DNA of 37,358 nucleotides. Origin: Candidatus Rifleibacteriota bacterium. GTDB taxonomy: Bacteria; Muiribacteriota; Ozemobacteria; Ozemobacterales; Ozemobacteraceae. The notes beneath the pieces were generated by a model that saw only the letters and a program-made list of their open reading frames with translations, was not told the DNA's origin and made no database searches. The stretch is from contig JAQVCG010000013.1 in NCBI GenBank assembly GCA_028689875.1, positions 1 through 37,358 on the forward strand, given 5' to 3'. The position numbers were made by a program, and so were the translations under genes. Below are positions 1 through 37,358 of the stretch, one piece after another (the stretch's first letter is position 1; each line of letters starts with the position of its first letter).

Positions 1-87
1 TTTATTGAAAAAGCAACCTGGGATGACGATGGAATAAAGGTTGAATGTAGTATTCACGGTTGTTCAGAAACTACTTGGGGCGGTTGA
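1..87 (+). CDS. 3' end of an unidentified protein-coding gene (partial)
   Basis: The first frame is open from the window edge to a TGA at 85-87 and gives the last 28 residues of a protein, ending in ETTWGG. The tail is acidic and contains two cysteines and several Trp, Glu and Asp residues. It converges on flgI with only 12 bases between the two stop codons. No family can be recognised from such a short piece. It is called a gene because it is an open frame to the edge and fits the gap left by flgI, but it could be chance. Confidence 0.4.
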   Translation, partial: FIEKATWDDDGIKVECSIHGCSETTWGG

Positions 88-99
88 TCATTATATTTT

Positions 100-1176
100 T
101 TACATGAGTTTCAACTCGCCATGCAGAGCTCCGGCGACATTTAATGCCTGAAAAATCGCAATTAAATCTTTTGGGGTAGCGCCGACAGCATTTAGTGCGG
201 CAACAAGGTCGTCGACAGTTGTTTCTGCTTCAACATCCACTAGAGTTCCTTGAACAGCGTTCTTTTTGTCTCCATTTTGTTGGTTGTCATTCCCAACCGC
301 AATTTTTATTCCGTTGTGAGATATCGCTGTCTTACTTATTCTGACATTATTGCCAACTATTACGGTTCCGGTGCGCTCATTAATTACCACTCTATTGGGT
401 TCTTCAACTTTTAACGTTAAATTTTCGATATTTGCGGCAAAACTGACCGGATCATCAGATAAGCCCTTTGGAATAGTAACCTCTATTTGTCCCGGATTAG
501 TTATGGATGCCCAACCCATTCCATAACGTTGATCAATCGCTTCTTTTACTTTTCTTGAAAGAATTAAATCTTTTTCTTGAAGTAAAATACTGAATTTTCC
601 TGATCTTGCAAATTTGTCATCAACGCCTCTTTCAACAGTAGCTCCTTTAGAAATATAGCCTACCGTTAAATGGTTCTTCTGAACCCCTTTTGCAGAGCCT
701 GTTGAGCCGCTTTCAAATCCCCCTACAGAAACCGCGCCTTGAGCAACCGCATAAATGTTGCCGTCATTAGCCTTAAGCATGGTCGGTAATAGAACCCCGC
801 CTTGTAAACTTTTAGCATCGCCGATAGAACTTATTGTTACATCAATAAATTCGCCGGGTCTTCCATAACCGGGTAGCATTGAAGTGACTATTACAGCAGC
901 TGAGTTTTTTGAAGCAATTTGAGAATCAGATAATTCCATTCCTAAATTACGAAACATACCTTTTATCATTTCAAGACTCATTTCGCTCTTGTCTCCGGTT
1001 CCATTTAAGCCGGTAACCAGACCATACCCGATAATCTGATATTCGCGGTTGCCGCTTAGGGCAGAAATGTCTTTTATTCTTACCGAAGCTTGTGCATAAC
1101 AAGCACTAAAACTATTTGCTGATATAAATAATGTAATAATGATAAATATTGTTGTTAAATGTTTGTTTGCCAGCAT
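100..1176 (-). CDS. flgI: Flagellar basal-body P-ring protein FlgI
   Basis: FlgI forms the periplasmic P-ring around the flagellar rod, so it marks a flagellated diderm. The 358-residue product is close to the usual family length (about 365). It starts with a Sec signal peptide: Lys at residue 5, a hydrophobic stretch at about 8-24, and a probable cleavage site after CYAQA at residue 30. Family-typical segments follow: RIKDI, YGLVTGLNGTGD, the MLPGYGRPGEF stretch and the C-terminal DLVAALNAVGATPKDLIAIFQ region. The ATG at 1174-1176 is preceded by AGGAG on the minus strand. No other flagellar gene lies in the window; any flgH or flgJ partner would lie outside it, unless the partial gene at 1-87 is one, which I cannot tell. 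Confidence 0.97.
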   Translation of the reverse strand: MLANKHLTTIFIIITLFISANSFSACYAQASVRIKDISALSGNREYQIIGYGLVTGLNGTGDKSEMSLEMIKGMFRNLGMELSDSQIASKNSAAVIVTSMLPGYGRPGEFIDVTISSIGDAKSLQGGVLLPTMLKANDGNIYAVAQGAVSVGGFESGSTGSAKGVQKNHLTVGYISKGATVERGVDDKFARSGKFSILLQEKDLILSRKVKEAIDQRYGMGWASITNPGQIEVTIPKGLSDDPVSFAANIENLTLKVEEPNRVVINERTGTVIVGNNVRISKTAISHNGIKIAVGNDNQQNGDKKNAVQGTLVDVEAETTVDDLVAALNAVGATPKDLIAIFQALNVAGALHGELKLM

Positions 1177-1289
1177 GCCCTGCTCCTAATGTTTTTTCTG
1201 TGAAGCATATTATTCACTTGTAATATCGACAAAATGCCAACAAAAAATTAGTTTTCTTTTTTGCTAAGTTTGTATTACTATTTTTTTCT

Positions 1290-1979
1290 ATGAACAAAAT
1301 TGATTACAATATGGATGATTTTATTGATTTGTTGCGTGAAGCGCCTGCTGATAACGTTTTTAATCCTTGGTGGCAAAATGATCTCGAAAACGATGATTAC
1401 TCGAATGCATACGAAATAAGGCAACACCAACTTAAGACATATTTGTCTGAGAGAATTAATAAAGTAAAAATATTACTGGTCGGTGAAGCTTTGGGATACC
1501 AAGGCGGTCATTTCAGCGGAATTGCTATGACTTCTGAGCGAATGCTACTTGGACACCTTTCAAATAAAGGAATAGAACCCGAGCATGTTTTTAAAAATCT
1601 TATGCCGTGCAGAACCAGTAAGGCTGAAATCAAAAAGGACGGATTTAACGAACCAACTGCAACGGTAGTTTGGCAACATTTATTAAACTCAAATGTTTCT
1701 CCATATAGCTTCTTGATATGGAACGCTTTTCCGTGGCATCCATATTCTAAGACCAAGGGTCTGCTTTCAAATCGAACTCCAACCGAATTAGAACTTAGCA
1801 GAGGATTACCTGTTCTTCTAAAAATAATAGATATCTTTACACCGCAAAAAATAATTGCGGTGGGCGAAAAGGCTTCTTTTTGTCTCACTAAAGGTGGTAT
1901 AGATCATAAGAAAGTCAGGCACCCCGCTAATGGCGGAGTACCTAAATTTAAAGAACAAATTTCTTTTCACCTTAAATAG
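1290..1979 (+). CDS. Uracil-DNA glycosylase superfamily protein
   Basis: Probable DNA repair enzyme removing uracil, or a related base, from DNA. The 229-residue protein shows the superfamily signatures: a GEALGYQGG motif at about 65-73 in the position of the water-activating loop, an aromatic-rich WNAFPWHP segment, and a C-terminal RHPANGG motif with His211 matching the DNA-intercalating HPS/HPA loop. The canonical Asp of family 1 (GQDPY) is absent, so the exact subfamily is open. The ATG at 1290 has no visible Shine-Dalgarno sequence. A TACTAT hexamer at 1276-1281 lies so close that the transcript may be nearly leaderless. An alternative ATG lies at 1311. It ends directly against the ktrB start, so it probably heads that operon. 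Confidence 0.82.
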   Translation: MNKIDYNMDDFIDLLREAPADNVFNPWWQNDLENDDYSNAYEIRQHQLKTYLSERINKVKILLVGEALGYQGGHFSGIAMTSERMLLGHLSNKGIEPEHVFKNLMPCRTSKAEIKKDGFNEPTATVVWQHLLNSNVSPYSFLIWNAFPWHPYSKTKGLLSNRTPTELELSRGLPVLLKIIDIFTPQKIIAVGEKASFCLTKGGIDHKKVRHPANGGVPKFKEQISFHLK

Positions 1980-3443
1980 ATGACAATTTTAGATTATCCA
2001 ATTATTATACTGTTAATTATTGTAGGAATATTTTGGCTGTATTTTATAGCTAAAGACAGTAAAGATAGAAAATTAAATTTTCGCAGACATTATAAAAATA
2101 TAAAATATAATGGCCGTATAAATAAAAGTCTATTATTGCTATTTGCAGGAAACCCAGCACTTGTTATAATATCTACTTTTTTTATACTGGGATTTATCGG
2201 CACTTTGCTGCTCATGACTCCGTTTGCCACACATGACGGTATAAATTTTTCAGATGCGGTGTTTACGGCGGTTAGCGCTTCTTGTGTGACCGGATTGATA
2301 ACATTGGATACACCCGCTGCTTTTACGGGCTATGGGCAATTTTTTATTTTGTTGCTTATACAGCTTGGTGGTTTGGGGATTATGACAATTGGAACAGTTG
2401 CTTTGGCAATAGTTGGTTACAGGTTTAGTTTAAAAGAAGAAGTTTTATTGAAAACTCTGACAGAAACAGGGCACAAAGATATTTTGAGCTCATTAAGCTT
2501 AGTGTTGAAGACAACAATAGTCACTGAAAGCATTGGTGCGATCATATTGTCATCACTTTTTTATGATTCAGGTCTGGAGTTTAAAGATGCTATTTGGCAT
2601 GGCTTGTTTACTTCAGTTTCTGCTTTTTGTAATGCAGGTTTTTCGTTGCAGCAGGAGAGTCTTATAAGTTTTCAGAGCAACCCCGGTGTTCTATATACTG
2701 TTGCTACCTTGATCGTATTAGGAGGATTTGCGCCTGCTACAACTTTTATAATTCCAAAATTCATTAGTGGAAAAAAAATAGAGTTAATACACTGGCTGCC
2801 GCTTGTGACTACCTTTGTGTTGATTATTGCTTGTGCATTAATTATTCTAATTTTTGAATGGGATAAAGCTTTTGAATATCTATCGTTAGGCGACAAATTT
2901 CATAATGCACTATTCCAATCTGTAACATTAAGGACAGCAGGTTTTAACTCAGTGGATTTTTCAAAGCTATCAAATATCACCTATTTAACAATGTTGTTTG
3001 CTATGTTTGTCGGAGGTAGTCCGGGCGGCACTGCAGGTGGTATCAAGACAACAACACTCGCAGTGTTGTTCTTAACTTTCTGGGCGAACATTACAGGGCG
3101 TTCAGATGTTATTGTACAAAACAGAAGGATTGGATATGAAACTATTTATAAAGCAGTTACAATAGTTGTTGCCGGTTTAATTTTAATTTTCTTTGGAGTT
3201 TTTATTCTTGAGGTTACGCAAGATATTAGTATAAAGACGATTGTTTTTGAAGTGATATCAGCAATTGCAACTGTCGGACTTTCGATTGGGGGAACTTTAC
3301 AATTAGACTCTCTAGGCAAATTTATTGTAGCATTTATTATGTTTTCGGGTAGAATTGGCCCTCTAACTCTTTTTATGTTGTTGAATAATAATACACAATC
3401 AAGTCGAACAAATCATCTTGAAGCAAAAGTTTTGCTTAGTTGA
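1980..3443 (+). CDS. ktrB: Potassium uptake channel subunit KtrB/TrkH
   Basis: Membrane subunit of a K+ (often Na+-coupled) uptake system. The 487-residue protein is almost entirely hydrophobic and contains the four pore-loop repeats of the superfamily: SASCVTGL (Gly at about 105), SAFCNAGFS, TLRTAGFNS and AIATVGLS, each carrying the selectivity-filter glycine. The GGSPGGTAGGIKTTT stretch before the last repeat is the KtrB/TrkH gating-loop region. The start codon directly follows the upstream TAG stop without a clear ribosome site, which suggests translational coupling. Its partner ktrA follows after 10 bases. Pairing with a small single-unit RCK protein favours Ktr over Trk. Confidence 0.95.
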   Translation: MTILDYPIIILLIIVGIFWLYFIAKDSKDRKLNFRRHYKNIKYNGRINKSLLLLFAGNPALVIISTFFILGFIGTLLLMTPFATHDGINFSDAVFTAVSASCVTGLITLDTPAAFTGYGQFFILLLIQLGGLGIMTIGTVALAIVGYRFSLKEEVLLKTLTETGHKDILSSLSLVLKTTIVTESIGAIILSSLFYDSGLEFKDAIWHGLFTSVSAFCNAGFSLQQESLISFQSNPGVLYTVATLIVLGGFAPATTFIIPKFISGKKIELIHWLPLVTTFVLIIACALIILIFEWDKAFEYLSLGDKFHNALFQSVTLRTAGFNSVDFSKLSNITYLTMLFAMFVGGSPGGTAGGIKTTTLAVLFLTFWANITGRSDVIVQNRRIGYETIYKAVTIVVAGLILIFFGVFILEVTQDISIKTIVFEVISAIATVGLSIGGTLQLDSLGKFIVAFIMFSGRIGPLTLFMLLNNNTQSSRTNHLEAKVLLS

Positions 3444-3453
3444 GGGAGAAAAT

Positions 3454-4113
3454 ATGGCACAGCAGATTATAGTAATTGGTCTTGGACATTTTGGAATGTC
3501 GCTTGCACGTTCTCTAGCAGCAAATAAAGCTGAGGTGTTAGCAGTAGATAATAAAAAAAATTTGGTTGAAGAAGCAGCTAAATTTGCTACTGAGGCTATT
3601 TGGGCTGATGCAACAGATGAACTTGGATTAGCTGAGCTTGAGCCGGGAAAAAGAGATATTGCTGTATGCGCAATAGGTGAAGAATCAAGGGAATCGTCGA
3701 TTATTTGCACTGCATTACTTAGGCAAATGGGATGCAAAAAAGTTGTTGCCAGAGCTAATACCCCAATGCATCAGAGAATATTGAAATTAGTGGGAGCTCA
3801 TCAGATTATAAACCCTGAACAAGAATTTGGTGTTAAATTCGCAAATAAACTTTTATACAGCGATATAATTGCTGACACAAATATTTCAGAAAACCTAAGT
3901 ATTACAGAAATAAGCGTTCAGCCTTCAATGATTGGAAAAACTCTAATTGAGTTGGAATTGCCAAAAAAGTTTGGCGTAATTGTAGCCGGAATTAGGGATA
4001 AAAATAATAACAGGATTATACAGCCTCTGCCAAATATTCCATTAAAGGAAAAGGAAAATATAATCATTGTATCAAATGAAGACTCTATAAGAAAACTATT
4101 AAAGGAGGTTTGA
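3454..4113 (+). CDS. ktrA: Potassium uptake regulatory subunit KtrA (RCK protein)
   Basis: Cytoplasmic nucleotide-binding ring subunit that gates KtrB. The 219-residue product has an RCK_N Rossmann domain (about 1-120) with the GLGHFG dinucleotide motif near residue 9 and an acidic residue (AVD) at the end of strand 2. A C-terminal RCK_C domain follows (about 140-219). The start at 3454 is chosen because GAGGGAG ends a few bases before it and the protein then begins MAQQIIVIGLG, typical of KtrA. A longer frame from 3418 would overlap ktrB and add 12 residues unlike the family. KtrA proteins bind ATP/ADP or NAD(H), and the RCK_C domain often binds c-di-AMP. Confidence 0.94.
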   Translation: MAQQIIVIGLGHFGMSLARSLAANKAEVLAVDNKKNLVEEAAKFATEAIWADATDELGLAELEPGKRDIAVCAIGEESRESSIICTALLRQMGCKKVVARANTPMHQRILKLVGAHQIINPEQEFGVKFANKLLYSDIIADTNISENLSITEISVQPSMIGKTLIELELPKKFGVIVAGIRDKNNNRIIQPLPNIPLKEKENIIIVSNEDSIRKLLKEV

Positions 4114-4114
4114 G

Positions 4115-4795
4115 ATGGTTATTGCTCAAACCGTAAAAATAAGAATGTCTTTTCTAATATTCTTAAATTTGCTTATGGGGATTGCTTGTATTTGGGCGTT
4201 GTCAAGAATGGCTCCCGCTGTTCAAAATATAATACATAAAAATGAACGTTCTCTTGATATTTGTGAAAAAATGTTTGTTCTGTTGATTAAAGTAACTAAT
4301 AACAAAGATGAGAGTCAGAACAAAATTTTTGATTTTGAAAAGCTTTTAGAATTGGCTTCTAAAAATATAACAGAGGAGAATGAGGAAGAGCTGATTGACC
4401 AAATAAAGGTCTATTATAAATATGCTTTAAATGGAGATATTAAAGCATTAGAAAAAACTGTTGAAAAAATAAGTTCTTTATCAGAAATCAACAGAAACGC
4501 AATTAATGCTGCTGACAAAGTCAGTAAAAAATTTGCTGTGGCAGGTTCATGGTTCGTTGTATTTTGGGCATCAGGAATGTTTTTCTTGGGAATGCATTAT
4601 AAAAGGATGCTGATTAAAAATTTAATACATCCTCTTGAAGAGATATCTGCTGTATTAAATGCAAATTTGATTGGCGACAATTTTCGCAGATGTTCAGGTC
4701 ATGAATCAAGCGATGATATTAATGACATATACAGCAAAATCAATTTAATATTGGATAAAAAATCGGCCGGCCTCGAAAGTGAGTCCGACCGATGA
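4115..4795 (+). CDS. Membrane protein with extracytoplasmic helical domain and HAMP, no output domain
   Basis: A 226-residue protein with the topology of a chemoreceptor or sensor-kinase N-terminus. A membrane helix at about 11-33 is followed by a helical, charged extracytoplasmic region of about 105 residues and a second membrane helix at about 142-162. A HAMP-like segment then begins at the NLIHPLEEIS region, with the conserved Pro, and carries DDINDIYSKIN near the end. It stops there, without kinase, methyl-accepting or cyclase domain. The ATG follows AAAGGAGG and lies one base after the ktrA stop, so it is co-transcribed and probably coupled with the K+ system. A role as osmo-sensor or accessory subunit of Ktr is inference. 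Its last codons also encode the adhE terminator on the other strand. Confidence 0.8.
   Translation: MVIAQTVKIRMSFLIFLNLLMGIACIWALSRMAPAVQNIIHKNERSLDICEKMFVLLIKVTNNKDESQNKIFDFEKLLELASKNITEENEEELIDQIKVYYKYALNGDIKALEKTVEKISSLSEINRNAINAADKVSKKFAVAGSWFVVFWASGMFFLGMHYKRMLIKNLIHPLEEISAVLNANLIGDNFRRCSGHESSDDINDIYSKINLILDKKSAGLESESDR
4757..4793 (-). terminator. Intrinsic terminator of adhE, embedded in the convergent gene
   Basis: Read on the minus strand, ATCGGTCGGACTC and GAGGCCGGCCGAT pair as a GC-rich stem with two mismatches around a short loop, followed by six T (4762 down to 4757). The adhE stop codon is at 4823, about 30 bases upstream. The whole element lies inside the last dozen codons of the opposite-strand HAMP protein gene. 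Confidence 0.75.
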
Positions 4796-4822
4796 ACAAT
4801 TAGAGAGGAGCTCGAATGAAAG

Positions 4823-7408
4823 CTATTTACCTTCAAATGCATTTATATACATTTGTTTGATTTCGCTTATCAGCGGATATCTGGGGTTTGCCCCGGTGCA
4901 TTGATCGTCGAATGCTTCTTCACTCATTTCATCTAACCCGGCAAAGAATTTCACTTCAGAAATTCCTGCATCTTTGATGCTTGATGGTATATTGACCACA
5001 TTTTTTAATTTATTAATAGCTTCGATTAAGAGTTCTACTTTTTCTTCATCGCTGTTTCCACCAAGTCTTAAATAATCAGCTATTCTTGCATATCTCCATT
5101 GTGCATTCGGATATTTGTATTGAGGGAATGCTGTTTGTTTGCGCGGGTTGTCAACAGCGTTAAACTTAATAACTTCATTTATTAAAAGTGCATTTGCCAG
5201 CCCGTGTGGCAGGTGATGATGAGCACCCAGTTTATGAGCCATAGAGTGACAGACTCCTAAGAATGCATTCGCAAATGCCATTCCTGCCATAGACGCAGCA
5301 TGCGCCATCTTTTCTCGTGCTTTGAAGTTTGCGCTGCCTTCTGAATAAGCCTGAGGTAAATATTTAAAAACAAGTCTGATAGCTTCGAGAGCCATTCCAT
5401 TTGAGAACTCTGATGCCAAAACAGATACGTAAGCTTCAATGGCATGAACTAAAGCATCTATCCCTGACGCTGCAGTGAGACTTTTGGGCATATCTGACAT
5501 AAGCTCTGCATCTATAATGGCCATGTCGGGAGTTAGCTCATAATCTGCTAACGGGTATTTGACACCTGTTGTTTCATCGGTTATAACCGCAAAAGGTGTT
5601 ACCTCAGAACCGGTGCCGGCTGAAGTCGGTATAGCAACCATTATGGCTTTTTTGCCTAAAGTTGGAAACTTGTAAACTCGTTTTCTGATATCCATAAAAC
5701 GCATTGCTAAGTCTTCGAACCTGACTTCAGGATGCTCATACATTACCCACATAATTTTTGCTGCATCCATTGGCGAGCCGCCACCTAAGGCTATGATTGT
5801 GTCAGGCTCAAACGATATCATTTCTTGAACACCTCGGCGAGCAACGGCCAAAGTCGGGTCAGGTTCAACTCCCGTAAAAATTTTAATCTCTATTCCGTTG
5901 CTTTCTAAAACATGCGTAATTTTATCTACAAATCCTTTATCGAATAAAAATTTGTCGGTTACAATAAAAGCACGTTTTTTACCCAAATCCTTTAATTCAT
6001 CAATGGCAATGCTTAAACACCCGTATTTGAAATAAACTCTTTCCGGCACTCTAAACCACAACATATTTTCTCGTCTTTCTGCTACAGTCTTTATATTTAG
6101 CAAATGTTTGACTCCTACATTCTCAGAAATACTGTTTCCGCCCCAAGATCCGCATCCCAATGTTAATGACGGAGCCAGTTTGAAATTGTAAATGTCGCCG
6201 ATAGCACCTTGTGAAGAAGGCATATTCAAAATTACGCGCCCTGTTTTCATTTTTGCGCTAAACTGTGCTATTCGATCTTTAGAGGTGTTTTGGTCGGTGT
6301 AAAGAACAGATGTGTGCCCAAATCCGCCATGCTCAACCAAAGTTTCAGCCATATTTACGGCTTCATCAAAAGACTGAGCTCTATACATAGCAAGCACAGG
6401 GGAAAGTTTCTCGTGTGCAAAAGGTTCAGACAATTCGACTGAGTCTACTTCTCCAATTAGAATTTTAGTATCTTGGGAAACTTGTATTCCTGCCATTTCT
6501 GCTATTCTCGCAGCACTCTGCCCAACTATATTTGCGTTAAGTTTTCCATTGATTAAAATTATTTGTCTTACAGAGTCAATTTCATCTTCTTTTAAAACAT
6601 ATGCTCCTCTGGCAATGAATTCGTCTCTGACGGAATCATATATTTCATCTAAAACGATTACCGATTGTTCAGATGCGCAAATGACTCCATTATCAAAACT
6701 TTTTGAAAGTAAAATTGAGTTTACAGCCATTTTAATGTGTGCTGTTTCATCAATTATTGCCGGTGTATTACCGGCTCCTACTCCGATAGCCGGTTTGCCT
6801 GATGAATAAGCTGCTTTTACCATTCCCGGACCGCCCGTTGCTAAGGTTAGATCTGTTTCACGCATCACACTTTGAGACAATTCAACAGAAGGTTCGTCTA
6901 TCCAAGCAATTATGTTTTCAGGTGCTCCGGCTTTAAGAGCTGCCTCATATACTATTCGGGCGGCTTCAATTGTTGAATTTTTTGCTCTGGGGTGTGGCGA
7001 AAATATTATGCCATTTCGTGTTTTTAAAGCTAATAAAGCTTTGAATATTGCTGTGGAAGTCGGATTGGTTGTAGGAACAACAGCGGCAATTACGCCAATG
7101 GGCTCTGCTATTTTAGTGATTCCAAATGATTTGTCGTATTCGATTACGCCACAGGTTTTGTCATCTTTGTATTGGTTGTAAATATATTCTGAAGCAAAGT
7201 GATTTTTTATCACCTTATCTTCAACAATGCCCATACCTGTTTCTTCATAAGCTAATTTAGCAAGTTTAATTCTGTTGTTGTTTGCCGCCATAGCAGCTTG
7301 TCGAAATATTTCATCAACCTGTTTCTGAGAAAAACTAGAGAATATTTTCTGCGCCGCTCGAACTTTTTCGATTGTGGTTTTTAGGGTTTCAAGGTTGTTT
7401 ACTGTCAT
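4823..7408 (-). CDS. adhE: Bifunctional acetaldehyde-CoA/alcohol dehydrogenase AdhE
   Basis: Reduces acetyl-CoA to acetaldehyde and then ethanol, re-oxidising two NADH. The 861-residue protein has the two expected halves. The N-terminal aldehyde dehydrogenase domain (about 1-440) has the catalytic cysteine in GVICASEQ at residue 244. The C-terminal iron-dependent alcohol dehydrogenase (about 450-861) has the GGGSPMDAAK nucleotide motif, the DALVHAIEAY metal segment and the HSMAHKLGAHHHLPHG histidines. The ATG follows AAAGGA on the minus strand. It is monocistronic, with a terminator at 4757-4793. Two near-palindromic operators at 7483-7498 and 7516-7531 lie upstream, suggesting Rex (NADH/NAD+) control. 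Confidence 0.97.
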   Translation of the reverse strand: MTVNNLETLKTTIEKVRAAQKIFSSFSQKQVDEIFRQAAMAANNNRIKLAKLAYEETGMGIVEDKVIKNHFASEYIYNQYKDDKTCGVIEYDKSFGITKIAEPIGVIAAVVPTTNPTSTAIFKALLALKTRNGIIFSPHPRAKNSTIEAARIVYEAALKAGAPENIIAWIDEPSVELSQSVMRETDLTLATGGPGMVKAAYSSGKPAIGVGAGNTPAIIDETAHIKMAVNSILLSKSFDNGVICASEQSVIVLDEIYDSVRDEFIARGAYVLKEDEIDSVRQIILINGKLNANIVGQSAARIAEMAGIQVSQDTKILIGEVDSVELSEPFAHEKLSPVLAMYRAQSFDEAVNMAETLVEHGGFGHTSVLYTDQNTSKDRIAQFSAKMKTGRVILNMPSSQGAIGDIYNFKLAPSLTLGCGSWGGNSISENVGVKHLLNIKTVAERRENMLWFRVPERVYFKYGCLSIAIDELKDLGKKRAFIVTDKFLFDKGFVDKITHVLESNGIEIKIFTGVEPDPTLAVARRGVQEMISFEPDTIIALGGGSPMDAAKIMWVMYEHPEVRFEDLAMRFMDIRKRVYKFPTLGKKAIMVAIPTSAGTGSEVTPFAVITDETTGVKYPLADYELTPDMAIIDAELMSDMPKSLTAASGIDALVHAIEAYVSVLASEFSNGMALEAIRLVFKYLPQAYSEGSANFKAREKMAHAASMAGMAFANAFLGVCHSMAHKLGAHHHLPHGLANALLINEVIKFNAVDNPRKQTAFPQYKYPNAQWRYARIADYLRLGGNSDEEKVELLIEAINKLKNVVNIPSSIKDAGISEVKFFAGLDEMSEEAFDDQCTGANPRYPLISEIKQMYINAFEGK

Positions 7409-7482
7409 AAGAAAATCCTTTCTGAAGTTCAGATATGTGGAAGCAAGACAGGAAAATTAAAAAACGTTTTTTTACTTAACCA

Positions 7483-7498
7483 TGTGAAATATATCACA
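7483..7498. promoter_or_regulatory. Rex-like operator, adhE-proximal copy
   Basis: TGTGA-AATATA-TCACA is a perfect inverted repeat, extended to ATCACAAA on one side. It matches the Rex consensus TTGTGAANNNNTTCACAA closely. It lies about 75 bases before the adhE start on the minus strand. The same half-sites are also those of CRP, but the second copy next door, the third copy before the hydrogenases, and the target genes favour Rex. No regulator gene is in the window. Confidence 0.7.
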
Positions 7499-7544
7499 AA
7501 CTTTTTGATAGTGCAAGTGAAATTTTTCACAAACTTTTTGATAG
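7484..7544. repeat. Tandem 28-base direct repeat carrying the two Rex-like operators
   Basis: Bases 7484-7511 and 7517-7544 agree at 26 of 28 positions. The two differences fall in the non-conserved operator centre. Each unit is an operator followed by the same 14 bases ending in TTTTTGATAG, so the whole unit was duplicated and not only the binding site. Confidence 0.9.
7516..7531. promoter_or_regulatory. Rex-like operator, adhE-distal copy
   Basis: AGTGA-AATTTT-TCACA, with the GTGAAA/TTTCAC arms intact, lies 33 bases (about three helical turns) from the first copy. Read on the minus strand, its TTGTGA arm could serve as a -35 element, with TATCAA 16 bases further on as -10, so Rex binding would block the adhE promoter. 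Confidence 0.68.
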
Positions 7545-7734
7545 GTTATTATTTAATTTTGTATCCTTTGTTTTTGAGCATTTTCTCTCATTTCATTTTT
7601 TCATTTTGCTTTGTTATATTTTATCCCATTTTGTTGTGTTTCATTTATATTTCTATTGTTATTTTTGTTTTCTTAAAAAAAATTCGTTTCAGGTAAAAAA
7701 TTTGACTTGTTTATGCGCTTATGATAGCCTCACT
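7545..7734. other. T-rich non-coding spacer and antiporter promoter
   Basis: This completes the account of the 435-base gap between adhE and the antiporter gene. From 7545 to about 7690 the plus strand is extremely T-rich, with a few short open frames that look hydrophobic only because of TTT codons; I see no gene there. Near its end TTGACT (7702-7707) and TAGCCT (7725-7730) are 17 bases apart, with a TG extended -10. That predicts transcription starting at about 7737, exactly where the riboswitch aptamer begins. The -10 is weak, so the promoter call is tentative. Confidence 0.5.
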
Positions 7735-7822
7735 TGAAGGGAATGAAGTGCTCCCTTGGCTTGCCTAAACCGCTAATAACAGCTGATGACTTCTGTATAA
7801 CGCAGAAGTCATCTGTTTTTTT
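7735..7822 (+). ncRNA. Fluoride riboswitch (crcB motif) with terminator expression platform
   Basis: The sequence carries the crcB-motif hallmarks: an AAGGGA/TCCCTT stem P1 (7737-7742 with 7752-7757) closing an ATGAAGTGC loop, then AAACCGC, a short GCT/AGC hairpin, and the conserved GCTGATGACTTCTG block at 7782-7795. GAAGT in the first loop (7745-7749) is complementary to ACTTC (7789-7793), which is the pseudoknot of this riboswitch class. The same ACTTC also forms the 5' arm of the downstream terminator, so ligand binding and termination exclude each other. A small GGCTTGCC hairpin between P1 and AAACC is an optional insertion. In known members fluoride stabilises the pseudoknot and switches transcription on. 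Confidence 0.9.
7785..7822 (+). terminator. Riboswitch-controlled intrinsic terminator
   Basis: GATGACTTCTG (7785-7795) pairs perfectly with CAGAAGTCATC (7803-7813), 11 base pairs with a 7-base loop, and is followed by TG and seven T. It lies in the leader 22 bases before the antiporter start and uses aptamer bases for its left arm, so it is an attenuator and not an end-of-gene signal. Confidence 0.9.
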
Positions 7823-7843
7823 AGCAACAGATAAGGAGCTTAT

Positions 7844-9034
7844 ATGCTTTTAAGCGTAGCGTTAATAATGATTACCGGGTTAATTGCGGGATATTTGCTT
7901 TCAAGAATCGGTTTGCCATATATAATCGGAATGCTTATAAGTGGCGCATTGTTGGGGCCTCATTTTTTTAACTTATTAGATGCCAATATTTTGCTTATTT
8001 CGGGAGATTTACGCAAAATAGCTTTGATAATAATTCTCACAAAAGCAGGTCTTTCGCTTGATATACAAGACTTAAAAAAGGTAGGTCGTCCTGCTATTTT
8101 AATGAGCTTTTTACCGGCTTTGTTTGAGATCACTTCTTACATGTTGTTTGCTCCATATTTTTTAGGAATAACAGTTGTAGAGGCCGGAATAATGGGTGCT
8201 GTAATTAGTGCTGTTTCTCCGGCTGTAGTTATTCCCAAAATGACAAAGCTGATTGAAGAGGGGCGTGGCACAAATCGCAGAATTCCGCAAATGCTTATAG
8301 CGGGAGCATCTGCTGATGATGTTTTTGTAATAGTTGTTTTCACTTCTATGTTGTCTTTGGCAAACGGATGTGAATTTGGATTAAGCAGCCTGTCTAAAAT
8401 TCCTGTTTCAATTGTGTCTGGTATTTTACTTGGAGCTGTTGTGGGTTACTGTTTGGTACATTTTTTTAAAGCTTTTCATATGCGAGATACCATAAAGGTT
8501 GTAATCATTCTTTCGTTATCTTTTCTTGTGGTTACTTTAGAGTCTGCACTAGAAAATTATTTGCCTATGTCCGGCTTGCTGGCTGTAATGGGCTTAGCAA
8601 TATCAATATATGAGTTTTACCCTGTTTTAGCGGGGCGTATATCATTAAAGTTTGGAAAAATGTGGGTGTTTGCAGAAATATTATTATTTGTGCTTGTCGG
8701 TGCGTTTGTTGATTTTAAGCAGATTTTAGCTTCCGGTATTATGATGCTTTTAGTTTTATTGATTGGTTTGATATTTAGATTATTTGGAATGTTTTTATGT
8801 CTTGTAAAAACTCCTTTAAATTTTAAAGAGAAACTTTTTTGTATGTTTGCAGAAATTCCAAAAGCTACGGTTCAGGCTGCAATAGGTGGTGTGCCGTTAG
8901 CTTTAGGTTTGCAGTGCGGTAACTCTGTGTTGGCGATGGCGGTTCTTTCAATCGTAGTCACAGCTCCGATAGGGGCTTTTCTAATTGATTTTACGGCTGA
9001 CAAATATCTTGAAAAAGGCCCCTCAAAAATTTGA
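7844..9034 (+). CDS. Cation/proton antiporter under fluoride riboswitch control
   Basis: Inner-membrane antiporter of the CPA superfamily, 396 residues with roughly 11-12 hydrophobic segments. Length and layout match a transport domain without the C-terminal RCK tail of KefB-type proteins. The segment SADDVFVIV in mid-protein contains the paired aspartates seen in electrogenic members (NapA/NhaA type), and GLPYIIGMLISGALLGP near the N-terminus is family-typical. The ATG follows AAGGAG. The leader holds a fluoride riboswitch. Antiporter-like genes are known members of fluoride-responsive regulons, so the protein may help with fluoride or acid stress. The ion it moves cannot be told from sequence. 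It is followed directly by dxs, which appears to have its own promoter. Confidence 0.88.
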   Translation: MLLSVALIMITGLIAGYLLSRIGLPYIIGMLISGALLGPHFFNLLDANILLISGDLRKIALIIILTKAGLSLDIQDLKKVGRPAILMSFLPALFEITSYMLFAPYFLGITVVEAGIMGAVISAVSPAVVIPKMTKLIEEGRGTNRRIPQMLIAGASADDVFVIVVFTSMLSLANGCEFGLSSLSKIPVSIVSGILLGAVVGYCLVHFFKAFHMRDTIKVVIILSLSFLVVTLESALENYLPMSGLLAVMGLAISIYEFYPVLAGRISLKFGKMWVFAEILLFVLVGAFVDFKQILASGIMMLLVLLIGLIFRLFGMFLCLVKTPLNFKEKLFCMFAEIPKATVQAAIGGVPLALGLQCGNSVLAMAVLSIVVTAPIGAFLIDFTADKYLEKGPSKI

Positions 9035-9058
9035 TTTTAATTTTTTATGTGATATAAT
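9031..9058 (+). promoter_or_regulatory. Promoter of dxs
   Basis: TTGATT (9031-9036) and a perfect TATAAT (9053-9058) are separated by 16 bases. The -35 overlaps the end of the antiporter gene. Transcription should start at about 9065, only some 5 bases before the dxs ATG, which would leave almost no leader. Confidence 0.7.
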
Positions 9059-9069
9059 CCTAGCCTACC

Positions 9070-10941
9070 ATGATACTCGAAAATATTAACTCACCACAAG
9101 ATTTGAAAAACCTCTCTTCCGAAGAGCTTAAGATTTTAAGCGATGAAATTCGTAAGAGAATTATTGATGTGGTTTCTAAAAACGGCGGACATCTGGCTAG
9201 TAATCTTGGTGTGGTTGAGTTGACTCTCGCAATACATCGCGTCTTCCATGCTCCTACAGATAATATTATTTGGGATGTAGGTCATCAGTCTTACACTCAC
9301 AAAATAATTACCGGTCGTAATGCCACATTTGATACTTTAAGAAAAAAAGATGGCATAAGCGGGTTTCCAAAAATATCAGAAAGCAAATTTGATGCTTTTA
9401 ATACGGGGCATAGCTCTACTTCAATATCTGCCGCACAGGGTATTCAAATTGCTCGTGAGACGTTTAATTTGCCCGGAAAAACCGTTGCGGTTATAGGAGA
9501 TGGCGCTTTAACCGGGGGCATGTCTTTCGAAGCGCTAAATTATGCCGGCCATAAAAAAAATAATTTAGTTGTAATATTAAATGATAATGAAATGTCAATT
9601 TCAGCAAATGTCGGTGCTGTGGCTATGTATTTGCATAGGTTGCGCTTAGAGCCGGCGTTTACAACCCCTAAAGATTATTTGGCTTACGTGCTTAAGCAGA
9701 TTCCGGGTTTTGGAACTCGCTTATATAATATTTTGAGTCGAATTGAAGGCAGCTTTAAGTATTTACTTACCCCCGGAATGCTTTTTGAAGAACTGGGTTT
9801 TAAATATTTCGGTCCTATTAATGGCTATGATTTTGATGTCTTAGAAAGAGCTTTGCAAAGAGCTAAAGATCGAAACGGTCCCGTTATTGTTCATGTGCTT
9901 ACCCAAAAAGGAAAAGGTTACCAACCTGCAGAGTGCCAGTCTAACAAATTTCATGGAGTTGGCCCATTTGAAATAGACACAGGCAATGTTATATGTTCTG
10001 ATGATCCCAACAAAAAGACTTTTACAGCCGTATTTGGTGATAAAATATGTGAAATGGCCCGAGAAAATAAAAATATTGTCGCAATTACGGCGGCCATGGA
10101 AGAAGGAACAGGCTTAACCGGATTTGCTAAAGAATTTCCGAATAGATTTTTTGATGTGGGAATAGCTGAACAACACGCGGTTACAATGGCAGCGGGAATG
10201 GCAAAAGCAGGCTTAAAGCCTTTTGTCTCGATATATTCAACTTTTATGCAAAGAGCATATGATCAGGTTTTGCACGATGTTGCTCTTATGAATTTGCCTG
10301 TAGTGTTTTGCCTTGATAGAGCCGGTTTAGTAGGTGAAGACGGTCCAACTCACCATGGTGTTTTTGATATTTCAATTTTTAGAACTATACCGGGAATTGA
10401 GATCCTTGCTCCGGGCGATGAGTCAGAGTTTCGTGATATGCTTGAGTATGCTTCTAAAAAATCTTCGCCGATTATTATCAGGTATCCCAGAGGTAAAGTG
10501 TTTGAGAAAATAACAGATCAAAAAGATCACTTGCCATTATTTGAGGGCAAGTCCGAAGTCTTGATTGATGGTAAAGATGTCACAGTGTTTGCGTTGGGCA
10601 ATACTCTTAAAAATACTTTCGATGCAGCAAAAATTCTCTCTGACGAAGGAATTTCAGTAAAGCTGATAAACCCAAGATTTGTAAAGCCGTTTGATGACAG
10701 CGAATTAAAAAATGCAATAAATCACAATATGCCTGTTGTTACAGTTGAAGATAACGTATTGGCCGGTGGTTTTGGCAGTATGGTTTCAGAAAAAATTGCA
10801 GACCTTGGATCTAAAGTTCCTATTTGTCGAATCGGCATTCCGGATACTTTTATTGAACATGCTTCTGTAAAAGAACTGCATAAACTTGTTGGTCTTGATA
10901 CAAACGGCATAGTATCAAAAATTAAACTCTTTTTATCTTAA
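9070..10941 (+). CDS. dxs: 1-Deoxy-D-xylulose-5-phosphate synthase
   Basis: First enzyme of the non-mevalonate isoprenoid pathway, condensing pyruvate and glyceraldehyde 3-phosphate with thiamine diphosphate. The 623-residue length is typical. Visible signatures are GGHLASNLGVVELTLA, the DVGHQSY and TGHSSTS segments, the thiamine motif GDGALTGGMSFEALN with its distal NDNEMSIS, the EQHAVTMAAG segment carrying the cofactor-activating Glu, and the DRAGLVGEDGPTHHG substrate loop. The ATG at 9070 has no Shine-Dalgarno and lies about 5 bases after the predicted transcription start, so a leaderless mRNA is likely. It stands alone among housekeeping genes, without ispA or xseB neighbours. Confidence 0.97.
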   Translation: MILENINSPQDLKNLSSEELKILSDEIRKRIIDVVSKNGGHLASNLGVVELTLAIHRVFHAPTDNIIWDVGHQSYTHKIITGRNATFDTLRKKDGISGFPKISESKFDAFNTGHSSTSISAAQGIQIARETFNLPGKTVAVIGDGALTGGMSFEALNYAGHKKNNLVVILNDNEMSISANVGAVAMYLHRLRLEPAFTTPKDYLAYVLKQIPGFGTRLYNILSRIEGSFKYLLTPGMLFEELGFKYFGPINGYDFDVLERALQRAKDRNGPVIVHVLTQKGKGYQPAECQSNKFHGVGPFEIDTGNVICSDDPNKKTFTAVFGDKICEMARENKNIVAITAAMEEGTGLTGFAKEFPNRFFDVGIAEQHAVTMAAGMAKAGLKPFVSIYSTFMQRAYDQVLHDVALMNLPVVFCLDRAGLVGEDGPTHHGVFDISIFRTIPGIEILAPGDESEFRDMLEYASKKSSPIIIRYPRGKVFEKITDQKDHLPLFEGKSEVLIDGKDVTVFALGNTLKNTFDAAKILSDEGISVKLINPRFVKPFDDSELKNAINHNMPVVTVEDNVLAGGFGSMVSEKIADLGSKVPICRIGIPDTFIEHASVKELHKLVGLDTNGIVSKIKLFLS

Positions 10942-11089
10942 TTGTGCCAATATTGTCGCATTAAGACATATTAGACGCACTTCAGAAATATCTTTGACGA
11001 TTTTTCAAGTTATAGCTTAATAAAAGTCTTGGCAAGATAATTGCTAATAAGAATTATACATTATTTTTATTATTTTTATGGAGCTTATT

Positions 11090-12382
11090 ATGAAAACTTT
11101 ACAAGAGTGGTTAGAGAAAAACAATCCGTTATACCTGATCAGTGTGCTTTTTATGCTTTTGGGACTTTATTTGGCGGGCACAACCATTGATAATCCCGAC
11201 GAAGTGTCTGTTACCGCGATTTTGAGTATATTTGCCATACAAAACGTTTATGAGCTGATCGTTGTGGGTATGGCAATTTATCTATTAAAAAATAAAATCC
11301 AAAGTGAACATGGCAAAATGTTGCTTGCTTTTGGACTTATTTTAATGGGTGATATCACTTTTTACCAAGTAAGAATTTCTTCTTTAAGCACTTTAATCGG
11401 TTGGGGCGCTACGTCTATGTACATCGTATTAGCGCTCGTTAAATTTTATGCAGTAATTAAAATGTTAAACCTTAAGGTTTATAAGAGTAGAATTCTATTT
11501 CTGTTTTCTTCGTTTTTGCTGGTTTGGATTTCTCCAAAGCTAACTTATCTAATTCTTGATTCAACAAACTTTAAGTATGTGTCTGATGTCCCTATAATTT
11601 ACTATATTTGGCTGGCTGCGGCGTTAATACAGCTTCCATTTATCGTAGAAAATTGGAACAAACCTGAGATTCAAGTGCCAATAAGCAATTCCTACTTAGG
11701 TAATGAAACTCAAGTATGGCGCTGGGGAATGATTTTCGCGTTTTTTCTTTTGCCAATACAACTTTTTCTGAATGTCATGGATTCTTATAAAATTATGATG
11801 ACAAATGTGCCTATGGAAACAGTAATTTTACCTTGGGTGATGTGCAGTGTGTATTTTTGCAAAAGCATGTGGCTCAATTTATTTGGTGAATATGAGAAAA
11901 AAATAGATAATACTGTTCTTATAGTTTCGTTTTTAATAATATTTTTCAGACCCCATTTTTCCTTTACAGTACAATTTATTAACTCTGTGTTTTTATTGGT
12001 TTTATCATCAGCAGTATGGCTTAGCCGCAGAAACAAAGTGGGGGCTTTTGTATTTGGACTTTCAGCAACTTTAAGTTTTGGTAATGTTATATCGGGTAGT
12101 CTGGAACTGTTTGCCGAAGATGTTAAAGATGTTTCAAATTCTTTTATGAAGAATCTAGAAGAAATATCCAACTATATTTGTGACAGCATAATTTATTTTA
12201 AAAGAAGTATCACCAAAACCATGCTAGCGTTTATCTTTATTCTTGTTTCGTTTGTTTTTCTTACCTTGGGATTCAAAATGAGCGTTAAGAAAAAAGACGA
12301 TTTAAACAAAGAATATGATTTGAATGAAGAAGACGACCAAAATAAAAAAGGTAATAATGAACCCGATAATGAAGAAAAATGA
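11090..12382 (+). CDS. Polytopic membrane protein of unknown function
   Basis: I do not recognise the family. The 430-residue protein has about ten hydrophobic segments spread from residue 15 to about 395. It ends in a very hydrophilic tail rich in Lys, Asp, Glu and Asn with low-complexity repeats (DLNKEYDLNEEDD). A short soluble stretch (about 345-375) lies before the last span. The start at 11090 is chosen because a GGAG lies just ahead of it in GGAGCTTATT; the in-frame ATG at 11078 overlaps that site. The same leader pattern precedes the antiporter gene at 7844. It lies between dxs and an esterase with 100-150 base gaps on both sides, so it may be its own transcript. Confidence 0.8.
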   Translation: MKTLQEWLEKNNPLYLISVLFMLLGLYLAGTTIDNPDEVSVTAILSIFAIQNVYELIVVGMAIYLLKNKIQSEHGKMLLAFGLILMGDITFYQVRISSLSTLIGWGATSMYIVLALVKFYAVIKMLNLKVYKSRILFLFSSFLLVWISPKLTYLILDSTNFKYVSDVPIIYYIWLAAALIQLPFIVENWNKPEIQVPISNSYLGNETQVWRWGMIFAFFLLPIQLFLNVMDSYKIMMTNVPMETVILPWVMCSVYFCKSMWLNLFGEYEKKIDNTVLIVSFLIIFFRPHFSFTVQFINSVFLLVLSSAVWLSRRNKVGAFVFGLSATLSFGNVISGSLELFAEDVKDVSNSFMKNLEEISNYICDSIIYFKRSITKTMLAFIFILVSFVFLTLGFKMSVKKKDDLNKEYDLNEEDDQNKKGNNEPDNEEK

Positions 12383-12424
12383 TCGGGCGGTGTATTATAA
12401 ATTTTCTTGAAGACTTACAAGTTA

Positions 12425-12433
12425 TGGTATAAC
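12425..12433 (+). promoter_or_regulatory. Extended -10 promoter of the esterase gene
   Basis: TGGTATAAC at 12425-12433 is an extended -10 element (TGn followed by TATAAC). TCTTGA lies 17 bases upstream as a weak -35. The predicted start is about 30 bases before the ATG at 12468, which has GGAG at 12456-12459. Confidence 0.5.
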
Positions 12434-12467
12434 CTTGATGCAAATCAAAATAAACGGAGAAAAATAG

Positions 12468-13196
12468 ATGTATACTGAGTATCATTCTTGGCACAGTCCT
12501 GTGATCGGTCATGAAATGCGTCTAAAAGTGTATGGTCATTACGGAAGGCCTTTATTGGTTTTCCCTTGTGCCGGGGGCTCTGTAAATGAATTCGAAGATT
12601 TTGGCATGCTTGAGGTTGTAAAAGATCAAGTTGAAGCAGGCAAAGTTAAAATATTTTGCATTGATAGTCTTGATAACGAATCTTTTTTAAAAAAAGATGG
12701 TCACATGGGCGATAATGTGTTTAGACACGAAGCATACAATTCTTATGTAGTAAATGAAGTTGTTCCCTTTATTAAGGATAGCTGCAAGAGCGATGTAAAA
12801 ATAGCTTTAACAGGTAATAGTATGGGTGCATACCATTCGGTTAACTTCCTTTTGCGGCATCCCGACATTTTTGATGCTTGTATTGCATTAGGCGGAGTTT
12901 ATACTCTCAAACAAGTTGTTGGTGATTATTGGGATAACAATGTTTATTATAATTCTCCATTAGACTATTTGCCGGGTTTAACCGATGGAAGAATTCTTGA
13001 CGAAATCAGAAGAGCAAAAATTATTATCTGCACAGGTCAAGGACCCTGGGAATACCCCGAAGATACCAAAAGAATAAAAGAAATTTTTGAGCAGAAAAAT
13101 ATACCTGCTTGGGTTGATTTATGGGGTTTTGACGTTGATCATGACTGGCCATGGTGGAAAATAATGATGAGATATTTCTTACCGCACATATTGTAA
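12468..13196 (+). CDS. Alpha/beta-hydrolase, EstA-like esterase
   Basis: A 242-residue cytoplasmic alpha/beta-hydrolase of the putative esterase group. The nucleophile elbow is GNSMG with Ser118, and the likely catalytic His is His225 in FDVDHDWPWW. The acidic member of the triad is probably near CTGQGPWE at about 188-195. An oxyanion-loop candidate FPCAGGS occurs at 32-38. The ATG follows GGAG. The natural substrate cannot be told. It is followed after 15 bases by a methyltransferase gene in what looks like a run of four co-directional small genes ending in glgX. Confidence 0.88.
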   Translation: MYTEYHSWHSPVIGHEMRLKVYGHYGRPLLVFPCAGGSVNEFEDFGMLEVVKDQVEAGKVKIFCIDSLDNESFLKKDGHMGDNVFRHEAYNSYVVNEVVPFIKDSCKSDVKIALTGNSMGAYHSVNFLLRHPDIFDACIALGGVYTLKQVVGDYWDNNVYYNSPLDYLPGLTDGRILDEIRRAKIIICTGQGPWEYPEDTKRIKEIFEQKNIPAWVDLWGFDVDHDWPWWKIMMRYFLPHIL

Positions 13197-13211
13197 TAGT
13201 GTTTTGAAAGC

Positions 13212-13973
13212 ATGTTAAATCAGCCTGATTACACAAGATACGCAGAATATTACGACTTTTTTGAGTTGGCCGGGTTTTCAGAATCAAAAGACATGAATTG
13301 TTTTTTGGATGATTTGTTTACCATCAATGGAGTAAAAACTGTTGTGGATTTTGCCTGTGGAACCGGGGCACAAACAATAGGTTTGGCAAAAGCCGGTTTT
13401 AAACTTACAGCCAGTGATTTAAACCCTGAAATGGTAAAATTCGCTCAAAAAAAGTCAAAAAGGTTAAAAAACATAACCTTTTACTGCGGTGATATGTGCT
13501 ATGAAAAATACGGAAAATTTGACGCGGCAATATGTATATTTAATGCAATTGGGCACCTTAGCAGGTCTGATTTTTTGAAGTTTTTATCTAATGCTAAAGA
13601 TAATCTGAATGCCGGCGGGTTGCTGGTATTCGACATACTTAACTACGAGGCAATGAAAACCTCTATTTTTGACGAGTATGCACACATGAGCAAAGAGGTA
13701 ATAATTAAAGATCACTTGATAAGCCATGTTCGTAACTGCACACTAAATAAAAGAAAAAAGCAAATAGATATATCTTCTTTGATTTGCTGCCAAGATGGAA
13801 TTCATAAACCGAAAAAATGGTCTGAAAGCTGGCAAATGCAGATATACACGTCTGATCAGATTGTGAGTTTACTGAACAAAGCAGGATTCAAAGAAATAAA
13901 TATCTTTGGTCAAAATGGAACTCCATTTAATAATGATGTATCTGATTCGATTTTGGCCGTGGCACAAAAATAA
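13212..13973 (+). CDS. Class I SAM-dependent methyltransferase
   Basis: A 253-residue methyltransferase with a standard Rossmann-type SAM site: motif I VVDFACGTGAQTIGLA at about residues 44-60, an acidic residue after strand 2 in TASDLNPEM, a GDM segment for adenine contact, and FDAAICIFNAIGHL as motif IV. The region LLVFDILNYEAM fits the post-IV strand. The substrate is unknown. The order methyltransferase, parvulin, debranching enzyme gives no functional hint beyond co-transcription. Confidence 0.9.
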   Translation: MLNQPDYTRYAEYYDFFELAGFSESKDMNCFLDDLFTINGVKTVVDFACGTGAQTIGLAKAGFKLTASDLNPEMVKFAQKKSKRLKNITFYCGDMCYEKYGKFDAAICIFNAIGHLSRSDFLKFLSNAKDNLNAGGLLVFDILNYEAMKTSIFDEYAHMSKEVIIKDHLISHVRNCTLNKRKKQIDISSLICCQDGIHKPKKWSESWQMQIYTSDQIVSLLNKAGFKEINIFGQNGTPFNNDVSDSILAVAQK

Positions 13974-13991
13974 TATATATCGAGGTAAAAT

Positions 13992-14270
13992 ATGACAACA
14001 GCACGCGCAAGACACATACTTGTTAAAGAAAAAAAGGAATGCTTAGATTTGCTTGAACAGATTAACGCCGGGGCAGACTTTGCAGCATTGGCAGAAAAAC
14101 ATTCGCAGTGCCCTTCCGGAAAACAGGGAGGCGACTTGGGTGAATTTAAGCCGGGTATGATGGTAAAAGAATTTGATAAAGTAGTTTTTTCGGGTAACTT
14201 AAATGAAGTTTATGGACCGATAAAGACGCAGTTTGGTTTTCATTTGATAGAAATTTTAGAACGCAAATAA
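13992..14270 (+). CDS. ppiC: Parvulin-type peptidyl-prolyl isomerase
   Basis: A 92-residue stand-alone parvulin, the same size as E. coli PpiC. The core motifs are ARHILVK at the start, [13 protein letters not shown] in the middle, and [15 protein letters not shown] at the end, the last containing the conserved phenylalanine and histidine of the active site. There is no signal peptide, so it should be cytoplasmic. It sits 18 bases after the methyltransferase gene and 13 bases before glgX. Confidence 0.95.
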
Positions 14271-14283
14271 AGAAAGAGACATT

Positions 14284-16395
14284 ATGCAGGTTAAACCCGG
14301 AAATCCTTATCCGCTTGGCGCGAGCTATGACGGCAAAGGTGTAAATTTTGCTTTATACAGTGAACAGGCTCAGGGAGTAGATTTATGCCTATTTGATGAA
14401 CAAAGGGCTGAGGTAAGAATTCCTTTGCGCCATAGAACAGCATTTGTGTGGCATATTTATATTGCGGGCCTTAAGCCCAAGCAGTTGTATGCATACAGAG
14501 TGTATGGAGATTATAAGCCGGAAGCCGGTTTAAGATTTAATCCGCGGGTACTGTTGATGGACCCTTATGCAAAAGCTCTTAACGCAATCGAAAATCACAA
14601 AGAGGGCATACACGCATATAATCTTTTCAGTCCTAATAAAGATCTTGAAGAGGGGATGAGCTATGCTTCCGGAACGCCGTTGTCAATAGTGGTTGATTCC
14701 GAGTTTGATTGGGAAGGTGATGTTAAGCCAAAACACCCATTTCACCGCTCTGTTATTTACGAAGTGCACGTAAAGGGAATAACGCAAACTCATCCTGATA
14801 TTGCTGAAGAAATCAGGGGAACATATGCAGGACTGGCTTCTGATGAAGTTATAAAGTATCTTAAAGATTTAGGAATTACTACAGTTGAACTTTTGCCTGT
14901 GCACCAGCATATTGATGACCCGTTTTTGTATGATAAAGGGTTGGCAAATTATTGGGGCTATAGCACTTTGTCGTTCTTTAGCCCCGAAATCAGATATGCT
15001 TCAGACAAGTCTCCCGGCGGAGCAGTTCGCGAATTTAAAGAGATGGTAAAAAAACTGCATAAAGCCGGTCTTGAAGTGATTCTGGACGTTGTTTACAATC
15101 ATACCTGCGAAGGCAATAATGAAGGGCCTACAATGTGTTATAAAGGCATTGATAATTTAACATATTACAGGCTGCAAAAAGATAATAAAAGGTTTTACAA
15201 AGATTATACGGGAACAGGTAATACGATTAACGTTGTAAGCCCTCAGACATTACAACTTATAATGGATTCACTCAGATACTGGGTAACAGAAATGCATGTA
15301 GATGGATTCAGGTTCGATCTGTGCTCGACATTAGCGCGTGAAATGCATTATTGGAACCAGCTTTCGAGCTTTTTTAATATTATTCACCAAGACCCTACAA
15401 TCAGTCAGGTTAAATTGATTGCAGAACCGTGGGATGTCGGTGAGGGTGGGTACCAAGTCGGGAATTTTCCTGTTTTGTGGGCGGAATGGAATGCAAAATA
15501 CAGAGATGTAATGCGTTCATTCTGGAAAGGTGACGGCGGTTGTGTCGGTGAAATGGGCTACCGTCTTACCGGCAGCAGCGATTTATATGAAAACGATGGA
15601 CGCAGGCCATATATGAGCGTTAATTTTGTTACTGCTCATGATGGTTTTACTTTAAGAGATTTGGTTTCATATAATGAAAAGCACAACGAAAATAATCTTG
15701 AAAGCAATCGTGATGGAACCAATGATAACAGGTCATGGAATCACGGTATTGAGGGTGAAACTACCAATACAGAGATCAAAGAATTAAGAAATAGACAGAT
15801 GCGTAATTTTTTGGCGACACTGATGTTTTCGCAAGGAACACCAATGTTGTGTGGCGGTGATGAAATACGAAGAACCCAAAAGGGTAATAATAACGCATAC
15901 TGTCAAGACAACGAAATAAGCTGGTTTGACTGGCAACTTGATGAAGAAAGTCAAAAAATGCTTCAGTTTGCCAAAAAAGTTATAAAAATTAGGCGTGACC
16001 ACCCTGTTTTACATAGAACTAAGTTCTTTCAAGGGCGACTAATAAGAGGAAGTAATGTAAGAGATATTATATGGTATAAACCTGATGGAAGCGAAATGGA
16101 CGATCAATCTTGGTCAAGTCATCATACTCGAAGCCTAAGCATGTTTTTGGCAGGAAGCGGTGTAGATGATGTTGATGAGAACGGAATACCGCTTCATGAC
16201 GATAATCTTCTGCTTATGTTTAACGCATCAAATGAAGATAGAGTGTTTGTTTTACCAAAATTTGAAGCGCATTGGGAGTTGATGGTTTCAACTTTTGATC
16301 CTAATGCAGAAGAATTGGTTTTCTCGGGTCAAAGCACAAAATTGAAAAGCAGATCGCTAAAGCTGTTCAGGTGCTGTCAGAAAGTAAATCCGTAA
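14284..16395 (+). CDS. glgX: Glycogen debranching enzyme GlgX
   Basis: Hydrolyses alpha-1,6 branches of phosphorylase-limit glycogen. The 703-residue protein begins with a CBM48-like domain ([22 protein letters not shown]) and continues with a GH13 barrel. The catalytic residues are Asp345 in DGFRFDL (nucleophile), Glu381 in LIAEPWDVG (acid/base) and Asp453 in VTAHDGFT (stabiliser). The DVVYNHT segment is conserved region I. Length and motifs are those of GlgX and not of a pullulanase. No glgP, glgA or glgB is next to it. A strong terminator at 16411-16453 ends the transcript. Confidence 0.96.
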
Positions 16396-16410
16396 TATAA
16401 GACTTTTCAG

Positions 16411-16453
16411 AAAGCAGCATTAAAAAGGCAGATCTTTTTAATGCTGCTTTTTT
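16411..16453 (+). terminator. Strong intrinsic terminator after glgX
   Basis: AAAGCAGCATTAAAAAG (16411-16427) pairs perfectly with CTTTTTAATGCTGCTTT (16434-16450), a 17-base-pair stem with a 6-base loop. It is followed by further T. It separates glgX from the hydrogenase promoter. Confidence 0.92.
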
Positions 16454-16469
16454 AATATAAATAAAAGCC

Positions 16470-16498
16470 TTGTGAGTTTTTTCACAATCTATTATAAT
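16470..16498 (+). promoter_or_regulatory. Hydrogenase operon promoter with superimposed Rex-like operator
   Basis: TTGTGA-GTTTTT-TCACAA at 16470-16487 has perfect 6-base inverted arms matching the Rex consensus. A perfect TATAAT lies at 16493-16498, exactly 17 bases after the first arm, so TTGTGA doubles as the -35 element. Repressor binding would cover the -35 and spacer. The first gene starts 40 bases downstream at 16538 behind GGAGG. Confidence 0.82.
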
Positions 16499-16537
16499 GT
16501 TTTTAGATGGTTTTAAGAAAATAAATCGGAGGCGTTT

Positions 16538-16831
16538 ATGAGCAATATTTCCGATTCGACAATTGCAAAAAAACATGAAGTCGTTTTATGCATGGGCAGT
16601 GCTTGTTTTACAAGAGGCAATAGGTTAAGTGTTGAAATAATTACTGAGTATTTGAAAAACAATAGAGAAATTGCCGAAAACATTGAATTTCGAGGTTGTT
16701 TATGCTCAGAAAGGTGCAAATCCGCTCCTGTGATAAAAATTGATGAAAAGGTATACGAACAGGTTCCTCCACAGTCGGTTGCAGAACTGTTGAAACATGC
16801 TATCGAAGAGTCGGAGATGACCCATGAATGA
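16538..16831 (+). CDS. Thioredoxin-like [2Fe-2S] ferredoxin (NuoE-like), first copy
   Basis: A 97-residue protein resembling the C-terminal iron-sulfur domain of NuoE/HydC. The [2Fe-2S] ligands fit Cys18-x4-Cys23 and Cys56-x3-Cys60. The CSERCKSAPVIKI stretch is typical (CxxxC followed by AP). An extra cysteine sits at 54. It lacks the N-terminal helical domain of full NuoE. It likely passes electrons to or from the adjacent hydrogenase. The ATG follows GGAGG. The stop overlaps the next start by 8 bases, so the two are translationally coupled. Confidence 0.9.
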   Translation: MSNISDSTIAKKHEVVLCMGSACFTRGNRLSVEIITEYLKNNREIAENIEFRGCLCSERCKSAPVIKIDEKVYEQVPPQSVAELLKHAIEESEMTHE

Positions 16832-18566
16832 ATTAAGACCCATATATACAAAAAAAGCTGATTGCCAAGATTGTTATAAATGCGTTAGAGAGTGCCCTGT
16901 AAAGGCTATTAAAATTGAAGATAACAGTGCTTGTATTGTTGATGAATTGTGTATTCATTGCGGAAAATGCGTTTTAGTTTGTCCTTCCGGTGCAAAAAAG
17001 ATTCGTAATGATGTTGCAAAAGTGAGACAGGCGCTAGACATGGGAAGAAACGTTATTCTTTCGGTAGCTCCTTCATGGCGCGCTGAATTTGTTGATTTAC
17101 ATTCATCACAGCTTATCTCAGCAATTAAAAAGTTGGGTTTTACTCAGGTGTCTGAAACGGCTATCGGTGCTCAGATGGTTTCAAAAGGTGTTGCTGATTT
17201 TATTGATAGTTCAGAAAGTAAATTGTTTCTTTCGACGGCTTGTCCAACAGTTGTTGAAATGATGTATAAATATTATCCAAAGTTTGTTCCTTATTTTACT
17301 CCGTTGGTTTCGCCTCTTGCGGCACATGTTAAATACTTGGCAACTATATCAGCTCCAAATACTCAGTTTGCTTTTGTTGGACCTTGTGCGGCTAAAAAAG
17401 TCGAATTTGACTTGTTTAATGAGCAAATTTTAGCTGCTTTGACTTTTGAGAATTTGCATAAATGGTTTGAAGAGTCAAATATTGACCCATATGCTTTAAA
17501 TATTAATAACTCTGAAACGTTTTACCCTTTTGATTCTTCAGATGGTGGGCTATACCCAATAGATGGAGGCATGATCGCGGGTATAAAAGGTCGCTTGAAA
17601 AAACGCGATGTGGAGTTTATGTCTTTTTCCGGAATTAAAGCCATAAATGCCGCAATGGGAGATTTAGATAAAATTTCACCTAACAGGCAGATTTTTATTG
17701 AGCTTTTGGCTTGTGGCGGAGGATGCGTAAATGGTCCCGGTATGAGGCATAAAGACTCTACTGTTCTTAAACGTGATAATGTTTACAGCAATGTAGTAAA
17801 GATAATAGACACAGAGAAGCCGTTATATGGAATTGACATAGCTGCAGATATAAAAATTAAGCCAATAAGTGCAGGAGTTTATCCTGAACCTATGATTAGA
17901 AGTGCTTTGCAAAGAGTTGGCAAAACGTCTTTAAAAGACGAGTTAAATTGTGGCAGCTGCGGCTACGATTCGTGTCGTGATTTTGCAGTTGCTCTTTTAA
18001 ATGGAAAAGCGATGGAAAACATGTGTGCATCTTATATGCGCAAGCTAGCCAGTAAAAAGGCAAATGCATTAATTAAGGCAATGCCTGCAGGTGTTGTAAT
18101 TGCTGACTCGGCAATGCGAATTATTGAGTGTAACAGGCATTTTGCATCGATTTTCGGTTCAGAAATAGAGATGATTTTTGAGGCAACTCCGGGATTAGAA
18201 GGGGCTATGTTGAATAAAATAGTTCCATTTTATAAGCTTTTTCAAAAAGTATTGGTAACAGGCGAGGATTTGGTTGATTACGAGATGGATTACAACAGTC
18301 ACAGATTGAATATTTCAGTTTTTTCCATAGAAAAAGACCAAGTGGTTGGCGCTGTAATTCAAGATGTAAGAGTTCCGCATGTTAGAAGAGAACAGGTGAT
18401 AAAAAGAGTTGAAGAAGTAATTAAACTAAATTTGGAAACCGTTCAAAAAATAGCTTATTTGCTGGGCGAGAATGCTTCAGAAACAGAAATTCGTTTGAAC
18501 AATGTATTAGAGGCCTTTAAAGAAACACCGGAGGTTGATAATGGAGTTCATGCCGAAAACATCTGA
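16824..18566 (+). CDS. hydS: Putative sensory [FeFe]-hydrogenase with PAS domain (HydS-like)
   Basis: A 580-residue modular protein. Two [4Fe-4S] clusters (Cys14/17/20/24 and Cys43/46/49/53) are followed by the H-cluster domain (about 75-350) with TACPT (Cys140), GPCAAKK (Cys188) and CGGGC (Cys297, Cys301). An Fe-S motif CGSCG..SC (Cys376, 379, 384, then Cys401) comes next, then a PAS domain (about 414-520) and a C-terminal helix. All H-cluster ligands are kept, but the proton-relay cysteine of TSCCP is replaced by Ala139. That change, plus the PAS domain, is characteristic of group C sensory hydrogenases such as Thermotoga HydS, which have low activity and are thought to sense H2. The start is backed by GGAG seven bases ahead. 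The downstream phosphatase overlaps it and is the likely output partner. Confidence 0.88.
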   Translation: MNELRPIYTKKADCQDCYKCVRECPVKAIKIEDNSACIVDELCIHCGKCVLVCPSGAKKIRNDVAKVRQALDMGRNVILSVAPSWRAEFVDLHSSQLISAIKKLGFTQVSETAIGAQMVSKGVADFIDSSESKLFLSTACPTVVEMMYKYYPKFVPYFTPLVSPLAAHVKYLATISAPNTQFAFVGPCAAKKVEFDLFNEQILAALTFENLHKWFEESNIDPYALNINNSETFYPFDSSDGGLYPIDGGMIAGIKGRLKKRDVEFMSFSGIKAINAAMGDLDKISPNRQIFIELLACGGGCVNGPGMRHKDSTVLKRDNVYSNVVKIIDTEKPLYGIDIAADIKIKPISAGVYPEPMIRSALQRVGKTSLKDELNCGSCGYDSCRDFAVALLNGKAMENMCASYMRKLASKKANALIKAMPAGVVIADSAMRIIECNRHFASIFGSEIEMIFEATPGLEGAMLNKIVPFYKLFQKVLVTGEDLVDYEMDYNSHRLNISVFSIEKDQVVGAVIQDVRVPHVRREQVIKRVEEVIKLNLETVQKIAYLLGENASETEIRLNNVLEAFKETPEVDNGVHAENI

Positions 18567-19740
18567 TTGTGCCATAGAAGTTGATTATTGCCAAAAATAC
18601 TGCGAAAAGAAGCGAATTGGCGGTGATGTTTTTTTATCTAAAAAATTAAAAGAGCAGAGCAGGGTGTTGGCTGTGCTTTCAGATGGTTTGGGAAGTGGCG
18701 TTAAAGCAGGTGTTTTAGCAACTTTAACCTCAGTTATGGGTCTTAACTACATGGGAAGCTTCAGAGACCCTGCCAAAGCTGCGAAGAGTATAATGGAAAC
18801 ATTGCCTGTCTGTTCGAAAAGACATATAAGTTACAGTACCTTTTCGATGGTTGATATAGATTTTGACAAAGAAGTAAGAATTGTAGAATATGATAATCCG
18901 CCGGTTTTGATTACCCGCAACGGTTCTCTTATGGACACGAAAAAACAAAAAGCAGACGTATTAAGAGCAGATAAAGAGCCGGTGCAGATACAGGTTTCAG
19001 GCTTTGATGCAAAAATAGGCGATAGAATAGTAATGTTTTCTGACGGTGTCAGTCAAAGCGGAATCGGCAGCAAAGAGCTTCCGTTTGGCTGGGGCATAGA
19101 GAGGGTGAGCGATTTTATACTGGAAAAAATAGCATTAAACCCTGAAATATCTGCTCATGAGCTTTCTCGAGCTATTGTAGAAAAATCATGGTTAAATAAT
19201 TCACATAAAGCCTTAGATGATATTACTTGCGGTGTAATTTACTTTCGAAATCCAAGGCGCTTGTTAATAATGACAGGCCCGCCATATGACCGTCAAAAGG
19301 ACAAACTACTTGCATCGCTTGTAGAAGAGTTTCCCGGCAAAAAAATAATATGTGGAGGCACTACCGCAAATATTATTTCAAGAGAAACGGGGCGAAAGGT
19401 TCAGGTAAGACTTGATCGACTGAGTGCTGATTTGCCTCCAGAGTCAATAATGGACGGTGCAGATTTGGTAACTGAAGGCATTTTAACGATTGGCAGAGCT
19501 GCAAAATATCTTGAAAATAAAACTGAGCTAGATTTGTTTACAGATGACCCGGGGGCAAAGATTGTTAAATTGATGCTTGACAGCGATGTTATCAATTTTG
19601 TTGTGGGCACCAGAATCAATGAGTTCCATCAAGACCCCAATATGCCTGTTGACTTAGAAATTAGAAGAAATGTCATAAAGAAAATATCGAAACTGCTTGA
19701 AGAGCAATATTATAAAGAAACTACCATTCAATATATTTAA
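18541..19740 (+). CDS. SpoIIE/PP2C-type protein phosphatase with extra C-terminal domain
   Basis: A 399-residue protein. The N-terminal 235 residues form a SpoIIE-like PP2C domain with the metal-binding aspartates in LSDGLGSG (Asp48), FSDGVSQSG (Asp168) and LDDIT (Asp226/227). The following 160 residues (from RRLLIMTGPPYD) are a separate domain that I do not recognise. It should remove phosphate from Ser/Thr of a partner, as in anti-sigma-antagonist switches. The start at 18541 is chosen because GGAGG lies six bases before it; a TTG further upstream is less likely. The gene overlaps the sensory hydrogenase gene by 26 bases, so the two are coupled. No matching kinase or STAS-domain target is present in the window. 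Confidence 0.88.
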   Translation: MEFMPKTSDCAIEVDYCQKYCEKKRIGGDVFLSKKLKEQSRVLAVLSDGLGSGVKAGVLATLTSVMGLNYMGSFRDPAKAAKSIMETLPVCSKRHISYSTFSMVDIDFDKEVRIVEYDNPPVLITRNGSLMDTKKQKADVLRADKEPVQIQVSGFDAKIGDRIVMFSDGVSQSGIGSKELPFGWGIERVSDFILEKIALNPEISAHELSRAIVEKSWLNNSHKALDDITCGVIYFRNPRRLLIMTGPPYDRQKDKLLASLVEEFPGKKIICGGTTANIISRETGRKVQVRLDRLSADLPPESIMDGADLVTEGILTIGRAAKYLENKTELDLFTDDPGAKIVKLMLDSDVINFVVGTRINEFHQDPNMPVDLEIRRNVIKKISKLLEEQYYKETTIQYI

Positions 19741-19755
19741 CATAAGGAGTCTGTT

Positions 19756-20004
19756 GTGAGTAAAAAGTTTAAAGTTTCTATTTGTTCCGGCACTACCTGT
19801 TATGTCTTGGGCGGAGCACAGATGATGCTCTTAGAAGATTGTTTGCCTGTTGACATCAAAGACGATGTTGAGGTTGTGGGTTCATCTTGTCTTCAAAAGT
19901 GTCATGAGCCAAATGCTAAGCCGCCTTTTGTTCAAATTAACGATTATGTTATGGAATCGGCAAGTCTGACAAAGGTTATTGATTACATCCGAGAACACAG
20001 ATAA
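19756..20004 (+). CDS. Thioredoxin-like [2Fe-2S] ferredoxin (NuoE-like), second copy
   Basis: An 82-residue protein of the same type as the one at 16538, with Cys10-x4-Cys15 and Cys45-x3-Cys49 as [2Fe-2S] ligands. The two are not near-identical copies: the second has a longer turn after the CxxxC (HEPNAKPP) and no third cysteine next to it. The start codon is GTG, with AAGGAG at 19744-19749. It precedes the catalytic hydrogenase gene just as the first copy precedes the sensory one. Confidence 0.88.
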   Translation: MSKKFKVSICSGTTCYVLGGAQMMLLEDCLPVDIKDDVEVVGSSCLQKCHEPNAKPPFVQINDYVMESASLTKVIDYIREHR

Positions 20005-20008
20005 ATAT

Positions 20009-21448
20009 ATGAATTACATAAATAACGCAGCAATAATTAAAAGACAAGTTATGGTTCGTTTGGCAAAGTTAATATTTGACGATACTTTAAAAGACAACAT
20101 AGACCTTATTCCCGTTTTAATGACTCCCAAAAACTCAGAATCAGTTAGATGCTGCATTCATCATGACCGGGCTGTTCTAAAAAGCAGAGTAAAGGTTTTG
20201 CTTGGTTTTACTGCAGCAAGCGACACTCAAGCTGATGAAGTTAAATTATTGAAAGAGTATGCCGGCGATGCAGAACAGCAAGGCGAAGACAGGTTCGACG
20301 ACAGAATTTTGACAGTTATAGACGATGCTTGTTCTGCGTGCATTAGAGCTAAATACCAGGTTACTAATGCTTGCAGAGGCTGTGTGGCACGACCGTGTAT
20401 AATGAATTGTCCTAAAAAAGCTATTCGCTTTGAACGCGGCCATGCAATAATTGATGAAAATTTATGTGTCAGCTGCGGAATTTGCGAAAAGGTATGCCCT
20501 TATCATGCCATAGTTTATCAGCCGATTCCTTGCGAGGAAGCGTGCCCTGTTAATGCGATAAGCAAAGATGAATTTGGCAAAGAAAAAATAGATCCGCAAA
20601 AGTGTGTTTACTGCGGTAAGTGCATGTTGGCTTGCCCGTTTGGGGCCATAATGGAACGTTCTGAAATGTTTGATATTTTAAGAGACATAAAGAATCGTGA
20701 TAAAATGACGGTAGCTATGGTCGCGCCATCTATTGCAGGGCAATTTAACACAGATTTCGGCAAAATAGTGTCGGCCCTTAAAAAACTAGGTTTTGATAAA
20801 GTAGTTGAAGTCGCTTATGGCGCAGATATTACAGCTCAGAAAGAAACTGAAGAGTTTATAGAACGCCTTGGACATAAACAAACGCTTATGACGTCGTCTT
20901 GTTGTCCTGCTTATGTTCAGATTATTAAAAAGCATATTCCATCAATGCGCTCTTATGTGTCAGACACCTATAGTCCCATGATATACACGGGCGAGTGGGT
21001 TTCAAACCAGTGGCCCGGGGCAGCCCGCGTTTTTATAGGCCCTTGCGTAGCAAAGAGGTTTGAGGCACGCGAATCAGCTTATGTTGACAATGTTATGACC
21101 TATGAAGAGCTTGGATCGATTCTTATAGCCGCCGGTGTTGATGTGGTTGAGTGTGATGATCAAGAACCTGATAAATCTGCAAGTATTATTGGAAGGGGCT
21201 TTGCCGTGTCGGGCGGTGTTTCGAATGCTGTTCTTGCAAGCGCTGCCTCCAGAGGTGTAAATGCAGTAGGCAAGCCAATTAATGGAATTAATAACAAAAC
21301 TGTTTCGCTGTTGAAAGTATTGGATAAAACTATTAAAGAGCCGGCATTTATAGAGGTAATGACCTGTGAGGGCGGTTGTCTTAACGGGCCGGGAGTGACG
21401 AGCAGTCCTGTTGTTGCGAAAAAATTCCTTGATAAGATGCTTAAATAA
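20009..21448 (+). CDS. Catalytic-type monomeric [FeFe]-hydrogenase
   Basis: Produces or oxidises H2 using ferredoxin-type electrons. The 479-residue protein has a helical N-terminal region (about 1-105) and then a cysteine-dense ferredoxin region (109-209). That region has at least two clear [4Fe-4S] motifs (CVSCGICEKVCP, CVYCGKCMLACP) and further cysteine groups (CRGCVARPCIMNCP, CEEACP). The H-cluster domain has SSCCPAY (relay Cys298, ligand Cys299), GPCVAKR (Cys346) and CEGGC (Cys453, Cys457), all intact. It therefore looks catalytically competent, unlike the sensory paralogue. The start at ATG 20009 gives MNYINNAAIIKR, typical of the family; a TTG at 19979 behind AAAGG is an alternative. 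Maturation genes hydE, hydF and hydG are not in the window. Confidence 0.93.
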   Translation: MNYINNAAIIKRQVMVRLAKLIFDDTLKDNIDLIPVLMTPKNSESVRCCIHHDRAVLKSRVKVLLGFTAASDTQADEVKLLKEYAGDAEQQGEDRFDDRILTVIDDACSACIRAKYQVTNACRGCVARPCIMNCPKKAIRFERGHAIIDENLCVSCGICEKVCPYHAIVYQPIPCEEACPVNAISKDEFGKEKIDPQKCVYCGKCMLACPFGAIMERSEMFDILRDIKNRDKMTVAMVAPSIAGQFNTDFGKIVSALKKLGFDKVVEVAYGADITAQKETEEFIERLGHKQTLMTSSCCPAYVQIIKKHIPSMRSYVSDTYSPMIYTGEWVSNQWPGAARVFIGPCVAKRFEARESAYVDNVMTYEELGSILIAAGVDVVECDDQEPDKSASIIGRGFAVSGGVSNAVLASAASRGVNAVGKPINGINNKTVSLLKVLDKTIKEPAFIEVMTCEGGCLNGPGVTSSPVVAKKFLDKMLK

Positions 21449-21478
21449 GAATTATAAAGCATATTTTTTAAAAATAGA

Positions 21479-21508
21479 TTGTTATAACACCGTGTTTTCA
21501 GATAGAAT
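21479..21508 (+). promoter_or_regulatory. Possible promoter of the phospholipase-D-like gene
   Basis: TTGTTA (21479-21484) and TAGAAT (21503-21508) are 18 bases apart. TGTTATAACA at the -35 is a perfect 10-base palindrome and could be an operator. No clear terminator separates this from the hydrogenase gene, so read-through from the operon is also possible. Confidence 0.4.
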
Positions 21509-21543
21509 AATACAAGTTAAAATCTGAAATACGGAGATAATAA

Positions 21544-23148
21544 TTGTTTAAAAGAATGCTTAAAGGGTTCGTTATCGCTTTTGTCTTTTTACTCGGCTTA
21601 AACGCGGCCGCAGCTGATGATATTAATATCTATTTCGGCCCTAAAGGCGGTTTTAGCCCTGATAATAATTCGAGAAAGCTTGTTTTTTCTGACAATATAG
21701 CCCGAAAAGCTACTTTGTCTAATTCAATAAAATATGCTTTTGACAAGTTGGAACCGGGCAGTACTGCAAAAGTTGCTATGTATTCCATGAGCGATTACGG
21801 ATGTCTTGATGCGATGATCAAAGCTGCAGCAGACAAAAATGTGAAAGTGCTCCTGCTGTTAGACGGTGTAACTTCTTGGGCTAAAGAAAGCCGTGATAAA
21901 ATCGCAAGCGTAATTGAAAAGGGTGCAAAAAAAGCAAAAGAAGAAGGCAAAACCTTTGATTTTACTTTGGCAGCGGTTACTGATAAAGCTATGAAAAGGA
22001 ACAAGCGAGAATTGACCTTAGATGACGGAACGATCATTTATGGAACAATGCATGAAAAATTCGGTATTTTTTATGCCCCTAATAATCCTATTCCTCATAG
22101 TTGTTTCAATGGCAGCGCCAATATTTCGGTAACTTCAGATCAAATATATGGGGAAAACAGAGTCTTCTTTGATAACCAGCCTGCAGTGGCAAGACTTCTC
22201 GCAGAAGAATTTGCAAGACTTTGGAACGAATATTCAGAAGTTGTTTTCGGTGAATGGATTCCTGAAAAGTATATAGAAACCTCTCCTGTGCCGGGTTACA
22301 CCAGAATTATTTTTAATTCTGAACCTAAAAACGAATTAGAGCTTACGCGCATTGATTCAGAGCTAATAAGCATGATTGGCAGAATTAAGCCTGAAGGCTC
22401 ATTAGATCTGGGAATGTTCAGTCTTACCCGCACTGAACTGGCAGAAGCTATTCTTCTTGCAGCCGCCAGAAATCCAAATGCCAAGATAAGGCTTTTATTG
22501 GATCATGCCCAGTTAAATGATGAAGACCCTAAGGAAGGAAAATTGGGTCCTTGGCTTGAAAAACAGGCAAAAGAGCGCGATATTGCTAATATACAGGTAA
22601 GATACAGATTCAGAAAAAATGCATACGGTTATGATTCAGAAAAGAAAAAAGTTGGTCTTATAAGTTATTTAAGTTTGTTTTGGCATCACAAAAATTTGTG
22701 TGTCAATAATAATGAATTAGCTGTCGGAAGCTACAATTGGTCGAGCTCAGGCGAGTTTCTTAATTTTGAAAATGTAATGTTTTTCAATGCTCTTTACGAA
22801 CATAATCAACAAATAATTGATGCTTTTAAAGCAGAATTTGATCATCTCTGGAACTCAGAAATACCAAAAAAAGCTGTAGACAAGCCCAGAAAAGGTGAGC
22901 CCCAAACTGTTACTCTTGCCGAAGGCAAGGCTTTGCACAATAAAATGATTAAGCTTTTGAGTAATAGAAACAATCAAAAAGTGCATTCGGCCCTAGACAG
23001 AGAAGCATTTAAAACCTATGATGAATTGAAAAAGGAAACGAAGCTATCAGATAAAAATCTGAAAAGTGCTTTAAAGAATCTTATTTCCGCCAATGTTATA
23101 GTCAAATACGCGAAAAAAGACGTAGAAGGGTATTCACAGGCAGATTAG
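21544..23148 (+). CDS. Secreted phospholipase-D-family protein with C-terminal helical domain
   Basis: A 534-residue protein with a signal peptide (basic start, hydrophobic core to about residue 20, AAAADD cleavage region). Two PLD-like half-sites are visible: MHEKFGIF followed by FNGSANIS, and WHHKNLCV followed by AVGSYNWSS. Each has the HxK and the Asn of the superfamily, but the Asp of the classical HxKxxxxD is replaced. It could be a nuclease or lipid hydrolase of the periplasm or envelope. The last 70 residues (from about KALHNKM) look like a winged-helix fold, which is odd for an exported protein. The start codon is TTG with GGAG seven bases before it. Transketolase follows immediately. 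Confidence 0.85.
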   Translation: MFKRMLKGFVIAFVFLLGLNAAAADDINIYFGPKGGFSPDNNSRKLVFSDNIARKATLSNSIKYAFDKLEPGSTAKVAMYSMSDYGCLDAMIKAAADKNVKVLLLLDGVTSWAKESRDKIASVIEKGAKKAKEEGKTFDFTLAAVTDKAMKRNKRELTLDDGTIIYGTMHEKFGIFYAPNNPIPHSCFNGSANISVTSDQIYGENRVFFDNQPAVARLLAEEFARLWNEYSEVVFGEWIPEKYIETSPVPGYTRIIFNSEPKNELELTRIDSELISMIGRIKPEGSLDLGMFSLTRTELAEAILLAAARNPNAKIRLLLDHAQLNDEDPKEGKLGPWLEKQAKERDIANIQVRYRFRKNAYGYDSEKKKVGLISYLSLFWHHKNLCVNNNELAVGSYNWSSSGEFLNFENVMFFNALYEHNQQIIDAFKAEFDHLWNSEIPKKAVDKPRKGEPQTVTLAEGKALHNKMIKLLSNRNNQKVHSALDREAFKTYDELKKETKLSDKNLKSALKNLISANVIVKYAKKDVEGYSQAD

Positions 23149-23149
23149 T

Positions 23150-25069
23150 ATGAAAACATTTATTGTTGAAAAAAGTATTATTGATTTGTTCGATCCTAAC
23201 GATTTTAAGCAATTAGCGAAACTTGCGCATATTCATCGCATTAATTGTCTCGCCGGTCTAAAGTCGGCTTCTCATGGCTGGTTAGGTGCTTGTTTCTCCG
23301 GCATGGATATCCTTAGCAGTATTTATTACAGGTTTATTCCTAATCCATCGCTTGAAAGCACTCAAAGGGGTTCTTTGCATATGTCGAAAGGGCATGCTGC
23401 GATGGCTCAGTATGCAATTTTAGGGGCATTAGGGTGCTTTGAGCTGGAAAAGCTAAATACTTATAAGCAGTTTGATGGTTTACCGGCCCATTGTGACAGA
23501 TCTGTGCCGGGGGTAGACTCTGACAGCGGTTCTCTCGGACAAGGTTTATCGAAGGCAATAGGCAATGCTTTAAGCAATAATATTGATTCTAAAGAAGTTA
23601 AACCTGTTTTTGCAATAATGGGCGACGGCGAAATGCAAGAAGGGCAGCTCTTTGAGGCTCTTTTAACTTTGGCAAAGCATAACCCGCGCGGTGTTGTTCC
23701 CATATTAGACAGAAATTATTTGCAGTCTGACAGTCGCACAGCAGACATTAAAGATGCAGCTGACTGGGTTAAGGTCTTCGAAGGCATTGGGTTAGTTGTG
23801 CACGAAATCGACGGCCATAACGTTGAACAGATTGTTGGTGCAATTGAAAAGGTTTTAAACGGCAGTAAGCCGGCAATAATAATTGCTCATACCATTAAAG
23901 GCGGAGGCTGCTCAATAACTGCGATGTCAAAAGATATTGGCAGAAGAGAGGGCGTGTGGCACGGTAAAATTCCCTCTGATGACGAATATCTGAAAATACT
24001 TGAAGAATTGGTCGGCAAAATCGACAATCAGTCGTTGAATCAGGCATTTAGCGACTATAAACAGGAATGCGCGTGCGATAGCCCACAAGAGCCCGATGAA
24101 AAAAAAGAGAACAAGAGCATGTCTACGGGTGAAGCTTTTACGGCAGCCCTTGCAAAGTATGCTAATGATAAAAATATTTTTGTATTAGATGCAGACTTAG
24201 AAAAATCATGCAAGCTTACTGAAGTTGCAAGGCTTTTTGACGAAAGATACATTGAAGTTGGAATAAGCGAACAAGATATGACTTCGATTGCAGCAGGAAT
24301 AGGTTTAACAGGCAAAATTGCCGTTGTTAATACTTATGCTTCTTTCTTTAAACGTTCTCTTGACCAAATTTTTGCCGTTGCTACTGAAAAAGTTCCCGTG
24401 ATTTTTGCGGCGCATTATTCCGGGGCAGATTATTTCACAGATGGCAAAAGTCATCAGGCTGTAAATGACATTGGTTTGATGCGATGTATTGGCGATATTG
24501 AAATGGTTGAGCCCGTTGACGAAAAAAGCACCGAGGCATTACTGACTTATAGTATTGAGCGGATGCGAAAGGAATTTTCCGAAACAGGAAAATGCAGACC
24601 AACTTATATCAGACTGCACAGAACGCCCTGTAACACGGGCATAGACTCTCCTTTGGCAGACTCAGGCTGTCGAAAATTTACATCGGCCTTAGAGTCGACA
24701 AAGCGTGGTGTCTTGTTTACTTCAGGACCGCATATGACGAAGACTGCTTTGAAATCGCAAACGGCGCTGGAAGACATTGGTATCGCCTTAGATGTGGTTA
24801 TTGTTCAGCGGTTTACTGATGAAAACAAAATTTTGAAAAATTTGATAGCAAAATATAGCAATGTATTTACGCTTGAAGACCACAGGCGCGAGACCGGGCT
24901 AGGCGCTTTTATCGGGGCGCTGGGGTTCAAGAACCCTGTTAGAATAGGGGCAAGGGCTTATTCGCAGTCTGCATTAAGCTTGTTAGATATGCTTAAGTTC
25001 CATCAAATCAGGGTGGTCGATGTATGCGCTGTTGTGAATAAAGTTTTTGCGTGTAAAGATCATAAGTAA
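23150..25069 (+). CDS. tkt: Transketolase
   Basis: A 639-residue thiamine-diphosphate enzyme of the pentose phosphate pathway, with both halves in one chain. The N-terminal half has LHMSKGHA, the cofactor motif GDGEMQEG at about 158-165, and LDRNYLQSD. The C-terminal half has the activating Glu in EVGISEQDMTSIAAGIG, and the FAAHYSGADYFTDGKSHQ substrate loop. A linker of acidic and Lys-rich residues (about 303-325) joins them. It is a little shorter than E. coli TktA (about 663), and it may be a transketolase-like paralogue of different sugar specificity. It begins one base after the upstream stop, so it is co-transcribed with the PLD-like gene. Confidence 0.88.
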   Translation: MKTFIVEKSIIDLFDPNDFKQLAKLAHIHRINCLAGLKSASHGWLGACFSGMDILSSIYYRFIPNPSLESTQRGSLHMSKGHAAMAQYAILGALGCFELEKLNTYKQFDGLPAHCDRSVPGVDSDSGSLGQGLSKAIGNALSNNIDSKEVKPVFAIMGDGEMQEGQLFEALLTLAKHNPRGVVPILDRNYLQSDSRTADIKDAADWVKVFEGIGLVVHEIDGHNVEQIVGAIEKVLNGSKPAIIIAHTIKGGGCSITAMSKDIGRREGVWHGKIPSDDEYLKILEELVGKIDNQSLNQAFSDYKQECACDSPQEPDEKKENKSMSTGEAFTAALAKYANDKNIFVLDADLEKSCKLTEVARLFDERYIEVGISEQDMTSIAAGIGLTGKIAVVNTYASFFKRSLDQIFAVATEKVPVIFAAHYSGADYFTDGKSHQAVNDIGLMRCIGDIEMVEPVDEKSTEALLTYSIERMRKEFSETGKCRPTYIRLHRTPCNTGIDSPLADSGCRKFTSALESTKRGVLFTSGPHMTKTALKSQTALEDIGIALDVVIVQRFTDENKILKNLIAKYSNVFTLEDHRRETGLGAFIGALGFKNPVRIGARAYSQSALSLLDMLKFHQIRVVDVCAVVNKVFACKDHK

Positions 25070-25080
25070 AGGAAAATGTA

Positions 25081-25461
25081 ATGACGGCTTTTAAGTTTAA
25101 TCACAATAATATAAACGTTCTTGATTTGCACAAGAGCTTAGATTTTTATCAAAAGGCTCTTGGCTTAAAAGAAGTAAAAAGAGTTGAGGCGGCAGATAAC
25201 AGCTTTATTTTGGTTTATTTGGGCGACGGAAGCGGTGGACACACGCTTGAGCTTACTTGGCTCAGAGACAGAAAAGAACCCTATAATTTAGGCGAAAATG
25301 AGTTCCATATTGCCTTTACAACCGGTGATTTCGAGGCTGCACATAAACTGCATGAAAGTTTAGGGTGTATTTGTTTTGAAAATCACGCAATGAACATATA
25401 TTTCATTGTTGATCCTGATGGATACTGGCTTGAAATAGTTCCAGAATCTATGATGAAGTAA
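25081..25461 (+). CDS. gloA: Glyoxalase I family protein (lactoylglutathione lyase)
   Basis: A 126-residue VOC-fold protein. All four metal ligands of bacterial glyoxalase I are placed as expected: His8, Glu58 (HTLELTW), His76 (EFHIAF) and Glu118 (YWLEIVP). They correspond to His5, Glu56, His74 and Glu122 of the E. coli Ni2+ enzyme. The role would be methylglyoxal detoxification, useful next to sugar metabolism genes. The thiol cofactor used by this organism cannot be read from the sequence. The ATG follows AAAGGA. Confidence 0.9.
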   Translation: MTAFKFNHNNINVLDLHKSLDFYQKALGLKEVKRVEAADNSFILVYLGDGSGGHTLELTWLRDRKEPYNLGENEFHIAFTTGDFEAAHKLHESLGCICFENHAMNIYFIVDPDGYWLEIVPESMMK

Positions 25462-25466
25462 TTTTA

Positions 25467-26354
25467 ATGGGGAAAAACAAAAAAGTTAGCAATAAACGTT
25501 TTTTGCTTTTGTTGATTTTGCTGGCGATTATCGCTATAACAGCGTTTTTTGCTTATAAAAGTTACAAAGCTCGACAAACCATAACTAAGCCGGTAACACC
25601 GGTTCAGGTTGTTGATAGTTTATTTATTAATGAGGCTGTAAAAAAGGCTACAGCAAACGCTGATAACCACGTTTACGGCGGTTATCCCATACCTAAAAAG
25701 AATCAAAATGTCAAAATCTTAAAAAATAGGGCATACACAGTTGGGTATTGCGAAAAGCGCAAAAATCCTCTTTGGGTTGGGTATAGATATGATGAAAAAA
25801 AAGGCAAAAACCATTTAAAAAGACCTTCCGGATTTAAAACAGATTCGCGAACGGATTCAAAAGTTAAAACATCTGTGTATACAAAATCAGGCTACGATAG
25901 GGGACATTTAGCCCCTAATGCGGGCATTGCTTTTAGATTTGGCGAAAAGGCACAGCTAGAAACGTTTTTAATGACGAATATTGTTCCGCAAACGCCAATA
26001 TTGAACAGACAGGTTTGGAAGAGAGTTGAAGATGTTGAGAGTGAACTGGCAAACAAGTTCGAAAATGTTTGGGTTATAACGGGGCCTATTTTTGATGATG
26101 ATGTCAAATTATTGAAAGATACGGTTGAAATTCCGGATGCATTTTACAAAATCATAATTGACGAAGAAAAGGATCGTATCAGAACCATTTCTTTTATCAT
26201 GGACCAGGATGTAACCGGTAAAGAGCCGATAAAAGAGTTTTTTGCTACTATAGATGAAATTGAAGAAAGAAGCGGATTTGATTTTTTGGCGCCTTTAGAT
26301 GATGTTTATGAAGAAAGCCTTGAAAAGCTTTTGCCTGAAATGATTTGGAAGTGA
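25467..26354 (+). CDS. Membrane-anchored DNA/RNA non-specific endonuclease
   Basis: A 295-residue protein with an N-terminal membrane anchor (about 11-30) and a beta-beta-alpha-metal nuclease domain. The signature DRGH lies at 144-147 (YDRGHLAPNAG) and the metal-binding Asn is at about 180 in NRQVW, with the MTNIVPQ strand before it. The domain should face the periplasm and cut DNA and RNA for nutrient uptake or during DNA import. The gene starts 5 bases after the glyoxalase stop and ends 7 bases before the YibE/F gene. I see no immunity-inhibitor gene next to it. Confidence 0.93.
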   Translation: MGKNKKVSNKRFLLLLILLAIIAITAFFAYKSYKARQTITKPVTPVQVVDSLFINEAVKKATANADNHVYGGYPIPKKNQNVKILKNRAYTVGYCEKRKNPLWVGYRYDEKKGKNHLKRPSGFKTDSRTDSKVKTSVYTKSGYDRGHLAPNAGIAFRFGEKAQLETFLMTNIVPQTPILNRQVWKRVEDVESELANKFENVWVITGPIFDDDVKLLKDTVEIPDAFYKIIIDEEKDRIRTISFIMDQDVTGKEPIKEFFATIDEIEERSGFDFLAPLDDVYEESLEKLLPEMIWK

Positions 26355-26361
26355 GTAAAAG

Positions 26362-27465
26362 ATGAAAGCAAATGTAATTATAGTTATTGCAGGCTTAGTT
26401 TTTATGTCTGCAATATTATTTTATGTTTTTGGTGATACTCAAAGTGGAATTTATTCAATTGCAGAAATTAAATATATTGAAGAGGCTGAGCATGAGGAAA
26501 CCGAATTAAATGATAAAGTTTATATTGTTGAATTAGAGCATGTTACAGGCGATTATAAAGGGCAAAGAATGGTTATTGACCATTTTGAGACAGAGGGCTC
26601 TGTATATAAGCTTAATCTAAAGCCGGGCGACATTGTATTGGCGGTAGTTGAAAAGCAAGAAGACCAATTGATTGTAGGAATAGATGAGCATTACAAATCA
26701 CGCAAGATTATGGGAATGGCAGTATTTCTTTTGTTTGTTATTGCTCTTATTTCAGGTGTTAATGGCGTTAAGGCAATGCTAGCTCTTTTCTTTACTTTGA
26801 TAATGATTTTTGGAGTAATGACTCATTATTTGTTGGCAGGATTTGCTCCATTGCCTTTGACTATTATTTGTGCGGCTGTAATAGTCCTTGTAAGCATTTT
26901 AATCATTGCCGGTTTTACTAAAAAAGCTTTGATTGCGGGAATTGGCACTTTATGCGGTGTTGTTTTGGCGGGCTTTTTCGGGTGGTCTTCTGCTATTTTC
27001 TTAAATTTGAGCGGATATAGCGGAGATGAAACCACTTATCTTCAAATTCTTAATTCTAATGTTGATCTTAAAGGCATTTTAGTCAGCGGAATAATCATCG
27101 GTGCTTTAGGTGCTGTTATGGATGTTTCGATTTCAATCGCGTCTTCTTTAAAAGAAATTTTTATAGCTAACCCTGATTATACAAAGAAAGAAATGTTTAA
27201 AAGCGGTATGAATATTGGGCGAGACATAATCGGTAGCATGGTAAATACTCTTATTTTGGCTTACACAGGTGCCTCATTATCTCTTATTCTTGTGTTTTCA
27301 ATGCAACGAGAAGATTTTCCTTTAATTAAAATAATGAATATGGAATTTATTTGCACAGAAGTAGTTAGATCATTAGCGGGTTTGTTTGGAATGGTATTGG
27401 CAATTCCGATTACTGCTTTTGTGGGTTCAATTATTTATTTGCACAAAGACAAAAGAGTGGTATAA
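26362..27465 (+). CDS. YibE/F family membrane protein
   Basis: A 367-residue integral membrane protein of the YibE/F-like family, whose function is not established. An N-terminal span (about 4-24) is followed by an extracytoplasmic beta-rich stretch with the typical DIVLAVVEKQED region (to about 110). About seven further spans follow. The block GALGAVMDVSISIASSLKEI and the stretch NIGRDIIGSMVNTLILAYTGASL are the recognisable family cores. Its stop codon TAA is part of the -10 element of the following dcd gene. Confidence 0.9.
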   Translation: MKANVIIVIAGLVFMSAILFYVFGDTQSGIYSIAEIKYIEEAEHEETELNDKVYIVELEHVTGDYKGQRMVIDHFETEGSVYKLNLKPGDIVLAVVEKQEDQLIVGIDEHYKSRKIMGMAVFLLFVIALISGVNGVKAMLALFFTLIMIFGVMTHYLLAGFAPLPLTIICAAVIVLVSILIIAGFTKKALIAGIGTLCGVVLAGFFGWSSAIFLNLSGYSGDETTYLQILNSNVDLKGILVSGIIIGALGAVMDVSISIASSLKEIFIANPDYTKKEMFKSGMNIGRDIIGSMVNTLILAYTGASLSLILVFSMQREDFPLIKIMNMEFICTEVVRSLAGLFGMVLAIPITAFVGSIIYLHKDKRVV

Positions 27466-27466
27466 T
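27439..27466 (+). promoter_or_regulatory. Promoter of dcd, overlapping the upstream stop codon
   Basis: TTGCAC (27439-27444) and a perfect TATAAT (27461-27466) are 16 bases apart, with TG one base before the -10. The TAA stop of the YibE/F gene lies within TATAAT. dcd starts 33 bases downstream behind GGAGG. Confidence 0.7.
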
Positions 27467-27498
27467 TTTAACCCACACTTTTTTTATCGGAGGAACTT

Positions 27499-28032
27499 AT
27501 GACGATACTCGGAAGAGATGCAATTCTACAAGAAATAAAAAAAGGAAACATTAACATTACTCCCTTTGATGAGAAGATGTTAGGGCCTGCCAGTGTAGAT
27601 TTGCACCTTTCAAATGCTTTTCGCGTTTTTGTTCATCTCCCGAATGCCCTATGTATGACAGCAGACATGGATTTTAAAGCCGCAACTAAAGGGGTTCTTG
27701 TTCCAGAAGGTGAAACTCTTACTTTGCTTCCGGGGCAAACACTTCTTGGAATCACAACAGAAAAAATAACCTTGAGCAATGGTATTTCGGGTTGGCTCGA
27801 AGGAAGAAGCCGCTTTGCAAGAGTCGGTTTGCTTGTGCACATTTCTGCTTCGTTTATGCAACCAGGAATCTCAAATCACCAAGTTCTCGAAATTTCAAAT
27901 TTCGGTCCTATACCCTTAAAGCTTATCCCAAACACTCCCGTGTGTCAGTTTATATTCCAGAGATGCGAAGACCCCGGTCAGTATTCAGGTGTCTTTGCGG
28001 GACAAACTCCCGAAAATTTCTGGTTGGGCTAA
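27499..28032 (+). CDS. dcd: dCTP deaminase
   Basis: Deaminates dCTP to dUTP for thymidylate synthesis. The 177-residue protein has the trimeric dUTPase/Dcd fold signatures GPASVDLHLS and GRSRFARVG. The catalytic residues Ser104, Arg108 and Glu131 (VLEISN) correspond to Ser111, Arg115 and Glu138 of E. coli Dcd. It is slightly shorter than the usual 189 or so residues, with a compact C-terminus after ENFWLG. Whether it also has dUTPase activity cannot be decided by eye. A strong terminator follows directly. Confidence 0.93.
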   Translation: MTILGRDAILQEIKKGNINITPFDEKMLGPASVDLHLSNAFRVFVHLPNALCMTADMDFKAATKGVLVPEGETLTLLPGQTLLGITTEKITLSNGISGWLEGRSRFARVGLLVHISASFMQPGISNHQVLEISNFGPIPLKLIPNTPVCQFIFQRCEDPGQYSGVFAGQTPENFWLG

Positions 28033-28037
28033 AAATT

Positions 28038-28075
28038 AAAAACAGTTCGTGTAAAAACGAACTGTTTTTTTGTTT
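28038..28075. terminator. Bidirectional intrinsic terminator between dcd and the convergent gene
   Basis: AAAAACAGTTCGT (28038-28050) and ACGAACTGTTTTT (28057-28069) are perfect complements with a 6-base loop. T runs follow on the plus strand and, because of the A-rich left flank, on the minus strand too. It serves dcd and the genes ending at 28083. Confidence 0.93.
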
Positions 28076-28082
28076 TAACGAC

Positions 28083-28526
28083 TTATTTTTTAACTATATC
28101 AACATTATCAAGATCGTTAACCCTGAATTCTTCGACGTATTTTTCGCTTAGTGCTTCAAATTTTTCGTAGTATTCATCAAAGTTTTTAGGTTCTTTTCCA
28201 TTGAGCTTAATTTTAAGGTCTCTTTCTGTGAGTCTGTTTACAAGCTCTGTCCAGAATGATTTTTCTTCAAACTCTTCAATAAAAGTTCGTGCTTCGGTGC
28301 CTTCTTCCCAGTCAGAGGTTGGAAAAAACTCATCAATGTCTTCAATATGTTCAATTTCTTCTTTCATTCCGTTTTGATAACCGGCACGATAGATTTTTTG
28401 AAGCACCTTCATATACTCGTCTTTTCTTTGATCATCTTCCTCGTCTAATGCAGTCAATACCCACTCAGCTATTGCTGCTATTTCAACAAGCTTTTTCAGT
28501 TGTGGTTTACTAAATGATATTTCCAT
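28083..28526 (-). CDS. Acidic protein of unknown function
   Basis: A 147-residue, strongly acidic, probably helical soluble protein without signal peptide, membrane span or cysteine motif; I do not recognise the family. Glu, Asp and Lys dominate, as in EEIEHIEDIDEF and WEEGTEARTFIEEFEEK. The minus-strand ATG follows AAAGGAAT. It starts only 9 bases after the acyl-CoA ligase stop, so the two form an operon and share the terminator at 28038-28075. A role linked to the ligase is possible but unsupported. Confidence 0.75.
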   Translation of the reverse strand: MEISFSKPQLKKLVEIAAIAEWVLTALDEEDDQRKDEYMKVLQKIYRAGYQNGMKEEIEHIEDIDEFFPTSDWEEGTEARTFIEEFEEKSFWTELVNRLTERDLKIKLNGKEPKNFDEYYEKFEALSEKYVEEFRVNDLDNVDIVKK

Positions 28527-28535
28527 TTTATTCCT

Positions 28536-30146
28536 TTATGCCGCTATTTTTTCTTCTCTAAGCAGTCTGCGAAGGACTTTACCCACAGAAGATTTGGGCA
28601 GTTCATTTCTAATTTCAATTTCCTTAGGCACTTTGTAGTTTGCCATGTGTTTTCGACAAAATTCAATAAGTTCTGTTGATTTTTCTAAGGCTTCTCCTTC
28701 TTTCAAAACAATAAAAGCTTTAACCGATTCGCCTCTAGTCTTGTTCGCAACACCTATTACTACGGCTTCTTTTACTTTAGAATGATTCAACAAGACTTCT
28801 TCAACTTCTCTTGGGTAAACATTGTATCCGCCGGTAAGAATTAAATCTTTTTTGCGGTCTGTTATGTAAAAGAAACCTTCTTTGTCACAACGTGCAATGT
28901 CGCCTGTGTGCAACCAACCATTGCGCAAAACTTCATTTGTCTGATCGGGTCTGTTAAAGTAGCCTTTCATAACCTGAGGCCCTCTGATGCAGAGTTCTCC
29001 TTCTTCTCCGTTCTTAAGTTCGACTGTTCCGGTTTCAATATCAACAATCTTAACTTCGGTTCCGGGAATCGGCAGTCCAATTGAGCCGGGAATATGTTTT
29101 CCTAATACAGAAGTAAAATGAGTAACAGGCGAAGCTTCGCTTAGACCGTATCCTTCAGAAATTTTTGCTCCTGTTTTGCTTTCAAACTCAATCATCTGAG
29201 CGACATGCAGTGGAGCAGAGCCGCTGATAATAAATTTTAAGGTTGATAAATCATAGCTGTCAATGTCTTTTTGACTGGTACAGGCATTGAAAATTGCCGG
29301 AGCAGAAGGCATACAAGTTGCTTTTTCTTCTTGAATAAGTTTTAAAAGCCCGCGCGGAGAAAACTGCGGAATTGGCAGCATGCAAGCAGAGAGCATTACC
29401 GGTATGATTACTGAAACTTGTAACCCATAGATATGGAAATATGGCAAAACACCTATAAAGCGTTCTCTGCCCGGTTCGAGTATTACTTCAAACATCTGGG
29501 ATACTTGCTTAGCATTAGACCACAGATTTTTATGTGTAAGCATGCAGCCTTTCGAAATGCCGGTTGTGCCACCGGTATATTGCAACAATGCTAAATCATT
29601 TTCAATGTTTATGTTTTCACATATGTAACTTGAGGTCTCTTTTAAGAGAGATTTCCAGGGTTTAATGCGTTTATCTTCGTTTTCAATAAAGTTATTTGAA
29701 ACCACAAAAACATTTTGAATATTTGTTTTATCAAGTATTGCTTTTATTTTTGGCAAAAATGGTTCGGCAGTAATCAGAGTTTTTATGCCCGAATCGTTAT
29801 ATTGATAAATCAGTTCTGATTCAGTGTATAAGGGGTTGGTCATTACTCCGACAAATCCGCCTCTAACTATGCTCCAAAAAGCAATTATAGTTTCTTTAAG
29901 GTTTGGAAGTAAAACTCCGACTCTGTCTTGTTTTGACAGACCAAGATTTTTAAGATTGCCGGCAATTAAACCGGTCAGGTTATTTAAGTCATTATATGTT
30001 ATGACTTCTTTGCCTTCTTTTATTGATTCGCAGTCACCAAAATTAGCGGCAGCTTCTAATATCATATTTCCAAGAGGAATTGGAGTGCCGCAAAGTTCAC
30101 AGTTCACATTTTTGTCATATTGAGAAACCCAAATTTTTTCTAACAT
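28536..30146 (-). CDS. fadD: Long-chain fatty-acid-CoA ligase (AMP-binding)
   Basis: Activates a carboxylic acid with ATP and CoA through an acyl-adenylate. The 536-residue protein has the core motifs of the adenylate-forming family: the phosphate loop YTGGTTGISKG near residue 190, YGLSEASPV (A5), the TGD of GWLHTGDIA (A7), the RKKD hinge (A8), and the C-terminal Lys in SSVGKVLRR (A10). Overall resemblance is to long-chain acyl-CoA synthetases. Medium-chain or aromatic acids cannot be excluded. A small acidic protein gene follows in the same operon. Confidence 0.9.
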   Translation of the reverse strand: MLEKIWVSQYDKNVNCELCGTPIPLGNMILEAAANFGDCESIKEGKEVITYNDLNNLTGLIAGNLKNLGLSKQDRVGVLLPNLKETIIAFWSIVRGGFVGVMTNPLYTESELIYQYNDSGIKTLITAEPFLPKIKAILDKTNIQNVFVVSNNFIENEDKRIKPWKSLLKETSSYICENINIENDLALLQYTGGTTGISKGCMLTHKNLWSNAKQVSQMFEVILEPGRERFIGVLPYFHIYGLQVSVIIPVMLSACMLPIPQFSPRGLLKLIQEEKATCMPSAPAIFNACTSQKDIDSYDLSTLKFIISGSAPLHVAQMIEFESKTGAKISEGYGLSEASPVTHFTSVLGKHIPGSIGLPIPGTEVKIVDIETGTVELKNGEEGELCIRGPQVMKGYFNRPDQTNEVLRNGWLHTGDIARCDKEGFFYITDRKKDLILTGGYNVYPREVEEVLLNHSKVKEAVVIGVANKTRGESVKAFIVLKEGEALEKSTELIEFCRKHMANYKVPKEIEIRNELPKSSVGKVLRRLLREEKIAA

Positions 30147-30221
30147 TTTACACGCTCTTAATTAATATTTTTGTTATTTACTTCATATAACGGCAAAATT
30201 GTCTGTAAATTTAATTTTTTA

Positions 30222-30249
30222 TTGACTAATTTAATATATGCGTTATACA
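30222..30249 (+). promoter_or_regulatory. Promoter of the slyD-like gene
   Basis: TTGACT (30222-30227) and TATACA (30244-30249) are 16 bases apart. The start would be at about 30256, leaving an unusually long leader of about 74 bases that holds a strong hairpin. Confidence 0.55.
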
Positions 30250-30258
30250 CTACGCGAA

Positions 30259-30315
30259 GCATTTTGACAATCGTTTTGTTAAAATGCGAAATTATTAGTC
30301 GGTCGGACCGGCGTT
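30259..30315 (+). other. Structured 5' leader of the slyD-like gene
   Basis: GCATTTTGACAA (30259-30270) pairs with TTGTTAAAATGC (30276-30287): 12 pairs with one G-U and a 5-base loop. No T run follows, so it is not a terminator. About 12 bases further, CGGTCGGACCG is a near-palindrome just before the ribosome site (AAGGAG). It could be a regulatory RNA, a stability hairpin or an operator. I do not recognise a riboswitch class. Confidence 0.5.
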
Positions 30316-30329
30316 AAGGAGCCTCTAAG

Positions 30330-30824
30330 ATGACAGTAGCGAAAAAAGGCGACTGGGTTTTTGTACACTATGTTGGAAAATTTGATTCCGGCGAAACTTT
30401 TGATTCTAGCTTAAGCGGCGCGCCTCTTGATTTTATTCTTGGTGAAGGCGATTTGATAGAAGGCTTCGATAAAAACGTTGAAGGCATGAAAATCGGTGAT
30501 AAGAAAAATATCGTTCTTGAACCCGCTGAAGCCTACGGAGATTATAATGAAGAACAGGTTATGACCGTAGAGCGCGCAATGTTCGGCGAAGATTTTGAGC
30601 CCGAAGCAGATATGCAGCTTGCTCTTCAAATGGAAGACGGACAACGTGCATTAGCAACTATAACCGCTTTTGATGATAAGAGTGTTACACTTGATATGAA
30701 TCATCCATTAGCCGGTAAAAAGCTTCATTTCGAACTTGAACTCATTGAAGTTAAAGACGCTTCTGAAAAGCCCGCACATTCTTGTGCCGGTTCTTGCGGC
30801 TCATGTGGCGGTTGCGGCGGCTAA
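30330..30824 (+). CDS. slyD: SlyD-like FKBP-type peptidyl-prolyl isomerase
   Basis: A 164-residue FKBP-type isomerase. The core begins GDWVFVHYVGKFDSGETFDSS and shows GEGDLIEGFDKNVEGMKIGD. The flap insert (about 70-120, with NEEQVMTVER) is the SlyD insert-in-flap domain. NHPLAGKKLHFELELIEV closes the fold. The C-terminal tail HSCAGSCGSCGGCGG has four cysteines and a histidine, matching the metal-binding tail of SlyD, which binds nickel for hydrogenase maturation in E. coli. Here the visible hydrogenases are iron-only, so another metal role is likely. It is monocistronic, with a terminator directly after it. Confidence 0.93.
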   Translation: MTVAKKGDWVFVHYVGKFDSGETFDSSLSGAPLDFILGEGDLIEGFDKNVEGMKIGDKKNIVLEPAEAYGDYNEEQVMTVERAMFGEDFEPEADMQLALQMEDGQRALATITAFDDKSVTLDMNHPLAGKKLHFELELIEVKDASEKPAHSCAGSCGSCGGCGG

Positions 30825-30843
30825 CATCTAATTTCTAATAAAT

Positions 30844-30878
30844 AAAAAAAATCCCCCGCGAGGGGGAATTTTTTTGTT
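30844..30878. terminator. Bidirectional terminator between slyD and the RND operon
   Basis: CCCCC (30853-30857) and GGGGG (30862-30866), extended by a T-A pair, form a GC-rich stem with a GCGA loop. It is flanked by eight A on the left and seven T on the right. It can end slyD transcripts on the plus strand and, through the A run, the adaptor gene on the minus strand. Confidence 0.92.
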
Positions 30879-30883
30879 CGAGA

Positions 30884-32023
30884 TTATTTTGCGGGGGATT
30901 TTACGATTTTTTGTCCCGGTGTTAGACCACTAACTACTTCTAGCATTCCATTGGTGCTTTTGATAGTTTTTACTTGGCGTCTGTAGAGAGCATTGTCTTT
31001 TAATTCGGTTACAGACTCAAGTTGCCCGGTCTTAGTTACGGCAGATTCGGGTATTAAGATAATATCTTTTGTAGACTTAAGGGGTATTTTTACGGTTCCA
31101 TACATGCCGGGCATAAGCTCTGATGGGTCATTTATAGAGATTTTTGCTAAGAAAGTTCTGGTGCTTGGGTCGACATAAGGAACCACTTCAATTACTTTGC
31201 CCGTGTATTCTTTATCTAAGGCCGAAACTTTATAGATTACTTCTGTTCCGACAATAACATCTTTAACCAAGCTTTCTCTTATGGGAACTTCGAGCAACAT
31301 GGTTTGCGGGTCGAAGATTCTTAGAATTACAGAAGATGGATTGCCTAAATCGCCCGGGTCAGCGAGTCTTTCGGCTACAATACCGTCGATTGGGCTTAAG
31401 ACAGTTGCATATTCGTATCCGACTTCGGCTTGTTTAATGCTTTGTCCTGCCGCTGCTGCTTGAGCCTGCGCCGCTCTTTTTTGCTGTATAGCTTGTTGTC
31501 TTGCGGCTTCTGCTTGTTTAAGGGCAGTGCTTGCTTCGTCAAAGGTTCTTTTGGCTATCGCATTTTGTTCATACAGTGTTTTTGTTCTTTCGTGCTCTTT
31601 TTTAGCCAGTTCCAGTGCAGCTTCAGCAGATTTAATCTGTTCATTGGCGGCGGATATTGCAGCCGACACTGCGCGATACTGTTCTTGCCCTTGAGATACG
31701 GCGGCTTGCAGGTCTTTAGCGTCTAATACTGCAATAATGTCGCCGCGCTTAACGCTGTCACCGCTTCTAACTTTTACTTCAAGAATTCTGGCAATAATTC
31801 TGGGTATGACATCGATTTCATCGCGGCTTCTTATTGTTCCTATTGAATGGTAGTATTCGGACTGTGATTCTTTTTCAATGGTTAATGTATCTTGGGCTGT
31901 GATTTCAAAAGCTTTTTTAATGCCCGGGTTTATTTTGTCGGTGGCAAAAGCTCCGGCCTGAACGGCCATCAATAAAGCCAAAGCAGCGATACCGGCTATA
32001 GGTACAATTATTTTTTTTATCAT
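30884..32023 (-). CDS. RND efflux periplasmic adaptor (membrane fusion protein)
   Basis: A 379-residue adaptor linking an inner-membrane RND pump to an outer-membrane channel. An N-terminal signal/anchor (about 1-26) is followed by a lipoyl half (IARILEVKVRSGDSVKRGDIIAVLD). A long Ala/Gln-rich coiled coil (about 95-200) comes next, then the second lipoyl half (ATVLSPIDGIVAERLADPGD), a beta-barrel and a membrane-proximal domain. No lipobox cysteine is present. It lies 12 bases downstream of the pump gene, the reverse of the commoner adaptor-pump order. No TolC-like gene is in the window. Confidence 0.94.
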   Translation of the reverse strand: MIKKIIVPIAGIAALALLMAVQAGAFATDKINPGIKKAFEITAQDTLTIEKESQSEYYHSIGTIRSRDEIDVIPRIIARILEVKVRSGDSVKRGDIIAVLDAKDLQAAVSQGQEQYRAVSAAISAANEQIKSAEAALELAKKEHERTKTLYEQNAIAKRTFDEASTALKQAEAARQQAIQQKRAAQAQAAAAGQSIKQAEVGYEYATVLSPIDGIVAERLADPGDLGNPSSVILRIFDPQTMLLEVPIRESLVKDVIVGTEVIYKVSALDKEYTGKVIEVVPYVDPSTRTFLAKISINDPSELMPGMYGTVKIPLKSTKDIILIPESAVTKTGQLESVTELKDNALYRRQVKTIKSTNGMLEVVSGLTPGQKIVKSPAK

Positions 32024-32035
32024 GGTTTTACCTCA

Positions 32036-35000
32036 TTAAGATTCTTTTATGGTATTTACTTCATGCCCTTTATGGGTGAAGTAATAGATTGTGGGAACAA
32101 CAAGCATTGTAAACAGGGTGCTCGAAATCAAACCGAATATCAATGCCCAAGCCAATCCGGAAAAGATCGGGTCAAGAGTAATTGGCCAGGCTCCTAAGAG
32201 CGTGGTAGCAGCAGTAAGCATAATCGGCCTGAAACGAATCGCTCCACTTTCCTTAATTGCATCTTCTAAAGAATTTCCGGCTTTGACAGAGTCTTGAATG
32301 AATTCAATCAGAACAACACTGTTTCTTATTACAATGCCGCCAAGAGCTATCATTCCTATCATGGCGGTGGCTGTAAAGAATATAGGGTCGGGATAGCCAT
32401 CTACAATCCCTGCCGAAAGCAGGTTAAGCAGATAAAAGCCCGGCGCAATACCAATAATAACTAACGGAATTGCCGACATAATCAAGACAGGCATGCTAAA
32501 GCTGCTCATTTGAACGACCAGAAGCAGGTATATGCCTAGCATCGCTACACCGAATGCTATTCCTAAGTCTCTGAATACTCTGACTGTGATTTCCCATTCG
32601 CCTTCTCCGGCCCAGTCGTATTTGATTCCGCGCGGAATTTCCAGCTTAGAAAGGCGCTGGTGCATGTCGAAAATTATTTCTGCGGGCGGGCGGCCAACAC
32701 ATTCGGCTGTAACGAATACAACGGGTTTAAGATTTTTGTGCTGAATAATTTGCTCGGTTTTATCGAATTCAAATTTGCCAAGTTCACCGAGAGGGATCAG
32801 GTTGCCCATTCTGTCTCTTATAGTAATAGCTGCCAGTCTTTCGGGGTCGTTTCGGTCCGAAGTGGGCATACGCATATTTATGAGCACAGCGGTTCTTTCG
32901 TTATCTATATGTGCGAAGCCTATTTTGCTGCCGTTTATGGCTTGTGAAAGCATGCTGAATAAACTCTTCGCAGAATGCCCGTGCAATGCTGCCTTTTGAA
33001 TGTCGGGGGTGAAGACCATTCTTGCGTGGCGTGTTTCATTCATATTATCTATTTGCACAATATGAACGCTGTCCTCTTCTTTAAGCTGCTGCTGCAAGAA
33101 TTCGGCACCTTTGAGTATTTCGTCATAGGAGTTATCTTCATCGCCGTAAACTTCGACGGTCAGGGTCGAGAAGACCGGCGGCCCCGGCGGTAATTCAACG
33201 ATAGAAGCAATAGCTTTGTATTTGTCTGCGATTGCAGTAACATCTTTTCTGATTCTCATTGCAATGGCGTGGCTTTGCTGGGTTCTTTTTGATTTATGCG
33301 CCAAGTTAATTCTTATATCAGCATTATTTGGTGCTTTTCGCATATTGTAGTGGCGAACCATTCCATTAAAATCTATGGGTGCGGGTATTCCGACATAGCT
33401 TTGAACGCTTGTAACCTCGTTTATACGTGCTAAGTAAGCTTCTAATTCGCTTACTGCACGGTCTGTTTCTTCAAGGTTTACGCCTTCGGGCAGATCTAAG
33501 ACTATTTGAAGTTCGTCTTTATTGTCGAAGGGAAGCATTTTTAAAGGAACTTTTCTGAAAACCATCAGTAACAAAGACCCTATCAGTAAGAATAAAATTA
33601 CTACAATTAGTAATATAGCGTTTCGCTTTTTTAATAAAGGCGAAATTAGCGCGTGATACAGTTTTTTTATCCAAGGAGCAACTCCGTCACCGGCAGTGTT
33701 CTGAATGTTAGTTTTCTTCTTTAACAGATTCATCGCTAACCAAGGAACAAAAGTTAGCGCACAGAGCGTTGAAAATGTAACCGTAAGGGGAACATTTATT
33801 GCCATCGGCCCCATATATGGCCCCATCATGCCTGTTATAAAGAACATGGGGGTAAACGAAACAATAATGGCCAGCGTAGATACTATTACAGGAACAATAA
33901 CTTCATCAACGGCTCTAAGCGTTGATTTTACCGGGTCTTTGTCGTCCATTCGCAAGTGACGTTCTATGTTGTCAACGTTTGTAATGGGGTCGTCTACAAC
34001 AAGACCCAGGCTCAAAATAAGCGCAAATAGAGTTACGCGGTTAATTGTGTAGCCAAAGACTAAATTAACAAAAAGTGCCAAAGAAAAGCTGGCGGGAACC
34101 GATAAGCCCACAACTACTGCAGAGCGCCAGCCCATTGTAAACGCCAGCAAAGCCACAACCGTCAGAATTGCGAAAAACATACTCGAGAGCAGTTCATTAA
34201 CTTTTTCATCTGCTGTTACGCCGTAGTTACGGGTAACATTAAGGTTAACGTTGGCGGGTATAACTTTTCCTTTGAGCTTTTCTGCTTCGTCTAGTATTTC
34301 TTGAGCTACTTTGACCGCATTTGTGCCCTTCTTTTTACTGAACGACAAGGTCACAGCCTGCATTCGCTTGCCTTGGCTTTCTGCATTTGAAGCAGCGCCA
34401 TATAAAGAATGGTGGTAGAACTCGGGTTCTTCTGAGGTGTCGTAGATATTTGCAGCATCTTTTAAGTAAACGTGCTTGGAATCTACAGTTTTAATGGGAA
34501 GCAACTCAAGATCTTTTGCCGATTTAATCTGGCTTCCTGCCATAACGGTAAAGCCCTTATCTTCACTTCTGATAGAGCCCGCAGTGCCCAAAAAGTTGTT
34601 GGCTGCCAATGCGTTTTGAACGTCGACAAAACATACCCCCAGGGCCATCATTTTGTCTTGGTCGATTTCGACCCTGATTTCGCGGTGATATCCTCCGTGT
34701 ATCTCGGTTTTAAAAATATTTCTGATGCTTGAAAGCCGCGCTTCTGCTTCTTCGGCAATTCTTCGCAACTCTGCCGAATCAAGCTCAAATGACGACAACG
34801 TAAGAGTGACAATGGGCACATCGTCTATTTCGACGGGTTTCACAAGCCATCCGGTAACGCCGGGCGGCACTATATCGCCGTGCGCTTCGATTTTGTCTCT
34901 TATCTTGACCATTGCCCGTTCGCGGTCTTGCCCAACATAGAACCTGACCGTAACCATACTTTGGTCGCGGCGGCTCATTGAGTAAACGTGTTCAACCCCG

Positions 35001-35260
35001 TCTATCTGCCACAGCAGCTTCTCGAGGGGCCTGGTTACCAACTCTTCTACTTCTTGTGGGCTTTGTCCCGGAAAATTGACGTAAACGTCAACCATCGGAA
35101 CGACGATTTGCGGTTCTTCTTCGCGCGGGGTGGCGAATATCGCCGCAATGCCAAGCACAATCGCAAAAAGAATTACAATAATCGAAAGAGGTCCCGTTAA
35201 AAACGGCCGCACCATCTTTGCGATAAATCCTATCGGTCTTTCATTGTTCTGGGTTTCCAT
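32036..35260 (-). CDS. RND efflux transporter permease (AcrB family)
   Basis: A 1074-residue proton-driven pump with the twelve-span RND plan: span 1 at about 20-42, a large periplasmic loop, spans 2-6 at about 350-520, span 7 at about 555-575, a second periplasmic loop and spans 8-12 at about 880-1060. GLVVDDPITNVDNIER in span 4 carries the two proton-relay aspartates. The N-terminal FPGQSPQEVEELVTRPLE stretch is typical. The substrate (drug or metal) is unclear; I see no CusA-like methionine cluster. A promoter TTGAAA-17-TATACT overlaps the end of dprA. The gene seems richer in G+C than most of the window. Confidence 0.96.
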   Translation of the reverse strand: METQNNERPIGFIAKMVRPFLTGPLSIIVILFAIVLGIAAIFATPREEEPQIVVPMVDVYVNFPGQSPQEVEELVTRPLEKLLWQIDGVEHVYSMSRRDQSMVTVRFYVGQDRERAMVKIRDKIEAHGDIVPPGVTGWLVKPVEIDDVPIVTLTLSSFELDSAELRRIAEEAEARLSSIRNIFKTEIHGGYHREIRVEIDQDKMMALGVCFVDVQNALAANNFLGTAGSIRSEDKGFTVMAGSQIKSAKDLELLPIKTVDSKHVYLKDAANIYDTSEEPEFYHHSLYGAASNAESQGKRMQAVTLSFSKKKGTNAVKVAQEILDEAEKLKGKVIPANVNLNVTRNYGVTADEKVNELLSSMFFAILTVVALLAFTMGWRSAVVVGLSVPASFSLALFVNLVFGYTINRVTLFALILSLGLVVDDPITNVDNIERHLRMDDKDPVKSTLRAVDEVIVPVIVSTLAIIVSFTPMFFITGMMGPYMGPMAINVPLTVTFSTLCALTFVPWLAMNLLKKKTNIQNTAGDGVAPWIKKLYHALISPLLKKRNAILLIVVILFLLIGSLLLMVFRKVPLKMLPFDNKDELQIVLDLPEGVNLEETDRAVSELEAYLARINEVTSVQSYVGIPAPIDFNGMVRHYNMRKAPNNADIRINLAHKSKRTQQSHAIAMRIRKDVTAIADKYKAIASIVELPPGPPVFSTLTVEVYGDEDNSYDEILKGAEFLQQQLKEEDSVHIVQIDNMNETRHARMVFTPDIQKAALHGHSAKSLFSMLSQAINGSKIGFAHIDNERTAVLINMRMPTSDRNDPERLAAITIRDRMGNLIPLGELGKFEFDKTEQIIQHKNLKPVVFVTAECVGRPPAEIIFDMHQRLSKLEIPRGIKYDWAGEGEWEITVRVFRDLGIAFGVAMLGIYLLLVVQMSSFSMPVLIMSAIPLVIIGIAPGFYLLNLLSAGIVDGYPDPIFFTATAMIGMIALGGIVIRNSVVLIEFIQDSVKAGNSLEDAIKESGAIRFRPIMLTAATTLLGAWPITLDPIFSGLAWALIFGLISSTLFTMLVVPTIYYFTHKGHEVNTIKES

Positions 35261-35289
35261 AGTCCATCCTTACTATTAATTTCGACGAT

Positions 35290-35318
35290 AGTATATGATT
35301 TTAATTGTCAGGTTTCAA
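35290..35318 (-). promoter_or_regulatory. Promoter of the RND operon, overlapping the end of dprA
   Basis: On the minus strand TTGAAA (35318-35313) and TATACT (35295-35290) are 17 bases apart. The expected start is at about 35283, some 23 bases before the ATG at 35260, which has AAGGAT ahead of it. The -35 lies inside the last codons of dprA. Confidence 0.65.
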
Positions 35319-36147
35319 TATCAAAGTAAAACTCGGGGTTTTTGCCTAACAGCAGCACGTTTCCGCCCCAGTCCGGCGAGGTATCTTGTGCCGGCAAAAC
35401 CTTGATTTGTTTGCCAAGCCGTCTGCCCCATTCTACTGTAACGAGTGCACCGCTCTTTTCTGTGCCTTGAACGAAAATTACTAATTCTGCAATGCCTGCA
35501 ATAATTCTGTTTCTTGTGGGGAAAAAGCCTTTCGCCGGCTTTGTGCCGGGCATAAGCTCTGATACTGTAACGCCGTTTTGTGCTATTCTCTCAAAAAGCT
35601 CTTTGTTTTTCTTTGGATACACCACATCTATGCCGTTTCCGAATACAGCCATAGTGTGTGCACCCATATTTAATGCGGTTTCGTGAGCAACGCTATCTAT
35701 GCCTTCGGCACCGCCGCTGACTATAGCATATCCAAGTTCTATGCATTTCTTTGCTGCAATTTCGGCCAGTTCTTTGCCTTTTGCGGTCATTTTGCGTGCT
35801 CCAACTATTGCCGCATATTTATGTTCTTTTAATGGAGCGCTTGAATACAACACCGGAGGGGGTTCTGATAAGCAAAAAAGTTGTTTGGGATACCCGGTTT
35901 CGCCATAATAATAGGCATAAAAATCGCCTCGATTGAACCCTTCGAGAGTTTTAACAATTTGATCTTGAGTATCAGATTTATTTAAGCTATGTTTATTAAG
36001 CCCTATTAGCTCACATTCTTCGCTTTCTTCTTCTCTCAAGGCTATTGAAGGCAGTTTGTGTTGCTCAATGAGTTTCTTAAAACGAGCCGCACCAACTCCC
36101 TTTTTTCTGCTCAATATTAGTGCTGCACAAAATTCCTCATTTGCCAT
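35308..36147 (-). CDS. dprA: DNA-processing protein DprA
   Basis: Loads RecA onto incoming single-stranded DNA in natural transformation; it is also widespread in bacteria not known to be transformable. The 279-residue protein has an N-terminal helical region (about 1-100) and the Rossmann-like DprA core. The core shows VGARKMTAKG, SGGAEGIDSVAHETAL, FGNGIDVVYPKKN, FPTRNRIIAG and the KSGALVTVEWGRRLGK stretch. It lacks the C-terminal winged helix of longer homologues. A strong promoter lies upstream at 36181-36209. The membrane-anchored nuclease at 25467 could be a distant competence partner, but no com genes are visible. Confidence 0.94.
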   Translation of the reverse strand: MANEEFCAALILSRKKGVGAARFKKLIEQHKLPSIALREEESEECELIGLNKHSLNKSDTQDQIVKTLEGFNRGDFYAYYYGETGYPKQLFCLSEPPPVLYSSAPLKEHKYAAIVGARKMTAKGKELAEIAAKKCIELGYAIVSGGAEGIDSVAHETALNMGAHTMAVFGNGIDVVYPKKNKELFERIAQNGVTVSELMPGTKPAKGFFPTRNRIIAGIAELVIFVQGTEKSGALVTVEWGRRLGKQIKVLPAQDTSPDWGGNVLLLGKNPEFYFDIET

Positions 36148-36180
36148 CTCTTTTTTTCTTTCTAATTCTATTTTACCTCT

Positions 36181-36209
36181 ACAATACTTAAATAATTTGT
36201 CTTTGTCAA
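36181..36209 (-). promoter_or_regulatory. Promoter of dprA
   Basis: On the minus strand a perfect TTGACA (36209-36204) and TATTGT (36186-36181) are separated by 17 bases. Transcription should start at about 36174, 27 bases before the dprA ATG. Confidence 0.75.
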
Positions 36210-36249
36210 AAAGTTAGACTTATTTAACTGCTTATGTTAATTTGCAGTA

Positions 36250-37358
36250 ATGCAGTTGCTTAAAGTCATTACAACAATTTTTTCTCTATTTTTGGGTTAC
36301 GCATCCTATCAGTTTGATTATCGGCTGTCAACTCTATTTGCCTGCTTTGGCTTGATCGCAGTTCTAATCCTGGTAGACTCAATACCCGCCTCTTCAAAGT
36401 CAAATTTGCGGTCTGCTGTTTTTCGCTTTGTACCATTGTTCTCGTTAGCCGGTTTTTCTGTTTTGATTTTATACGCTCAATATTCTGCAAGTTTTTATTC
36501 ATTAGCTGCCTCTGATAATTCTTCTTTATTTGTTGCAACTCTTTCTGAACGTTTAATATGCTTAATTAGTGCCATCTTTTTATACTTTTATTCAGTTTTT
36601 GCTTTGCGAGTTACGGAAAATGAGCAAGACAATCAAACAGGGCAAATTTTTGCTGTAGCGGCAAAGATTTCAGCTTTTACTGCAGTTTTATTTTTCGTTT
36701 ACGTTTTCGCTTATTATCTGAATAGTCCGCAATCAGACTATGCTGTGCTGTTAGTTGGCTATTTCTTGGTTGCAGCCAATTTTTTAATAGCTATAGTAAA
36801 TTTAGAAATAGTATTTGTGCTTATTGCCAAGATAATTGCATTTTTTAAAAAAGAACCGTTAAAAAGTGTTATGCCGCTTTTTACAATTTCATCTGTTGCA
36901 TCTGAAGCTACTTTGAAAAAAAGCTTTGTATCGACTGTAGACGAAAGATTCGGAATAGACCTTTCCAAATCTGAAATGGCTTCATATTTTGCCGCAATTT
37001 TTGAACCATCAATTTTATGTGCTTTAATTTTCTTTTGGATGTCGACCTCAGTGATTATCGTTCCAATTGATAAAGAAGCTATTGTGAGAACTTTTGGCGT
37101 GGTTTCAGACAAAGGGGCTGCTGTTCCGGGACTTCATTTTAAGTTGCCTTGGCCATTTTCCACCGTTGCTTTTTATGATTCAAAAATGATAAAAACTATT
37201 GATGTTGGCTTTGAAGCCGGATCAAGCCAAAGCCACCTTATTTGGGCGAAGCAGCATTCGTTAAGCAACGAAAATTTGATCGTTGGCGATGGAGTTGAAC
37301 TTATAAACATAGATTGCAGAATATACTATCGAATTAACAACCTTGTTAATTATGTAAC
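36250..37358 (+). CDS. hflK: HflK-like SPFH/Band 7 protein with multi-span N-terminal domain (3' end cut)
   Basis: The frame opens at ATG 36250 and runs off the window after 369 residues. From about residue 255 it is recognisably HflK: a membrane span (255-272) followed by PIDKEAIVRTFGVV, PGLHFKLPWPFSTV and the start of the Band 7 domain, including the GDGVELINIDCRIYYRI strand. HflK with HflC controls the FtsH protease. Ahead of this lie about 250 extra residues with about six hydrophobic segments (near 5-22, 29-44, 60-78, 103-120, 134-157, 164-199), which E. coli HflK lacks. No clear Shine-Dalgarno is visible before the ATG, so the start is provisional. hflC would be expected beyond the edge. 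Confidence 0.88.
   Translation, partial: MQLLKVITTIFSLFLGYASYQFDYRLSTLFACFGLIAVLILVDSIPASSKSNLRSAVFRFVPLFSLAGFSVLILYAQYSASFYSLAASDNSSLFVATLSERLICLISAIFLYFYSVFALRVTENEQDNQTGQIFAVAAKISAFTAVLFFVYVFAYYLNSPQSDYAVLLVGYFLVAANFLIAIVNLEIVFVLIAKIIAFFKKEPLKSVMPLFTISSVASEATLKKSFVSTVDERFGIDLSKSEMASYFAAIFEPSILCALIFFWMSTSVIIVPIDKEAIVRTFGVVSDKGAAVPGLHFKLPWPFSTVAFYDSKMIKTIDVGFEAGSSQSHLIWAKQHSLSNENLIVGDGVELINIDCRIYYRINNLVNYV

Follow-up and report, generated by a model that had tools for sequence, protein, structure and literature searches.

A probable H2- or redox-signalling operon in a Riflebacteria-related bacterium: a group C sensory [FeFe] hydrogenase, a SpoIIE-type phosphatase and a group B hydrogenase

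The window, that is, the whole stretch of 37,358 nucleotides analysed here, belongs to a genome bin of 2.38 Mb (70.8% complete) from a little-studied anaerobic bacterium most closely related to Candidatus Riflebacteria MAGs and to bacterium ADurb.Bin157, the latter with a phosphatase 94% identical to the one described below. Positions 16538-21448 hold five genes of the same direction, which encode a Trx-like protein, a sensor hydrogenase, a SpoIIE phosphatase, a second Trx-like protein and a second hydrogenase. An earlier sequence-only reading had named the sensor, the phosphatase and the catalytic hydrogenase, all of which are present, and had overlooked the two Trx-like genes; nor had it mentioned the terminator upstream. 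The genes and their borders are the following:

16411-16450, plus strand: intrinsic terminator of glgX (17-bp perfect stem, 6-nt loop, T tail), the upstream border of the unit
16470-16498, plus strand: weak promoter-like sequence TTGTGA-17-TATAAT 5' of the operon, 10/12 consensus matches
16538-16831, plus strand: Trx-like [2Fe-2S] ferredoxin of 97 aa, in the hfsA position (PF01257, 39.1 bits, cut-off 24.8)
16824-18566, plus strand: sensor [FeFe] hydrogenase of 580 aa, HydS/HfsB type, group C (C3-like), from Pfam, the alignment with R. albus HydS and the tree
18541-19740, plus strand: SpoIIE/PP2C (PPM) phosphatase with a C-terminal domain (CTD), 399 aa, ATG start, from PF07228 and AlphaFold2/Foldseek
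19756-20004, plus strand: second Trx-like [2Fe-2S] protein, 82 aa, GTG start (PF01257, E 2e-4, 21.7 bits)
20009-21448, plus strand: group B [FeFe] hydrogenase in the HfsD/HydA2 position, 479 aa, ATG start, from TIGR04105 and the tree

The first Trx-like gene overlaps the sensor gene by 8 bases, the sensor and phosphatase genes overlap by the 26 bases already noted in the sequence-only reading, and the remaining gaps measure 15 and 4 bases. Together with the strong hairpin terminator upstream (-21.7 kcal/mol in a ViennaRNA fold), this spacing points to a single predicted transcription unit. Promoter-like sites are not more numerous in the region than in shuffled sequences. The second Trx-like protein falls just under the PF01257 cut-off of 24.8 bits, and its gene is kept at the same place in relatives. 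The open reading frame of the second hydrogenase extends to 489 aa from a TTG within the upstream gene, and to 479 aa from the ATG at 20009. Elsewhere in the window, a 434-aa open reading frame at 11078-12382 apparently encodes a membrane-bound protein, for which Pfam gives no match.

All the features previously read from the sensor, namely the TACP motif with Ala139, an Fe-S motif, a PAS domain and a C-terminal helix, were recovered by Pfam, alignment and the sequence itself. They lie within the sensor gene as follows:

17238-17240, plus strand: codon of Ala139 at the proton-relay position (CpI C299), from alignments and sequence
17949-18026, plus strand: C-terminal Fe-S motif Cx2Cx4Cx16C, C376-C401 (PF04060, 38.4 bits, residues 374-401)
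18066-18383, plus strand: PAS domain, about residues 415-520 (PAS_8, 29 bits, cut-off 21.8)
18384-18533, plus strand: C-terminal helix, the proposed phosphatase-contacting element, from the alignment

The hydrogenase domain matches PF02906 at 130 bits, and the cysteines comprise those of two N-terminal 4Fe-4S clusters (C14-C53), the H-cluster ligands C140, C188, C297 and C301, and the C-terminal set C376-C401, in which CGSCGYDSCRDFAVALLNGKAMENMC fits Cx2Cx4Cx16C exactly. The PAS_8 match itself covers residues 415-451, and the outer limit of the domain is an estimate from the alignment with R. albus HydS. The core of the C-terminal helix is the better conserved part: mean identity among seven divergent sensors is 53% there against 29% in the PAS domain, and residues Q541, A544 and L547-G548-E549 are invariant in the alignment. 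The surroundings of the H-cluster fit those of TmHydS, with Ala at the relay position (A139 here, in the motif STACP; A131 in TmHydS) and Gly at the Met353 position (G186 here; G177 in TmHydS).

The proposal that the first protein is a group C sensor is upheld by the H-domain tree, whereas loss of the relay cysteine as the mark of that group is not. TACP or SACP is the motif in every Riflebacteria sensor of the two main branches. The relay cysteine is kept, and the proline changed instead (SSCCH), in R. albus, in Monoglobus and in those Riflebacteria copies that resemble R. albus, and the Acetoanaerobium sensor reads SSCP. Among HydDB sensory sequences, the relay position is Cys in 17% and Ala in about 43% (PMC10055695). 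Given the SSCCH and SSCP sensors and this 17% of cysteine, the substitution as read from these sequences is typical of sensors and not defining.

The tree comprised 48 rows of groups A, B and C, without a group D reference, with row labels taken from motifs and named records as reference points: R. albus HydS (group C according to PMC6776011), NCBI-annotated group A enzymes and monomeric TIGR04105 enzymes. It separates group C (21 rows, 100/99), group A (12 rows, 100/99) and group B (15 rows, 82/86), and places the first hydrogenase in the group C clade with R. albus HydS (support 100/99), apart from A and B. A catalytic group is thereby ruled out for the sensor. Group D, the TamHydS type, is ruled out as well by the presence of the PAS domain, which is absent from that group (PMC8163306). 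The sensor has two N-terminal 4Fe-4S clusters, the H-cluster cysteines, the Cx2Cx4Cx16C motif, the PAS domain and an adjacent SpoIIE phosphatase; from these features and the tree it can be classed as HydDB C3-like.

The second hydrogenase retains SSCCP and every H-cluster ligand cysteine, as had been claimed. It scores 521 bits against TIGR04105 (cut-off 450) and falls on the group B side of the tree (82/86) as sister of Bacteroidetes enzymes (99/95); TIGR04105 and the tree rule out group A. With the group B enzymes of Bacteroides and with CpIII it shares the TIGR04105 family, the F/G pair at FIGPC and ferredoxin-type Fe-S motifs, but these enzymes have TSCCP or, in CpIII, TSCCCP in place of SSCCP (PMC12138974, PMC12578642), and the enzyme described here lies in a sensor operon. 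Ferredoxin-dependent H2 production is known for Bacteroides group B enzymes (PMC12578642), and the second hydrogenase is probably ferredoxin-dependent too. The maturases HydG and HydF were not found in its own bin (G000; 70.8% complete), and the sister genome G014:C15 has both together.

The identity of the phosphatase as a SpoIIE/PP2C enzyme was confirmed by PF07228 (50.4 bits, cut-off 25, residues 40-233) and by its AlphaFold2 model (pLDDT 79.7), for which Foldseek returned SpoIIE (5mqh, E 1.1e-13). The metal-binding residues D48, D168 and D227 are invariant in 12/12 phosphatases. The protein has no N-terminal helix of its own, the first strand of the model starting at residue 11. Its most distinctive part follows the catalytic domain:

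19255-19737, plus strand: CTD, about residues 239-399 (~160 residues), with a predicted Rossmann-like alpha/beta fold

The sequence-only reading could not identify this domain, and our searches gave nothing firm either: no Pfam family exceeded its cut-off over residues ~239-399, the PDB sequence-profile search yielded no convincing relative, and Foldseek with a CTD-only model found nothing in the PDB at E <= 0.001 (best E 7e-3, TM < 0.45). The AlphaFold2 model of the CTD (pLDDT 86, pTM 0.83) confidently predicts a Rossmann-like alpha/beta domain. A weak Pfam match to NBD_C in one CTD homologue (E 0.0013, below the cut-off) is a lead only, and a similarity to FIST (E 0.067) was dismissed as chance. 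The domain is kept in every member, with motifs of the types GPP, G-T-T/S, PP, DL(V/I)TEG and VG...N..H, and across 40 genomes it is restricted to these phosphatases; no free-standing or otherwise fused copy occurs in those genomes or in plasmids.

Gene order was compared across the phylum and beyond, and the association of this phosphatase with such hydrogenases holds throughout the phylum and in Firmicutes, as the sequence-only reading had expected. Forty genomes of the phylum contain 18 full-length sensors, 17 of which adjoin a CTD phosphatase; the remaining one (in G019) stops about 105 bases short of the contig end. Relatives of a second type (n=13) match the sensor only up to the Fe-S motif, and none of them adjoins a CTD phosphatase (Fisher P about 7e-8 for 17/18 vs 0/13, a value that overstates the independent evidence, since the genomes are related). 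R. albus and Monoglobus have the pair as well, which shows that sensor and phosphatase stay together across phyla. One relative of the second type (L074 4908-6944, in G026:C145) is a sensory-type hydrogenase with HisKA and HATPase domains and adjoins a hydrogenase gene of the NADH-linked type; its kinase-linked domains were checked in this case alone, and there are 12 similar places. A single-sequence scan of genome contigs returned only four Riflebacteria-type loci.

The operon is a new example of a system that has already been described as HydDB C3, as R. albus hydS and as hfsABCD. Its gene content, order and proposed role have been published for R. albus and Thermoanaerobacterium and classed as HydDB C3. 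Its presence will not surprise a specialist; the modest additions made here are a CTD specific to this family, pairs present in duplicate and an input that has been exchanged. HydDB C3, the phosphatase-linked class, shares the group C H-domain, the PAS domain and the adjacent Ser/Thr phosphatase (PMC5037454), and we found no difference that would exclude the operon from it. The hydS locus of R. albus 7 (pRUMAL01, NC_014824) has the same order of Trx-like protein, HydS, SpoIIE phosphatase with CTD and TIGR04105 hydrogenase, in a plasmid block of phosphotransferase, two Trx-like genes, hydS, SpoIIE and hydA2 (577 bits against TIGR04105) behind rex and adhE. It differs as follows: HydS is 29% identical to our sensor and keeps the relay cysteine (SSCCH); the cluster contains rex, adhE and the phosphotransferase, which the present operon lacks; and both Trx-like genes precede hydS, whereas here one lies 3' of the phosphatase. 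The gene order also matches the Thermoanaerobacterium operon of hfsA, the PAS-hydrogenase HfsB, the phosphatase HfsC and the ferredoxin-linked hydrogenase HfsD (PMC11837493, PMC5707799), a likeness drawn from the published description and, for the first gene, from position; Riflebacteria have an extra Trx-like gene between phosphatase and hydrogenase. An AdhE-like bifunctional aldehyde/alcohol dehydrogenase is encoded in our window at 4823-7408 on the minus strand, ~9 kb from the operon and on the opposite strand; R. albus, G020 and G019 have such a gene inside their hydS cluster, and AdhE is the proposed output in Thermoanaerobacterium.

Published experiments on these two systems bear on function. 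The R. albus cluster of group C sensor, hydrogenase and adhE goes down 111-fold in co-culture with an H2 consumer (PMC6776011). In Thermoanaerobacterium, deletion of hfsB leads to higher hydrogenase and alcohol dehydrogenase activity, and a high ethanol yield requires hfsC and hfsD (PMC5707799). HfsB is thus a brake in Thermoanaerobacterium, whereas R. albus lowers its cluster once the partner removes H2. These data also weigh on another idea, in which the first protein would join the group B enzyme in a single hydrogenase complex, as a slow catalytic or electron-transfer subunit, and the phosphatase would be incidental. Purified TmHydS and TamHydS do turn over H2 slowly (PMC8163306, PMC10055695), and our sensor has all H-cluster ligands; against this, the PAS domain and helix are conserved, the phosphatase gene overlaps the sensor gene and the linkage is near-complete, and loss of hfsB raises hydrogenase activity instead of lowering it (PMC5707799). 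We therefore regard such a subunit role as very unlikely.

The loci of the phylum vary in their partners. The group B enzyme occurs at nine loci, including the present one, and at L045 and L049 the adjoining hydrogenase is of group A. At L039 (G027), L040 (G025) and L041 (G026), one group B hydrogenase is flanked by two divergent sensor-phosphatase pairs (about 30% identical). G020 (L044) and G019 (L076) have an R. albus-like locus of adhE, phosphotransferase, two Trx-like genes and hydS; in the tree, sensor and hydrogenase of G020 branch with their R. albus counterparts, so that horizontal transfer is the probable origin of this locus. In G024 (L042/L075, G024:C24), the CTD phosphatase is paired with an FeS-PAS-PAS protein without a hydrogenase domain, among genes for a response regulator, a Cache histidine kinase, NuoE and NuoF. 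Common to this protein and the sensor are the Fe-S motif, PAS domain and C-terminal helix, with 42% identity over residues 415-567 of the sensor; this likeness is the best sequence evidence that the PAS domain and helix may form the surface contacting the phosphatase.

The G024 arrangement, in which the FeS-PAS-helix protein and phosphatase of L042 adjoin NuoE/NuoF-like diaphorase genes, also fits a different account, in which reduced ferredoxin or NADH would supply the sensor with electrons by way of its ferredoxin domain and the Trx-like 2Fe-2S proteins, the H-cluster would merely equilibrate with H2, and the phosphatase would report the overall reduction state. Two further facts favour it. 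First, both Trx-like proteins are retained in the operon and in relatives. Second, T. saccharolyticum shows one and the same phenotype whether HfsA or HfsB is deleted (PMC5707799). We nevertheless hold this account to be somewhat unlikely, as 17/18 cases keep a hydrogenase partner with H-cluster ligands, which is beyond the needs of a redox relay.

From the observed gene content, domains, motifs, phylogeny, conserved linkage and intact metal ligands of the phosphatase, we conclude that the locus is probably a HydS/Hfs-type operon for H2 (or redox) signalling; what we infer is that H2 is bound, that the helix controls the phosphatase, what the phosphatase acts on and in which direction the cell responds. 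The group C hydrogenase would bind H2 at its H-cluster and serve as the sensor, and the state of the metal clusters or of the surrounding protein would be relayed to the PAS domain and to the conserved helix at the C-terminus. Such a signal is likelier to be a change of conformation than a relay of electrons, since the C-terminal cluster of TamHydS does not change its redox state under H2. The helix would then contact the neighbouring SpoIIE/PPM phosphatase and switch it in trans, so that the pair would represent a split version of RsbP, the PAS-coiled coil-PPM phosphatase of B. subtilis. The general stress phosphatases have a sensor, PAS or otherwise, connected through crossing helices to the PPM domain, which becomes active when these helices are ordered (PMC12143880). 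Here two overlapping genes divide this order of PAS, helix and PPM between them, and since the phosphatase lacks a helix at its N-terminus, the sensor helix may replace the linker helix in trans. The resemblance to RsbP/RsbU, in which PAS and helix are coupled to a SpoIIE-type PPM domain, is a functional analogy: here sensor and phosphatase are separate genes, with an extra CTD and no known STAS partner. Membership among the RsbP-type general stress phosphatases was rejected, as the sensor is not N-terminal on the same chain.

Once switched, the phosphatase would dephosphorylate Ser/Thr of a putative target, most likely a partner protein that controls transcription, and this would set the expression level of the co-transcribed group B hydrogenase and probably of other fermentation genes such as adhE. 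The bin contains four STAS genes and two RsbW-type ATPase genes as possible targets; no STAS gene lies within the operon, so that a partner-switching target is a guess. The phosphatase could instead act directly and post-translationally on metabolic enzymes (the hydrogenase, AdhE), with the CTD docking them. T. saccharolyticum shows an increase in NADH-linked ADH activity that ALDH activity does not match, which the authors read as partly post-transcriptional control (PMC5707799). We judge direct action unlikely: the response of R. albus consists of large transcript changes (PMC6776011), adhE transcripts are up in the hfsA and hfsB mutants (PMC5707799), and the substrates of SpoIIE and RsbU are STAS proteins (PMC11418112). 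More tentatively, and as a possibility that we would not yet favour, the CTD may be an undescribed ligand-binding Rossmann-like domain, confined to SpoIIE phosphatases linked to hydrogenases or redox proteins, that serves as a second input or as a dedicated docking site; the phosphatase would then integrate H2 with a metabolite signal, the LGE helix of the sensor would supply in trans the linker that this RsbP-like phosphatase lacks, and inputs would be exchangeable between an H-cluster and a NuoEF-associated FeS-PAS protein.

The operon bears on the question of how sensory [FeFe] hydrogenases relay their signals, and a 2026 paper on TamHydS calls for the identification of interaction partners (PMC13104023). 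Candidates for reconstitution are the one phosphatase subtype that pairs almost invariably with the sensor, the conserved helix kept in a protein without a hydrogenase domain, and the family-specific CTD. In the signalling operon as we read it, a sluggish sensor hydrogenase and a phosphatase probably report the H2 or redox state, by which the cell tunes the enzyme that makes H2; control of fermentation by H2 is relevant to digesters, rumen methane and ethanol production. Viral contigs gave few matches, on bacterial-looking contigs. One contig filed as viral (L059/L060, IMGVR_UViG_3300010275_000261) contains a sensor and a phosphatase beside a long open reading frame whose start resembles a serine recombinase, and is likely a case of a mobile element inserted next to a bacterial hydrogenase locus.
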